Shown: positions 1-64,000, counted from the first letter of the stretch. The stretch is 64,000 nucleotides of DNA from Coralloluteibacterium stylophorae (GCF_018122625.2 NZ_JAGQFT020000004.1:248001-312000), one strand, 5' to 3'. A program made the numbers and translations. Notes: generated by a model from the letters alone, not told the origin.

Positions 1-345
1 CCAGCTCGCCGCGTGCCCCATCTGCACCGCGCCGCGCGCGACCGCATCGAACACCTCGAACGCCGGCACCGCCACGCCCGCGCCCAGCGCCTCGACCTGC
101 AGGCGGCCGCCGGAGGCGCGGCCGATCGCCTCGGCCAGCCACACTGCACCCTCGCCCAGACCGGGGAAATCCAGCGGCCACGCCAGCGCCATGCGCCAGC
201 GCAGCGCGGTGCGCGGGGCGGGCGCCGTGGCGGGGGCCGGATCGGCACCGCAGGCGGCCAGGCCGGCGGCCAGCGCCGCGCCGGCGGCGGCCTTCAGCAC
301 GCCCCGGCGGTCCAGCGGCGGCGCGCCTCGAGCGCGCTCGCTCAC
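1..345 (-). CDS. TRAP-type transporter solute-binding lipoprotein, N-terminal part (cut by window edge)
   Basis: The first 115 codons are present; the rest lies left of position 1. The N-terminus carries a twin-arginine motif (DRRGVLK, RR at 13-14), a hydrophobic stretch and a lipobox ending at Cys32 (LAAC), so the product is probably Tat-exported and lipidated. The mature start (PLDFPGLGEGA, then GGRLQVEALGAG and VQMGHAASW) matches the DctP/TakP family of periplasmic receptors for carboxylates or 2-oxoacids in tripartite ATP-independent transporters. The GTG start overlaps the uvrD stop by four bases (GTGA), implying translational coupling. The ligand cannot be told from this fragment and the membrane subunits are not in view. 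Confidence 0.8.
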   Translation of the reverse strand, partial: MSERARGAPPLDRRGVLKAAAGAALAAGLAACGADPAPATAPAPRTALRWRMALAWPLDFPGLGEGAVWLAEAIGRASGGRLQVEALGAGVAVPAFEVFDAVARGAVQMGHAASW

Positions 346-2516
346 GCCGCCTCCAGCTTGGCGTAGGCCAGCACCAGCCACTTCGGCCCGGCGTCCTCGA
401 AGTTGACGTGGATGCGCGCATGCGGGCCGGAGCCCTCGCAGTCCATCACCGTGCCGAGGCCGAACACCGGATGCGTCACCGCCTGGCCGAGCTGGAACGC
501 GGCGGCCTCGGCCAGCGCCGGCTGCGCGAAGCGGCCGGCGAACACCGGCCGCGACACGTTCACCCGCGGCCGCACCTCGTTGAGGAATTCGCCGGGGATC
601 TCGCGCAGGAAACGCGACGGCACGCCGTACATCTCCGAGCCGTGGATGCGCCGCGACTCGGCATAGGACAGCACCAGCTTCTCGCGGGCGCGGGTGATGC
701 CGACATAGGCCAGGCGACGCTCCTCCTCGAGCCGCCCCTCCTCGGCCGACTTCACGCTGGGGAACAGGCCTTCCTCGAGCCCGCCCAGGAACACGATCGG
801 GAACTCCAGGCCCTTGGCGCTGTGCAGGGTCATGAGCTGCACGCCCTCGGCACCGGCCTCCGCCTGGCCCTCGCCGGCCTCGAGCGAGGCGTAGGCGAGG
901 AAGGCGACCAGTTCCGGCATGCCCTCGTCGTCCTCGGCGCGCGCGAAGCGCGAGGCGACGGAGACCAGCTCGTCGAGGTTCTCGACCTTGGAGTCGAGCT
1001 GCCCCTTCGATTCGCCAGCGTAGTGCTCGCGCAGGCCCGAGCGGGCCATGACGTGGTCGACCTGCTCCGACAGCGTCGCGTCGCCGCAGTCGGCGCACAG
1101 CGCCTCGACCAGCTCGACGAAGCCGCGCAGCGCGTTGCGCGCGCGCGCGGCGAGCGTGCCGCCCGCGCTCTGCCGCACCGCGGCCTGCCACAGCGGCAGC
1201 GACTCCGCCCGCGCCAGGCGCCGGACCTCGTCCAGGGTCTTGCCGCCGATGCCGCGCGGCGGCGTGTTCACCGCGCGCTCGAAGGCGGCGTCGTCGGCGC
1301 GGTTGGCGACCAGGCGCAGGTAGGCCAGCGCGTCCTTGATCTCGGCGCGCTCGAAGAAGCGCAGCCCGCCATAGACGCGGTAGGGCACGCTCTCGGCGAT
1401 GAGCTGCTCCTCGTAGGCCCGCGACTGCGCATTGGAGCGGTAGAGGATGGCGCACTCGCCGAAGGCGCCGCCGTCGCGCACCCACTGGCGGATGCGCTCG
1501 ATCACGTAGCGTGCCTCGTCGATCTCGTTGTAGGCGGCGTAGAGGTCGACCGGCTCGCCCTGGCCGCTGTCGGTCCACAGTTTCTTGCCCAGGCGCGAGG
1601 GGTTGTGGGCGATGACCGCGTTGGCGGCGCCGAGGATGTTGGCGGTGGAGCGGTAGTTCTGCTCGAGGCGGATGGTGCGTGCGCCCGCGAAGTCCTCGAG
1701 GAACTGCTGCACGTTCTCGACGCGCGCGCCGCGCCAGCCGTAGATCGACTGGTCGTCGTCGCCGACCACCATCACATGCCCGCCGTCCCCGGCCAGGAGC
1801 CGCACGAAGGCGTACTGGACCGCGTTGGTGTCCTGGAACTCGTCGACCAGGATCTCGCGGAAGCGGCGCCGGTAGTGGACCAGCAGCGCCTCGCTGTCGC
1901 GCAGCAGCTCGTGCGCGCGCAGCAGCAGTTCGGCGAAGTCGACCAGGCCGGCGCGGTCGCAGCGCTCCTGGTAGGCGGCGTAGGCGCGCAGCAGGGTCTG
2001 GCCGTAGAGGTCGCCGCCGGCCGGCTGGATGTGCTGCGGACGCTTGCCCTCGTCCTTCTGCGCGTTGATCCACCACATGATCTGCCGCGGCGGGTGGCGG
2101 TCCTCGGCGATGTCGAGGTCGGCGGCCACGCGCTTGACCAGGCGCAGCTGGTCGTCGGAATCCATGACCTGGAAACCTTCCGGCAGCTTCGCCTCCTGCC
2201 AGTGCAGGCGCAGCAGGCGATGGGCGATGCCGTGGAAGGTGCCGATCCACATGCCGCGGCGCAGGCCGAGCGGGCCGGCGTCCATCTGCGCCTCGACGCG
2301 CTGGCGCATCTCGGCCGCGGCCTTGTTGGTGAAGGTCACCGCCAGGATCCCGTGCGGCGGGACGCCGACGACCTCGGTCAGCCAGGCGATGCGGTGGGTC
2401 AGGACCCGGGTCTTGCCGGAGCCGGCGCCGGCGAGCACCAGGGCGTGGCCCGGTTCGGCGCTGACGGCCTCGCGCTGCGCGGGGTTCAGCGCGTCGAGCA
2501 GGTGGGAGACATCCAT
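342..2516 (-). CDS. uvrD: DNA helicase II (UvrD)
   Basis: Superfamily 1A 3'-5' DNA helicase of 724 aa, close to the usual 720-730. It unwinds nicked or damaged DNA in nucleotide excision and mismatch repair. Visible motifs: Walker A AGAGSGKT (29-36), motif Ia TFTNKAAAEMR, Walker B/motif II LVDEFQDTN, motif III VGDDDQSIYGWRGA, motif IV EQNYRST, motif V TLHSAKGLEFP and motif VI VGITRAREKL. The C-terminal tail (HPVFGLGTVM to the end) resembles the UvrD Tudor-like domain that contacts partners such as UvrB or RNA polymerase. PcrA and Rep are less likely given this tail and the length. Its stop overlaps the start of a TRAP solute-binding gene, an unusual operon partner. Confidence 0.95.
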   Translation of the reverse strand: MDVSHLLDALNPAQREAVSAEPGHALVLAGAGSGKTRVLTHRIAWLTEVVGVPPHGILAVTFTNKAAAEMRQRVEAQMDAGPLGLRRGMWIGTFHGIAHRLLRLHWQEAKLPEGFQVMDSDDQLRLVKRVAADLDIAEDRHPPRQIMWWINAQKDEGKRPQHIQPAGGDLYGQTLLRAYAAYQERCDRAGLVDFAELLLRAHELLRDSEALLVHYRRRFREILVDEFQDTNAVQYAFVRLLAGDGGHVMVVGDDDQSIYGWRGARVENVQQFLEDFAGARTIRLEQNYRSTANILGAANAVIAHNPSRLGKKLWTDSGQGEPVDLYAAYNEIDEARYVIERIRQWVRDGGAFGECAILYRSNAQSRAYEEQLIAESVPYRVYGGLRFFERAEIKDALAYLRLVANRADDAAFERAVNTPPRGIGGKTLDEVRRLARAESLPLWQAAVRQSAGGTLAARARNALRGFVELVEALCADCGDATLSEQVDHVMARSGLREHYAGESKGQLDSKVENLDELVSVASRFARAEDDEGMPELVAFLAYASLEAGEGQAEAGAEGVQLMTLHSAKGLEFPIVFLGGLEEGLFPSVKSAEEGRLEEERRLAYVGITRAREKLVLSYAESRRIHGSEMYGVPSRFLREIPGEFLNEVRPRVNVSRPVFAGRFAQPALAEAAAFQLGQAVTHPVFGLGTVMDCEGSGPHARIHVNFEDAGPKWLVLAYAKLEAA

Positions 2517-2522
2517 CCGCCG

Positions 2523-2528
2523 ATTCTA
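2523..2528 (-). promoter_or_regulatory. -10-like hexamer of uvrD, possibly leaderless
   Basis: TAGAAT on the minus strand, followed by six bases (CGGCGG) and then the uvrD ATG. With normal spacing the transcript would start at or next to the A of the ATG. No good -35 hexamer is visible. The same TAGAAT-6-ATG arrangement precedes the gene at 43892. Confidence 0.4.
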
Positions 2529-2559
2529 CCCGCCCCTCCCGCGGGCGGCCGCGGCGCCT

Positions 2560-5500
2560 TCAGCCGCCGCGCAGGCGCAGCTGGCGCAGGAGGTCGTCGA
2601 AGCCCATCGGCCGCGCGAACAGGAAACCCTGCACCTCGTCGCAGCCCCAGTCCTGCAGCCAGCGCCACTGCGCCTCGGTCTCCACGCCTTCGGCGATCGC
2701 CTTCAGGCCCAGGCTCTGGGCGAGGCGGATGATCGCGCTGCAGATGGTCTCGTCGTCGGCGCCGGTGCCGAGGTCGCGGACGAAGGCGCGGTCGATCTTC
2801 AGCCGGTGCAGCGGCAGGCGCTTGAGGTAGGCCAGGCTCGAATAGCCGGTGCCGAAGTCGTCGATGGCGATGCACACGCCGTCGCCGCGGATGCGCTGCA
2901 TGCTGGCGACGGCGGCCTCGGGATTGGACATCACCACGCTCTCGGTGAGCTCGATCTCCAGCACGCCGCGCGGCAGCTCGAACTCGCGCACCACCGCGGC
3001 GACGTCGTCGGCGATGCCCTGCTGGAACTGCATCGCCGAGACGTTGACCGCGACGCGCAGGTCGCCGAAGCCGGCATCGGCCAGCATCCGCCAGCGCCGC
3101 GCCGCCTCGCGCAGCACCCAGCGCCCGATCGGCACGATCAGGCCGCTCTCCTCGCAGACGCCGATGAAATGGCCCGGCGCCAGCAGGCCGCGCTCCGGGT
3201 GCTTCCAACGCAGCAGCGACTCCACGCCCACCGGCGTGCCGCTGCGGTCGAACTGCAGCTGGAACGCGAGCACGAACTGCTCCTGGCGCAGCGCCTCGCG
3301 CAGCTGCAGGACCAGCTGCAGGCGCTCGCCGGCGCCGCGGTCGAACGCCTGCTCGTAGGCGACGATGCAGTTCCGTCCGCGCTGCTTGGCCTGGTACATG
3401 GCCAGATCCGCCCGCCGCAGCAGCAGGTCGGCGGCGGCGCCATGGTCCGGATAGCGGGCGTAGCCGATGCTGGGGGTGACGTAGAGCTGCGCGCCCTGCA
3501 CCTCGATCGGCTGGGCCAGCGCCGCGTAGGCGCGCTCCAGCGCCTCGCCCAGCGCGCCCTGCGGCTGGTCGGACGCCAGCAGCACGAACTCGTCGCCGCC
3601 GAAGCGGGCGACGGTATCGGTGGGGCCGACGCTGGCCAGCAGCCGCGCCGCCACCGTGCGCAGCACCTCGTCCCCGACCGCATGCCCGAGGCTGTCGTTG
3701 ATCAGCTTGAAGTCGTCGAGGTCGACGAAGGCCACGCCCACCGCATGCGCCTGCGCCTCGCCCAGGCGGATCGCCTGCTCCAGCCGGTCGATGAGCAGCT
3801 GCCGGTTCGGCACGCCGGTGAGTTCGTCGTGGGTCGCGCGGTGCGCGATCTGCTCCTGGATGCGCTGGCGCTCGGTCACGTCGTTCTGGATGCCCAGGAA
3901 ATGGGTGATCGCGCCCGACTCGTCGCGCACCGGCGCGACCAGCAGCTCGTTCCAGAACATCTCGCCGTTCTTGCGGTAGTTGCGCAGCAGCACCCGCGCC
4001 TCGCGCTGCGAGGCCACCGCATGCGCCAGTGCGTCGCGCGCCGGCTGCTCGGTATCGGCGCCCTGCAGGAAGCGGCAGTTGCGGCCCAGCACCTCCGCCG
4101 CGCCATAGCCGGTGATGCGCTCGAAGGCCGGGTTGACGTAGACCAGCGGCAGGTCCGGCGCGGCCGCGTCGGCGATGGCGATGCCGTCCTCCGCCGAATG
4201 CACCGCGTTGCGCAGGACCCGCAGGTCGGCCTCGTCGCGCAGGCGCTGGCTGATGTCGGACACGCTGCCCACCGCGCGCACCGCGCGGCCGCCCGCCTCG
4301 CGCAGGATGAAGCCGCGGTCGACCACCTGCGCATAGCCGTCGGTGCCGCAGCGCAGACGGTAGCGGGCTTCCCAGTTGCTCACCTGCGGATCCGCGATCG
4401 CCGCCTCCAGGCTGGCGGCCACGCGCGCACGGTCGTCCGCGTGCACCAGCGCCTCCCAGCCGTCGAGGTTCCGCGCCACGCTCTGCGGCGCATGCTCGAA
4501 CAGCTGGAAGAAGCTCTCGCTCCACCACAGTGCGCCGGAGTCCACGTCGAGGTCCCAGATCGCATCGCTGGTGGCGCGCGCGACGAGGCGGAAGCGCTCC
4601 TCGCTGAGCGCGAGCTCCGCCTCGGCGCGCAGGCGGTCGGTGACGTCGATCATCAGCAGCAGGCGCGCCGGCCGGCCGTCGAAGTCGAGGTCGCTGCCGT
4701 AGACCTCGTTGACCACCACGCTGCCGTCGGCACGCAGGTGCCGGCGCAGCGAGCCGCGCCAGATCGCATCGTCGACGGGCGCGGCCATGGCCCGCCGCGC
4801 CGGCTCCCGCTCCTTGCCAGGGAGCAGGTCGAGCAGGCTCAGCGTGCGCATGGCCTCGCGGCCGTGCCCGTAGTGCACGGCCGCGGAATCGTTGACTTCG
4901 AGGATGCGCAGGTCCTCGCGGTCGAACACCAGCACCGGCAGCGGATGGCGCTCGAACAGGAAGCGGTACTGCGCCTGCGCGGCGCGCTCGCCGGCCTCGG
5001 CGTCCGCGACCCGCTGCGACTGCGCCAGCGACTGCGCCTCGTGCGCGCGCCGGCGCCGGGCGCCGCGCCTGAGGCTGGCCGCCAGCAGGCCCCAGCCCGC
5101 CAGCATCAGCGCGCTGAGCACCGCCGCGGCCAGAGCGAAGGTCCACCACTGCGCGAGCAGGGCGGAGCGCGGCAGGCCCGCGGCGACCACGAACGGGTAC
5201 TCGGGCATGTGCACGTAGGCGAACACGCGCTCCACGCCGTCGAGGCTGCTGGTGATCTCGCCGCTGCCCCGCCCGGCCGCCGGAAGCTGCTCGGTGAACA
5301 GCGGCGTTGCGGAGAGATCGGCGCCGAGATAGCGCGACGATTCCACGGAGCGGGCGACGACGGTGCCGCCCTCCAGCATCAGCGTGGCCAGCCCGCCCGA
5401 CAGCTCCGCCGTGCGCAGGGCCTCGTCCAGCCGCGCCACCCGCAGCAGGCCGAGCACGCAGCGGCCGCCCGGCATGGCCAGCGCCAGCGGGAGGACGGCG

Positions 5501-5952
5501 CCCACGGCATGCCGCTCCGGCGGCCCGATCGCCAGCCCTTCCTGCCGCTGGGCGCCAGCGCAGTCCGCGCCGCCGGCGACCCGGAGCTCGGCGAGCTCGT
5601 CGTTGCGGGCCACCACCTCGCCGGCCGAATGCGCGGTCAGTTCCGCGGCCGCGTCCGGCCGCAGTGCCTCGAAGCGCAGCGCGTCGGCGCGCAGGCCGCG
5701 CATCGCGCGGTCGAGGTTGCGGACCTGGAGGTCGATCTGGCGCTCCAGCCCCGCGGCCACGGCCATGGCCTCGTGCGCGCCGGCTTCGAGCCGCGCGGCG
5801 CGCGTGTGCCACAGCAGCAGGGCGAGCGCGACCAGCACGCTCGCGACCACGGCGAGGACGATCACGACGTGGCCGCCCTGTCGTGGGTGGCCGCCCGTGC
5901 CCGCCCCGCCGGTCACCCCCCCTGTGACGGCATCGGTTTCCATCCACGCCAT
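2560..5952 (-). CDS. Membrane sensor: periplasmic domain, three PAS domains (third a LOV domain), GGDEF, EAL
   Basis: 1130 aa. Membrane segments near 28-48 and 268-291 flank a roughly 215-residue periplasmic sensor region. Then follow PAS1 (about 328-440), PAS2 (450-575), PAS3 (578-690), GGDEF (700-865) and EAL (870-1125). PAS3 carries the LOV signature: GRNCRFLQG with photoactive Cys626, plus Asn658, FWN (666-668) and Gln689, the residues that bind flavin and form the cysteinyl adduct in blue light. The GGDEF motif (785-789) is intact, but the RxxD inhibitory site is missing its Arg (GPTD, 776-779). The EAL signature reads ESL (911-913); the other catalytic EAL residues (NVS, ELTES, DDFGTGYS, EGVE, QGF) are present, so phosphodiesterase activity is plausible. 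The protein should turn over c-di-GMP under a periplasmic cue and blue light. Which activity dominates cannot be read from sequence. Confidence 0.9.
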   Translation of the reverse strand: MAWMETDAVTGGVTGGAGTGGHPRQGGHVVIVLAVVASVLVALALLLWHTRAARLEAGAHEAMAVAAGLERQIDLQVRNLDRAMRGLRADALRFEALRPDAAAELTAHSAGEVVARNDELAELRVAGGADCAGAQRQEGLAIGPPERHAVGAVLPLALAMPGGRCVLGLLRVARLDEALRTAELSGGLATLMLEGGTVVARSVESSRYLGADLSATPLFTEQLPAAGRGSGEITSSLDGVERVFAYVHMPEYPFVVAAGLPRSALLAQWWTFALAAAVLSALMLAGWGLLAASLRRGARRRRAHEAQSLAQSQRVADAEAGERAAQAQYRFLFERHPLPVLVFDREDLRILEVNDSAAVHYGHGREAMRTLSLLDLLPGKEREPARRAMAAPVDDAIWRGSLRRHLRADGSVVVNEVYGSDLDFDGRPARLLLMIDVTDRLRAEAELALSEERFRLVARATSDAIWDLDVDSGALWWSESFFQLFEHAPQSVARNLDGWEALVHADDRARVAASLEAAIADPQVSNWEARYRLRCGTDGYAQVVDRGFILREAGGRAVRAVGSVSDISQRLRDEADLRVLRNAVHSAEDGIAIADAAAPDLPLVYVNPAFERITGYGAAEVLGRNCRFLQGADTEQPARDALAHAVASQREARVLLRNYRKNGEMFWNELLVAPVRDESGAITHFLGIQNDVTERQRIQEQIAHRATHDELTGVPNRQLLIDRLEQAIRLGEAQAHAVGVAFVDLDDFKLINDSLGHAVGDEVLRTVAARLLASVGPTDTVARFGGDEFVLLASDQPQGALGEALERAYAALAQPIEVQGAQLYVTPSIGYARYPDHGAAADLLLRRADLAMYQAKQRGRNCIVAYEQAFDRGAGERLQLVLQLREALRQEQFVLAFQLQFDRSGTPVGVESLLRWKHPERGLLAPGHFIGVCEESGLIVPIGRWVLREAARRWRMLADAGFGDLRVAVNVSAMQFQQGIADDVAAVVREFELPRGVLEIELTESVVMSNPEAAVASMQRIRGDGVCIAIDDFGTGYSSLAYLKRLPLHRLKIDRAFVRDLGTGADDETICSAIIRLAQSLGLKAIAEGVETEAQWRWLQDWGCDEVQGFLFARPMGFDDLLRQLRLRGG

Positions 5953-6041
5953 TTACTCCGCTCGCGCGCGGACACGTCAAGCGACGCCGGCGTGGATAGC
6001 CGTGACGCGCCGGCTACGCCCCGGGCGGTAACGGATCGCGC

Positions 6042-6263
6042 TCAGCGCCTGCGCATCGCCAGCCCGACCACCAGCGAGAGCGCGCCGGCGCCGAGCAGCA
6101 CCCAGCCAATGGCAGGTTCCGGCGTCTCCGTCTTCGTCCGGTTGATCTCCAGCGGACCCAGCTTGGCCACCTGCTCCTGCATCTGGACGTTGACGATGCC
6201 GGCCGAGATCAGGCCTCCGGCCACCAGGAGAAGGACGCCGAGGACGAGTGCGAGGGTGCGCAT
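6042..6263 (-). CDS. Small two-helix membrane protein (DUF3185-like)
   Basis: 73 aa. One hydrophobic helix lies at about 3-25 and a second at about 50-69, ending in MRRR, with a short polar linker (QMQEQVAKLGPLEINRTKTE) between. The pattern resembles small DUF3185-type inner-membrane proteins of gammaproteobacteria, whose function is unknown. It is on the same strand as, and upstream of, the LOV-GGDEF-EAL gene, about 90 bases away, so co-transcription is possible. The family name is a tentative match by pattern. Confidence 0.65.
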   Translation of the reverse strand: MRTLALVLGVLLLVAGGLISAGIVNVQMQEQVAKLGPLEINRTKTETPEPAIGWVLLGAGALSLVVGLAMRRR

Positions 6264-6327
6264 GGAAGGATCCGAGGGAAAGGTCGGCGAAGCCTAGGCA
6301 GGGTGCGGCGCCATTGCCAGCGGCCGC

Positions 6328-7389
6328 TCAGACCGCCTCGACGCCGGGCAGTCCGAACACGAAGTCCACGCCGAACAGCGTCGTCGGGGTATGGAAGCCG
6401 GTCCCGTGCGCGAGGCCGCAGCGCAGGCGGCCGACTGCGGCCAGGGCCGCCTCGACGGTGAAGTCGTAGGCGTTGGGCAGGCGCAGGCGCAGGCTGGCGG
6501 CATTGCCGCCGGCGTCGCGGATCTCGCCCCAGACCATGGCGCCGTGCCGGCGCCGGGCCTCCGCGTCCGGCCCGCGCAGCCGCGCGAGGAGATGGCGGTG
6601 CAGCATCCGGCGCAGGGCCGGCACGCGCGCGAGCACGGCCAGCGGCCGCAGCCGCCGGATCCAGCGCGCGCGCCGCGGCGGCGTCGCCATGAACACCTCG
6701 ACGTCGGGAATCCCGGTGGATACCCCGGCGGTGTAGAGGTCTCCCCAGGGCACGCTGATCGCGCAGCGACGCCGCTCCGGTTCCCCCTGCGCCTGCGGCG
6801 GACAGGCGAACTCGCGCAGCGTCGCCGCCAGCGGCACCTCGCACAGCGCTCCGGCGCGCCGCACCCGTCCGCCCGCGGCGAGGCCCTCGATCAGGGTGCC
6901 GACGGTGCCCGGGCTCGGCCGGCCGCGCGTCTCGAAGGCGAGCACCAGCGACGTCGCCGCCGGCACCGCCCGGTGCAGCCGGGCGCCGACGCCGTCGGTG
7001 GCGGTGACGTCGAATCCCACCCCCGGCAGCACCACCACGCCGCGGGCACGGGCTTCCGCGTCCAGCGCATGGCAATGGGCGAAGACGTCGATCTCGCCGC
7101 TGAGATCGAGGTAGTGCACGCCGCGCTCGAGGCAGGCGCGCAGCAGCGGCGGGCAGGTGCGGGCGAAGGGACCGGCGCAGTTGAGCACCAGGCCGATCCC
7201 GTCGAGGGCGTGCGCCATCCCGGGCGCATCGTCGAGCGCGAACACGCGGTCGCGCTGCGACAGCGTGCGCGCCATCGTCCGCACCGCGTCGCCGCGCCCG
7301 GCGAGCACCGGGCGCAGGCCGCGCCGCACCGCCTGCGCCGCGACGAGGCGCCCCGCGTAGCCGTTGGCGCCATAGATCATCCAGTCCAT
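6328..7389 (-). CDS. Saccharopine dehydrogenase-like NADP-binding reductase
   Basis: 353 aa from ATG 7389, which sits behind GGAGAA; an open frame runs further upstream but is low-complexity. The start MDWMIYGANGYAGRLV is a classic Rossmann fold with the GxxGxxG pattern of the saccharopine dehydrogenase / trans-acting enoyl reductase family. Further family-like segments are VLNCAGPFARTCPPLL and YLDLSGEIDVF. These proteins reduce or rearrange carbonyl or enoyl substrates; the substrate cannot be assigned here. It is divergent from the glutathione transferase gene at 7556, with about 165 bases between them. Confidence 0.8.
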   Translation of the reverse strand: MDWMIYGANGYAGRLVAAQAVRRGLRPVLAGRGDAVRTMARTLSQRDRVFALDDAPGMAHALDGIGLVLNCAGPFARTCPPLLRACLERGVHYLDLSGEIDVFAHCHALDAEARARGVVVLPGVGFDVTATDGVGARLHRAVPAATSLVLAFETRGRPSPGTVGTLIEGLAAGGRVRRAGALCEVPLAATLREFACPPQAQGEPERRRCAISVPWGDLYTAGVSTGIPDVEVFMATPPRRARWIRRLRPLAVLARVPALRRMLHRHLLARLRGPDAEARRRHGAMVWGEIRDAGGNAASLRLRLPNAYDFTVEAALAAVGRLRCGLAHGTGFHTPTTLFGVDFVFGLPGVEAV

Positions 7390-7555
7390 ATGGTTCTCCG
7401 TCGGGCGAACCGGCGCGCCCCCTGCGCGCGCATCGAGCATAGCCGCGCCGCGCGCCGATGGTGCACTGCAGCGTCGGCGCTCCGGACCGCAGCGCGCCGG
7501 CAGCGGCCCGGGCGGCGGGGTGTAAAGTCGCAGGCCGCCCTTCCGGATGCCGACC

Positions 7556-10527
<2,972 letters not shown>

Positions 10528-10548
10528 TGCGGCGCGCCGGCGGCGGGT

Positions 10549-12792
10549 TCAGCCTTCCGCCGGCGCCGCGGCCGCCTGCGGGCGGTGGCTGGACTGCAGC
10601 GCGTGCAGGCGCCACAACGCCCCCGGGTCGCCGAGCAGGGCGCCGCGCGCGCCGGCATCGAGTGCGCCCAGGCCGTCGCCGCGGCCGGTCTGGACCAGCG
10701 CCGGCAGCCGCGTGTGCGGGGCGTCCAGCCCACGTCGGCGCCCGTTGGCCCCGGCGCAGAGCATGGCGTTGAGGGTGGCGTCGCCGACCGCGTCCTCGAA
10801 CGCCGGCTCCGGCCGCGCCTGCGCGCGCGCGAGCTCCTCGCGCATCCAGCCCAGCTCCTTCGGCGGCCGGGTCTCCTCGGGCACCAGGAACAGGCCGAAG
10901 CGGCGGGTGACGCGGCCGAGCGTGACGCTGCTCGACACCACCGACAGCGGGATCGACAGCGCCATCGCGCCGGCCACCGGCAGCAGCCACAGCGCCAGCG
11001 CTGGATTGAGGTGGATGGCGTAGGCCAGCCAGGCGATGCCGATCACCGTCTGCGGCAAGTGCTGGCGGATCGCCAGGCCCCACGGCGTGGCCGCGTCGTC
11101 GCGCGAGGGCGAGGTCCACTTGCCCTTGATGCCGAGGATCGTGGCGATCACGAACTGGGTATGGAACAGCATCCGCACCGGCGCCAGCAGCGCGGCGAAC
11201 ACCGTCTCCAGCACGATCGACAGCGCCAGCCGCATGCGCCCGCCGAACTCCTTCGAGCGCCGGAACACCACCATCAGCAGCGCCAGCACCTTGGGCGCGA
11301 ACAGCAGCACCATCGTCGCGGTGAACAGCGAGATGGCGGCGGTCGCATCCCAGTGCGGCCAGTCCGGATAGAGCTGGTTGGGCTCGGTGAAGTACACCGG
11401 CGTGGTGTTGACCTGGTGCGCGAGCAGACCGGTGGAGATCGCCAGGAACAGCAGCCACAGCGGCGACGACACGTAGGCGAGCGCGCCGATCACGAACATC
11501 ACCCGGTGCGCCGAATAGATGCCGCGCGCGAACAGCAAGCGCATGTTCTTGAGGTTGCCGCCGGCCCAGCGCTTGTCGCGGCCGAGCTCGTCGAGCAGGT
11601 TCGGCGGCAGCTCCTCGTAGCTGCCCTCCAGGTCGTAGGCGATCCACACCGCCCAGCCGGCGCGGCGGATCAGCGCGGCCTCGCAGAAGTCGTGCGACAT
11701 CACCTCGCCGGACAGGAAGCCGCGGCCCGGCAGGCGCCCGAGCGCGCAGTGGTCCATGAAGGGCCTGACCCGGATGATCGCGTTGTGGCCCCAGAAGTGC
11801 GATTCGCCGAGCTGCCAGAAGCACAGGCCGGCGGTGAACAGCGGCCCGTACACGCGCGAAGCGAACTGTTGCGCGCGCGCATAGAAGGTCTCGCGCCCCA
11901 TCGGGTGCGGCACGGTCTGGATGATGCCGGCGTTGGGCCTGGCCTCCATCATCCGCACCAGGGTCGCCAGGCAGTCGCCGGTCATGATGCTGTCGGCGTC
12001 GAGCACCACCATGTAGCGGTAGTCGCGGCCCCAGCGCCGGCAGAAGTCGGCGATGTTGCCGCTCTTCTTCTTCACCCGGTGCCGGCGCCAGCGGTAGTGC
12101 AGGCGGCCGTGCGCGTCGAGGTCGGCGCAGGCGCGGCGCCAGGCGTCGATCTCGGCGACGCGGGTGTCGGGGTCGCCGGAATCCGAGAGCACGTAGAAGT
12201 CGAAGTGCGCGAGCACGCCGGCCTCGACGACCGAGCGGTAGGTCGCGCGCAGGCCGGCGAACACCCGCGCCACGTCCTCGTTGGCGATCGGCATGACGAT
12301 CGCGCAGCGCGCGTCGGCGGCGATCGCCCCCGCCTCGTGGCCCTGCTTCGACATCGACAGGCCGTCGCCGCGGATCAGGGCCAGGACGAAGCCCGCCACC
12401 GCGCTCCAGAAGCCCGCCGACAGCCACAGGAACAGCACCGCGAACATGGCCAGCGTCGCCATCTCCAGCGGCTGGCGGCCGCCGTAGGGCAGTGCCTGCG
12501 CCATGGCCACCACGCCCCAGGCGGTCACCAGCAGGGTCAGGATGGTCAGCACGGTGCGCCGCAGCCGCGCCTGGGTCTGCCAGGGCCCGCGCGGGTCGGG
12601 CGAATCCACGACCGGATCGCCGCGGCGGCTGAACGGGCTGGTCCAGATCGTGCGCAGCGGCCACGTCCGCGCCACCATCGTGCCGCGGTTGAGGCGCGGT
12701 CCGAGTCGCAGCAGCGGGCGCCCGGCCGCGTCCTCGTCCCGCACCGGCGCAAGGTCGGCCGCGGCGTCCAGGCGGGCGCGGATGTCGCGCAC
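10549..12792 (-). CDS. opgH: Glucans biosynthesis glucosyltransferase H
   Basis: About 747 aa from GTG 12792; a CTG at 12825 or ATG at 12678 are alternatives. This inner-membrane GT2 enzyme polymerises the beta-glucan backbone of osmoregulated periplasmic glucans from UDP-glucose. Visible features: N-terminal membrane helices, the GT2 start CAIVMPIANEDVARV, the donor-site VVLDADSIM, acceptor-region SHDFCEAALIRRAGW, the KRWAGGNLKN form of the (Q/R)xxRW element, and C-terminal membrane helices. It follows opgG after about 75 bases on the same strand. These glucans matter for envelope homeostasis and virulence in xanthomonads. Confidence 0.93.
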   Translation of the reverse strand: MRDIRARLDAAADLAPVRDEDAAGRPLLRLGPRLNRGTMVARTWPLRTIWTSPFSRRGDPVVDSPDPRGPWQTQARLRRTVLTILTLLVTAWGVVAMAQALPYGGRQPLEMATLAMFAVLFLWLSAGFWSAVAGFVLALIRGDGLSMSKQGHEAGAIAADARCAIVMPIANEDVARVFAGLRATYRSVVEAGVLAHFDFYVLSDSGDPDTRVAEIDAWRRACADLDAHGRLHYRWRRHRVKKKSGNIADFCRRWGRDYRYMVVLDADSIMTGDCLATLVRMMEARPNAGIIQTVPHPMGRETFYARAQQFASRVYGPLFTAGLCFWQLGESHFWGHNAIIRVRPFMDHCALGRLPGRGFLSGEVMSHDFCEAALIRRAGWAVWIAYDLEGSYEELPPNLLDELGRDKRWAGGNLKNMRLLFARGIYSAHRVMFVIGALAYVSSPLWLLFLAISTGLLAHQVNTTPVYFTEPNQLYPDWPHWDATAAISLFTATMVLLFAPKVLALLMVVFRRSKEFGGRMRLALSIVLETVFAALLAPVRMLFHTQFVIATILGIKGKWTSPSRDDAATPWGLAIRQHLPQTVIGIAWLAYAIHLNPALALWLLPVAGAMALSIPLSVVSSSVTLGRVTRRFGLFLVPEETRPPKELGWMREELARAQARPEPAFEDAVGDATLNAMLCAGANGRRRGLDAPHTRLPALVQTGRGDGLGALDAGARGALLGDPGALWRLHALQSSHRPQAAAAPAEG

Positions 12793-12866
12793 GGCGTCGC
12801 TCTCGTGGGGGGCGGGGGTGCTCAGGGCGGGCCTCGTTCGGACGGATCGGGATGGGGCGAGGCGGC

Positions 12867-14405
12867 TCACTGCTGCCGCGGCAGCAGGTAGCTCCAGGTT
12901 TCCGACACCTGCTCGCCGTCCAGGCGCAGCAGGCCGCGCATCTCGACCGGGCGGGCGAGGTCGAGGTGACGCACGCGCAGATGCAGGCGCCAGCCGCCGG
13001 TGACCTCGTTGCGGTACACGTTCTGCGCCACGATCTGGCCGTTGTCGTTGGTCCACAGGTCGGCGCTGACGTGCGCCTCGGCATCGAGCGGCTCCAGCGC
13101 CGGGCCGACGAAATCGACCGTGAAGGCATGCTCGTTCTCGCCGACCGGGCCGTACCCGGTGCCGCGGCGGGTCTGCAGCACCCAGGCATCCGGCGGGCGC
13201 GCCTCCTCCTGCATCTGCCAGCTGATGCTGTAGTCCAGCGCCAGCGGCTCCTCGGCGCCCGCATCGGGAAGCGCGCGCGGCATCCAGAACACGACCACGT
13301 TGTCGTTGGTCTCGTCGGGCGAGGGGATCTCCACCAGCCGCACCACGCCCTCGCCCCAGTCGCCCCTGGGCTCGACCCAGGCGCTGGGGCGCAGTTCGTA
13401 GCGCGCCTCGAGATCCTGGTAGTGCGAGAACGCGCGGTCGCGCTGCATCAGGCCGAAGCCGCGCGGGTTGGTGGTGCTGAAGCTCGAGACCTGCAGGTGC
13501 ACCGGGTCGACCAGCGGCCGCCACAGCCATTCGTCGCTGCCGGCGTGGACCGACAGGCCCTCGGAATCGTGCACGGCGGGCCGGTAGTCCTCGCGCGGCG
13601 GCGGCTGGTTGTCGCCGAAGAAGAACATGCTGGTCAGCGGCGCGATGCCCAGCACCCTGACCGGCTCGCGCAGGAACAGCCGCGCGCTGACCTCCATCAC
13701 CGTGGAGGCGCCCGGGCGCACGACGAAACGGTAGGCGCCGGTGACCCGGCGCGAGTCCATCAGCGCATACACCGTGATCGCCTCCGACTCGCGGGCCGGG
13801 TGCTCGAGCCAGAACTCGCGGAACTGCGGGAACTCCTCCCCGCTGGGTTCGGCGGTATCGAGCGCCAGGCCGCGGGCGGAGAGGCCGTAGCGCTGGTCCC
13901 TGCCGATCCCGCGGAAGTAGGTGGCGCCGAGGAAGCTGAAGACCTCGTCCTTGTAGTCCGGCGTGTTCATCGCCGCGTGCACGCGGAAACCGGAGAAGCC
14001 CGCGCCCTCGAGGGCTTCCGGCGCGAGGCGGTTGCGGCCGTAGTCGAACAGCGACGGCGCGTAGCGGATCTCGCGCACGCCCGAGGCGCTGACCTCGTTG
14101 ATCCGGATCGGCGCGCGGTACTGCGAACCGGCGTGGAAGAAGGCGACCTCGAACGGCAGGCCGGTGGCCCGCCACAGCATCGACTCCGGGCGGTAGCGGA
14201 TGTCGCGGAGCTGGTCGTAGTCGAGGCCGGCCAGGGCGTCGCTGATGGTCGCCTCGGGCGCCGCGTAGGGCTCGGCCGCCAGCTCGCGGGCGCGCTCGGT
14301 GACATCCTGCAGGCCGAACGCGGCCGCCGGCCCGGCGGCGCCCGCGCAGACCGCGAGGGCGATCAGGAGGTGCGCGACGGCACGGACGCGGGCGGGGCTT
14401 GGCAT
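12867..14405 (-). CDS. opgG: Periplasmic glucan biosynthesis protein G
   Basis: 512 aa with a Sec signal peptide (about 1-29, cleavage near AAAF). OpgG is the periplasmic partner of OpgH needed to make the branched glucans. Family-typical segments are YDQLRDIRYRPE near the N-terminus, FSFLGATYFRGIG, TSMFFFGDN, SDEWLWRPL and FQLQRDRAF-like RDRAFSHYQDLEARY. The paralogue OpgD usually has a Tat signal; no twin-Arg is visible here, so OpgG is preferred. It forms an operon with opgH. Confidence 0.92.
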   Translation of the reverse strand: MPSPARVRAVAHLLIALAVCAGAAGPAAAFGLQDVTERARELAAEPYAAPEATISDALAGLDYDQLRDIRYRPESMLWRATGLPFEVAFFHAGSQYRAPIRINEVSASGVREIRYAPSLFDYGRNRLAPEALEGAGFSGFRVHAAMNTPDYKDEVFSFLGATYFRGIGRDQRYGLSARGLALDTAEPSGEEFPQFREFWLEHPARESEAITVYALMDSRRVTGAYRFVVRPGASTVMEVSARLFLREPVRVLGIAPLTSMFFFGDNQPPPREDYRPAVHDSEGLSVHAGSDEWLWRPLVDPVHLQVSSFSTTNPRGFGLMQRDRAFSHYQDLEARYELRPSAWVEPRGDWGEGVVRLVEIPSPDETNDNVVVFWMPRALPDAGAEEPLALDYSISWQMQEEARPPDAWVLQTRRGTGYGPVGENEHAFTVDFVGPALEPLDAEAHVSADLWTNDNGQIVAQNVYRNEVTGGWRLHLRVRHLDLARPVEMRGLLRLDGEQVSETWSYLLPRQQ

Positions 14406-14435
14406 GCGGCGACTCGTCGGGCGGAGAAGCGCCAG

Positions 14436-14441
14436 ACTATA
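14436..14441 (-). promoter_or_regulatory. Possible -10 of the opgGH operon
   Basis: TATAGT on the minus strand lies 30 bases before the opgG ATG, in the 77-base gap after bphP. No convincing -35 hexamer accompanies it. If real, opgGH can be transcribed independently of bphOP. Confidence 0.35.
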
Positions 14442-14482
14442 GCGGGGCGTTGCGGCAACGCATCATGAAGTCGCCGGCCTGC

Positions 14483-17056
14483 TCAGCCGCGCGTGCGGCC
14501 CGCCCCCTCCAGCAGGTCGCCCAGGACCTCCGCCAGCTTCTCGACCGTGCCCGGCTTGCGGATCACCGGCACCTCGCGGTGCTCGGGCGGGATCATGACC
14601 CGGTCGTGGTAGCCGGTGGCGAAGGCGAACGGCAGCCCTTCGCGCGCCAGCCGCTCGGCGACCTCCTTCGAGCTCTCCGTACCCAGGTGCACGTCGATCA
14701 CCGCCGCCTGCATGCCGCCGGCGTCGAGGATCCGCATCGCCTCCTCGACGCTGCCGGCGATCTCGACGTTGCGCGCGCCGAGCCTGCGCAGCGCATGCTC
14801 GGTGTCGAGCGCGATCAGCATGTTGTCCTCGACCACCAGGACCGACAGGCCCTCGACCACCGCCGGCAGCGCACGCTCCGGTGCGGGCGCGGCGGCGGCG
14901 GGCGCCTGCTGGCGCAGGTAGCGCGCCGGCACCACGAACTCGCCCTCGACGCCGTCCGCCAGGTAGCGCACCTCGGCCTCGCCCTGCAGCTCGTGCGGGA
15001 TCGCGCGCCGGATCAGGGTCGAGCCGAAGCCTTCCGCCGCCGGCGGCGACACCGCCGGTCCGCCGCTCTCCTGCCAGGCGATGCGGCAGTCGCCGCCCGC
15101 GGTGAGCGCCCAGCTCACGCGCAGCCGGCCTTCCGGCCGCGACAGCGAGCCGGACTTGGCCGCATTGGTCGCCATCTCGTGCAGCACCAGCGCCAGCGCC
15201 GAGCGCGCCTTGGCATCGAGCAGCACCGTCGGTCCCTCGATCTCGAACCGACCCGGACGCCCGTGGTAGGGGCGCAGCTCGGCCTCGACCAGGGTGCGCA
15301 GCTCGCCGACCTGGGCGCGCTGGTCGAACTGGTCGTGCGCGAAGGCCAGCGCGCGGATGCGGCCCTCGAGCGTCTCCACGAACTCCTGCACGTCGCCGGC
15401 GGTGTCGGCGCTGTGCAGGATCATCGACTGCATCAGCGCCAGCAGGTTCTTGACCCGGTGGTTGAGTTCGGCGATGACGAGTTTCTGGCTCTCGCCGGCG
15501 GCGACGCGCGCCGAACTCGCCTCGTCCGAGCGCAGCGAGCGCAATGCGACCAGGGCGCTGCGCAGGCGCTCGGCCACGCGACGCTCCGCCGCGGTCCACG
15601 GCGCGCTCTGGCCGCGCACCGTCTCCTTCCAGGCGCCGAAGCTCGCGCGCGGCGACAGCTTGCCGCTGCTGTCGGTCTGGTAGGGCCGGTTCGGGTCGCC
15701 GGCCCAGGTCACCGTCTCCACCAGCTCGCGGCGGAACAGCAGCAGGCAGTCGCCGGGCGCGGCGCCGAGCGGAATCGCGAGGGCGCCGGCGGCGGCGTGC
15801 GCCCAGCCATGGGCCTCGTCGAGCAGGTCGGCGAGCCGGTGCGAAGCCGGCAGTTCGTCGCCGCCACCCTGCGCGAGCGCGCGCACGATCCCCGGGATCG
15901 CCGCCTCCGGCGGCATGCTGCCGCTGCCGTGCCAGCGGCCGCCGAGCCACAGCCCGGCACCGTCGCAGGGCACCAGCCGCTGCAGCAGGTCCAGGTGCTC
16001 GGCGAGCACGCCGAAGGGGTCCTCGGCCGCGTTCAGCCCCACCATCGCCTCGTCGTGGACGATGCGCGCGCGCGATTCGTAGTCGAAGTCGGCCGCGCGC
16101 TCGCGCGAGGCGACCTGCATCGAATAGAACATGCCGAACAGGTCCGCCGCCGCGCGCACGTCCATCGGCAGGCGCCGCGGCGTGGCGTGGTGGCAGGCGA
16201 TGAGGCCCCACAGCTCGCCGTCGCACAGCACCGACACCGACATCGAGCCGGTCACGCCCATGTTCTTCAGGTATTCCAGGTGCACCGGCGCGACGCTGCG
16301 CAGCGCGGTAAAGCTGAGGTCCAGCGGGCGGTCCTCGTGGTCGCGCGCGGGCACGATCGGCACCGGCTCGTAGGTCGCGTCCGGGATCAGGCGCACGCGG
16401 TTGCGGCGGTAGAGCTCGCGCGCCTGCGGCGGGATGTCCGACGCCGGGTAGTGCAGGTCGAGGTAGCTGTCGAGCCCGGCACGCCTGGACTCGGCAATGA
16501 CCTTGCCCGAGCCGTCGTGCAGGAAGCGGTAGATCATGACCCGGTCGAAGCCCAGCAGCGCGCGCATCTGCTGCGCGGCGCGGGCATGGAACTCGGTCAT
16601 GTTCCGGGTGCCGGCGAGGCGTCCGATCATGGCCTGCGCCAGCACCAGCGGCGACTGCGTGCGCAGGTGCGAATGCTCGGCCGGTTCGATCTCCACGTGC
16701 AGGTGCGGACCGGCGCGGTGCACCGAGATGTCGCACAGCCGCGCGCTGGGGCCGAAGTTCGCCTGCGCGGCGCGCTGCTGCCCGGCCTGCTCGCCGCCGC
16801 CGGCGGTCACCGCGTTGCCCAGCGAGTGCAGCACTTCGCGCGGCAGCCAGCTCGCCAGCGAGCTGCCGACCAGTTCGTCCAGCGGCACGCCGAACAGCTC
16901 GGTCGCATTCAGCGAGACGTGCCGGATCGTCCACTCGGGCATGGACACCGCGACCAGCCAGCCGTGCGGCTGGATCGCACCCGAAAGATGGATCGGGGCG
17001 CGGGCGCAGGCCCGCAGCTCCGCTTCGAGGTTCATCGTCGTCTGGTCGCTGTTCAT
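14483..17056 (-). CDS. bphP: Bacteriophytochrome: PAS-GAF-PHY, HWE histidine kinase, receiver
   Basis: 857 aa red/far-red photoreceptor kinase. Cys17, next to PIHLSGAIQPHG, is the expected biliverdin attachment site. The GAF domain has PASDIP (204-209) and the chromophore His (HH, 289-290). The PHY tongue has WAGDP and the PRxSF motif (469-473). The kinase H-box is ELNHRVKN (His533), with HEMATNAAKSGSLS and WQESGGP typical of the HWE family. A fused C-terminal receiver has Asp788 (VIDVHLG) and Lys834. Its ATG overlaps the bphO stop by four bases (ATGA), coupling receptor and chromophore synthesis. No separate output regulator is adjacent; the fused receiver may be the phosphate acceptor or sink. 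Confidence 0.94.
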   Translation of the reverse strand: MNSDQTTMNLEAELRACARAPIHLSGAIQPHGWLVAVSMPEWTIRHVSLNATELFGVPLDELVGSSLASWLPREVLHSLGNAVTAGGGEQAGQQRAAQANFGPSARLCDISVHRAGPHLHVEIEPAEHSHLRTQSPLVLAQAMIGRLAGTRNMTEFHARAAQQMRALLGFDRVMIYRFLHDGSGKVIAESRRAGLDSYLDLHYPASDIPPQARELYRRNRVRLIPDATYEPVPIVPARDHEDRPLDLSFTALRSVAPVHLEYLKNMGVTGSMSVSVLCDGELWGLIACHHATPRRLPMDVRAAADLFGMFYSMQVASRERAADFDYESRARIVHDEAMVGLNAAEDPFGVLAEHLDLLQRLVPCDGAGLWLGGRWHGSGSMPPEAAIPGIVRALAQGGGDELPASHRLADLLDEAHGWAHAAAGALAIPLGAAPGDCLLLFRRELVETVTWAGDPNRPYQTDSSGKLSPRASFGAWKETVRGQSAPWTAAERRVAERLRSALVALRSLRSDEASSARVAAGESQKLVIAELNHRVKNLLALMQSMILHSADTAGDVQEFVETLEGRIRALAFAHDQFDQRAQVGELRTLVEAELRPYHGRPGRFEIEGPTVLLDAKARSALALVLHEMATNAAKSGSLSRPEGRLRVSWALTAGGDCRIAWQESGGPAVSPPAAEGFGSTLIRRAIPHELQGEAEVRYLADGVEGEFVVPARYLRQQAPAAAAPAPERALPAVVEGLSVLVVEDNMLIALDTEHALRRLGARNVEIAGSVEEAMRILDAGGMQAAVIDVHLGTESSKEVAERLAREGLPFAFATGYHDRVMIPPEHREVPVIRKPGTVEKLAEVLGDLLEGAGRTRG

Positions 17057-17622
17057 CGCGCGTCCCGCCGTTCCTGTTGTTCCTGCAGATGCTCGATCAC
17101 CGCCGCGAACGCGCCCCGTGCCGAGGCCGTCAGCGCATGCTCCTGGGTCGCATCGAGCGCCGCCGCGTCCAGGCGCGAGAGGAAGGCGCGCCAGCGCTCG
17201 GGCGCGGCGGCATGGCGCTCCAGGAAGGACGTCGCGCGGTCCGCGGGCGCGCCCAGCGCGCGCACCTGCGGCAGCAGCATGCGCGCGCCCAGGGCCGAGC
17301 CCTCGACCACGTACAGCAGGCCCAGCGCAGCGCCCGCGCCGTCGATCGCGAGCGCCGGCAGCGGCGCGTCGTCATCGGCGTCGCCCAGCGCACGCAGGTC
17401 CGCGGCGATCAGCGACGCACGCCGCTGCGGCGCCCAACCCGGAAGCAGACGTTCGGCCTCCGCGCGATCGAGTCCGGCCTCGGCGCGGCGGTGGAAGCGA
17501 TGCATCGCCCGCAGGAAGGCGCGGTAACCGTCGAGCGTGGTCGTGGCGCCGAGGGCGTCGGCCAGCGCCTCCGCCCGTTCGTGCGGCGCCTGCGTCTGCG
17601 CACGCAGCCGCGCGTGCCGCAC
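17053..17622 (-). CDS. bphO: Biliverdin-producing heme oxygenase
   Basis: About 189 aa from GTG 17622, which has GGAGA five bases upstream and gives the normal family length; a longer open frame upstream is low-complexity. It cleaves heme to biliverdin IX-alpha, CO and iron, supplying the bacteriophytochrome chromophore. LRAQTQAPHERAEAL holds the likely proximal heme-ligand His. YVVEGSALGARMLLPQV matches the distal-helix region (EGSxLG) of BphO proteins. Translationally coupled to bphP through an ATGA overlap. Confidence 0.9.
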   Translation of the reverse strand: MRHARLRAQTQAPHERAEALADALGATTTLDGYRAFLRAMHRFHRRAEAGLDRAEAERLLPGWAPQRRASLIAADLRALGDADDDAPLPALAIDGAGAALGLLYVVEGSALGARMLLPQVRALGAPADRATSFLERHAAAPERWRAFLSRLDAAALDATQEHALTASARGAFAAVIEHLQEQQERRDAR

Positions 17623-17780
17623 GCCGTCTCCGGCTGCGGGCGTGGCGACATGGCGCTGTTGGGGGCTGGGAGACGTGGCGCGCTCCGACGCGGAAATGAC
17701 TGCGAATGGTACCCGGCTCGCCGGCGCATCCGGGCACAGGTCTTCACGCGATCCTTCACGGCGCCCCGGGCTCGCGCCCG

Positions 17781-18548
17781 TCAGCGGGCGAGCGTCACCC
17801 ACGCCGGCGCATGGTCGGACGGCCGCTCCCAGGTCCGCGGCTCGCGGTCGATGCCCGCCGCCGCGCAGCGCGCGCGCAGCGCCTCCGATACCAGCACCAG
17901 GTCGATGCGCAGGCCGAGGTTGCGGCGCAGGCCGCCGAGCCGGTAGTCCCACCACGAGAAATGCCCCGCCTCCTGCTGGTGCAGGCGGAAGCTGTCGTGC
18001 AGGCCGAGGTCGAGGAGCGCCCGCAGCGCGTCGCGTTCGGGCGTCGAGCACAGGATCTTCCCGTGCCAGGCCGCCGGGTCGTGCACGTCGCGGTCGTCGG
18101 GGGCGATGTTGAAGTCGCCGAGCACCACCAGTTCCGGATGCGCCCGGATCTCCTCCGCGAGCCAGTCCCGCACCGCGGCGAGCCAGCGCAGCTTGTAGTC
18201 GTACTTGGGATCGCCGACCGCCTTGCCGTTGACCACGTACAGGTTGACCACGCGCACGCCGTCGATGGTGGCCGCGATCACGCGCTTCTGCTCGTCCTCG
18301 AAGCCAGGGATGGCGACCACGCACTCGCCGGCGGGCACCCGCGACAGCAGCGCCACCCCGTTGTAGGTCTTCTGCCCGCAGAACACGCTGCGGTAGCCGA
18401 GCGCGGCGATGTCGGCATCGGGGAAGCGCGGATCGTCGAGCTTGGTCTCCTGCAGCCCGACCACGTCCGGCTGCGCCTCGACCAGCCACTGCTTGAGGTG
18501 CGGCATGCGCACGTTGAGGGAGTTGACGTTCCAGGTGGCGATTTTCAT
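17781..18548 (-). CDS. xthA: Exodeoxyribonuclease III
   Basis: 255 aa from ATG 18548 (MKIATWNVNSL, the canonical family start). Mg-dependent AP endonuclease and 3'-5' exonuclease acting in base excision repair. Catalytic signatures: WNVNSLNVR, LQETKLDD with the metal Glu, LYVVNG, GDFNIAPDDRDVHDP, RIDLVLVS and the C-terminal SDHAP with the catalytic His. Divergent from the threonine aldolase gene; on the same strand as bphO but about 160 bases upstream of it. Confidence 0.94.
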   Translation of the reverse strand: MKIATWNVNSLNVRMPHLKQWLVEAQPDVVGLQETKLDDPRFPDADIAALGYRSVFCGQKTYNGVALLSRVPAGECVVAIPGFEDEQKRVIAATIDGVRVVNLYVVNGKAVGDPKYDYKLRWLAAVRDWLAEEIRAHPELVVLGDFNIAPDDRDVHDPAAWHGKILCSTPERDALRALLDLGLHDSFRLHQQEAGHFSWWDYRLGGLRRNLGLRIDLVLVSEALRARCAAAGIDREPRTWERPSDHAPAWVTLAR

Positions 18549-18611
18549 GGCCGGGATTGTGGCGGGCGGAGGGCGAGGTCGGAAAGGTGGCGATCCCTGC
18601 GTTCGCGAAGG

Positions 18612-18750
18612 CGGGATTCGGGAATGGGAAATCGGGAATGGAGGGTTGCCGCGAGTCGCAGGGCTCGCATCCCTCGAAGGCCGCGTTCGGTGCACCGGCC
18701 GCCGCTACCATGCCGCGGTGCAGGTCCCCATTCCCGCTTCCCGATTCCCG
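18612..18750. repeat. Inverted pair of GGGAAT-type degenerate intergenic repeats
   Basis: Between xthA and the threonine aldolase gene, GGGATTCGGGAATGGGAAAT-type sequence (18612-18641) faces an oppositely oriented copy (18726-18750, ATTCCCGCTTCCCGATTCCC). Such GGGAATCGGGAAT runs are scattered between genes in Xanthomonadaceae. Shorter remnants occur near 28078-28100 and 53320-53335 in this window. Function unknown. Confidence 0.5.
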
Positions 18751-18758
18751 GCTCGCCC

Positions 18759-19766
18759 ATGGACTTCCGCTCCGACACCGTCACCCGTCCCACCCGCGCC
18801 ATGCGCGAGGCCATGTCCGCGGCCGAGGTCGGCGACGACGTGTACCGCGAGGATCCGACCGTGGCCGCGCTCGAGCGACGGCTGGCGGCGGAGGCCGGGC
18901 TGGAGGCGGGCCTGTTCGTACCGAGCGGCACGCAGTCCAACCTGCTGGCGCTGATGAGCCACTGCGAGCGCGGCGACGAGTACCTCGTGGGCATGGACGC
19001 GCACGCCTACCGGTACGAGGGCGGCGGCGCGGCGGTGCTGGGCGCGATCCAGCCGCAGCCGATCCCGCAGGGCACCGACGGCCGCATCCCGCTCGATGTC
19101 GCGGCGGCGATGATCAAGCCGCTCGACCCGCACTTCGCACGCACGCGACTGTTGTGCCTGGAGAACACCTGGCACGGCCGCGTGCTGCCGCTCGACTACC
19201 TCGCCGAGGCTGCAGGCTTCCGCACGCGGCACCGGCTCGCGCTGCACCTGGACGGGGCGCGCGTGTTCAACGCCGCGGTCGCGCTCGGGGTGCCGCTGCG
19301 CGAGATCACCCGGCACGTCGACAGCGTCTCGATCTGCCTGTCGAAAGGCCTGGGCGCACCGGTGGGTTCGGTCCTGCTCGGCGCGGCCGGCTTCATCGAG
19401 CGCGCCCGGCGCTGGCGCAAGGTCGCCGGCGGCGGCTGGCGCCAGGCGGGACTGCTCGCCGCCGCCGGGCTGCACGCGCTCGACCACCACGTAGCGCGCC
19501 TGGCCGACGACCATCGCCGCGCCGCGTGGCTGGCCGCCGGGCTGCGCGATGCGCCCGGCCTGGCGGTGACCGCGCAGCACACCAACATGGTGTTCATCGA
19601 GCTGCCGGCGGAGCGGCTCGAGGCCTTCCGCGCGCACGTCGAGGCGCACGGCCTGCGCCTGTCGGTCGGCACCCTGCCGCAGATCCGGCTGGTCACCCAC
19701 CTGGACATCGACGACGCCGCGGTCGAGCGCTCGGTCGCCGTGCTGCGCGCCTTCGACGCGGGCTGA
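18759..19766 (+). CDS. ltaE: Low-specificity L-threonine aldolase
   Basis: 335 aa from ATG 18759. PLP-dependent fold-type I enzyme cleaving L-threonine and L-allo-threonine to glycine and acetaldehyde. Family start DFRSDTVTRPTRAM; GTQSNLLAL and HLDGARVFNAA are the cofactor-pocket segments; the Schiff-base Lys is in SICLSKGLGAPVGS. Length matches the family. The gene is single, followed by the phospholipase-D-like gene after about 105 bases. A TACCAT hexamer about 45 bases upstream may be its -10. Confidence 0.92.
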   Translation: MDFRSDTVTRPTRAMREAMSAAEVGDDVYREDPTVAALERRLAAEAGLEAGLFVPSGTQSNLLALMSHCERGDEYLVGMDAHAYRYEGGGAAVLGAIQPQPIPQGTDGRIPLDVAAAMIKPLDPHFARTRLLCLENTWHGRVLPLDYLAEAAGFRTRHRLALHLDGARVFNAAVALGVPLREITRHVDSVSICLSKGLGAPVGSVLLGAAGFIERARRWRKVAGGGWRQAGLLAAAGLHALDHHVARLADDHRRAAWLAAGLRDAPGLAVTAQHTNMVFIELPAERLEAFRAHVEAHGLRLSVGTLPQIRLVTHLDIDDAAVERSVAVLRAFDAG

Positions 19767-19873
19767 GCCGGCGACGGCCGGATGCGCGGGCCCGACCGGC
19801 GCGCGCATCGCGCCCCCCGCCTGGGCCAGAATCGCCGATCCCGCAGGCCCGCCTGCATCCGGAGACGCACGCC

Positions 19874-21334
19874 TTGCACTACCGCGGATCGCTGCACCGA
19901 CCGCCGCGCCGGCGCTGGCTGTGGCGCCTCGTCGCCGTCCTCGCCCTGCTGTGGCTGGCCTCGGCGCTGTGGCAGGCGTTCAAGCCCCTTCCCGACGGCC
20001 TCGCCGTGACTGCGCCGCTGCGCGCCGTCGGCGATGTCCGCTTCCTCGCCGACACCACCTGGACCGACCCCGACGGCAACCGCCACAGCGAGCAGGCGAT
20101 CTTCGACGAGGCGCTGGCGATGATCGACCACGCGCAGCGGCTGATCGTGGTGGACATGTTCCTGTTCAACACCTTCGCCGGTGCCGACACGCGGCCGCTG
20201 CGGCCACTCGCCCGGGAGCTGACCGACGCCCTGATCCGTCGCCGGCAGGCGCTGCCCGACATCGAGATCGTGCTGATCACCGACCCGGTGAACACGGTGT
20301 ACGGCGGCGTCGAGGCCAGGCACCTGGCCGACCTGGAGGCGGTCGGCGTGCGCGTGGTGACCACCGACCTCGACCGCCTGCGCGCATCGAACCCGCTGTG
20401 GTCGGGGCTGTGGCATCCCTGCTGCAGCTGGCTCGGCAACGATACCCGCGGCGGCTGGCTGCCGAACCCCTTCGGCGCCGGCGAGGTCACCCTGCGCAGC
20501 TGGCTGGCGCTGGCGAACTTTCGCGCCAACCACCGCAAGACCCTCGTCGCCGACGACGGCGAGGGCTGGGCCGCGCTGGTCACCTCGGCCAATCCCCACG
20601 GCGCCAGCGCCGCGCACGGCAACGTCGCCCTGCGCTTCAGCGGCGCGGCCGCGATCGACCTGCTCGCCACCGAGCGCACCGTCGCGCACTGGGCGGGCGT
20701 GGCCATTCCCGGTCCGCAGCCTGCGGACGCGGCGGACGCCGACGCCGCGGTGCGCCTGCAGGTGCTCACCGAGTCGGGCATCCGCGAGGCGCTGCTCGAC
20801 AGCCTGCGCCGCGCGCAGGCCGGCGACCGGATCGACGTCGGCGTGTTCTACATCGCGCACCGGGACCTCGTGCGCGAGCTCCTCGCCGCACAGCGCCGCG
20901 GCGTCGCCCTGCGCGTCCTGCTCGATCCGAACCGCGACGCCTTCGGGCGCAGCAAGAACGGCATCCCCAACCGCCAGGTCGCTGCGGAGCTGCACGCCGC
21001 CGGGGTCCCCGTGCGCTGGTGCGATACGCATGGAGAGCAGTGCCATGCCAAGTTCCTGCTCAAGCACCGCGACGACGGCGTGGACGTGCTGCTGCTGGGC
21101 TCGGCGAACTACACGCGCCGCAACCTCGACGACCTCAACCTGGAAACCTCGGTGCGCCTGATCGGCGACGCGAACACGCCCGCGTTCGTGGACGCTGCAG
21201 CCTGGTTCGACCAGGCCTGGAGCAATGCCGACGGGCGTCGGCTGAGCCTGCCGTACGCGGCCTACGCCGACGAGTCCTGGCTGAGACGAGCGTGGTACCG
21301 GCTCGCCGAGGCGACCGGCCTGTCGACCTTCTGA
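19874..21334 (+). CDS. Phospholipase D-like / cardiolipin-synthase-like membrane protein
   Basis: 486 aa from TTG 19874, which has GGAGA 8-9 bases upstream and opens a basic N-terminus plus one membrane helix (about 17-37). Two PLD domains: the first has the full HxKxxxxD motif (NHRKTLVADD, then SANPHG), while in the second the Asp position reads His (CHAKFLLKHRDD, then GSANYTRRNL). Members exchange phosphatidyl groups through a phospho-His intermediate, making or remodelling cardiolipin, or act as secreted nucleases or lipases. The membrane anchor argues for a lipid substrate. Open frame upstream of 19874 overlaps ltaE and is not used. Confidence 0.82.
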   Translation: MHYRGSLHRPPRRRWLWRLVAVLALLWLASALWQAFKPLPDGLAVTAPLRAVGDVRFLADTTWTDPDGNRHSEQAIFDEALAMIDHAQRLIVVDMFLFNTFAGADTRPLRPLARELTDALIRRRQALPDIEIVLITDPVNTVYGGVEARHLADLEAVGVRVVTTDLDRLRASNPLWSGLWHPCCSWLGNDTRGGWLPNPFGAGEVTLRSWLALANFRANHRKTLVADDGEGWAALVTSANPHGASAAHGNVALRFSGAAAIDLLATERTVAHWAGVAIPGPQPADAADADAAVRLQVLTESGIREALLDSLRRAQAGDRIDVGVFYIAHRDLVRELLAAQRRGVALRVLLDPNRDAFGRSKNGIPNRQVAAELHAAGVPVRWCDTHGEQCHAKFLLKHRDDGVDVLLLGSANYTRRNLDDLNLETSVRLIGDANTPAFVDAAAWFDQAWSNADGRRLSLPYAAYADESWLRRAWYRLAEATGLSTF

Positions 21335-21341
21335 GCCAGGC

Positions 21342-21896
21342 ATGGGCAGCGCCGCCGACGGCATCGACACCCCGCGCACGCGGATCGCGCCGCTGCGGCC
21401 GACGGATGCGGACTTCGTCGTCGCCCTGCTCAACGCGCCCTCGTTCCTGCGCTTCATCGGCGACCGCGGCGTCCGCGACCGCGCCGACGCGCTGCGCTGG
21501 ATCGCGCAGGGTCCGATGGCCAGCCACGCGCGCCACGGCTTCGGCCTGGACCGCGTCGCCCTGCGCGACGACGGCACCCCGATCGGCATCTGCGGACTGC
21601 TGCGGCGCGACGGCCTGGACGCGCCGGATCTCGGCTTCGCCTTCCTCGAACCCTGGCAGGGCCGGGGCTTTGGCCGCGAATGCGCGGCGGCCGTGTTGCG
21701 CGACGCGCACCGGCGGCTCGGACTCGACCGGGTGCTCGCGGTCGTGGCGCCGGGCAATGTCGCCTCGCTCGCCCTGCTCGCGCGGCTGGGCTTCGCCGCC
21801 GCCGGCGTCTGGCGCGCGCCCGCGGGGGGCGACCTGCTGCATCGGCTGGAGTGGACGGCCGCTCACGGCCTGCGCGCACTCGCGCGGCTAGCGTGA
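21342..21896 (+). CDS. GNAT-family N-acetyltransferase (RimJ/RimL type)
   Basis: 184 aa. The N-terminal segment TPRTRIAPLRPTDADFV and the acetyl-CoA pyrophosphate loop WQGRGFGREC (Q/R-x-x-G-x-G) identify the GNAT fold. DLGFAFLEPWQG and LLARLGF are typical of the RimJ/RimL branch, which acetylates N-termini or small molecules. Eight bases after the PLD-like gene and 23 before the DedA gene, so the three are probably one transcript. Substrate unknown. Confidence 0.88.
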   Translation: MGSAADGIDTPRTRIAPLRPTDADFVVALLNAPSFLRFIGDRGVRDRADALRWIAQGPMASHARHGFGLDRVALRDDGTPIGICGLLRRDGLDAPDLGFAFLEPWQGRGFGRECAAAVLRDAHRRLGLDRVLAVVAPGNVASLALLARLGFAAAGVWRAPAGGDLLHRLEWTAAHGLRALARLA

Positions 21897-21919
21897 CCGG
21901 CACCTGCCGGAGCCGCCCC

Positions 21920-22522
21920 ATGTTCGACTGGATCACCGACGTCATCGCCAATCTCGGCTACATCGGCATCGCCCTGCTGATGCTGCTGGAGAACCTGTTC
22001 CCGCCGGTGCCGTCGGAGGTGATCATGCCGCTCGCCGGCTTCGTCGCCGCCCGCGGCGATCTCAACATCGTCGGCGTGGTGGTCGCCGGCGTCGCCGGCA
22101 CCGTCGCCGGCACCCTGCCCTGGTACTGGCTGGGCCACCGCTTCGGCGAGAAGGGCCTGCACTGGATGGCACGGCGCCACGGCCGCTGGCTGACACTGTC
22201 GGAGGACGACGCCGACCGTGCGGTGCAGAGCTTCCGCCGGCATGGCGTACTGGCGGTGTTCCTCGGCCGGCTCGTGCCGGCGATCCGGACCGTGATCTCG
22301 GCGCCGGCGGGCGTGGCGAAGATGCCGCTGGCGAAGTTCCTGTTCTGGACCACGCTCGGCAGCGCCCTGTGGGCTACCGCCCTCGCGCTCGCGGGCTATT
22401 TCCTGCAGAGCCAGTACGAGAAGGTCGCCGACTACATGGACCCGGTGTCCAAGGGCGTGCTGGTGCTGATCGTCCTGGCCTACGTCTACCGGGTCGTGAC
22501 CTTCCGTCGCAAGGCGCACTAG
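21920..22522 (+). CDS. DedA-family membrane protein
   Basis: 200 aa from ATG 21920, behind CCGGAG; upstream open frame overlaps the GNAT gene and is not used. Multi-spanning inner-membrane protein of the DedA/VTT superfamily, members of which flip or scramble lipids such as undecaprenyl phosphate or phosphatidylethanolamine. Family signatures: ENLFPPVPSEVIMPLAGF near the N-terminus (re-entrant helix with acidic residue), the LGHRFGEKG loop and FLGRLVPAIRTVISAPAG with conserved Arg residues. Placed with a PLD-like lipid enzyme, hinting at envelope lipid handling. Confidence 0.9.
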   Translation: MFDWITDVIANLGYIGIALLMLLENLFPPVPSEVIMPLAGFVAARGDLNIVGVVVAGVAGTVAGTLPWYWLGHRFGEKGLHWMARRHGRWLTLSEDDADRAVQSFRRHGVLAVFLGRLVPAIRTVISAPAGVAKMPLAKFLFWTTLGSALWATALALAGYFLQSQYEKVADYMDPVSKGVLVLIVLAYVYRVVTFRRKAH

Positions 22523-22590
22523 CAGCGCGCTTCACGCGCCGCGCCGGAGGAGCGGCTAGCCTCGATCCTCCCGCCCGTCCGGAGGTCCGC

Positions 22591-23265
22591 ATGCACGTCC
22601 TCGTCGCCGGCGCGCACGGCCGGACTGCGCGACTGCTGCACCCGCTCCTGCTTGCGCGTGGCCACGCGGTACGCGGCCTGGTCCGCGATCCACGCCAGTC
22701 GGCTGCGCTGCAGGCGCTCGGAGTCGAGCCGGTGGTGGTCGACCTCGACGCCGGCGATGGGATCGACGGGGCCGCCGCCGGCTGCGAGGCGGTGGTCTGC
22801 GCGGCCGGCGCAGGGCCCGACGACCATCGCCTCGAGCGGCACGCGATGGACCGCGACTGCGTGCTTCGGCTCATCGCCGCCGTGCGCCGCACCGGCATCC
22901 GCCGTTTCGTGCTGGTCGGCGCATTGGGGGCCGACAGGCACGGGCACGGCCACGGCGTCGCCGCCGCCTACCTTCGCGCCCGCGCCGAGGCCGATGCCGC
23001 GTTGCGCGCCAGCGGCCTGGACTACACCATCCTCCGCGCCGGCCCCCTGACCGACACTCCGGCGGTGGGCCGCATCGCGCTGTCGGCGCAGCTGCCGCGC
23101 GCGCCGCTCGGTCGGGCCGACCTCGCGGCCACGCTGGCGGAGACGCTGGACCGTCCGGAGACGGTTTGCCGGCAGTGGGACGTGACCTTCGGTGGCCTCG
23201 CCATCAAGGCGGCGATCGGCGAGGCCACCCGCTCGCACTGGGCCTTCAGCTCGCCGCGGCACTGA
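22591..23265 (+). CDS. NAD(P)-binding atypical short-chain dehydrogenase
   Basis: 224 aa from ATG 22591, with GGAGG at 22581. The Rossmann start MHVLVAGAHGRTARLL has the glycine-rich loop. LVRDP, VVCAAGAGPDD and the C-terminal LDYTILRAGPLTD place it in the SDR_a5 / NAD(P)H-binding (YhfK or NmrA-like) group. Members are flavin reductases, epimerase-like enzymes or redox sensors without a full YxxxK motif; none is obvious here. Substrate unknown. Confidence 0.82.
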   Translation: MHVLVAGAHGRTARLLHPLLLARGHAVRGLVRDPRQSAALQALGVEPVVVDLDAGDGIDGAAAGCEAVVCAAGAGPDDHRLERHAMDRDCVLRLIAAVRRTGIRRFVLVGALGADRHGHGHGVAAAYLRARAEADAALRASGLDYTILRAGPLTDTPAVGRIALSAQLPRAPLGRADLAATLAETLDRPETVCRQWDVTFGGLAIKAAIGEATRSHWAFSSPRH

Positions 23266-23295
23266 TCGCAGGCGACCGGTGCCGCGGCGTCCGCG

Positions 23296-24138
23296 TCAGC
23301 GCGAGCGCTTCCTGGCCGTCGCGGTGCCGGTCGAGCGCCCGGATGCCGACTTCTTCGCCGTCGACTTCTTCGCCGTCGACGTCTTCGTACCCGACTTCGC
23401 TGTCTTCTTCGCAGACGACGTGCGCGCGGCGGTCCTGCCGCTCTTCTTCGCGGCGCCCTTCTTCGCCGCGCTCTTCTTCGCGGCGCTCTTCCTGGCCGCG
23501 CCCTTCTTCGCAGTCGCCTTCTTCGCCGCGCTCTTGCGGCTGGCGCTCTTCTTCGCCGTGCCCTTCTTCGCGGCGCTCTTGCTGGCCGCACCCTTCTTCG
23601 CAGTCGCCTTCTTTGCCGCGCTCTTCTTCGCCGTGCTGCGCGTGCCGGCACTCTTGGCTGCGCGCGTCGTGGCCGCTTTCTTCGCCGCCGCCGAACGCGT
23701 GCCGGCGCCCTTCGTCTTCGCTGCCTTCTTCGCGGCGGCGGAGCGGCTCGATGCGGAACGCTTGGCGGCCGCGCTCCGCGCCTGCTTCGACAGCGACTTC
23801 TTCGACGCCGCGGAATGCCCCTCGCGCTTGAGCGCCTTGGTGGTCGCGCGCGAGCGCTTGGCGGAGGTCTTGCTGCTCTTCCTGCTCGCCGCCCGATCCT
23901 GGGTCGCCTTCTTGCGGGTGCTCTTGGACGCGCCCTTCTTCGGCGGCGGCAGGTCGACGCCGTCGCGCCGCGCTTCCGACAGGCCGATCGCGATGGCCTG
24001 CTTGCTGCTGCGCGCGCCGTGCTTGCCCTCGCGCACGTGATCGATCTGCTCGCGCACGTACTCGCCCGCCTGGGTGCTGGCGGACTTGCCCTCGCGCTTG
24101 TCCTTGGCCGCGCGCTCGCGGGTGCGTTTCTCCGGCAT
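23296..24138 (-). CDS. DUF6496 protein with long Lys/Ala-rich histone-H1-like tail
   Basis: 280 aa from ATG 24138, behind GGAGG. Residues 1-70 (GKSASTQAGEYVREQIDHV, then EGKHGARSSKQAIAIGLSEA) match the DUF6496 domain as I know it. The rest is almost only Lys, Ala, Ser, Thr and Arg in AAKK/ATAKK units, like histone H1 C-termini and the AlgP/Hc1 class of bacterial DNA-binding tails. The protein is extremely basic and likely coats DNA or RNA. The tail has an internal near-perfect 60-bp repeat at 90-bp spacing, so length variation between strains is expected. An open frame continues upstream of the Met but is not family-like. Confidence 0.85.
   Translation of the reverse strand: MPEKRTRERAAKDKREGKSASTQAGEYVREQIDHVREGKHGARSSKQAIAIGLSEARRDGVDLPPPKKGASKSTRKKATQDRAASRKSSKTSAKRSRATTKALKREGHSAASKKSLSKQARSAAAKRSASSRSAAAKKAAKTKGAGTRSAAAKKAATTRAAKSAGTRSTAKKSAAKKATAKKGAASKSAAKKGTAKKSASRKSAAKKATAKKGAARKSAAKKSAAKKGAAKKSGRTAARTSSAKKTAKSGTKTSTAKKSTAKKSASGRSTGTATARKRSR
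23476..23625. repeat. Direct repeat inside the Lys/Ala-rich tail (60 bp copies, 90 bp period)
   Basis: Bases 23476-23535 and 23566-23625 match at 57 of 60 positions by my reading; mismatches are at 23581, 23590 and 23614 of the second copy. The shared protein segment contains KKATAKKGA and KSAAKK. This looks like a recent in-frame duplication of a 90-bp unit. Confidence 0.8.
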
Positions 24139-24244
24139 CTGGTGAGCCCTCCGTCTCGTGTTCGGATTGGTCGGTGCACGCATCGCATGCGGATGCACCG
24201 CGGCCCATTGCAGGACGCGCGCCATCACCATGACGTGATCGCGC

Positions 24245-25675
24245 TCAGGTCGCGGAGCGCTGTTCGGCCTTCTGCGGCGCGATCTCCCTGCCCGCCTCGC
24301 CGCGCCCGGCCATCTCCGCACCGGCATCCGCGGGCAGCCGCCACAGGATCAGCACCGACGTCGCCGACACCAGCCCGACCACCGCGAACGCGATCTCGAA
24401 ATTGACCAGCGCGTGCGCCGGCGTGCCGGTCACGGCGCCGGCCGTCTGCAGCGCGAAACCGCCGAGCGCCACACCGGTGGCCAGCGAGACCTGCTGCAGC
24501 ATCCCGGCCAGGCTGGAGGCCTGGCTCATCCGCGGCGGATCGACCTCGGCGTAGGCGATGGCGTTCAAGCTGGTGAACTGCAGCGAGCGGAAACAGCCGG
24601 TGACCAGCAGCACCGCGATGATCAGCGCATGCGGCGTGTCCGGCCGGAACAGGCCGTAGCCGGCCAGCATCGCCGAGGCGACGATCGCGTTGGCCACCAG
24701 GATGCGGCGGAAGCCGAAGGTGCGCAGCACGCGCGCGGCGATGGTCTTCATGAACAGCGCGCCGGCCGCCGAGGCGAAGGTCAGCAGGCCGGCCTCGAAC
24801 GGGCTCAGGCCGAAGCCGAGCTGCAGCATCAGGGGCAGCAGGAACGGCGTTGCGCCGATGCCGATGCGGAACAGCGAACCGCCGAGCACGCCCGCGCGCA
24901 GCGTCGGCAGGCGGAACAGGCCGAGGTCGATCAGTGGATGTGCATGCCGGCGCGCGTGCACGAAGTAGCCCGCGAGCGCGACCAGGCCGACGCCGAGGCA
25001 GCCGGCGGCCAGCGTCGTCGGCACCAGGTGCTGGCCGAGGGTGGAGAAGCCGAAGATCGCCAGGCCCAGGCCGCCGCCGGAGAGGGCGAAGCCGAGCCAG
25101 TCCAGCGGCGGCGGCGGCTGGCGGAGGTCGGGGATGTAGCGGCGCGCCAGCCAGATGCCGGCGATGCCGATCGGCAGGTTGATCAGGAAGATCCAGCGCC
25201 AGTGCGCGTAGGTCGAGATGAAGCCGCCGAGCACCGGCCCCAGCATCGGCCCGACCAGGGCCGGCACGGTCAGCCAGCTCAGCGCCTGCACCAGTTCGCT
25301 CTTGGGCACCGTGCGCAGCAGCACCAGGCGCCCGACCGGCACCATCAGCGCGCCACCGCTGCCCTGCAGGAAGCGCGCGGCGACCAGCTCCGGCAGCGTG
25401 CCGCTCGCCGCGCAGCACAGCGAGCCGGCGAGATAGGTGCCGATGGCGAGCATGAAGGTGGTGCGCGCGCCGAAGCGGTCGGCGACCCAGCCGCTGGCGG
25501 GAATGAACACCGCCAGCGCGAGCAGGTAGGTGGTGAGCGCGAGCTTGAGCGCGACCGGCTCGGTGCCGAGGTCCGCGGCGATCACCGGCAGCGACGTCGC
25601 GATCGACGTCGAGTCCATGTTCTCGATGAACAGCGCGCAGGCGACGATCAGGGGCAGCAGCCGTGCGGGCCTCAT
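24245..25675 (-). CDS. MFS drug exporter, DHA2 (EmrB/MdtD-like)
   Basis: 476 aa, about 14 hydrophobic helices. Proton-driven major facilitator exporter. Signatures: FIENMDSTSIATSLPVIA in helix 1 (the DHA2 D-x-T/S-I-x-x-ALP pattern), GWVADRFGARTTF (motif A, loop 2-3), RFLQGSGGALMVPVGR (motif B) and VGPMLGPVLGGFI (motif C of antiporters). The ending is charged and cytoplasmic. Closest in feel to E. coli MdtD. Substrate unknown. It stands alone, with the palindromic element at 25790 upstream. Confidence 0.9.
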   Translation of the reverse strand: MRPARLLPLIVACALFIENMDSTSIATSLPVIAADLGTEPVALKLALTTYLLALAVFIPASGWVADRFGARTTFMLAIGTYLAGSLCCAASGTLPELVAARFLQGSGGALMVPVGRLVLLRTVPKSELVQALSWLTVPALVGPMLGPVLGGFISTYAHWRWIFLINLPIGIAGIWLARRYIPDLRQPPPPLDWLGFALSGGGLGLAIFGFSTLGQHLVPTTLAAGCLGVGLVALAGYFVHARRHAHPLIDLGLFRLPTLRAGVLGGSLFRIGIGATPFLLPLMLQLGFGLSPFEAGLLTFASAAGALFMKTIAARVLRTFGFRRILVANAIVASAMLAGYGLFRPDTPHALIIAVLLVTGCFRSLQFTSLNAIAYAEVDPPRMSQASSLAGMLQQVSLATGVALGGFALQTAGAVTGTPAHALVNFEIAFAVVGLVSATSVLILWRLPADAGAEMAGRGEAGREIAPQKAEQRSAT

Positions 25676-25789
25676 CGATACTCGATCCTCGGCAGGGGGC
25701 CGCGCATCATCCCAGGGCCGGCGTGCACGCAGGATGTCGCCGCTGCAGCCGCCCTTGGACCGACGGAACCGGCATGCGCGCGGCTGTTG

Positions 25790-25860
25790 GTAGGAGCGGC
25801 TTCAGCCGCGACCTCGTCGTTTGGATTACCGGGCGCGGTCGCGGCTGAAGCCGCTCCTAC
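25790..25860. repeat. Xanthomonad-type palindromic REP element
   Basis: Two perfect 24-base inverted arms (25790-25813 and 25837-25860, each beginning or ending with GTAGGAGCGGCTTCAGCCGC or its complement) around a 23-base loop. It lies between the divergent MFS gene and the prlC stop. The core sequence is widespread between genes in Stenotrophomonas, Lysobacter and Pseudomonas; such elements are mobilised by RAYT transposases. The transcript would fold into a very stable hairpin and may also end transcription. Confidence 0.85.
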
Positions 25861-25881
25861 GGAAGGCGCCGGCTCCGCGGG

Positions 25882-27960
25882 CTAGGCGGCCAGACCGTAG
25901 CTGCGCAGCAGCGCCCCGGGCTCCGGCTCACGGCCGCGGAAGGCGACGAAGCTCTCCAGCGCCGGCCGCGAGCCGCCGACGGCGAGGATCTCGCGACGGA
26001 AGCGCGCGCCGGTCTCGGCGTCCAGCACCTGCCCGCCCGCGGCCGCGGCCTCCTCGAACGCGGCGAACGCGTCCGCCGACAGCACCTCGGCCCACAGGTA
26101 GCTGTAGTAGCCCGCCGCGTAGCCGCCGGCGAAAACGTGGGTGAACGCGTGCGGGAAGCGGTGCCACGCCGGCGGCCGGATCACCGCCACCTCCTCGCGC
26201 ACCGCATCCAGGATCTCCAGCGCACGCGCGCCGCGCGCCGGGTCGAACTCCAGGTGCACGCGGAAGTCGAACAGCGCGAACTCGAGCTGGCGCACCAGGA
26301 ACAGGCCGGCGTGGAAGTGCCGCGCCGCCAGCATCTTGTCGTACAGCGCCTGCGGCAGCGGCTCGTTGGTCTCGTGGTGGCGCGCGAACAGGTCGAGCGT
26401 CTCGCGTGCCCAGGCGAAGTTCTCCAGGAACTGGCTCGGCAGTTCGACGGCATCCCACTCGACGCCACCGATGCCGCCTACGCTCGGCCAGCTCACCTCG
26501 GTCAGCAGGTGATGCAGGCCGTGGCCGAACTCGTGGAACAGGGTCAGCACGTCGTCGTGGGTCAGCAGCGCCGGGCGCCCGCCCGACGGCGGCGCGAAGT
26601 TGCACACCAGGTAGGCAACCGGCTTCTGCTCGGGCCCCTGCGGATCCTCGACGTCGCCGCGGATGCGGCCGCGGCACACGTCCATCCAGGCGCCGCCGCG
26701 CTTGCCGTCGCGCGCGTAGACGTCGACGTAGAAGCCGGCGCGCACGCTGCCGTCGGCGTCGAGCACGTCGTAGTAGCGCGCGTCGGGATGCCAGCGGTCG
26801 ACGCCCTCGCGCTCGCGCAGGCGCACCCCGAAGGCGCGCTCGGCGACGGTGAACAGTCCCGCGATGGCGGCGTCGAGCGGGAAGTAGGGCTTGATGTCCT
26901 CGTCGCTGAAGTCGAAGCGCCTGGCGCGAAGCTTCTCCGACGCCCAGGCCACGTCCCATGGCTCCAGCCGGTCCAGGCCGAGCTCGTCCTTCGCGAACTG
27001 CGCGAGTTCGGCCAGCTCGCGTTCGGCCACCGGCTTCGCCTTCGCCGCCAGTTCGCGCAGGAAGCCGAGCACGCGCTCGGGCATCACCGCCATCTTGTCG
27101 GCGAGCGAGAGGTGCGCGGCGGATTCGAAGCCGAGCAGCCGAGCGGACTCGTGGCGCAGGGCGAGGATCTCCTCGATACGCTGCGAGTTGTCGTACTTCG
27201 CGTCGTGCGGCCCCTGGTCGGAGGCGCGCGTGGCCGAGGCGGTGTAGACCTCGCGGCGCAGGTCGCGGTCGTCGGCATAGGTCATCACCGCCTGCACCGC
27301 CGGGCCCTTGAGTGTCGCCAGATGCCCGTCGCTGCCCTTGTCCTTCGCCGCCTGCGCGAGGATGGCGCGCGCCGAGTCCGGCAGCCCGGCGAGCTCGGCC
27401 GCGGTCACCGGCCGCGTCCAGGCGTCGGTGGCGTCGAGCACCGCCTCGCCGAACTCGGTGGACAGCTTCGACAGCCGGTTCTCGATCTCGGCGAAGCGCG
27501 CGCGCGCGTCGCCTTCGAGGGCGACGCCGGAGAGACGGAAATCGCGCAGGCTGTCCTCGACCAGGGTCTGCTGGGCGCGGTCGAGCGCGGCGAAACTCCC
27601 GCTCCCGCGCAGCGCCTGCACCGCCTCGAACAGCGCCCGGTTCTGGCCCAGCTCGGTGGCGAAGTCGGTCAGCGCCTCCTCGGCATCGGCATGGACCTCG
27701 CGCAGCTCGGGCGAATCCTTGACCCCGTGCAGGTGGCCGACCGGCGACCACACGTGCTCCAGTCGTGCATCCCAGCGCTCGAGCGGCGCCATCAGGGTCT
27801 CGAAGCTGCGCGCCTGCGGGTCGGCAACGAGCCGTTCGACCGCCGAGCGGTAGTCGGCGAGGACCGCATCCACCGCCGGCCGCACATGCGCCGGGGTGAT
27901 CGCGGAGAAGGCGGGAAGTGCGCCGGCGGCGAGGAGCGGGTTGGGCGTTGGGGTCGTCAT
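25882..27960 (-). CDS. prlC: Oligopeptidase A (M3 metallopeptidase)
   Basis: 692 aa from ATG 27960 (MTTPTPNPLLAA); further upstream open frame is not family-like. Zinc endopeptidase of family M3 that degrades short peptides in the cytoplasm, including released signal peptides. The zinc motif HEFGHGLHH starts at His476; the third ligand Glu lies in the GGVEWDAVELPSQFLENF region. Conserved FYVDVYARDGKRGGAWMD and PPAWHRFPHAFTHVFAGGY are typical. Length is normal (about 680). It diverges from the gamma carbonic anhydrase gene. Confidence 0.94.
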   Translation of the reverse strand: MTTPTPNPLLAAGALPAFSAITPAHVRPAVDAVLADYRSAVERLVADPQARSFETLMAPLERWDARLEHVWSPVGHLHGVKDSPELREVHADAEEALTDFATELGQNRALFEAVQALRGSGSFAALDRAQQTLVEDSLRDFRLSGVALEGDARARFAEIENRLSKLSTEFGEAVLDATDAWTRPVTAAELAGLPDSARAILAQAAKDKGSDGHLATLKGPAVQAVMTYADDRDLRREVYTASATRASDQGPHDAKYDNSQRIEEILALRHESARLLGFESAAHLSLADKMAVMPERVLGFLRELAAKAKPVAERELAELAQFAKDELGLDRLEPWDVAWASEKLRARRFDFSDEDIKPYFPLDAAIAGLFTVAERAFGVRLREREGVDRWHPDARYYDVLDADGSVRAGFYVDVYARDGKRGGAWMDVCRGRIRGDVEDPQGPEQKPVAYLVCNFAPPSGGRPALLTHDDVLTLFHEFGHGLHHLLTEVSWPSVGGIGGVEWDAVELPSQFLENFAWARETLDLFARHHETNEPLPQALYDKMLAARHFHAGLFLVRQLEFALFDFRVHLEFDPARGARALEILDAVREEVAVIRPPAWHRFPHAFTHVFAGGYAAGYYSYLWAEVLSADAFAAFEEAAAAGGQVLDAETGARFRREILAVGGSRPALESFVAFRGREPEPGALLRSYGLAA

Positions 27961-28153
27961 CGCCCGAAGGTGGCGGGGAAGGCGGGGCAATTCAAGGGTG
28001 GAGGCACCGGGCGAGGGGCATCCGGCCGGGCATGGCGCATGGGAAGCGGGCACGCACACGGGTGCGTCGCCATCTCCGATTCCCGAGCCCCGAGCCCCGC
28101 CCGCCCCGTTTGGACCCGGTAGCATCGCCCGCACCGTCACCGCCGAGCCCGCC

Positions 28154-28726
28154 ATGCCACCCATCCGCCCCTTCCTCGAGCACCTGCCGCAGTGCGGCGA
28201 GCGGGTCTACGTCGATCCGATGGCGGCCGTGATCGGCCGGGTGAAGCTGGCCGACGACGTCTCGGTGTGGCCGGGCTGCGTACTGCGCGGCGACGTCAAC
28301 CGCATCGAGATCGGGGCACGCACCAACATCCAGGACGGCAGCATCGTGCACGTCACCCACGAGGGACCGTACACGCGCCCGGGTGGCATCCCGACGATCG
28401 TCGGCACCGACGTCACCGTCGGGCACGGCGTGATCCTGCACGCCTGCACCATCGAGGACGCCTGCCTCATCGGCATGCGCGCCAGCCTGCTCGACGGGGT
28501 CACGGTGAAGCGGCACGCCTTCGTCGGCGCCGGCGCCCTGGTGCCGCCGGGCAAGACGGTCGGCGAGGGCGAGCTGTGGCTCGGCAATCCCGCCAGGAAG
28601 GTGCGCCTGCTCTCCGACCGCGAGATCGAGAACCTGCACTACTCGGCCGCCCACTACGCGCGGCTGAAGGACCGCTACCTCGGCATGGGCGTGGGCGCAG
28701 TGGCCGCCTCGAGCGCGCCGAGGTAG
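28154..28726 (+). CDS. Gamma-class carbonic anhydrase family protein (YrdA-like)
   Basis: 190 aa from ATG 28154. Left-handed beta-helix of hexapeptide repeats (for example VSVWPGCVLRGD, IEIGARTNIQDGSIV). The family zinc-ligand His residues are in VHVTHEG and VGHGVILHACTIED; GNPARKVR closes the fold. E. coli YrdA/CaiE-type relatives bind metal, but carbonic anhydrase activity is often undetectable, so the reaction is uncertain. A TAGCAT hexamer upstream may be its -10. The 3' end overlaps the converging YkgJ-like gene by about 50 bases. Confidence 0.92.
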   Translation: MPPIRPFLEHLPQCGERVYVDPMAAVIGRVKLADDVSVWPGCVLRGDVNRIEIGARTNIQDGSIVHVTHEGPYTRPGGIPTIVGTDVTVGHGVILHACTIEDACLIGMRASLLDGVTVKRHAFVGAGALVPPGKTVGEGELWLGNPARKVRLLSDREIENLHYSAAHYARLKDRYLGMGVGAVAASSAPR

Positions 28727-28944
28727 TCCAGCGCCTGCCTGCGCGAGCGTCCGCACATCGACGGCTGCGGCCGCAGCGACCCGCACACCGCCGGCCGCTC
28801 CGGATGGCCGAACAGGCGGCAGCGCCCGGCCGCATCCAGCTGCACGCAGGGCACCCCCGCCGGCTTGCCCTCCGGCATGCCGGGAATGGGCGTGGAGATC
28901 GACGGCGCGATGCAGCACGCAGCGCAGCCGGAACGGCAGTCCAT
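28675..28944 (-). CDS. YkgJ-family cysteine-cluster protein
   Basis: 89 aa. The start MDCRSGCAACC (Cys 3, 7, 10, 11) and later CVQL, CRLF, CGSLRP and MCG residues form the CxxxCxxCC cluster of the YkgJ/UPF0153 family, thought to bind zinc or iron. Its ATG overlaps the stop of the DUF1501 gene (TGATG), so it is the last gene of the DUF1800-DUF1501 operon. The reading frame overlaps the converging carbonic anhydrase gene at its 3' end. Molecular role unknown. Confidence 0.85.
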   Translation of the reverse strand: MDCRSGCAACCIAPSISTPIPGMPEGKPAGVPCVQLDAAGRCRLFGHPERPAVCGSLRPQPSMCGRSRRQALDYLGALEAATAPTPMPR

Positions 28945-30251
28945 CAGCGATTGATGACGTTGATCGCCGTGTGGCTGGTATAGCCAGGAAAGATCGCCGG
29001 GAATCGCGAGCTGTGCACCCCGAGGCGTCGCGCCAGGATCTCCGCCATCACCTGTCGGTAATCGGTGGTCACCGGCACGTCCCCGTAGTAGGGCGAGAGG
29101 ATCTCCGGATCCAGCCCCGGCCAGCGGCCGAAGAAGCGCCTGCCGTTGACATTGCCACCGATCACCAGCAACGGATTGCCGTAGCCATGGTCGGTGCCGC
29201 CGTTAGCGTTCTGGCGGACACGTCGACCGAACTCGGACTGCACCACGACGGTCACCCTTCCGAGACGTCCGTCGCGCTCGAGCTCCTCGTAGAAGGCGTA
29301 CAGACCGGCCGACAGCTCGGCGATCTTGTTCTGCCAGTAGTGGTAGCCGCTGCCAGCCGTACCCTGCCCCTCGTGCGTATCCCAGCCGCCGAGGTCGATG
29401 GTCGCGAAGCGGACACCGAGCCCGGTGCGGATACCTTCTGCGACCGTCCAGAGCTGCTTCGCGAACGTCGACGTCGGCCAGCCCGATGGTGCCGATGGGA
29501 TCGCCGCCGCCTGTACGACCTTGAGCGCGTGATCCGCGGCCTGGCCCGCACGCGCCAGCGGACCGCTGCCCTGCCAGAGCTTGATCAGCGTCTCGTTGAC
29601 GCCCACCAGCCCCGCAGGCGAGTTGCTCCGCGTCTGCTGCCACTGCCACGGCCCGGCGTTGAGCTGGAAGTCCGAGGGGCTCGACAGACTGACCGCGTTG
29701 GTGGCCCCCATCAGGTTCTGCGGGAGGCCGTTCATCACCGCCAACAGCGGCAGATCGGCCGCCGCCTTGTTTTCCGTGGAATTCGCCCAGGCCCGCGTGA
29801 TCCACCCCGAGGCGGTCGTCTTGCTGCCGGGCGTGCCGAGGTCGAGATAGGCCTGGGTGTCGAAGTGACTGCGGGACTCGACGGTCCGCAGCCCCGCAGC
29901 GTGCACGATAGCCAGCTTGCCGTCGTTCCAGATGTCATGCAGGCCCTGCGCGGAGGGATGCAGCCCGAATCCCGTGGCCTGTCCGCTGGAGGTCGTCAGC
30001 GCGAGGGCCCCGTATGCGCCCGAGGTCGCGATCGACAGCGACGGCCGCGCCTGTTCGTAATGCACCCGATCATCCCCGCTCACGGGCAGAACCAGATTCA
30101 GCCCATCGAATCCACCGCGCAGGAAGACGTGGATGAGCGTGTCGTGCTGATCCGAGGACGGTGCCGCGATCAGCATGCCTGGGCTGATGGAGCCAAGCGC
30201 GAACGCGGCGCCGCAGCCCTTGAGGAAGTCCCGGCGCGAGACGGTCGACAT
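28944..30251 (-). CDS. DUF1501 protein, Tat-exported
   Basis: 435 aa. A twin-arginine signal (SRRDFLKGC) predicts folded export. The body fits the DUF1501 family, related to the alkaline phosphatase/sulfatase superfamily: VFLRGGFDGLNLVLPV near the N-terminus, FDTQAYLDLGTPG, DLGGWDTHEGQG and the C-terminal VVQSEFGRRVRQNANGGTDHGYG, with Asp and His residues suitable for metal binding. Function is unknown; DUF1501 genes typically accompany DUF1800 genes, as here, 10 bases apart. Codon use looks less GC-extreme than in the neighbours. Confidence 0.9.
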   Translation of the reverse strand: MSTVSRRDFLKGCGAAFALGSISPGMLIAAPSSDQHDTLIHVFLRGGFDGLNLVLPVSGDDRVHYEQARPSLSIATSGAYGALALTTSSGQATGFGLHPSAQGLHDIWNDGKLAIVHAAGLRTVESRSHFDTQAYLDLGTPGSKTTASGWITRAWANSTENKAAADLPLLAVMNGLPQNLMGATNAVSLSSPSDFQLNAGPWQWQQTRSNSPAGLVGVNETLIKLWQGSGPLARAGQAADHALKVVQAAAIPSAPSGWPTSTFAKQLWTVAEGIRTGLGVRFATIDLGGWDTHEGQGTAGSGYHYWQNKIAELSAGLYAFYEELERDGRLGRVTVVVQSEFGRRVRQNANGGTDHGYGNPLLVIGGNVNGRRFFGRWPGLDPEILSPYYGDVPVTTDYRQVMAEILARRLGVHSSRFPAIFPGYTSHTAINVINR

Positions 30252-30261
30252 GGTTGGGCTC

Positions 30262-32010
30262 CTAGCGGCGGATGAAGTCGACGCTCATCATGATCAGGGA
30301 GACCATGCTCTTGAGCCTCTGGTGGTTGTAGTGGCGCTTGAGGTCGTTGCCGGACCAGGCGTCGGTGTCTTCGATCACGTACGACGATGACCCGTTCTGC
30401 GCCATGAACTGGATCAGTGCCGAGCGGCGCGATGAGGTCAGGGTGAAGCCCAGCAGGCGTTTCGACCAGTAATCCACGAGCGCGGGCGCGGTCCACTTGG
30501 CGACCTTGGATCGCGAGATCTGGACGATGGGGAGCAGGGCAGTGCTTCCGTCCGCTGCCTCCGTCATCCAGTTCAGGAGCTTCCAGCTCATCGCGAGCGA
30601 GTTCGACCCCAGCCACGCCTCCTTCTCGTCCGGACATCCGTCGGGAGCCGGCCAGGCGAAGGGGACGTTCCCGGTGAAGCCCATGCGCCACATGAGGTCG
30701 TTGCTGCGGGCGTGGTCGAGGCGGATGGTGAAGCCTGGCGATATCGCGCGCATCGCCGCGACGACGCTCTCGAACGGCCGTCGAACGCTCTCGCTCCAGG
30801 TGTTGCGGAAGTGCGTGGACAGGACGATGTGGCGGACGACCTTCGCCAACTGGGTTGACGAGGACACGTTGGCGCGGAATACCCGCGCCGCGCTCGTCAC
30901 CAGCGAGCCCGGGGCGGCCCCGCCCACGAGACGACTGATGAGCTTCCTGCAGATCGAGCGGGCAGTCGCAGGATGCTGTGCGAGGCGAGAAATGATCTGC
31001 CGCCCATCCGCCATCGCCGGCTGCTCCGGATTGAGCAACATGCCGAGTACGAACTTCGGACCGGTGTCATGCCAGGCGGCGCGGTAGACGAAGTTGCCGT
31101 CGTCTTCCGCCGGGTACTGCCAGTGGCCGTTCTTCACAGTCCATCCGGTGAAGGCAGAAGCCGTTTCGTAGACGTCGATGTCGGTATAGCCGGCCGGAAA
31201 GGACGGATCGTCGGCATCCGGCGGCACCTCGAACGGGTTCATGAAGCCGTAGTAGTTCGCCGAGCCGAGCGTATGAAGCTCGAGCAGTTCCCGGGCCCAG
31301 TTCTCGTTCGGCCCGGACCTGCTGTTGTAGACGTTGTCCAGGTAGTAGAGCATCGCGTTGCTGGTCGCGACGGATTCGAGCATCTGCTTGAAATTTCCCA
31401 GCGCGTACTTCCGCATGATGCGGTCGTAGCGGGGGAACATGGGGGCGTAGTCGTAGGAGCTGCCGTACACGTTGAAGTGGTCGTGCCAGAAGTCGGTCAT
31501 GACCTCCAGCAGCTGACGCTCCGAGAAGGTCGCACGCACGAACTTGGCACGCTGCACCTCCCACCCGGGGCGCATCCGCGTGTTATAGTCGGAAGAGCGC
31601 AGGTGCTCCGTCCACAGCGCGCTCCGCGACTTGTCGAGGGTGACGTAGCCGGCGGTATCGAGCTTCGCCTGCAGCGCGCTGTCGTCGATCTCGTCCCACG
31701 CAAGCTGCCAATCCACCCAGTTGGCCAGCCTTTCGCTGTCGGAGGAGCCGAGCGCCTTGAAGAGGCTGAGGTCGCTCGACCTCTGGCCGAACGTCAGCCG
31801 GTTCAGCGCGCGCACTGCGAACGACGGCGTGCCGCCCGTGGCCGCTGGCTCCAGGGCGACACCGGGAAGGCTCGGCGCGACGACGTCGATCGCCGAACCG
31901 CTGCCGGCCGAGACCGGTCGGAACTGGCCTTGCTGGCGGCGCGATAGCCCGTACCGCGCGTCGAGGAAGCGCTCCGGATCCAGAGCGGGGGCAGATCGGA
32001 GGGAATCCAT
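30262..32010 (-). CDS. DUF1800 protein
   Basis: 582 aa. Recognised by RALNRLTFGQR near residue 70, QLLEVMTDFWHDHFNV, NENWARELLELHTLG and YETASAFTGWTV, all typical of DUF1800. No clear signal peptide is visible at the chosen ATG; the partner DUF1501 is Tat-exported, so co-export is possible. First gene of a DUF1800-DUF1501-YkgJ unit. Base composition is visibly lower in G+C than the flanks. Role unknown. Confidence 0.9.
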   Translation of the reverse strand: MDSLRSAPALDPERFLDARYGLSRRQQGQFRPVSAGSGSAIDVVAPSLPGVALEPAATGGTPSFAVRALNRLTFGQRSSDLSLFKALGSSDSERLANWVDWQLAWDEIDDSALQAKLDTAGYVTLDKSRSALWTEHLRSSDYNTRMRPGWEVQRAKFVRATFSERQLLEVMTDFWHDHFNVYGSSYDYAPMFPRYDRIMRKYALGNFKQMLESVATSNAMLYYLDNVYNSRSGPNENWARELLELHTLGSANYYGFMNPFEVPPDADDPSFPAGYTDIDVYETASAFTGWTVKNGHWQYPAEDDGNFVYRAAWHDTGPKFVLGMLLNPEQPAMADGRQIISRLAQHPATARSICRKLISRLVGGAAPGSLVTSAARVFRANVSSSTQLAKVVRHIVLSTHFRNTWSESVRRPFESVVAAMRAISPGFTIRLDHARSNDLMWRMGFTGNVPFAWPAPDGCPDEKEAWLGSNSLAMSWKLLNWMTEAADGSTALLPIVQISRSKVAKWTAPALVDYWSKRLLGFTLTSSRRSALIQFMAQNGSSSYVIEDTDAWSGNDLKRHYNHQRLKSMVSLIMMSVDFIRR

Positions 32011-32137
32011 TGGCGCGAGACTCTCGGGAGGCCGCGCGACGATAGGGACGCGCCCGGGGCAGAACCGTGCGCTCCATCACCTTCACGCCGCCTTCGCGAC
32101 GCCGGGTCATCGCAAGGCGACGAACGGCAGCGGGACC

Positions 32138-32977
32138 TCAGTCCGCGGTCACCAGCGCGTCCTCGCGGGCGCGCAGCATGGCGTAGACCGCCTCGGTGTC
32201 GGGGCGGACGCCGTGCCAGCGCGCGAAGCTGTCGGCGGCCTGCTCGACCAGCATGCCGAGGCCGTCGACGACGTCGACGCAGCCGGCCGCGCGCGCCCAC
32301 GCCAGGAACGGCACCGCGGCCTCGCCGTAGGACAGGTCGACCGCGAGGCAGCGCGGCGACGGCAGCGAGAACGGGATGTCGAACTGGCCCGTCGCGCGCC
32401 CGGCCGAGGTGGCGTTGACGATCATCTCAAAGTCGCCGAGGCCGCGCAGGTCGTCCCAGTAGCGCGAGTGCGCGCGGGCGGGATCGCCCAGCGCGCTGCA
32501 CAGGGCGTCGGCGCGTTCGGGGCTGCGGTTGACCACGACCATCTCGTCGATGCCCGCATCGAGCAGGAGCGGCGCGACGCCCTGCGCGGCGCCGCCGGCG
32601 CCCAGCAGCAGCACGCGGCGCCCGCGCAGGTCGAGGCGGCGGCGCTCGGTCAGGTCGCGGACCAGGCCGCTGCCGTCGGTGTTGTCGCCTTCCCAGCCCT
32701 CGGCGGTGCGGGTCAGCGTGTTCACCGCGCGGGCGCGGCGCGCGCGCTCGGTGGTGCTCGCGCACAGGCCGAATGCCGCGACCTTGTGCGGGAGGGTGAT
32801 GTTGGCGCCGTGGCCGTCGAAGCGCTCCAGCGTCTCCGCCAGCGCCTCGGGCCCGGCCTCGATCGCGGTGTATTCCAGGACGATGCCGCGCTGCCGGGCG
32901 AAGGCCGCATGGATGGTGGGAGAGAGTGAGTGCGCGATGGGCTGGCCGATGACGGCGAAACGGAGCGGTTGCGTCAT
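32138..32977 (-). CDS. aroE: Shikimate dehydrogenase
   Basis: 279 aa from ATG 32977, which has AGGAG eight bases upstream; an ATG at 32983 lies too close to that site. NADPH-dependent reduction of 3-dehydroshikimate in the shikimate pathway for aromatic amino acids. Substrate residues: [22 protein letters not shown] (catalytic Lys) and DNTDGSGLV (catalytic Asp). The cofactor loop GAGGAAQGV and NRSPERA favour NADP. It follows hemB by about 60 bases on the same strand. Confidence 0.95.
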
Positions 32978-33039
32978 GGACATCTCTCCTTGCGTTGGGG
33001 GGCGCCGCCCGCGCGGCGCCGCGGGATGCACCCGCGAGA

Positions 33040-34748
<1,709 letters not shown>

Positions 34749-34825
34749 GCCTTCCGCGTCCGCCGTCGGGCCTTGCCGCCGCAGGGTCCGCGGCTGCCCG
34801 GGCCGGGCGGGCGACCGGGCTCTAG

Positions 34826-34831
34826 TAGACT
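34826..34831 (+). promoter_or_regulatory. -10-like TAGACT before rsmG-parAB
   Basis: TAGACT lies 31 bases before the rsmG TTG start. A similar TAGACT overlaps the stop codon in front of crbS. No convincing -35 is visible. Confidence 0.3.
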
Positions 34832-34862
34832 GCGCGGCCGATTTCACCGCTCCCGCACCGCC

Positions 34863-35516
34863 TTGACCGCCACGGCCGACCTCCAGCCCGAACTCGAAGC
34901 CGGCCTCGATGCGCTCGGCATCGACCGCGCGCACGCGCCGCGGCTGCTGGCCTATCTCGCCCTGCTGGCGCGCTGGAACGCGACCTACAACCTCACCGCC
35001 GTCCGCGACCCGCGCGAGATGGTGACCCGGCACCTGCTCGATTCGCTGAGCTTCCATGCCTTCGTCCCCGACGGTGCACTGGTGGACATCGGCACGGGGC
35101 CGGGCCTGCCCGGCATCCCGCTGGCGATCGTGCGCCCCGGCGTCGATGTGACGCTGGTCGAATCCAACGGCAAGAAGACCCGGTTCATGCGCCAGGCGCT
35201 GCGCGAGCTGGGCCTGGCCAATGCCCGGGTGGCCGAGAGCCGCGCCGAATCCCTGCCGCGCAGCGGCGCCTTCGGCTGTCTTGTGGCGCGGGCCTTGGGT
35301 ACGCTTGCCGAGCTCGTCCGCGTCGGCGGGCACCTGATCGCACCCGGGGGACGCCTGCTGGCGATGAAGGGGCGACATCCCGACGACGAGATCGCGGCGC
35401 TGCCGGAGGGCTGGCAGGTGGCCGCGGCTCACCGCCTGGCGGTGCCCGGCCTCGACGCGGAACGGCACCTCGTGGTGCTCACGCGCCTCAACGACCGGAC
35501 GAATCAAGACCAATGA
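34863..35516 (+). CDS. rsmG: 16S rRNA (guanine527-N7)-methyltransferase
   Basis: 217 aa from TTG 34863, which gives the normal family length. SAM-dependent enzyme methylating G527 of 16S rRNA. Motifs: [23 protein letters not shown], the SAM loop [26 protein letters not shown] and ARAL with MKG. Its stop overlaps the parA ATG by four bases (ATGA). The order rsmG-parA-parB is conserved near the origin of many bacterial chromosomes. Confidence 0.94.
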
Positions 35517-36307
35517 GCAAGGGGCGCATCTTCGCCGTTGCCAACCAGAAGGGCGGCGTCGGCAAGACCACCACCGCGGTCAACCTCGCCGCCGCGCTGG
35601 CGCAGGCGCCGCGCAAGGTGCTGCTGATCGATCTCGACCCGCAGGGCAATGCCACCATGGGCGCCGGCGTCGACAAGCGCGAGATCGAGAACTCCGCCTG
35701 CGAGATGCTGCTCGGCGAGATCCCGGCCGAAGCGGCGGTCGTGGCCGCGCCGGAAGGCTTCGACCTGCTGCCGTCCAACATCGACCTCACCGCCGCGGAA
35801 GTGCGCCTCATGGAGCTGCCGCAGCGCGAACAGCGGCTCAAGGCCGCGCTGGCGCCGCTGCGCGAGCGCTACGACTACATCATCATCGACTGCCCGCCGT
35901 CGCTGTCGCTGCTGACGCTCAACGCGCTGGGCGCCGCCGACGGCGTGATCGTGCCGATGCAGTGCGAGTACTACGCGCTGGAGGGCATCTCGGCCCTGGT
36001 CGACACGATCGAGGCGGTGAAGAAGCGCCTCAATCCCGCACTGCGGATCGAGGGCATCCTGCGCACCATGTTCGACGTGCGCAACAACCTCGCCAACGCG
36101 GTGTCCGGCGAGCTCATCACCCACTTCGGCGACCGCGTGTTCCGCTCCATCGTGCCGCGCAACGTGCGCCTGGCCGAGGCGCCGAGCCACGGCCAGTCGA
36201 TCCTGGGCTACGACCGCGCCTCGCGCGGCGGCGTCGCCTACCTCGGCGTCGCCGGCGAGATCCTGCGCCGCGAGCGCACGGCGCAGCCGACCACGGAGGT
36301 CCACTGA
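35513..36307 (+). CDS. parA: Chromosome partitioning ATPase ParA (Soj)
   Basis: 264 aa. Deviant Walker A KGGVGKTT (13-20), [12 protein letters not shown] and [14 protein letters not shown] are the ParA/MinD signatures. It forms ATP-dependent dimers on nucleoid DNA and is stimulated by ParB bound at parS, moving replicated origins apart. There is no N-terminal helix-turn-helix, as in chromosomal (type Ib-like) ParA. Overlaps rsmG by four bases and parB by one (TGATG). Confidence 0.95.
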
Positions 36308-37191
36308 TGGCCGTCAAGAAGCGCGGCCTCGGCCGAGGCCTGGAATCGCTGCTCGGCAGCTCCGCCGGGCCTGCGCCCGAGGAGGCCGCCGGGACCGGCG
36401 ACGCGCTGGCGACGCTGCCGATCGACGCGCTGCAGCCTGGCAAGTACCAGCCGCGCACGGGCATGGATCCGGAGAAGCTCGCCGAACTCGCCGGCTCGAT
36501 CCGCAGCCAGGGCCTGATCCAGCCGATCGTGGTGCGCGCCGTCGGCGCCGACCGCTACGAGATCATCGCCGGCGAGCGCCGCTGGCGTGCCGCCAGGCAG
36601 GCCGGTCTCACCGAGGTGCCGGTGGTCAGGCGCGAGGTCGAGGACCGTGCGGCGATCGCCATGGCCCTGATCGAGAACATCCAGCGCGAGGACCTCAACC
36701 CGCTGGAGGAGGCGCAGGCGCTGGCGCGGCTGATCGAGGAATTCGGCCTGACCCACCAGCAGGCGGCCGAGGCCGTCGGCCGCGGGCGGTCGGCGGTGTC
36801 CAACCTGCTGCGCCTGCTGGAACTGCCCGAGCCGATCCGGCGCCTGGTCGAGGCGCGCCGCATCGAGATGGGCCACGCCCGCGCCCTGCTCACCCTGCCC
36901 GAGCGCCAGGCCGTCGCGCTGGCGCAGGAGGCCGCGGACGAGGAACTGTCCGTGCGCGAGGTCGAGCAGCGCGTGCAGCGCCTGACCCAGGGCATCCCGC
37001 AGCCGGCCGCGAAGCCGAAGAACCTGCCCGACGCCGACATCGCCGCGCTCGAGCGCGAGATGTCCGAGACCCTCGGCACCCGCGTCGCCGTGCAGCACGG
37101 CAAGGGCGGCAAGGGCCGGCTGGTGATCCACTACCACGGCCTGGACACGCTGGAAGGCGTGCTCGAGCGTCTGCGCGCCCGCTCATCCTGA
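36307..37191 (+). CDS. parB: Chromosome partitioning protein ParB (Spo0J)
   Basis: 294 aa. The N-terminal KKRGLGRGLESLLG is the ParA-contacting segment. The CTPase/DNA-clamp domain has QPRTGMDPEKLAELA, GERRWRAARQAG and ENIQREDLNPLEEA. The helix-turn-helix segment is LTHQQAAEAVGRGRSAVSN. A C-terminal dimerisation domain follows. CTP-dependent sliding clamp loaded at parS. I did not see a consensus parS (GTTTCACGTGAAAC-like) in the window. Convergent with the histidine kinase gene at 37208. Confidence 0.95.
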   Translation: MAVKKRGLGRGLESLLGSSAGPAPEEAAGTGDALATLPIDALQPGKYQPRTGMDPEKLAELAGSIRSQGLIQPIVVRAVGADRYEIIAGERRWRAARQAGLTEVPVVRREVEDRAAIAMALIENIQREDLNPLEEAQALARLIEEFGLTHQQAAEAVGRGRSAVSNLLRLLELPEPIRRLVEARRIEMGHARALLTLPERQAVALAQEAADEELSVREVEQRVQRLTQGIPQPAAKPKNLPDADIAALEREMSETLGTRVAVQHGKGGKGRLVIHYHGLDTLEGVLERLRARSS

Positions 37192-37207
37192 GCCGCGCGG
37201 GCGCCCA

Positions 37208-38497
37208 CTAGGCCACCGCGGCGCCGAGATCGAGCGTGGCGCGGGTGCCGCGGCCGTGGCCCGAATCGATCACCAGCCGCCAGCTGAGGTGCTCGCATAG
37301 CCGCGCGATGAGGTCGAGGCCAATGCCTTCGTCGCTGCTCTCGCGCCCGCCACCGCGCGCGATGCGCGCATAGATGGCGGCCACCTCCTCCGGCGCCATG
37401 CCGTGGCCCGGATCATCGATCACCACCACGCCGGCCGGATGCAGCTCCACCCGGATACGGCCGCGATCGCTGTTCTCGATCGCGTTGCGCAGCAGGTTGC
37501 CGATCGCCGCCTGGACGATCCGCACCGGCGCGACGAGCTCGCACGATGCGTGCAGGGCCACCTCGATCTCGAGGCTCTTGCCGGTGGCCAGGAACCGGTG
37601 GTCCTCGACCAGCTCCGGCAGCAGCTCGTCGAGACGGAAGCGGTCGCTGGCCGCGCTCAGCCGTGCCGGGTCGCGGGCGAGCACGAGCAGCAGCACCACG
37701 AGCTGCTCCATCGCCCGCGCGGTGCGCGCGATCCGCTGCAGCGGTGCGCGCACCGCCTCGTCGTCGATCGGCCGCGCCAGCGCCAGGTCGGCGGCGCCGG
37801 CGACGACCGCGATCGGCGTGCGCAGCTCGTGGCTGGCGCTGTCGATGAACACGCGCTCGCGCTCCACGAACCGTTCGTTGCGCTCGAGGTAGGCGTTGAG
37901 CGCCTCGGCGATCACCACCAGCTCGCTGCTGCCCCCGCGCCCGACCTCGATGCGCTGCCCGGTGCGGTCGGGGCGCAGCTCCAGGATCCGCTCCGCCAGC
38001 GCCGCCAGCGGGCGCACCAGCCGTCGCACACCGCAGATCGAGAACAGCGCGAGCAGCAGCGCCATGAGCGCGGCCAGCAGGAGCAGGGGCGCAGCCAGCC
38101 GCCATTCGTCCTGTTCGAAGCCGTCGATGTCGAGCGCGAGCATGTAGCGGCCGTCGCCGACGAGGCGCACCAGCACCACCCACTCGTTGTCGTCGAAGAC
38201 GACGTTGTCGTGCAGCCCTGGGCCGAAGCGCATCAGCGCCGGCGGCGGCGAGGCGGCGATGGCCTGGTCGGCGTAGAAGCGCAGGCCGGTGGCCGGCGCC
38301 CATGGAGGGTTCGCACGCTCGCGCACGCGCGCCACGACATGGTCCATCTCCACGTTCAGCAGCGACTGCCACACGCGACGCTCCGCCTGTTCGTTGACCA
38401 GCAGGCCGTGCGCGGCGAGCGCCGCGCTGAGCAGCAGCACGTACAGCACCAGGCCCACGCTGATCTGGCGCTGCAGGCTACTGCGACGCCTAGCCAT
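37208..38497 (-). CDS. Sensor histidine kinase
   Basis: 429 aa. Two membrane helices (about 13-33 and 135-155) flank a roughly 100-residue periplasmic sensor, followed by a HAMP-like linker. The phospho-acceptor His223 is in DSASHELRTP. The ATPase domain has an N-box variant (IGNLLRNAIENS), DDPGHGM and GIGLDLIARLCEH. It overlaps the response regulator gene upstream by eight bases. The pair is transcribed away from the lipid glycosylation operon at 39324, so an envelope stimulus is likely, though this is inference. Confidence 0.9.
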   Translation of the reverse strand: MARRRSSLQRQISVGLVLYVLLLSAALAAHGLLVNEQAERRVWQSLLNVEMDHVVARVRERANPPWAPATGLRFYADQAIAASPPPALMRFGPGLHDNVVFDDNEWVVLVRLVGDGRYMLALDIDGFEQDEWRLAAPLLLLAALMALLLALFSICGVRRLVRPLAALAERILELRPDRTGQRIEVGRGGSSELVVIAEALNAYLERNERFVERERVFIDSASHELRTPIAVVAGAADLALARPIDDEAVRAPLQRIARTARAMEQLVVLLLVLARDPARLSAASDRFRLDELLPELVEDHRFLATGKSLEIEVALHASCELVAPVRIVQAAIGNLLRNAIENSDRGRIRVELHPAGVVVIDDPGHGMAPEEVAAIYARIARGGGRESSDEGIGLDLIARLCEHLSWRLVIDSGHGRGTRATLDLGAAVA

Positions 38498-39176
38498 GGG
38501 CGCCGCCCTCCGGTGCGGCGATGCGGTAGCCGATCCGCGGCAGGGTGTGGATCAGCTTGATTTCGAACGGCGCGTCGACCACCCGTCGCAGGTCGTACAC
38601 GTGCGAGCGCAGCGCGTCCCCGTCCGGCGGCTCGTCGCCCCAGAGCGCCTGCTCCATGCGCTGCCGGGACACAGCCGCCGGGCTGGCCTGCATCAGCAGC
38701 TCGAGCAGCTTGCGGCACGCTGGGTACAGGTGCAGGACGCGGCCGCCACGCACGACCTCGAGCGAGCCGCTGTCGTAGCGCAGGTCGCCGACCTGCAGGA
38801 CGCGCGCGCGGCGCCCGCTGGCGCGCGTCACCAGGGCCTCGAGGCGGACCTCCAGCTCCGCCATCGCGAACGGCTTGGTGAGGTAGTCGTCGGCACCGGC
38901 GCGGAAGCCGGCAATCTTGTCCGGCAGCTCGTCTCGGGCGCTCAGCATCAGCACCGGCACCACGTTGCCGGCGGCGCGCAGCCGCGCCAGTACCTCGTGC
39001 CCGTCGAGCCGCGGCAGCATCCAGTCCAGTACCACCGCGTCGTAGGCTTGGGTCGTGGCCAGGTGCAGGCCGGTCTCGCCGTCCGGGGCGGCATCGAGGA
39101 TGTGCCCCTGCGCCTCGAAGTAGGCGAAGAGGTTGGCCACCAGGCTTCGGTTGTCCTCGACGATCAACAGCCGCAC
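38490..39176 (-). CDS. OmpR/PhoB-family response regulator
   Basis: 228 aa. The receiver domain has VEDN, Asp51 (VLDWMLPRLDG) and KPF. The C-terminal winged helix has RQRMEQALWGDEPPDGDALRSHVYDLRR and IGYRI, typical of OmpR/PhoB DNA-binding domains. It precedes its kinase in an operon and starts 147 bases from the divergent GT39 gene, so the shared intergenic region is the natural place for its binding site. Confidence 0.93.
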   Translation of the reverse strand: MRLLIVEDNRSLVANLFAYFEAQGHILDAAPDGETGLHLATTQAYDAVVLDWMLPRLDGHEVLARLRAAGNVVPVLMLSARDELPDKIAGFRAGADDYLTKPFAMAELEVRLEALVTRASGRRARVLQVGDLRYDSGSLEVVRGGRVLHLYPACRKLLELLMQASPAAVSRQRMEQALWGDEPPDGDALRSHVYDLRRVVDAPFEIKLIHTLPRIGYRIAAPEGGAHG

Positions 39177-39323
39177 TGCCGCTCCTCCGCTCGCACGTCC
39201 GCCCGCCGCGGCCTACACGATAGTGGGCATGCAGCGGCGTCGGAACGGGGTCGGAACGTTCCGACAGGTTTCCGATCCCCGGCCTGCCACGCTCCCGCGG
39301 TTCTCGCTCCCTCCGGGATCCGC

Positions 39324-41048
39324 ATGCATTCCGTGGTCCGGTATTGGTCGTATCCGCGACTCGTCCTGCTCCTGCTCCTGCTGGCGCTCGCCGCGCTCGG
39401 TGCCGGGCTGGGCCTGCGCGATCCGTCGCCGCCGGACGAGCCGCGCTTCGCGCTGGCGGCCAGGCAGATGGTGGAGAGCGGGTCGTGGCTGGTCCCGCAC
39501 CGCGGCAACGAGATCTACCCGGACAAGCCGCCGATGTTCATGTGGACGATCGCGGCCGGCTACGCGTTGACCGGCGACCTGCGCGTGGCGTTCCTGCTGC
39601 CCTCGCTGCTGGCGGCGCTGGGCACGCTGTGGCTGACGGTGGACTTGGCACGCCGGCTGTGGAACCCGCGGGTGGCGGTCTGGGCCGGCTTCGCGCTGCT
39701 CGGCTGCCTGCAGTTCGGGCTGCAGGCCAAGCGTGCGCAGATCGACATGCTGCTGGTGTTCATGACCACGCTGTCGCTGTGGGGGCTGCTGCGGCATCTG
39801 CTGCGCGGACCGGACTGGCCGGCGTTCTGCCTCGGCGCCTTCGCCGCCGGGCTGGGCACGGTGACCAAGGGCGTGGGATTCCTGCCGCTCCTGGCGCTGC
39901 TGCCGTGGGCCGCGACCCGCCGCTTCGCGCCGCGCGCCACGACGACCGCCGCTGGCGGCTGGTGCTGGGCGGGGTTCGCGCTGGCCTTCGTGGCCGGCGC
40001 GGGGGTGTGGCTGGTCCCGATGCTGGTGGCGGTGGCGACCAGCAGCGATCCGGCGATGCAGGCTTACGCCGACAACATCCTCTTCAAGCAGACGGGCGAA
40101 CGCTACGCCAATGCCTGGCACCACGTGCAGCCGGCCTGGTACTACCTCGAGGTGATCTTCACCCTTTGGCTTCCGGGTGCGCTGTTGCTGCCGTGGCTGC
40201 TGCCGGCGTGGTGGCGCCGGCTGAAGCGCCGCGACGCACGGCTGGTCGTCCTGCTGGGGTGGAGCCTGCTCACCCTCCTCTTCTTCACCGCCAGTCCCGG
40301 CAAGCGGGAGGTCTACATCTTCCCGGTGCTGCCGGCGCTGTGCGTGGCCGCCGCGCCGCTGCTGCCCGGCCTGCTGCGCCGGCGAGGCGTGCACTGGATC
40401 CTGGCGGCGTTCATCGTGCTGCTCTCGCTGCTCTTCGCCGCCGCCGGCGCCAGCGGCCTGGCCGATGCGCGCTGGGCGGTGGAGAAGGCCACCGAACGCG
40501 GCATGTCCCTGGACTCGATGCATCGTCTGATGGCCTGGCTGCTCGGGCTGGGCGTCGCCGGCCTCGTGCTCCTGGCCACGTTGCGGCTCCGCCGGATCGG
40601 CGCGGCCGTGGTCAGCTTCATCGCCCTGCTGTGGACGGTCTACGGCGTCGGCCTGGCGCCGGCGGTCGACGCCAGCAGCTCGGCACGACGGCTGATGCGC
40701 GAAGCCGGTGCCCACATCGGCCCCGACGCGGAGCTCGCACTGATTGGCTGGAGGGAACAACACCTGCTGCAGGCCGACCGTCCCACGCGGACCTTCGGCT
40801 TCCGCCGCGACTGGCAGGACCAGTGGACGGACGCGACCCCGTGGCTCGCACAGGCGCCGCAGCGACGCTGGCTGTTCGTGCTCGACGAGGCGCTGAGCCC
40901 CTGCGCGGACGCGACGCAGGTCGTGGCGATCGGCGAGTCCAACCGCAGGCGCTGGCTGCTGGTGCCGGGCACGGCGATGCGGCAGGGCTGCGTGACGCCG
41001 GCGCTGGCCGACGAGATCGACGACGAGGAGGGCGCCGAGGATGAGTGA
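39324..41048 (+). CDS. ArnT/Rgt-like membrane glycosyltransferase (GT39/GT83)
   Basis: 574 aa from ATG 39324 (MHSVVRYW); earlier open frame is antisense to the regulator gene. About 10-12 membrane helices. DPSPPDEPRFALAARQMVESG is the first periplasmic loop with the catalytic acidic residues of the PMT/ArnT superfamily; GNEIYPDKPPMFMW is the next conserved element. These enzymes move a sugar from a polyprenyl phosphate to lipid A, LPS core or protein on the periplasmic face. Members include ArnT (aminoarabinose) and RgtA-D (galacturonate). First gene of a four-gene operon. Confidence 0.88.
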   Translation: MHSVVRYWSYPRLVLLLLLLALAALGAGLGLRDPSPPDEPRFALAARQMVESGSWLVPHRGNEIYPDKPPMFMWTIAAGYALTGDLRVAFLLPSLLAALGTLWLTVDLARRLWNPRVAVWAGFALLGCLQFGLQAKRAQIDMLLVFMTTLSLWGLLRHLLRGPDWPAFCLGAFAAGLGTVTKGVGFLPLLALLPWAATRRFAPRATTTAAGGWCWAGFALAFVAGAGVWLVPMLVAVATSSDPAMQAYADNILFKQTGERYANAWHHVQPAWYYLEVIFTLWLPGALLLPWLLPAWWRRLKRRDARLVVLLGWSLLTLLFFTASPGKREVYIFPVLPALCVAAAPLLPGLLRRRGVHWILAAFIVLLSLLFAAAGASGLADARWAVEKATERGMSLDSMHRLMAWLLGLGVAGLVLLATLRLRRIGAAVVSFIALLWTVYGVGLAPAVDASSSARRLMREAGAHIGPDAELALIGWREQHLLQADRPTRTFGFRRDWQDQWTDATPWLAQAPQRRWLFVLDEALSPCADATQVVAIGESNRRRWLLVPGTAMRQGCVTPALADEIDDEEGAEDE

Positions 41049-41108
41049 CACGTGCGCGACGCGGCGGACACCTCAGGCAGGCCGCGACGCGGCCGGACGA
41101 CGCGTCGC

Positions 41109-42083
41109 ATGAGGCGCGTCCTCGTCACCGGCGCAGCCGGCTTCATCGGCGCGCACGTCGCACGCGCCCTGCAGGCGCGCGGCGACGCCGTCTTCGGCCT
41201 CGACAGCTTCGATGCCTACTACGCCCCGTCGCTCAAGCGCGACCGCGTGGCTGCGCTGTGCCCGGACCTGCCCGTGCGGGTGCTCGACATCGCCGATGCC
41301 GCCGCGCTGGATGCCGCGGTCGACGAGGTCGGGCCGACCCACCTCGTCCACCTCGCCGCACAGGCCGGGGTGCGCTACTCCATCACGCGCCCGCAGGCCT
41401 ACCTGCAGGCCAACCTGGTCGGCTTCGGCAACGTCATCGAGGCCTGCCGGCGGCACGCGGTGCGGCACCTGGTGTACGCCTCGTCGTCCTCGGTCTACGG
41501 CGCCGGCACCACGACCCCGTTCTCGGAGGACCAGCGCGTCGACGCGCCGCTGTCGCTGTACGCGGCGACCAAGCACGCCAACGAACTGATGGCGCACAGC
41601 TACGCGCACCTCTATCGCATCCCGACGACCGGCCTGCGCTTCTTCACGGTGTACGGGCCGTGGGGGCGCCCGGACATGGCGCCGCTGCTGTTCGCCCGCG
41701 CGGTGCTCGCCGGACGCCCGATCCAGGTCTTCAACCACGGCCGCCTGCGCCGCGACTTCACCCACATCGACGACATCGTCGGCGGCGTGCTGGGCGCGCT
41801 GGACCATCCGCCGGACGATGCCGGCGTGGCGCCGCACCGCCTGTTCAACCTCGGCAACAGCGTGCCGGTGGAGCTCGAGCGCTTCATCGCGGTGATCGAG
41901 CAGGCCGCCGGCCGCGCCGCTGTGAAGGACTACCGCCCGATGCAGCCCGGCGACATGCTCGAGACCGCTGCGAACACCGCCGCCGCCGAGGCGGCCTTCG
42001 GCTTCCGCGCGGGGATCGCGATCGAGGAGGGCCTGCCCGGCGTGGTCGAGTGGTGCCGCACGTACTACGGAGAGGATGCATGA
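41109..42083 (+). CDS. NAD-dependent sugar epimerase, UDP-glucuronate 4-epimerase-like
   Basis: 324 aa from ATG 41109; a GTG at 41052 would add 19 unlikely residues. Extended SDR: VLVTGAAGFIGAHVA binds NAD, SSSSVYG and YAATKHANE supply the catalytic Ser and Tyr/Lys. The DSFDAYYAPSLKRDR stretch after the first strand is characteristic of UDP-glucuronate 4-epimerases, which make UDP-galacturonate. Overlaps the next gene by four bases (ATGA). With its neighbours it probably provides the nucleotide sugar for lipid-linked transfer. Confidence 0.85.
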   Translation: MRRVLVTGAAGFIGAHVARALQARGDAVFGLDSFDAYYAPSLKRDRVAALCPDLPVRVLDIADAAALDAAVDEVGPTHLVHLAAQAGVRYSITRPQAYLQANLVGFGNVIEACRRHAVRHLVYASSSSVYGAGTTTPFSEDQRVDAPLSLYAATKHANELMAHSYAHLYRIPTTGLRFFTVYGPWGRPDMAPLLFARAVLAGRPIQVFNHGRLRRDFTHIDDIVGGVLGALDHPPDDAGVAPHRLFNLGNSVPVELERFIAVIEQAAGRAAVKDYRPMQPGDMLETAANTAAAEAAFGFRAGIAIEEGLPGVVEWCRTYYGEDA

Positions 42084-42820
42084 CGCAGGACGCAGCCCCG
42101 GCGCTGTCGGTGGTGGTGCCGGTCTTCAACGAGGCCGACAACGTGCGGCCGCTGGTCGGGGAGATCGTGACGGCGCTGCGCGGACGGATCGGGTTCGAGA
42201 TCGTCTACGTGGACGACGCCAGCCGTGATGGCACCCTCGCTATACTGGATGCGCTCCGCGCCGAGGTCCCGGAGCTGCGCGTGCTCGTCCATGCCAGCCA
42301 GTCCGGGCAGAGCACCGCGATCCGCACCGGTGTGCGCGCCGCCCGCGGCGCCTGGATCGCCACGCTCGATGGCGACGGCCAGAACGACCCCGCCGACATC
42401 CCCCTGCTCCTGCGCGAGCGCGACGCCGCGCCGGCGACGCTCAAGCTCTTCGCCGGCTGGCGGACCGAGCGCCGCGACAGCGGCAGCAAGCGCTGGGCCT
42501 CGAAGTGGGCGAACGCCATCCGTAGCCGCCTGCTGCGCGACGATACGCCCGACACTGGCTGCGGCATCAAGCTGTTCGAACGCGAGGCCTTCCTCGACCT
42601 GCCCTACTTCGACCACATGCACCGCTTCCTCCCCGCCCTCATGCAGCGCGCCGGCTGGCAGGTGAAGTCGGTCCCGGTGCGCCATCGACCGCGCGCCGCA
42701 GGCTGCTCCAAGTACAACAACCTGCAGCGCGCCTGGGTCGGCCTGCGCGACCTGCGCGGCGTGGCCTGGCTGATCGCTCGCAGCCGGCGCACTGCGGTTC
42801 GCGAGCTGGGGGCGCCATGA
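42080..42820 (+). CDS. Polyprenyl-phosphate glycosyltransferase (GT2, DPM/ArnC/RgtE-like)
   Basis: 246 aa. LSVVVPVFNEADNVRPLV opens the GT-A fold; YVDDASRDGT and TLDGDGQNDPADIP are the nucleotide- and metal-binding elements; FHRFLPAL-like HRFLPALMQRAG and RHRPRAAGCSKYN follow, as in dolichyl-phosphate-mannose-synthase relatives. No C-terminal membrane helices, so a soluble or peripheral enzyme that loads a sugar onto polyprenyl phosphate at the cytoplasmic face. ATGA overlaps at both ends couple it to the epimerase and the LABN gene. Confidence 0.9.
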   Translation: MTQDAAPALSVVVPVFNEADNVRPLVGEIVTALRGRIGFEIVYVDDASRDGTLAILDALRAEVPELRVLVHASQSGQSTAIRTGVRAARGAWIATLDGDGQNDPADIPLLLRERDAAPATLKLFAGWRTERRDSGSKRWASKWANAIRSRLLRDDTPDTGCGIKLFEREAFLDLPYFDHMHRFLPALMQRAGWQVKSVPVRHRPRAAGCSKYNNLQRAWVGLRDLRGVAWLIARSRRTAVRELGAP

Positions 42821-43149
42821 ACCAGGAAATCGTCTGGCTCGGATTCACCGGCCTGCACGTCACGCCGTGGAAGCTGATCGGCTACACCGGCGCGGCCCTG
42901 TTCGGCGGGCGCTGGCTGGTGCAGTTCCTGGCCTCGCGCCGGGCCGGGCGGCCGGTGATCCCGCGCCTGTTCTGGTACATGAGCGTGGTCGGCAGCCTGA
43001 TGACGCTGAGCTACTTCCTGTTCTCGGCGAAGCGCGACTCCGTCGGGGTGCTGCAGAACCTGTTTCCGGCCTTCACCGCCGCCTACAGCCTCTGGCTCGA
43101 CATCCGCAACCGCGGGGCGCGCCCCCGCGACCCCGCCACGCCCGACTAG
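42817..43149 (+). CDS. Small membrane protein with lipid-A-biosynthesis N-terminal (LABN) domain
   Basis: 110 aa, about three hydrophobic helices. WKLIGYTGAALFGGRWLVQFLASRR (in parts) and IPRLFWYMSVVGSLMTLSYF are the LABN hallmark, the membrane domain found before some lipid-A-disaccharide synthases and as a stand-alone protein. Stand-alone copies sit beside polyprenyl-phosphate GT2 genes, and a flippase or accessory role has been suggested; not proven. Last gene of the operon, overlapping the GT2 gene by ATGA. Confidence 0.88.
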   Translation: MNQEIVWLGFTGLHVTPWKLIGYTGAALFGGRWLVQFLASRRAGRPVIPRLFWYMSVVGSLMTLSYFLFSAKRDSVGVLQNLFPAFTAAYSLWLDIRNRGARPRDPATPD

Positions 43150-43232
43150 CACCGGCGCAAGCACTTGCCGCGGAAGGAAAAGCCGGGCATGATGCGCGGC
43201 TCGCTCCGGTATGCCGTTTCGGCCCGATGCGT

Positions 43233-43305
43233 CCGGAAGCACGGTTCCGGCGCAGCGGCGGTGCGAATCCCACTCCCACATCGTGCGCCCAGGCGGTTCG
43301 CCTGG
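43233..43305 (+). other. Two hairpins in the rpmB leader region
   Basis: The 216-base gap before rpmB can form CCGGAA-loop-TTCCGG (43233-43250) and CCAGGCG-GTT-CGCCTGG (43289-43305). They lie 60-130 bases before the rpmB ATG, so they could belong to its 5' leader or to the end of the preceding operon. I recognise no riboswitch or known ribosomal-protein leader. Confidence 0.35.
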
Positions 43306-43365
43306 TGCGGGGCCGATGTCTCCCTGGCCAAAGGGGGATCAACCGAAATCCCGATCGAGGTGCGT

Positions 43366-43602
43366 ATGGCCCGCGTGTGCCAAGTAACCGGAAAGGGCGT
43401 GCAGACCGGCAACAACGTCTCGCATGCCAACAACAAGACCCGTCGCCGCTTCCTGCCCAACCTGCACGAGCGCCGCTTCTGGGTTGCCAGCGAGAATCGC
43501 TGGGTCAAGCTGCGCGTGAGCACCCATGCCCTGCGCACCATCGACAAGCGCGGCATCGACGTGGTTCTCGCCGAACTGCGCGCCCGCGGCGAGAAGATCT
43601 GA
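43366..43602 (+). CDS. rpmB: 50S ribosomal protein L28
   Basis: 78 aa, normal length. [29 protein letters not shown], in parts, is the standard L28 start, with [15 protein letters not shown] and [20 protein letters not shown] at the end. Structural protein of the large subunit. Followed after 13 bases by rpmG, the usual partner. Confidence 0.97.
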
Positions 43603-43615
43603 GGAGCCTGCAGCC

Positions 43616-43783
43616 ATGGCCAACAGCAAGAGCGACAAGATCCGCCTGATCTCCTCCGCGGGGACCGGCCACTTCTACACGACGACCAAGAACAAGAAGA
43701 ACACGCCGAACAAGTTCGAGTTCATGAAGTACGACCCGGTCGTCCGGAAGCACGTGATCTACAAGGAAGGCAAGATCAAGTGA
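43616..43783 (+). CDS. rpmG: 50S ribosomal protein L33
   Basis: 55 aa. [20 protein letters not shown] and [18 protein letters not shown] are canonical for L33. No zinc-ribbon Cys pairs, so this is the Cys-free (C-minus) form. Preceded by GAGGAG. Same transcript as rpmB; a hairpin follows 40 bases downstream. Confidence 0.97.
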
Positions 43784-43825
43784 CCTGACGTCACGCCGGC
43801 CGCGACCGGCGATCGCGCCACCCGC

Positions 43826-43849
43826 GAAGCCCGCCCTCCGGCGGGCTTC
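43826..43849 (+). terminator. Terminator-like hairpin after rpmBG
   Basis: Perfect 10-bp stem GAAGCCCGCC / GGCGGGCTTC with a four-base loop, followed by GTCGTTT, a weak T run. Located between rpmG and the next gene on the same strand. Confidence 0.75.
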
Positions 43850-43879
43850 GTCGTTTCCGGACGGCACCCACGGCGCACG

Positions 43880-43885
43880 TAGAAT
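43880..43885 (+). promoter_or_regulatory. -10-like TAGAAT six bases before an ATG
   Basis: TAGAAT, then CCGCCG, then the ATG at 43892. Transcription would begin at or beside the start codon, implying a leaderless mRNA, as for uvrD. No Shine-Dalgarno is possible in this spacing. No clear -35. Confidence 0.45.
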
Positions 43886-43891
43886 CCGCCG

Positions 43892-45286
43892 ATGCCCGAG
43901 CACGCCTGTGACCCCGCCGACCCCGCCGCACTCGCGATCATCGGCGGGGGCGCCGCCGGCGTCATCGCGGCGCTGCATGCGCTGGCGCTGGCTCCTGCGG
44001 GTGCGCGCATCGTGCTGGTGGAGGCCGCGGGCGAGCTCGGCGCCGGCGTCGCCTACGCCGGCGACCGGCCGGAGCACCTGCTCAACGTCGTTGCCGGGCG
44101 CATGAGCGCGTTCCCGGAGCGGCCGAACGACTTTGTCGCGTATCTGCTCGAGCAGGACCCGGTCGGCACCGCGACCGCGGCCGATCTCGCCAACCGCTTC
44201 GTGCCACGCCCCTCGTACCGCCGCTACCTGCAGGCGCGGCTCACGGCCGCGCGTGCGGCGAGCCCCGCGCGCCTGGAGGTCCACCGCGGGCGGGCGATCG
44301 CGCTGCGCCACGGCGGTGCGACCCTCTCGATCGAACTCGAATCCGGCGCCCGGCTGCGCGCGACCGGCGCGATCCTCGCGCCCGGCAACCGCCCGCGCCC
44401 GCTGCCGGGCACGCGCGATCCCGACGTGCCGCCCGCGCGGCTGGTCGAGGCCTGGGACGAGGCCGCGCTGGCGGGCATCCCCGAAGAGGCCGCGGTGCTG
44501 GTGGTTGGCGCGGGCCTGAGCATGGTCGACGTCGCCCTCGGCCTCGACGCCCGCGGCCACCGCGGGCCGCTGCACGTCCTGGCGCGGCACGCCCTGCTGC
44601 CGCTGCCGCATACCGACCGCGGGCATCAGGGCGACGGGATCGACGCCTCGGCGCTCGTCGGCCGTCCGCTGCGTGCGGTCGTGCGCGGTCTGCGCGGCCT
44701 GGCCGGGGAGGCGGTCCGCCAGGGGCGGCCGTGGCAGGACGTGCTCGACGCGGTGCGTCCGCACGTGCAGAGCATCTGGCGCGGGTTCGAGGACGCCGAC
44801 CGCCGCCGCTTCCTGCGCCACGCGCGTCGGCACTGGGACATCCACCGCCACCGCATCGCGGCCCCGGCGCAGGCGCTGATCGCGCGCGACCTCGCCGGCG
44901 GGCGCCTCCGCCTGCATCGCGGCCGGCTGCGCCACCTCACTCGCATCGACGGCGGCGTGCGGGCCGAGGCGGAGGGTTGCGGAGGGCCGTTCGCGCTGGA
45001 CGTGACCCACGTGGTCAACGCCACCGGCATCGCCGCCGACCTGCGCGACACGGCGGACCCGCTGCTCGCCCAGCTCCTCGCCGACGGCATGGTGCAGCCG
45101 GACCCGCTCGGCCTCGGCCTGGCCACCGACCTCGACGGCCGCCCCCTCGACGCCCGCGGACGTGCCGCGCCGAACCTGCGCCTGCTCGGCAGCCTGCGCA
45201 TCGGCACGCTCTGGGAGAGCACCGCCGTGCCCGACCTGCGCATGCAGGCGGCCGACGCGGCTCGGGCGCTGCTGGTGCCGCGCTAG
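43892..45286 (+). CDS. FAD/NAD(P)-binding oxidoreductase (HI0933/YdhS-like)
   Basis: 464 aa. N-terminal FAD-binding Rossmann motif IIGGGAAGVIAALHA, then LLNVVAGRMSAFPERPNDFVAYL, a signature of the FAD_NAD_binding_9 family, and a second Rossmann loop VLVVGAGLSMVDVALGL. HVVNATGIAADLR is the closing FAD contact. Relatives include E. coli YdhS and SidA-like proteins; the substrate is unknown. It ends 30 bases before crbS, so the two may be co-transcribed, which makes a link with acetate metabolism possible but unproven. Confidence 0.83.
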   Translation: MPEHACDPADPAALAIIGGGAAGVIAALHALALAPAGARIVLVEAAGELGAGVAYAGDRPEHLLNVVAGRMSAFPERPNDFVAYLLEQDPVGTATAADLANRFVPRPSYRRYLQARLTAARAASPARLEVHRGRAIALRHGGATLSIELESGARLRATGAILAPGNRPRPLPGTRDPDVPPARLVEAWDEAALAGIPEEAAVLVVGAGLSMVDVALGLDARGHRGPLHVLARHALLPLPHTDRGHQGDGIDASALVGRPLRAVVRGLRGLAGEAVRQGRPWQDVLDAVRPHVQSIWRGFEDADRRRFLRHARRHWDIHRHRIAAPAQALIARDLAGGRLRLHRGRLRHLTRIDGGVRAEAEGCGGPFALDVTHVVNATGIAADLRDTADPLLAQLLADGMVQPDPLGLGLATDLDGRPLDARGRAAPNLRLLGSLRIGTLWESTAVPDLRMQAADAARALLVPR

Positions 45287-45316
45287 ACTCGACGCGTCGT
45301 ACCGGGGAGCGCACGT

Positions 45317-48759
<3,443 letters not shown>

Positions 48760-48763
<4 letters not shown>

Positions 48764-49497
48764 CGCGCCGCCTGCGCCGCGCGCAGGTGGGCGACGACCG
48801 CCCCTGCGATGCCGCCCGTCCCACGCGCCTGCGCGAGCGCCTGCGCATCCCAGTCTGCCGCGAGCCGCCCCGCCTCGATCAGCAGCAGGCGATCGGCCCG
48901 GTCCACTGCCAGCTCGAGTCCGTGGGTAGCGAGCAGCACGCCGCAGCGCCCGTCGTCGGCGAGCCGGCGCAGATGGTCGAACGTGTCCACCGCCGCCACC
49001 GGATCCAGGCCATTGAGCGCCTCGTCGAGCAGCAGCAGCGGCGGCGTGCCGACGAGGGCGAGCGCGATCGCGAGCTTCTGCCGGGTGCCGAGCGAGCAGG
49101 CGCCGACGGGCGTGTCCAGCCACGGCGCCAGCCGGACCTGCTCGGCGAAGGCGAGCGTCTCCGCATCGATGCGGGCCAGACCGCGACTGCGGGCGAACAG
49201 CTCGAGGCACTGCCGTGGCGACAGCGGCGCGGGCAGGCGCGACGGATCGACCGCGAACCCGAGGCGCGCCCGCGCGGCGCCTGGGTCTGCGGCGAGCGGG
49301 ACGCCGTCGATGCGGATCGCGCCCGAGGCCAGCGGCTGGAGCCCGGCGACGGCGTGGATCAGGCGGGTCTTGCCGGAGCCGTTCGCGCCCACCAGCGTCG
49401 CCAGCGCGCCGCGCTCGAGCGCAAGCGACAGGTCGTCGAGGACGTCGCGGCCCTCCAGGCGCACGCGCACGCGTTGGACCTCGAGCAGCGCACTCAT
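48760..49497 (-). CDS. ABC transporter ATP-binding protein
   Basis: 245 aa from ATG 49497. Walker A GANGSGKT, signature CSLGTRQK in place of LSGGQ, Walker B LLLLDEAL and the switch His in LLATHGLEL. The order and the short-branch signature resemble ATPases of ABC-2-type exporters. Its ATG overlaps the end of the permease reading frame by four bases (ATGA), so it was built to be translated after that gene. Substrate unknown. Confidence 0.88.
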
Positions 49498-50603
49498 GCC
49501 GGCCTGCACGTCCACAGCCACGCCGACTGCAGCACATAGCTCGCGGCCGCCAGCGGCTCGGCCACCTGCAGCAGGCCGAACACGAGCACCGCGTGGAGCA
49601 GCTGGCGCAGCGCCGGCGGACGGCCATCCGCGGCGCTGGCGCGCACGCAGGCGACCTGCAGCTGCGCCGCCGCGGCGAGCGTCAACGCGGCCAGGGGCGC
49701 CAGGCCCGCTGGACCGGCCCAGGCCAGCGGCAGCAGGATCGCCGCTTCCCCCGCCAGCAGGATGACCGTGGGCAGGCGCAGCTAGGGCAGCGGCCGCTGC
49801 GCCGGGCCGAGCGGCTGCGCACGCATGAGCTCGGCGGCCGCGAGCATGGTGCGCAGCGCCTCCGACCACAGGGAAAGCAGTCCCGCCGCGACCAGCAGGC
49901 CCGCCAGCGCCGCGAGCTGCGGCAGTCCGGCCATGCCCGCAGGCACCAGGAGCAGGACCGGCGCGAGCCTGAAGGCGAGGCCACGCCCGCGCCAGGCGCC
50001 CCGGGCCCGGGCCAGCTGCCATGCCATCGCCGGTGGCAGCGCCCGGCCGACGGTCGACCAAGGCGCACGTGGCGCAGCGCCGCCGTCACGCGGCCGCGAG
50101 CGCAGGACGTGTCGCGCCGCCAGCGGCGGAACCAGGAGAAGGACGGCGCCGAGCGTGAATGCCGCGTCCCATTCCGGCCCCTCGAGATCGCGCTGCGCAG
50201 CAGCCATGCAGACGAGGGCCAGCCACGCGCCGGACCAGGTGCCGGCGTCGCGGCAGGCCGCCCGCCACAGTGCGGCCGGCACGCGGTCGGCCGTCTGCGG
50301 CAGGGCCGCCAGCCAACCTTCCCCGGTTGCGGCCAGACGTCGACGGCTGCGTGCATCAGCCTGCCACCAGACCAGCGTCGCAGTGCCCACGACGGCCACG
50401 AGCGCATGCGACGGCAACCACGAGAGGATGTTGCGCATCGTCGGCGCGAAGCCGTGCAGCACGATGCCCGCACCCACCGCGCACAGCATCCAGGCAAGCA
50501 GCTCGACCAGCAGCCCGGCCCGGTCGCGATGCCAGCGCGCCCACCATGCATGGCACAGCGCCCGCGCCTCGGCGCGCAGCGGATCGAAGGCAGGGTACGC
50601 CAT
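49494..50603 (-). pseudogene. ABC permease-like membrane protein gene with in-frame TAG stop
   Basis: The frame opens at 50603 (MAYPAFDPLRAEAR) and gives 273 aa before TAG at 49782-49784. The same frame then runs another 96 codons (LRLPTVILLAGEAAILLPLAW, in parts, then LTLAAAAQLQVACVRA and VLFGLLQVAEPL-like helices) to a TGA that overlaps the ATPase ATG. The downstream part is strongly hydrophobic and reads like the last membrane helices of the same protein; only a TTG deep inside could restart it. The intact protein would be 369 aa with about eight helices. I do not recognise the exact family. Either an inactivated gene, a sequencing error, or a genuine shorter permease with a relic behind it. 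Confidence 0.7.
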
Positions 50604-50613
50604 GCCCTCGGGG

Positions 50614-51285
50614 TCAGGGGTCGTCGACGGCCTCGTCGCCGGCGCTCACGCTGCCGTCGAGCGAGAGCCGGCCGGCGAGCAGCACCGCCTGGGTCCGGTT
50701 GGACGCGCCGAGCTTGCGCAGCACCGCGGTCATGTGCGCCTTCACGGTCGCCTCGGAGACGTCCATCGCGTAGGCGATCTGCTTGTTGAGCAGGCCGGCG
50801 CCGAGCATGCTCAGCACGCGGAACTGCTGCGGGCTCAGCTCGCGGATGCGCTGCGCGATCTCCGCCTCTTCGCGGCCGACGCCGCTCGCGCTGGCCGACT
50901 GCGGGGGAATCCAGGTGTCGCCGTCGAGCACGGCGCCGATCGCCGCGTGGATGCTCGCGGTGTCCGCCGACTTCGGGATGAAGCCCGCGGCGCCATGGTC
51001 GATCGCGCGGCGGATCGTCGCCGGCTCCTCGCGCGCGGAGACGACGATCACCGGCAGCTGCGGCTGCGCCGCGCGCAGGTGCACGAGCGCGCTGAAGCCG
51101 TGCGCGCCGGGCATGCCGAGATCCATCAGCACCAGGTCGGCATGCGGATGCTCGTCGGCGGCGGCGAACAGGCCCTCGGCGGTTTCGGCCTCGACGATGT
51201 CCGCCGCGGGCAGGTCGCGGACCACGGCGCCGCGCAGGGCCTCGCGGAACAGCGGATGGTCGTCGGCGATCAGGATCGTGGGCAT
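50614..51285 (-). CDS. crbR: CrbR-type LuxR-family response regulator
   Basis: 223 aa from ATG 51285. Receiver: LIADDHPLFREAL, phospho-acceptor Asp in LVLMDLGMPG, Lys in FIPKSA. C-terminal LuxR helix-turn-helix: ELSPQQFRVLSMLGAGLLNKQIAYAM, in parts, then VSEATVKAHMTAVLRKLGA. In other gammaproteobacteria the CrbS partner CrbR (ErdR) activates acs. Here it lies 77 bases downstream of acs on the same strand and ten bases upstream of the ABC permease frame, so acs-crbR-ABC may be one operon with positive feedback. Confidence 0.85.
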   Translation of the reverse strand: MPTILIADDHPLFREALRGAVVRDLPAADIVEAETAEGLFAAADEHPHADLVLMDLGMPGAHGFSALVHLRAAQPQLPVIVVSAREEPATIRRAIDHGAAGFIPKSADTASIHAAIGAVLDGDTWIPPQSASASGVGREEAEIAQRIRELSPQQFRVLSMLGAGLLNKQIAYAMDVSEATVKAHMTAVLRKLGASNRTQAVLLAGRLSLDGSVSAGDEAVDDP

Positions 51286-51362
51286 GGGCGGCCGTTGCAC
51301 GTGCAGGGCGACCGCCGTCCACGGCCGCGGAAAGGGCCGGGGAGCGCCGGCCCGCGTCGACT

Positions 51363-53306
<1,944 letters not shown>

Positions 53307-53400
53307 GGGGGCTCCTGGCTCGGGAATGGGGACGACGCGGGAGCGTCGGCGGCTCCCACAAGTGTGCCTTTTGGGGCCGGGAACCCGCCCGCGGCGCGGC

Positions 53401-53439
53401 TTCGACTTTGGTCGAAGACCGCCTTCACTTCGACCAAAG
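53401..53439. promoter_or_regulatory. Perfect 12-bp inverted repeat, candidate CrbR operator
   Basis: CTTTGGTCGAAG (53406-53417) faces CTTCGACCAAAG (53428-53439) across ten bases. A nested palindrome TTCGAC-TTTG-GTCGAA (53401-53416) shares the left arm, giving three half-sites in 39 bases. It sits about 100 bases from the acs ATG and 105 from the porin ATG, and is the strongest palindrome I see in the acs/porin intergenic region. Suited to a dimeric LuxR-type activator; CrbR is the obvious candidate. Confidence 0.65.
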
Positions 53440-53512
53440 AAGAATGGCCGGGCCGTGGACACACGCCGCAAGCTCGACCGGGCCGCGCCGTCAGCGCGGG
53501 TTCACGAATTCA

Positions 53513-53518
53513 TATAAG
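53513..53518 (+). promoter_or_regulatory. -10-like TATAAG of the DcaP-type porin gene
   Basis: TATAAG in a short AT-rich stretch (ATTCATATAAG), 25 bases before the ATG at 53544; a strong GGGAGGGGAG ribosome site lies between. No good -35 is visible, which fits an activator-dependent promoter driven from the palindrome upstream. Confidence 0.45.
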
Positions 53519-53543
53519 CGGCGACCGAGGGAGGGGAGACACC

Positions 53544-54938
53544 ATGTCCAGGGCATATATTCCTGCGCGTTCACGCCTGCGGCCGCTCGCCGCAGCGCTG
53601 ACGCTGGCGCTCGCGGTGCCGGGGACGGCGATGGCGCAGACGGCCAAGGAACGCGAACTCGAGGCGCGCATCGCGCAACTCGAACGCATGGTCGAGCAGC
53701 TCGTCGCCGAGCGCGCCGCGACGCCGGCACCGAGCCCGGCGCCCACCGCCTCCCCGGCCGGGACCTCGGCGACCGCCGCGGCGACCTCGCCGGCGGTCTC
53801 GCCGCTGCCGGCCGGCGCCCAGCCGATCCAGAACACCACCATCCTCACCTCCGCGAGCCCGGGCACGAGCTTCTCCTACGGCGGCATGATCAAGTTCGAC
53901 GCGATGGTCACCGACACCAGCGACGGGCGCATGGTCGACGGCTCGGCAGGGCGCCTGTTCTACCTGCCCGGCGCGATCCCGGTCGGCGGCGACGACGCCG
54001 AGGGCGGCGATCCCTACACCGATTCGCACGCGCAGTTCTCGCGGTTCTGGTTCAGCGTCGACCACGTCACCGACGGCGGCGACAAGGTCAAGGCCTACAT
54101 CGAGGCCGACATGTTCGGCGGCGGCACCATCCTCGGCAACACGACCAACACCAACACCCACGGGCTGACCCTGCGCCACGCCTACGTGAGCTGGAACGAG
54201 TGGCTCGCCGGCCAGACCTGGTCGAACTTCATGGATGTCTCGGCGCTGCCCGAGGCGGTGGACTTCGTCGGCCCGACCGACGGCACGATCTTCTCGCGCC
54301 AGGCCCAGCTGCGTTACACCAGCGGTGCGTGGTCGGTCTCGGTCGAGAATCCGGAGACCACGATCACGCCCTATCTCGGCGGGCCCTCGGTGCGTACGGA
54401 GGACAACGTGCTGCCCGACCTGACCGCGCGCTGGATCACCAAGGGAGACTGGGGCCACTTCACCGTCGCCGGTCTGCTGCGCCAGTTCAAGAACGAGGAC
54501 GAGGACGAGGCGGGGGCGGCGGTCAGCGTGTCCGGCCGCTTCAACATCGGCGCGAGCGACGACATCCGCTACGCACTCAACGCCGGCAGCGGCATCGGCC
54601 GCTACCTCGCCTTCGGCCTCGGCAGCGACGTGGTCCAGGACGAGAACGGCGACATCCATGCGCTCGACGGCGCCGGCGGCTTCGTCGCCTGGCGCCACGC
54701 ATTCACGCCGAAGCTCCGCAGCAACCTGATGTATTCGATGGCGACCTTCGACAACGAGGTCGACTACACCGGCTACGGCGTCACCGAGAAGGCGTACTCG
54801 GTCCACGCCAACCTGATCTATTCGCCGCTGCCGAAGCTCGACGTCGGGGCGGAGCTGATCTACGGCGAGCGCTTCCTCGAGGACGAGCGCGAGGGCGACC
54901 TGAGCCGGCTGCACACGCACGTGAAGTACAGCTTCTGA
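53544..54938 (+). CDS. DcaP-like outer membrane porin
   Basis: 464 aa from ATG 53544. Sec signal peptide 1-31 (ends AMA). Residues 34-58 (KERELEARIAQLERMVEQL) form the short coiled coil seen at the N-terminus of trimeric DcaP porins, followed by a Pro/Ala/Thr linker and a beta-barrel beginning FSYGGMIKFDAMV. The chain ends in KYSF with the terminal Phe that signals barrel assembly. DcaP proteins take up dicarboxylates and related small acids. Divergent from acs and upstream of the symporter genes, so probably the outer-membrane entry for acetate or other short acids. Confidence 0.85.
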   Translation: MSRAYIPARSRLRPLAAALTLALAVPGTAMAQTAKERELEARIAQLERMVEQLVAERAATPAPSPAPTASPAGTSATAAATSPAVSPLPAGAQPIQNTTILTSASPGTSFSYGGMIKFDAMVTDTSDGRMVDGSAGRLFYLPGAIPVGGDDAEGGDPYTDSHAQFSRFWFSVDHVTDGGDKVKAYIEADMFGGGTILGNTTNTNTHGLTLRHAYVSWNEWLAGQTWSNFMDVSALPEAVDFVGPTDGTIFSRQAQLRYTSGAWSVSVENPETTITPYLGGPSVRTEDNVLPDLTARWITKGDWGHFTVAGLLRQFKNEDEDEAGAAVSVSGRFNIGASDDIRYALNAGSGIGRYLAFGLGSDVVQDENGDIHALDGAGGFVAWRHAFTPKLRSNLMYSMATFDNEVDYTGYGVTEKAYSVHANLIYSPLPKLDVGAELIYGERFLEDEREGDLSRLHTHVKYSF

Positions 54939-55156
54939 CGGCCGCGGCCAGGTCGCCGACGGGCAGCCGGCCGGTCCGGCGGGACAACGACGGCTGCACG
55001 CACGCACCGGGGACTGCCGCGGGACGCGGCGCAGCATCAGTACGCGACCGTGCGCGGCGGACCAGGCCGCGTCCGGCACGGACGGGCGCGACGCGGGCGC
55101 AGCCGCCAACGTCGGCGCCAGACCATCAAGAACAGCATTCGAACGCGGGGACCCAC

Positions 55157-55417
55157 ATGAGCGAACAGACATCGGCGAGCAACTACTGGAAGGCGAACCT
55201 CAGGATCATCTTCATCTGCATGGGCGTCTGGGCGCTCGTGTCGTTCGGCTTCGGCATCCTCCTGCGCCCGCTGCTGGCGGGGATCCCGATCGGCGGCACC
55301 GATCTGGGCTTCTGGTTCGCCCAGCAGGGTTCGATCTACACCTTCATCGTGATCATCTTCTTCTACACCTGGTACATGAACCGGCTCGATCGCGAGTACG
55401 GCGTGGACGAGCAATAA
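55157..55417 (+). CDS. DUF4212 sodium:solute symporter small subunit
   Basis: 86 aa with two membrane helices (about 16-36 and 58-74). NYWKANLRIIF, WFAQQGSIYTFI and the tail NRLDREYGVDEQ are typical of the DUF4212 small subunit paired with VC_2705-type symporters. It starts 218 bases after the porin gene; that gap holds no gene. The large subunit begins 13 bases downstream. Confidence 0.92.
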   Translation: MSEQTSASNYWKANLRIIFICMGVWALVSFGFGILLRPLLAGIPIGGTDLGFWFAQQGSIYTFIVIIFFYTWYMNRLDREYGVDEQ

Positions 55418-55430
55418 GGACCCGACGACC

Positions 55431-57206
55431 ATGGACCAGTTCACCATCAACCTGATCTTCGTCGCCGGCTCGTTCCTGCTCTACATCGGCATCGCGATCT
55501 GGGCCCGCGCAGGCTCCACCTCCGAGTTCTACGCGGCCGGACGCGGCGTGCACCCGGTCGTCAACGGTGCGGCGACGGCGGCCGACTGGATGTCGGCGGC
55601 CTCCTTCATCTCGATGGCGGGCCTGATCGCCTTCGTCGGCTACGGCAACTCCACCTACCTCATGGGCTGGACCGGCGGCTTCGTGCTGCTGGCCCTGCTG
55701 CTGGCGCCCTACCTGCGCAAGTTCGGCCGCTACACCGTGCCCGATTTCATCGGCGACCGCTTCTACAGCCGCGGGGCGCGCCTGGTCGCGGTGGCCGCGC
55801 TGCTGATCATCTCGATCACCTACGTCATCGGCCAGATGACCGGCGCCGGCGTGGCCTTCTCGCGCTTCCTGGAGGTCGATGCCACCACCGGGCTGATGAT
55901 CGCCTCCGCGGTGGTGTTCGTGTACGCGGTGCTCGGCGGCATGAAGGGCATCACCTACACCCAGCTTGCCCAGTACTGCGTGCTGATCATCGCCTACACC
56001 ATCCCGGCGGTGTTCATCTCGCTGCAGCTCACCGGCAATCCGCTGCCGCAGCTCGGCCTGTTCTCCACGCACGAGGCATCGGGCCTGCCGCTGCTGGCCC
56101 GGCTCGACCAGGTCCTGCTCGAACTCGGCTTCAACGACTACACCGGCCACCACGGCTCCACGCTCAACATGGTGCTGTTCACCCTGTCGCTGATGATCGG
56201 CACCGCGGGCCTGCCGCACGTGATCATCCGCTTCTTCACCGTGCCGAAGGTGGCCGATGCCCGCCGCTCCGCAGGCTGGGCGCTGGTGTTCATCGCCCTG
56301 CTCTACACGGTGGCACCGGCGGTGGGCTCGATGGCGCGCCTGAACATCATCACCACGATCTACCCGGACGGCGTCGAGGCCGCGCCGATCGCCTACGACG
56401 AGCGTCCGGACTGGATGCGCACCTGGGAGCAGACCGGACTGCTGCGGTTCGAGGACGTCAACGGCGACGGCCGCATCCAGTACTACAACGCCGCCAACGA
56501 AGGCTTCGCCGAGGAAGCGGCCGCGCGCGGCTGGACCGGCAACGAGATGGTGGAGTTCAACCAGGACATCCTGGTGCTGGCCAACCCCGAGATCGCACAG
56601 CTGCCGGCCTGGGTGGTCGGCCTGATCGCCGCCGGCGGCCTCGCCGCGGCGCTGTCCACCGCGGCCGGGCTGCTGCTGGCGATCTCCTCGGCGATCAGCC
56701 ACGACCTCATCAAGTCGACGCTGAAGCCCGACATCTCCGAGCGCGGCGAGCTGATGGCGGCGCGGGTGTCGATGGCGGTGGCCATCGTGATCGCGACCTA
56801 CCTCGGCCTCAATCCACCGGGCTTCGCGGCGCAGGTGGTCGCGCTGGCCTTCGGCCTGGCGGCGTCCTCGCTGTTCCCGGCGATCATGATGGGCATCTTC
56901 TCGACCCGCATGAACTCCACGGGCGCCATCGTCGGCATGCTCGTCGGCCTCGGCGCCACCGTGCTCTACATCTTCACCTACCTGGGCTGGCTCTTCATCC
57001 CCGGCACCAACATGCTCGAGAACACGCCGGACAACTGGCTGTTCGGCATCGCGCCGCCGTCCTTCGGTGCGGTCGGGGCGGTGCTCAACTTCGTCGCCGC
57101 CTACATCACGATGAAGCTGACCCGGCCCGTGCCCGAGCACGTCCGCGGCCTGGTGGAGAGCATCCGCGTGCCGCGCGGCGCGGGCGTGGCGACCGGCCAC
57201 CACTGA
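55431..57206 (+). CDS. Sodium:solute symporter large subunit, VC_2705 subfamily (ActP-like)
   Basis: 591 aa, about 13 helices. SSS-family signatures: FYAAGRGVHPVVNGAATAADWMSAASFI (in parts), VLGGMKGITYTQ, GTAGLPHVIIRFFTVP and AAALSTAAGLLLAISSAISHDL with Na+-site Ser residues. A roughly 70-residue polar insert (about 311-380) contains DVNGDGRIQ (342-350), which mimics an EF-hand calcium loop. The subfamily regularly pairs with DUF4212 and sits beside acs/CrbSR genes, so acetate or a similar short monocarboxylate is the likely substrate. Confidence 0.9.
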   Translation: MDQFTINLIFVAGSFLLYIGIAIWARAGSTSEFYAAGRGVHPVVNGAATAADWMSAASFISMAGLIAFVGYGNSTYLMGWTGGFVLLALLLAPYLRKFGRYTVPDFIGDRFYSRGARLVAVAALLIISITYVIGQMTGAGVAFSRFLEVDATTGLMIASAVVFVYAVLGGMKGITYTQLAQYCVLIIAYTIPAVFISLQLTGNPLPQLGLFSTHEASGLPLLARLDQVLLELGFNDYTGHHGSTLNMVLFTLSLMIGTAGLPHVIIRFFTVPKVADARRSAGWALVFIALLYTVAPAVGSMARLNIITTIYPDGVEAAPIAYDERPDWMRTWEQTGLLRFEDVNGDGRIQYYNAANEGFAEEAAARGWTGNEMVEFNQDILVLANPEIAQLPAWVVGLIAAGGLAAALSTAAGLLLAISSAISHDLIKSTLKPDISERGELMAARVSMAVAIVIATYLGLNPPGFAAQVVALAFGLAASSLFPAIMMGIFSTRMNSTGAIVGMLVGLGATVLYIFTYLGWLFIPGTNMLENTPDNWLFGIAPPSFGAVGAVLNFVAAYITMKLTRPVPEHVRGLVESIRVPRGAGVATGHH

Positions 57207-57225
57207 GGTCCGCCCGCCCCGGAAC

Positions 57226-57255
57226 CGGCCCGTCCCCGAGCACGGGGGCGGGCCG
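57226..57255 (+). terminator. Strong hairpin between the symporter and CBS/nucleotidyltransferase genes
   Basis: A 13-bp stem (CGGCCCG at 226-232 pairs with CGGGCCG at 249-255; inner CCCC/GGGG) closes a four-base loop. There is no T tract after it. It could end part of the transcripts, protect the symporter mRNA 3' end, or reduce expression of the downstream genes. Confidence 0.55.
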
Positions 57256-57288
57256 CAGCGTGTCTGCCCCCACCCCGAGTGCGACTGC

Positions 57289-59109
57289 GTGGCCGCGACA
57301 CCCGACGACATCGCGTTCCTGCGCACCCTGCCCCCATTCGACCTCCTGCCGGAGGCCGACATCGACCTCCTCGCGCGCCGCTGCGGGCGCGCCACCTGCG
57401 CCGCCGGCGACCGTGTCCCCGCCCCCGACACGGAGAGCGGGCGCCTCCACATCGTCGTACGCGGCGCGATCGAGATCCGCGATGCGCAGGGCGGTCTGGT
57501 CTCGCGGCTGGGCCCCGGCGACTGCTTCGGCGGGCGCGGCCTGCACCGCGAGGGCGCGGCGGCCACGACCGTGCGGGCGCTGCAGGCCTCGGTGCTGCTG
57601 CAGGTGCCCGACGACCTGCTCGACGATCTCGTCCACCGCCATCCGTTCTTCGCGGGCCGCGTGGCGCGGAGCGACGACCGGGGCGTCGAGGCGATCGGGC
57701 TCGCCGCCGCACGCGCCGCCGACCTGGTCCTGCGCGAGCCGGTGACCTGCACGCCGCAGGACCCGGTCGCCGAAGTCGCCGGCGTGATGCGCCGGCACGA
57801 CATCTCCTGCGTCCCGGTCGTGGACGGGACGCGGCTGCTCGGCATCGTCACCACCGGCGACCTCACCCGTCGGGTGCTCGCGGACGGCCGCGACCCGCGC
57901 ACGCCGGTGGCCACGGTCATGACCCGCGACCCGCTCGCGGTCGCGCCGACGGCACTGGGCGCCGACATCCTCCACACCATGCTCCAGGCGCGCATCGGCC
58001 ACCTGCCGGTGGTTGCGGCCGGGCGGCTGCTGGGCGTGGTCACCCGGACCGACCTGACCCGCTACCAGGCCCTGCTGGCGTCCGGGCTGGTGGCGCAGGT
58101 CGAGGCCGCCGCCGACGCCGTGGCGATGGCGGCGGCCACCGCATCGATCCCCCGCCTGCTGGTGCAGCTGGTCGAGGCAAACACGCCGCATTACGTGGCG
58201 ACGCGGCTGATCACCGACATCGCCGACGCCGCGACCCGCCGCCTGCTGGCACTGGCCGAGGCCGAGCTGGGCCCACCGCCGGTGCCCTACGTCTGGCTGG
58301 CCTGCGGCTCGCAGGGGCGCCAGGAGCAGTCCGGCGTCACCGACCAGGACAACTGCCTGTTCATCGACGATGCCGCGCGCGAGGCGGATCTGGGCTATTT
58401 CCAGCGGCTCGCCACCTTCGTCTGCGACGGGCTGCACCGTGCCGGTTACCTGCACTGCCCCGGCGACATGATGGCGATGAACCCGCGCTGGTGTCAGCCG
58501 CTGCGCGCCTGGCGGCGCTACTTCCACCGGTGGATCGCCCAGCCCGACCCGGAGGCGCGCATGCTGGCGAGCGTCATGTTCGACCTGCGCCCGGTCGCCG
58601 GCACCACCGCCCTGTTCGCCCCGCTGCAGGCGGAGACGCTCGCGGCGGCGGCGGCACGCCCGGTGTTCGTCGCGCACATGATCGCCAACGCCCTGCAGCA
58701 CGCGCCGCCCCTGGGCGTGTTGCGCGGCCTGTCGACGATACGTACCGGTGCGCACCGCAGGCGCCTGGACATGAAGCACGCGGGCGTGGTGCCGGTGGTG
58801 GACCTGGCGCGCCTGTACGCGCTGCAGGGGCGCATCGCGTCCGTCGGCACCCGCAGCAGGCTGCAGGCCGCGGCCGCGGCCGGGGTGGTCAGCGCCTCGG
58901 GCGCGCGCGACCTGGTCGAGGCCTACGACGTCATCGCCTCGCTGCGGCTGACACACCAGGCGCGGCTGGTGCGCAGCGGCCATGCGCCGGACAATTATCT
59001 CGCGCCGGCGGAACTGTCCGGCTTCGAGCGCGGCCACCTGCGCGACGCCTTCGTCGTCGTGCGCGGCATGCAGGCGGCCCTCGGCCACGGCCGCGCCGCA
59101 TTCACCTGA
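57289..59109 (+). CDS. DUF294 nucleotidyltransferase with cyclic-nucleotide-binding-like and CBS domains
   Basis: 606 aa from GTG 57289. A CAP_ED-like domain (about 5-125) is followed by two CBS motifs (about 145-265; ISCVPVVDGTRLLGIVTTGDL and IGHLPVVAAGRLLGVVTRTDL in parts), which usually bind adenine nucleotides. The DUF294 nucleotidyltransferase core has CGSQGRQEQSGVTDQDN (GS 340-341, Asp352, Asp354), then a helical C-terminal domain. Resembles GlnD-type transferases lacking HD/ACT parts. Orthologues sit beside the actP-like symporter in pseudomonads. Probably an energy-state sensor that modifies a partner; target unknown. Confidence 0.87.
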   Translation: MAATPDDIAFLRTLPPFDLLPEADIDLLARRCGRATCAAGDRVPAPDTESGRLHIVVRGAIEIRDAQGGLVSRLGPGDCFGGRGLHREGAAATTVRALQASVLLQVPDDLLDDLVHRHPFFAGRVARSDDRGVEAIGLAAARAADLVLREPVTCTPQDPVAEVAGVMRRHDISCVPVVDGTRLLGIVTTGDLTRRVLADGRDPRTPVATVMTRDPLAVAPTALGADILHTMLQARIGHLPVVAAGRLLGVVTRTDLTRYQALLASGLVAQVEAAADAVAMAAATASIPRLLVQLVEANTPHYVATRLITDIADAATRRLLALAEAELGPPPVPYVWLACGSQGRQEQSGVTDQDNCLFIDDAAREADLGYFQRLATFVCDGLHRAGYLHCPGDMMAMNPRWCQPLRAWRRYFHRWIAQPDPEARMLASVMFDLRPVAGTTALFAPLQAETLAAAAARPVFVAHMIANALQHAPPLGVLRGLSTIRTGAHRRRLDMKHAGVVPVVDLARLYALQGRIASVGTRSRLQAAAAAGVVSASGARDLVEAYDVIASLRLTHQARLVRSGHAPDNYLAPAELSGFERGHLRDAFVVVRGMQAALGHGRAAFT

Positions 59110-59120
59110 AGGAGCCCCGG

Positions 59121-59639
59121 ATGCTGCTCGAGTTCGTCGCCATCCTCGCCGCCGGCTTCGCCCTCGCCGGCATCGCGCTCACGCTCAACGTCCTGCTGCG
59201 ACGGCGCCTGCCGAAGTGGGTCGTGCCGGCATCGGCCGGCGCCGGCATGCTGGCCATGGCGATCTGGCTGGAATATTCCTGGTTCGAGCGGGTCACCGCG
59301 AACCTGCCGCAGGAGGTCGAGGTGGTATCGACCAACCGCCTGCGCGCCTGGTATCGCCCCTGGACCTACGTGGTGCCGCAGGTCAACCGGCTGATCGCGC
59401 TGGATCACCGCTTCGACCGGCGCAACCCCGCGCTGCCCGACCAGGTCCTCACCCGGGTGCTGCTGCTGGGACGCTGGGAGCCGTCACGGCAGTTCGGCGT
59501 GGTCCTCGACTGCGCGGGCGCGCGCCGGGCGGACCTGACCGACGAGGTGGCGTTCGCCCCGGACGGCGGGCTCGCCGGCGCGCGCTGGATCGCACTGCCG
59601 GTCGACGATGCGCTGCTGCGGGGCGCCTGCGGAGCGTGA
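59121..59639 (+). CDS. Small membrane protein of the acetate locus
   Basis: 172 aa from ATG 59121, behind AAGGAG. Two N-terminal helices (about 3-25 and 34-50) are followed by a soluble region (VEVVSTNRLRAWYRPWTYV, in parts). No family with known function is recognised. Placed between the nucleotidyltransferase and the exonuclease with gaps of 11 and 4 bases, so it is translated with them and probably works with them. Confidence 0.75.
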   Translation: MLLEFVAILAAGFALAGIALTLNVLLRRRLPKWVVPASAGAGMLAMAIWLEYSWFERVTANLPQEVEVVSTNRLRAWYRPWTYVVPQVNRLIALDHRFDRRNPALPDQVLTRVLLLGRWEPSRQFGVVLDCAGARRADLTDEVAFAPDGGLAGARWIALPVDDALLRGACGA

Positions 59640-59643
59640 CCGG

Positions 59644-61071
59644 ATGAGCCTGCGGCTGCGCATCCTGCTGTTCTTCGCCCTGCTGGGTCTGGGCGCGGTG
59701 GCGGCGATGACGGTGGGCGCGGCGTTCGCGTCCGCGCGCGCAGCCAGCGCGGAGGCGACCCGGGCGCTGCTGGTCGCCTCGGTGGTCGCCGGGGTGCTGA
59801 TCCTGGTGCTGGTGGCGGCGGTGTGGCTGCTCTTCGACGCCCATGTCGCGCGCGCGATCGAGGCCCTGGCGGGGGCGCTGCGCGTCCGTGCCCACGGCGG
59901 CGTCGACACCGCCGTCGACGAGGCGGCGGCGCGCTACCTCGGGGATCTCGCGCCCGCGGCGGCGGCCCTGAGCCGGCGCCTCGCCGCCGCGCGCGATGCC
60001 GAGGCCGAAGCCATCGCCCGCGAGACGACGCGGCTGGCGCTCGACACCACGCGGCTGGAGGCCGTGCTGGCGCACCTTCCGCTGGCGGTGCTGGCCTGCA
60101 GCGGCGACCATCGGGTGGTCCTGCACAACGCCCTGGCGCTGGACTGCGTCGGCGCCGACCCCGGGCCGGGACTCGACCGCGACCTGCGCGCGCACCTGGA
60201 CGCCGGCGCCGTGGTCGACGCCCGCGCGCAGCTGCTCGCCGACGCGGGCGCCGACCCGGTCCGCCGCTTCACCTGCCGGACCCTGGCCCAGCGCCCGCTG
60301 GACGCATGGATGCGCCTGCTGCCCGGCGCCGAGTGGGAGGGGGCGGACGGGCCGGGCTATCTGCTTGTCCTCGACCGCGCGCCGGGACGCCCGGTCCCGG
60401 CGGCGCGCGCAGGCATCGTCCATGATTTCGAGCTGCTCTCGCGCCGGCGCGGCGACCCCGCCGGCGAGGCCTCCCTGCACGCGCTCGCCTGTGTCGTGTT
60501 CGACACCGAGACCACCGGGCTGCTGCCGTCGCAGGACGCGATCGTGCAGATCGCCGCGGTCCGCATCGTCAACGGCCGCGTCGTGGCGGGCGACACCTTC
60601 GAGACCCTGGTCGATCCCCGACGGCCGATCCCTGCCGGCGCCACGGCGATCCACGGCATCGACGACGACGCGGTCGCCGGTGCGCCGCGGGTGGCGGACG
60701 CCGCCGCCCGCTTCCACCGCTTCGCCGGCGACAGCGTGCTGGTGGCGCACAACGCGGCCTTCGACATGGCCTTCCTGCGCCGTGCGGAGGCCGCCTGCGG
60801 CTGCCGTTTCCGGCAGCCGGTGCTCGACACCGTGCTGCTGTCGGCAGCCGTGTTCGGCACCGCCGAGGACCATTCGCTCGATGCGCTGTGCCGGCGGCTT
60901 GAGGTGACCATTCCCGCGGGCGCACGGCACACCGCCATGGGCGACGCGGTCGCCACCGCCGAGGCGTTCCTGCGTCTGCTGGCGGTGCTGCGCGGACGCG
61001 GCCTGGTCACGCTCGATGCGGTCATGGCGGAGACGGCGCAGCACGCGCGCATGCTGCGCATGACCCACTGA
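59644..61071 (+). CDS. Membrane-anchored DEDDh 3'-5' exonuclease with sensor-like N-terminus
   Basis: 475 aa from ATG 59644. Two membrane helices (about 5-28 and 42-64) and a HAMP-like/coiled linker lead to a PAS-like stretch (LAHLPLAVLACSGDHRVVLHN, about 143-162). The C-terminal nuclease is of the DNA polymerase III epsilon type with all DEDDh residues: Asp287 and Glu289 (FDTETTG), Asp374 (HNAAFD), His429 and Asp434 (HTAMGDAVAT). The build is that of a membrane sensor whose output is a nuclease. Last gene of the symporter operon. Nucleic-acid substrate and trigger unknown. Confidence 0.87.
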   Translation: MSLRLRILLFFALLGLGAVAAMTVGAAFASARAASAEATRALLVASVVAGVLILVLVAAVWLLFDAHVARAIEALAGALRVRAHGGVDTAVDEAAARYLGDLAPAAAALSRRLAAARDAEAEAIARETTRLALDTTRLEAVLAHLPLAVLACSGDHRVVLHNALALDCVGADPGPGLDRDLRAHLDAGAVVDARAQLLADAGADPVRRFTCRTLAQRPLDAWMRLLPGAEWEGADGPGYLLVLDRAPGRPVPAARAGIVHDFELLSRRRGDPAGEASLHALACVVFDTETTGLLPSQDAIVQIAAVRIVNGRVVAGDTFETLVDPRRPIPAGATAIHGIDDDAVAGAPRVADAAARFHRFAGDSVLVAHNAAFDMAFLRRAEAACGCRFRQPVLDTVLLSAAVFGTAEDHSLDALCRRLEVTIPAGARHTAMGDAVATAEAFLRLLAVLRGRGLVTLDAVMAETAQHARMLRMTH

Positions 61072-61117
61072 CCCGGCGGCGAGACCCGGCCGGACGCCTG
61101 CGGCGGGCGGCGCAGGG

Positions 61118-61498
61118 TCAGCGCAGCGGCGAGGCGAGTTCGCGGGCGTCCAGCGTGCCGTCGCGGTCGCTGTCGAGGCGGTCGAACACGCGCTCCAGCG
61201 CCTGCGTGCGCCGCTCCCGCGAAACCGGGGCCGATTCGGCGAAGGGCAGCTCGGCGCCGGCGAGGACACCGTCGCCGTCGCGGTCCATCGTCTCGAAGGC
61301 GCGCATCGAGTGGGCCACGTACTCCTCGCGGGAGATCCGCCCGTCGCCGTCGTCGTCGATCCGGCGCAGGTAATCCTCGGGGGTCCGGGGCAGCGGCTGC
61401 GGCGCCCGGGCGGCGACAGCCTCCGCGGCGGCGAACGCCGCGAGCAGGATCGGCCCGGCGAGGCGGCGCCGACGCGCGGCCTCAGGCGCCTTCGACAT
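61118..61498 (-). CDS. Exported EF-hand protein
   Basis: 126 aa. A basic start and hydrophobic segment (about 13-30) form a signal peptide or anchor. Three canonical EF-hand loops: 48-59 (DDDGDGRISREE), 72-83 (DRDGDGVLAGAE) and 109-120 (DSDRDGTLDARE), each with the 12th-position Glu. Likely a periplasmic calcium-binding protein. Its start overlaps the SRPBCC gene stop by 17 bases on the same strand. Confidence 0.88.
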   Translation of the reverse strand: MSKAPEAARRRRLAGPILLAAFAAAEAVAARAPQPLPRTPEDYLRRIDDDGDGRISREEYVAHSMRAFETMDRDGDGVLAGAELPFAESAPVSRERRTQALERVFDRLDSDRDGTLDARELASPLR

Positions 61499-62003
61499 AC
61501 CGCCGCAGCGCCTCCAGGCTCGTGATGAGCATGCGGTGGCGGTCGGGATCGTCGGTGAGCACGGGCGGCGACGGCAGCGGCTCGTCGTCGCAGGCCAGCT
61601 CCACGTGCATGCGCGTGGTGTCCTTCTCGCTCCCGCGCAGCAGCTTCAGCCCGTAGTGGCGCGGACCGTAGCCGGCCCGCCTGCCGATCATGGTCAGGCC
61701 CAGCTCGCGGCCGGGCTCCCAGTCGCTGACCTCGAAGGCCTGCTCGACGTGGTCGCCGTTGAGCACGCGGCCGATGCGCCAGCGGCTGCCGACCCCGAGC
61801 ATGCCGCGGCTGAGCCATTCCACGCCGTCGACGCCCGGCATCCACTCGCGCCAGCGCTTGATGTCGCCGATGGCGGCGAAGACCCGCTCCGGCGGCGCGG
61901 CGATCTCGAAATCGAACGCGTCGGCTCCGCCCTCGGCCGCGGCCTCGACGCGCGGCGGATCGGCCTCGGGCGCTGGATGCACGGGGTTGGGTCGCGTTCG
62001 CAT
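61482..62003 (-). CDS. SRPBCC-family protein (polyketide cyclase/START-like)
   Basis: 173 aa from ATG 62003. DFEIAAPPERVFAAIGDIKRWREWMPGV (in parts) is the typical beginning of the helix-grip fold, followed by WRIGRVLNGDHVEQAFEVSDWEPGREL. The fold binds hydrophobic ligands in a deep cavity; ligand unknown. Lies between the desaturase gene and the EF-hand gene on the same strand, with about 95 bases to the desaturase. Confidence 0.85.
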   Translation of the reverse strand: MRTRPNPVHPAPEADPPRVEAAAEGGADAFDFEIAAPPERVFAAIGDIKRWREWMPGVDGVEWLSRGMLGVGSRWRIGRVLNGDHVEQAFEVSDWEPGRELGLTMIGRRAGYGPRHYGLKLLRGSEKDTTRMHVELACDDEPLPSPPVLTDDPDRHRMLITSLEALRRYVEGA

Positions 62004-62098
62004 CGCGTGAGCGTGCGCGCGCGGGCGCGTCGATGCAAGCCTGGAAACGACCGGACGCCGCGACGGGCGCGGCGTCCGCTCAGGTTCGGCGGCGGAAC

Positions 62099-63310
62099 TC
62101 AGGCGGCAGCGCGGGCCGGCGCGAGGGTGTAGCCCTTGAGCCGGGCGGAGAACTCCTGCAGCCCGCGGATCCCGGTGGCCTCGGCCTCCCGGCACCACTC
62201 CTGCAGGCTGTGCAGCGAGGCCGCGGCGTCGCTCTGGCGCGCCTCGAGCACGGCGGCCAGGCGCGTCCGGTACTCGACCAGCAGGGCCAGGCGCGGGTGT
62301 GCCTGGACCCAGGCCTGCAGCCGCTCGCGGCCCTTGGCATCGAGCCAGCGACCGTCGCTGGCGAGCGCCCGGCGCACGCGCCGCGGCACCCCCTCGAGCC
62401 CGGCTCCCGCCCCGGCGCGCTCCTCGCGCAGCGCCGGCTTGAGCACGCTGCGGTAGTAGTCGGTCATCGCCTGGAAGCGGTGCGACAGCAGCGCCTTGAG
62501 CGTCTCCGAATCCGGCATGGCGACGTTCGGGCGCACGTCGAGGCTCGGCGCCACGCGCAGCACCCTGGCCAGCCCGAGCTTCTCCAGGCCGCGGATGACG
62601 ACCCAGCCGATGTCGAACTCCCACTTGCGCAGGGCGAACTTCGCCGAGCTGGGGAAGGTGTGGTGGTTGTTGTGCAGCTCCTCGCCGCCGATCCACACGC
62701 CCCAGGGGGTGAGGTTGGTCGCCTTGTCGGCGGTCTCGAAGTTGCGGTAGCCCCACCAGTGGCCGAGGCCGTTGACCACGCCGGCGGCCCAGAACGGGAT
62801 CCACACCATCTGCACCGCCCACACCGCGATGCCGACCACGCCGAACAGGGCGACGTCGATCAGCAGCATCAGGGTCGGGCCCCAGTTCGAATGCTTCGCG
62901 TAGAGGTTCCGCTCGATCCAGTCGTCCGGGCAGCCGCGACCGTACTTCTCCATGTCCTCCCGGCTCGCCCGCGCCTCGCGGTAGAGCTCGGCGCCTTCCC
63001 AGAACACCTTGCGGATGCCGCGGGTGTGCGGGCTGTGCGGGTCCTCGTCGGTCTCGCACTTGGCGTGGTGCTTGCGATGGATCGCGGCCCACTCCTTGGT
63101 GATCATCGACGTGGTCAGCCACGTCCAGAAGCGGAAGAAGTGCGCGAGCGCGGGATGGAAGTCCACCGAACGGTGCGCCTGGCTGCGGTGCAGGTAGAGC
63201 GTCACCGAGAAGATGGTCAGCTGCACGAACACCAGGAAGGTGACGAGGATGCCGACCCAGCCGAAGCCGGTGAAGCCACTGGTCAGCCAGTCGTAGAAGG
63301 CGGAGGACAT
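62099..63310 (-). CDS. Acyl-CoA / fatty acid desaturase
   Basis: 403 aa from ATG 63310, with GGAGG-poor context but the family start MSSAFYDWL. Membrane di-iron desaturase with the His boxes HRSQAHRS, HRKHHAK and HNNHHTFP, between hydrophobic hairpins. It introduces a cis double bond (probably delta-9) into acyl-CoA or phospholipid acyl chains, adjusting membrane fluidity. The C-terminal 100 residues are a helical extension common in gammaproteobacterial members. Divergent from mutM across 273 bases, in which I see no gene. Confidence 0.92.
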   Translation of the reverse strand: MSSAFYDWLTSGFTGFGWVGILVTFLVFVQLTIFSVTLYLHRSQAHRSVDFHPALAHFFRFWTWLTTSMITKEWAAIHRKHHAKCETDEDPHSPHTRGIRKVFWEGAELYREARASREDMEKYGRGCPDDWIERNLYAKHSNWGPTLMLLIDVALFGVVGIAVWAVQMVWIPFWAAGVVNGLGHWWGYRNFETADKATNLTPWGVWIGGEELHNNHHTFPSSAKFALRKWEFDIGWVVIRGLEKLGLARVLRVAPSLDVRPNVAMPDSETLKALLSHRFQAMTDYYRSVLKPALREERAGAGAGLEGVPRRVRRALASDGRWLDAKGRERLQAWVQAHPRLALLVEYRTRLAAVLEARQSDAAASLHSLQEWCREAEATGIRGLQEFSARLKGYTLAPARAAA

Positions 63311-63583
63311 TGCGGATCTCGCGAAGCGTGAGCGGTCATGATGGGGCCTCGGTCCTGCCCATGCCATCCCTGCGCGGGCGTATGGCGGCCGGGGTGTTCA
63401 GTGAGGTGAGCTTTGCAAGGGGCGTGCCGCGTTTTGGTGAAGCGGGACCGGGGACCGGCAGGTCGCGGCGGCCGCTGGAGCGGAGTGCCCGTGGTGGAAC
63501 CCTTGCCGATCGCCGTTCACGCGCCCATCTGCTCCAGGTCCCGATCGCCGCCTCACCCAACCGCCTTCCCGGCGTTCGCCCCC

Positions 63584-64000
63584 ATGCCCGAACTTCCCGA
63601 AGTCGAGACCACCCGCGCCGGGCTGGCGCCGCACCTGACCGGGCGGCGCGTGGCGGGGGTGACGCTGCGCCGGCCCGACCTGCGCTGGCCGATCCCCGCG
63701 GCGGTGGCCGCACATCTGCCGGGCGCACGCATCGACGCCGTGCGTCGGCGCGCGAAGTACCTGCTGCTCGACACCGAGGCCGGCAGCGCTTTGCTGCACC
63801 TGGGCATGTCGGGAATGCTGCGGGTGCTCCCGCCGGACACGCCGGTCGGGCCGCACGACCATGTCGACATCGCGCTCGATTCCGGCCGGCTGCTGCGCTT
63901 CACCGATCCGCGCCGCTTCGGCTGCCTGCTGTGGCAGCCGATCGGCGAAGTGCATCCCCTGCTGCGCAGGCTGGGGCCGGAGCCGCTGGAGGCGGCCTTC
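63584..64000 (+). CDS. mutM: Formamidopyrimidine-DNA glycosylase, N-terminal part (cut by window edge)
   Basis: 139 codons up to the window end. [14 protein letters not shown] is the canonical start with catalytic Pro2 and Glu3; Lys58 (RRAKYLLLD) is the second catalytic residue; [11 protein letters not shown] and [10 protein letters not shown] are further signatures. Removes 8-oxoguanine and FaPy lesions in base excision repair. The H2TH and zinc-finger parts lie beyond the window. Confidence 0.95.

Follow-up and report, generated by a model that had tools for sequence, protein, structure and literature searches.

The locus consists of four genes on the plus strand and a two-component system (37208-39176) that is divergent from them. 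It lies in a window of 64,000 nucleotides, the whole stretch of DNA that was analysed, in a source genome of 4.0 Mb and 29 contigs. The genome belongs to the Lysobacterales, and its close relatives include Vulcaniibacterium, Stenotrophomonas and Xanthomonas. The features of the locus are as follows.

37208-38497, minus strand: sensor histidine kinase of the RaxH/ColS type (HisKA and HATPase_c; EQDE directly before TM2)
38490-39176, minus strand: OmpR-type response regulator of the RaxR/ColR type, divergent from GT39 (Response_reg and Trans_reg_C)
39239-39256, minus strand: putative response-regulator box facing the regulator gene (TTCCGAC-N4-TTCCGAC, 0 mismatches)
39259-39276, plus strand: putative response-regulator box facing GT39 (TTCCGAC-N4-TTCCGAT, 1 mismatch)
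39324-41048, plus strand: GT39/GT83 ArnT-like polyprenyl-phosphate-sugar transferase, 574 aa, clade A (PMT_2, 6e-14)
41109-42083, plus strand: UDP-glucuronate 4-epimerase-class SDR, 324 aa (PDB 5u4q, 6e-99; 6zl6, 7e-41)
42080-42820, plus strand: GT2, predicted undecaprenyl-phosphate GalA synthase, 246 aa (PF00535, 7e-26; ArnC structures)
42817-43149, plus strand: LAB_N membrane protein, 110 aa, predicted translocase subunit (PF07578, 63.9 bits)

Gene calls and Pfam matches bore out the four plus-strand genes, GT39, epimerase, GT2 and LAB_N, that the original prediction had placed between 39324 and 43149, although that span omits the regulators (37208-39176) and the boxes (39239-39276). The GT39 gene starts with the ATG at 39324, and the epimerase starts at 41109; the GTG at 41052, with which the mechanical ORF opened, was set aside as its start. 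The overlap of three genes by ATGA was also present as claimed: the epimerase stop and GT2 start share 42080-42083, the GT2 stop and LAB_N start share 42817-42820, and GT39 stands apart, 60 nt ahead of the epimerase.

Co-occurrence of these genes was assessed in 199 other genomes of the order, with counts that ignore phylogeny. GT2, GT39 and LAB_N were all present in 98 genomes and all absent from 94. Taken in pairs, GT2 and GT39 occurred together in 98 genomes, singly in 3 and 4, and not at all in 94 (p = 1e-47, kinship uncorrected), and GT2 and LAB_N gave 101 genomes with both, 0 with GT2 alone, 2 with LAB_N alone and 96 with neither (p = 1e-55, again uncorrected for kinship). Within the family to which the source genome belongs, G126 alone is without GT2, and it has neither GT39 nor LAB_N. 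An epimerase of this class was found in 94 of the 101 GT2-containing genomes, and the synteny survey that had been proposed for this locus found the order epimerase-GT2-LAB_N kept in 41 loci, a few of which are the same genome counted twice. Co-occurrence and synteny across the order ruled out chance adjacency of the four genes.

Epimerase and glycosyltransferases

The best PDB matches of the epimerase were a Klebsiella enzyme (5u4q, 6e-99) and the UDP-GlcA 4-epimerase of B. cereus, UGAepi (6zl6, 7e-41); matches to GalE- or WbpP-type epimerases were far weaker, and these types were rejected. In the B. cereus enzyme, Arg185 and a network of Thr and Ser residues hold the carboxylate of the substrate (PMC12338863). 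By alignment, the epimerase has the residues expected of a UGAepi enzyme, namely YxxxK, the carboxylate-binding Thr/Ser-Ser-Ser, Thr178 and Arg185. The Ser-Ser-Ser, Tyr/Lys, Thr and Arg185-equivalent (within GPWGRPDMA) all align with B. cereus UGAepi, whereas Ser takes the place of the Bacillus Thr126; the carboxylate-binding residues (Ser/Thr-Ser-Ser, Arg185) and catalytic Tyr/Lys are shared with 6zl6 and 5u4q. The UDP-GlcA 4-epimerase class named in the original prediction held up, and by its family and residues the enzyme very probably converts UDP-GlcA to UDP-GalA, which would be the first step of a pathway. UDP-glucose dehydrogenase-family genes were found elsewhere in the genome.

The best PDB matches of GT2 were the ArnC structures 9hwj, 9bhc and 8vxh (3e-20 to 4e-19). 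GT2 scored 77 bits against the NCBIfam ArnC equivalog cut-off of 529, and a hydropathy scan of the protein detected no TM segment, so that by score and by the C-terminal TM helices that mark ArnC it falls outside that family. In the second step, this soluble-looking enzyme is likely to transfer GalA to undecaprenyl phosphate (Und-P) at the cytoplasmic face. A different sugar was considered, with GT2 using a GlcA, Glc or HexNAc UDP-sugar and the epimerase serving another glycan. In other lineages GT2-LAB_N-GT39 sets occur without a linked epimerase, so that some members of the wider family may be specific for a different sugar; a second epimerase class is present in many genomes, and a galacturonamide is reported from X. 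oryzae pv. oryzicola (PMC8042644). We nevertheless regard another sugar as improbable at this locus, given the overlapping genes, the order kept in 41 loci, epimerase linkage outside the order in four loci (L265, L269, L275 and L277), and the lipid-carrier-linked galacturonide that was detected in X. campestris in 1990 (PMC8042644).

The ArnT model was the only NCBIfam match of GT39 (1.7e-27), and at 96 bits GT39 did not reach the equivalog cut-off of 567; it was consequently classed as ArnT-like rather than as ArnT. The PDB entry for ArnT, 5ezm, matched at 3.6e-11. In ArnT, the residues for the carrier phosphate and the lipid A phosphate are D55/R58, E84, K85, D158/K203, R270 and Y345 (PMC8306577). 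All of these align in GT39 and were invariant in 68 of 68 GT39 sequences (D38/R41, K68, D141/K182, R260 and Y331 in GT39 numbering), except the E84 position, which is Asp in this GT39 and in all non-clade-A sequences and Glu in most of clade A.

A maximum-likelihood tree of the GT39 proteins recovered clade A with support of 100/99. Every GT39 that adjoins the two-component system belongs to clade A, the present one included, and the other GT39s of the tree never adjoin it; in the relatives, clade A genes mostly do. In a Xanthomonas-type genome (L099), the clade A GT39 is followed by PAP2 (LpxE-type) and EptA genes. The clade B GT39 of L113 and L117 adjoins an O-antigen ligase and other glycosyltransferases; this placement in an O-antigen-ligase gene cluster was seen in the two Xanthomonas-type genomes examined. 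Both clades are present in X. arboricola and X. melonis, and Xanthomonas sp. GPE 39, which we take to be a clade 1 Xanthomonas, has clade B alone. In the genome studied here, the clade A copy is the only GT39 to score above 1e-20, and a second, more distant ArnT-like gene lies on contig 5. In the relatives, one or two GT39 paralogues, of clades A and B, appear to depend on the same GT2/LAB_N module for their donor.

It is reasonably probable that, in a last step in the periplasm, GT39 places GalA on a phosphate, either in the inner core of LPS (a Kdo- or hexose-phosphate) or in lipid A. The products would be GalA-1-phosphate diesters, analogous to those that ArnT forms with Ara4N. The sugar hydroxyls of Kdo, Man or dephosphorylated lipid A could instead receive the GalA. 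Rhizobia have such a system, with RgtD and RgtF described as GalA transferases and RgtE as a bactoprenyl-phosphate-GalA transferase (PMC7663294), and the PAP2 (LpxE-type) gene beside a clade A GT39 in the Xanthomonas-type locus would suit it. The invariance of the ArnT acceptor-phosphate residues and the phosphate linkage of the known Xanthomonas GalA (PMC8042644) make transfer to hydroxyls rather unlikely. Still less probable is an acceptor other than LPS, such as a protein, an exopolysaccharide or another envelope glycan: by Pfam naming, GT39 families include protein O-mannosyltransferases, but the ArnT model was the sole NCBIfam match, PAP2- and EptA-type genes accompany clade A, and an O-antigen ligase adjoins clade B.

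LAB_N and the predicted membrane-crossing step

LAB_N scored 63.9 bits against PF07578, for which the Pfam gathering cut-off is 26.7, and its AlphaFold model has three long helices (mean pLDDT 87). A Foldseek search with this model gave no match below 0.001, with SWEET/SemiSWEET proteins among the weak matches. The sole PDB match of the LAB_N profile at E values up to 10 was 4x5m (E = 0.5), presumably a SemiSWEET, and MtN3_slv matched a double-LAB_N ORF weakly (0.045). In L090 and L269 one ORF carries two LAB_N domains, as would be anticipated for a protein that works as a dimer. Likeness to SemiSWEET in sequence and fold goes no further than suggestive; LAB_N has been grouped with PQ-loop proteins that include MPDU1 (PMC3281891), a protein required for the use of dolichol-phosphate sugars.

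The surroundings of GT2 were surveyed outside the order at 60 loci from about 55 families of Pseudomonadota. LAB_N was near GT2 in 33 of these loci, a VTT protein (PF09335, DedA/TVP38) in 12, and both in none (hypergeometric 1.2e-5, with kinship not corrected for). With all loci pooled (order, related and outside; n = 200), LAB_N was near GT2 in 120, VTT in 16 and both in 0. In the outside-order loci, the LAB_N or VTT gene lies mostly directly 3' of GT2, with GT39 next. Four of the VTT proteins were confirmed by Pfam. DedA proteins include undecaprenyl-phosphate flippases (PMC10127716; PMC12893004).

A translocation role for LAB_N is likely because a VTT/DedA protein takes its slot in other lineages and DedA proteins include Und-P flippases. 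In the third step, LAB_N, probably as a SemiSWEET-like dimer, would carry Und-P-GalA outward or return Und-P, a role to which we give fair credence. LAB_N might instead anchor or activate the soluble GT2 at the membrane, as DPM2 and DPM3 do for DPM1. Such a partner would suit a GT2 that, unlike ArnC-type enzymes, lacks a TM segment, and LAB_N usually lies directly 3' of GT2 with a gap of about 16 nt; yet LAB_N and GT2 lie apart in many of the order's other families and still co-occur there. The 12 outside loci in which VTT/DedA fills the slot, never together with LAB_N, also speak against anchoring, which we consider unlikely.

Two-component system and putative promoter box

The sensor kinase has two TM segments, with FEQDEWR before TM2 (EQDE as the ExxE motif). 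This ExxE near TM2, together with the divergent position next to an arnT-like gene, places the system in the RaxRH/ColRS group. The response regulator is about 71-78% identical to the regulators that adjoin most other clade A GT39s, and the kinases at such loci are mostly 48-54% identical to this kinase. Regulators of the same type adjoin the GT39, PAP2 and EptA genes in L099.

The regions between the regulator and GT39 genes have in common a tandem box, TTCCGAC-N4-TTCCNAC, which repeats every 11 bp. Across 15 loci, the mean mismatch of the best box was 1.47 facing GT39 and 2.40 facing the regulator, compared to 5.2 and 5.4 in shuffles, a comparison that is partly circular because the pattern was derived from some of those regions. 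The genome-wide count, the sites upstream of GT2 and the loci without a two-component system are free of this circularity. At no more than 1 mismatch, 7 matches were found in the genome versus 2 for a reversed control pattern, and the window held 2 (39239-39256, minus strand, and 39259-39276, plus strand) versus 0.04 expected. The only other box pair in the genome is on contig 5, where, read within about 1.5 kb, it precedes the second ArnT-like gene and an apparent broken regulator remnant. A slightly looser box pattern occurred 13.5 times per 100 kb in loci with the two-component system, 0.29 times in GT2-only loci and 0 times in GT39-only loci without the system. The box lies directly upstream of GT2 in five loci (L060, L068, L147, L202 and L210), and the PAP2 gene of L099 and the EptA gene of L185 have boxes ahead of them as well. 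As judged from this conservation, a RaxRH/ColRS-type system probably controls the operon by way of a regulator that would bind the tandem box of the common promoter.

Predicted product and comparison with known systems

In the core of X. campestris 8004, a galacturonyl residue is attached via phosphate on Kdo, and another galacturonyl phosphate is on mannose (PMC8042644). For the Xanthomonas galacturonyl phosphate, transfer in the manner of ArnT has been termed "tempting to speculate" (PMC8042644). The chemistry predicted for the locus fits this phosphate-linked GalA. On balance, we favor a pathway in which the operon makes and uses lipid-linked GalA, by way of UDP-GalA, Und-P-GalA, translocation by LAB_N and transfer by GT39 to an LPS phosphate; most likely, GalA would pass from undecaprenyl phosphate to a phosphate group on either lipid A or the inner core of LPS. 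A Kdo-kinase-family gene (PF06293) is present in this genome and was rejected as an acceptor marker, since the family occurs in 196 of 200 genomes of the order and does not discriminate.

GalA linked through phosphate has been on record in Xanthomonas LPS for two decades, and a review of it assigns no genes (PMC8042644). If the prediction is true, the locus is the full gene set for a galacturonyl-phosphate whose biosynthesis was known only chemically until now. A broader proposal is more speculative, and we put it slightly below even chances: that LAB_N proteins are general translocases of polyprenyl-phosphate monosaccharides, a bacterial counterpart of MPDU1 and interchangeable with VTT/DedA, and that the operon described here supplies the pathway so far missing for the galacturonyl-phosphates of LPS in xanthomonads, with RaxRH/ColRS as its switch, acting at the tandem TTCCGAC box. 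The exclusive LAB_N-or-VTT slot beside a polyprenyl-phosphate sugar synthase offers a handle on how lipid-linked sugars cross membranes, which is unsettled in bacteria and eukaryotes.

The original prediction had described a complete route to LPS, in parallel with Rhizobium Rgt and distinct from Arn. The linked module of epimerase, ArnC-like GT2, ArnT-like GT39 and LAB_N stood, and the route was largely right in outline; the prediction passed over the RaxRH/ColRS-type regulators with their box and the cluster already described in Xanthomonas (PMC8306577). For the chemistry, ArnT, which puts a sugar onto phosphate, is a better parallel than Rgt, which puts GalA onto sugar positions, because GT39 has the ArnT residues for the lipid-carrier and acceptor phosphates and the GalA of Xanthomonas LPS is phosphate-linked (PMC8042644). 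With the Rgt system of Rhizobium and Mesorhizobium (RgtD, RgtE and RgtF), the locus shares the logic of a polyprenyl-phosphate-GalA made in the cytoplasm and a transfer to LPS in the periplasm. It differs in its probable phosphate acceptor and in having the donor epimerase, LAB_N and a sensor system in one locus. A search of open-access literature for polyprenyl-phosphate-GalA genes outside rhizobia returned nothing useful.

The aminoarabinose system was ruled out, since no ArnA scored over the cut-off in the whole genome; an arnBCADTEF context was likewise lacking, with ArnB and ArnD checked by inspection of the locus. The distinction from Arn therefore held for the gene set, yet the predicted mechanism is ArnT-like. 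Both systems have a GT39 of common fold family and residues and, as predicted for this locus, an ArnC-like GT2 acting on Und-P, a small membrane translocator and two-component control. The sugar is cationic Ara4N in Arn and a predicted uronic acid here, LAB_N replaces ArnE/F, and GT2 is without the C-terminal TM segments of ArnC, with the NCBIfam family cut-offs unreached.

The closest described relative is in Xanthomonas, where Stewart and Ronald (2021) reported a cluster of epimerase, ArnC-like and LpxB-N-domain genes (PXO_RS22260/22265/22270) and a RaxRH-linked arnT, and left the donor sugar and product unspecified (PMC8306577). They also noted linkage of an ArnC-like gene and LAB_N to arnT in other species (PMC8306577). 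The gene types and their order are the same here, and RaxRH is likewise divergent from the ArnT-like gene; in this window all parts form one locus. Clade 1 Xanthomonas were reported to keep the donor genes, with arnT not found (PMC8306577), and Xanthomonas sp. GPE 39 lacks clade A and has a clade B GT39. If GPE 39 is indeed clade 1, this second clade could explain donor genes in species reported without arnT. Relative to the open-access literature found, the new elements are the UDP-GalA donor assignment, the second GT39 clade, the exclusive LAB_N/VTT slot and the promoter box.

Second ArnT-like locus in the C. stylophorae genome

Contig 5 of the C. stylophorae genome carries a second ArnT-like gene (locus L295, 108094-111111), arranged divergently from an apparently truncated piece of a RaxR-like regulator. 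Positions are those within L295:

3-1340, minus strand, second ArnT-like gene (match to ArnT in the PDB, 2.6e-25)
about 1660-1793, plus strand, RaxR-like regulator, apparently the first part only, ending early (from reading the sequence)

A second pair of putative response-regulator boxes is common to both, and L295 appears to be a degenerate copy of the regulator/transferase arrangement in the window.

Distribution and surroundings of the module

Among the sampled members of the window's family, only genome G126 lacked GT2, GT39 and LAB_N altogether, and it provides a natural control for LPS analysis. In two Xanthomonas-type genomes (L113 and L117), an O-antigen ligase and glycosyltransferases adjoin the clade B GT39. 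Outside the order, L277 holds a contiguous row of epimerase, GT2, LAB_N and GT39, and L269 holds epimerase, GT2 and GT39 with a double LAB_N gene close by; these are the window's module assembled in another gammaproteobacterial family.

Downstream of LAB_N in the window, small ribosomal-protein-like ORFs precede a gene pair (43892-48763), of which the first encodes an FAD-NAD(P)-binding protein and the second a long membrane protein containing kinase and receiver-like sequence. This pair is outside the proposed galacturonate pathway.

Variation at the LAB_N position

The position beside GT2 that LAB_N holds in other lineages is occupied by a VTT/DedA-domain gene in L213, L214, L216 and L217, and likewise in L234, L235, L239, L243, L254, L268, L271, L274, L282, L285, L287 and L288. 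Two LAB_N domains were found in a single ORF at two loci:

L090, 10218-10880, double LAB_N ORF
L269, 10657-11448, double LAB_N ORF

In this doubling the ORFs parallel SWEETs, which are doubled SemiSWEETs.
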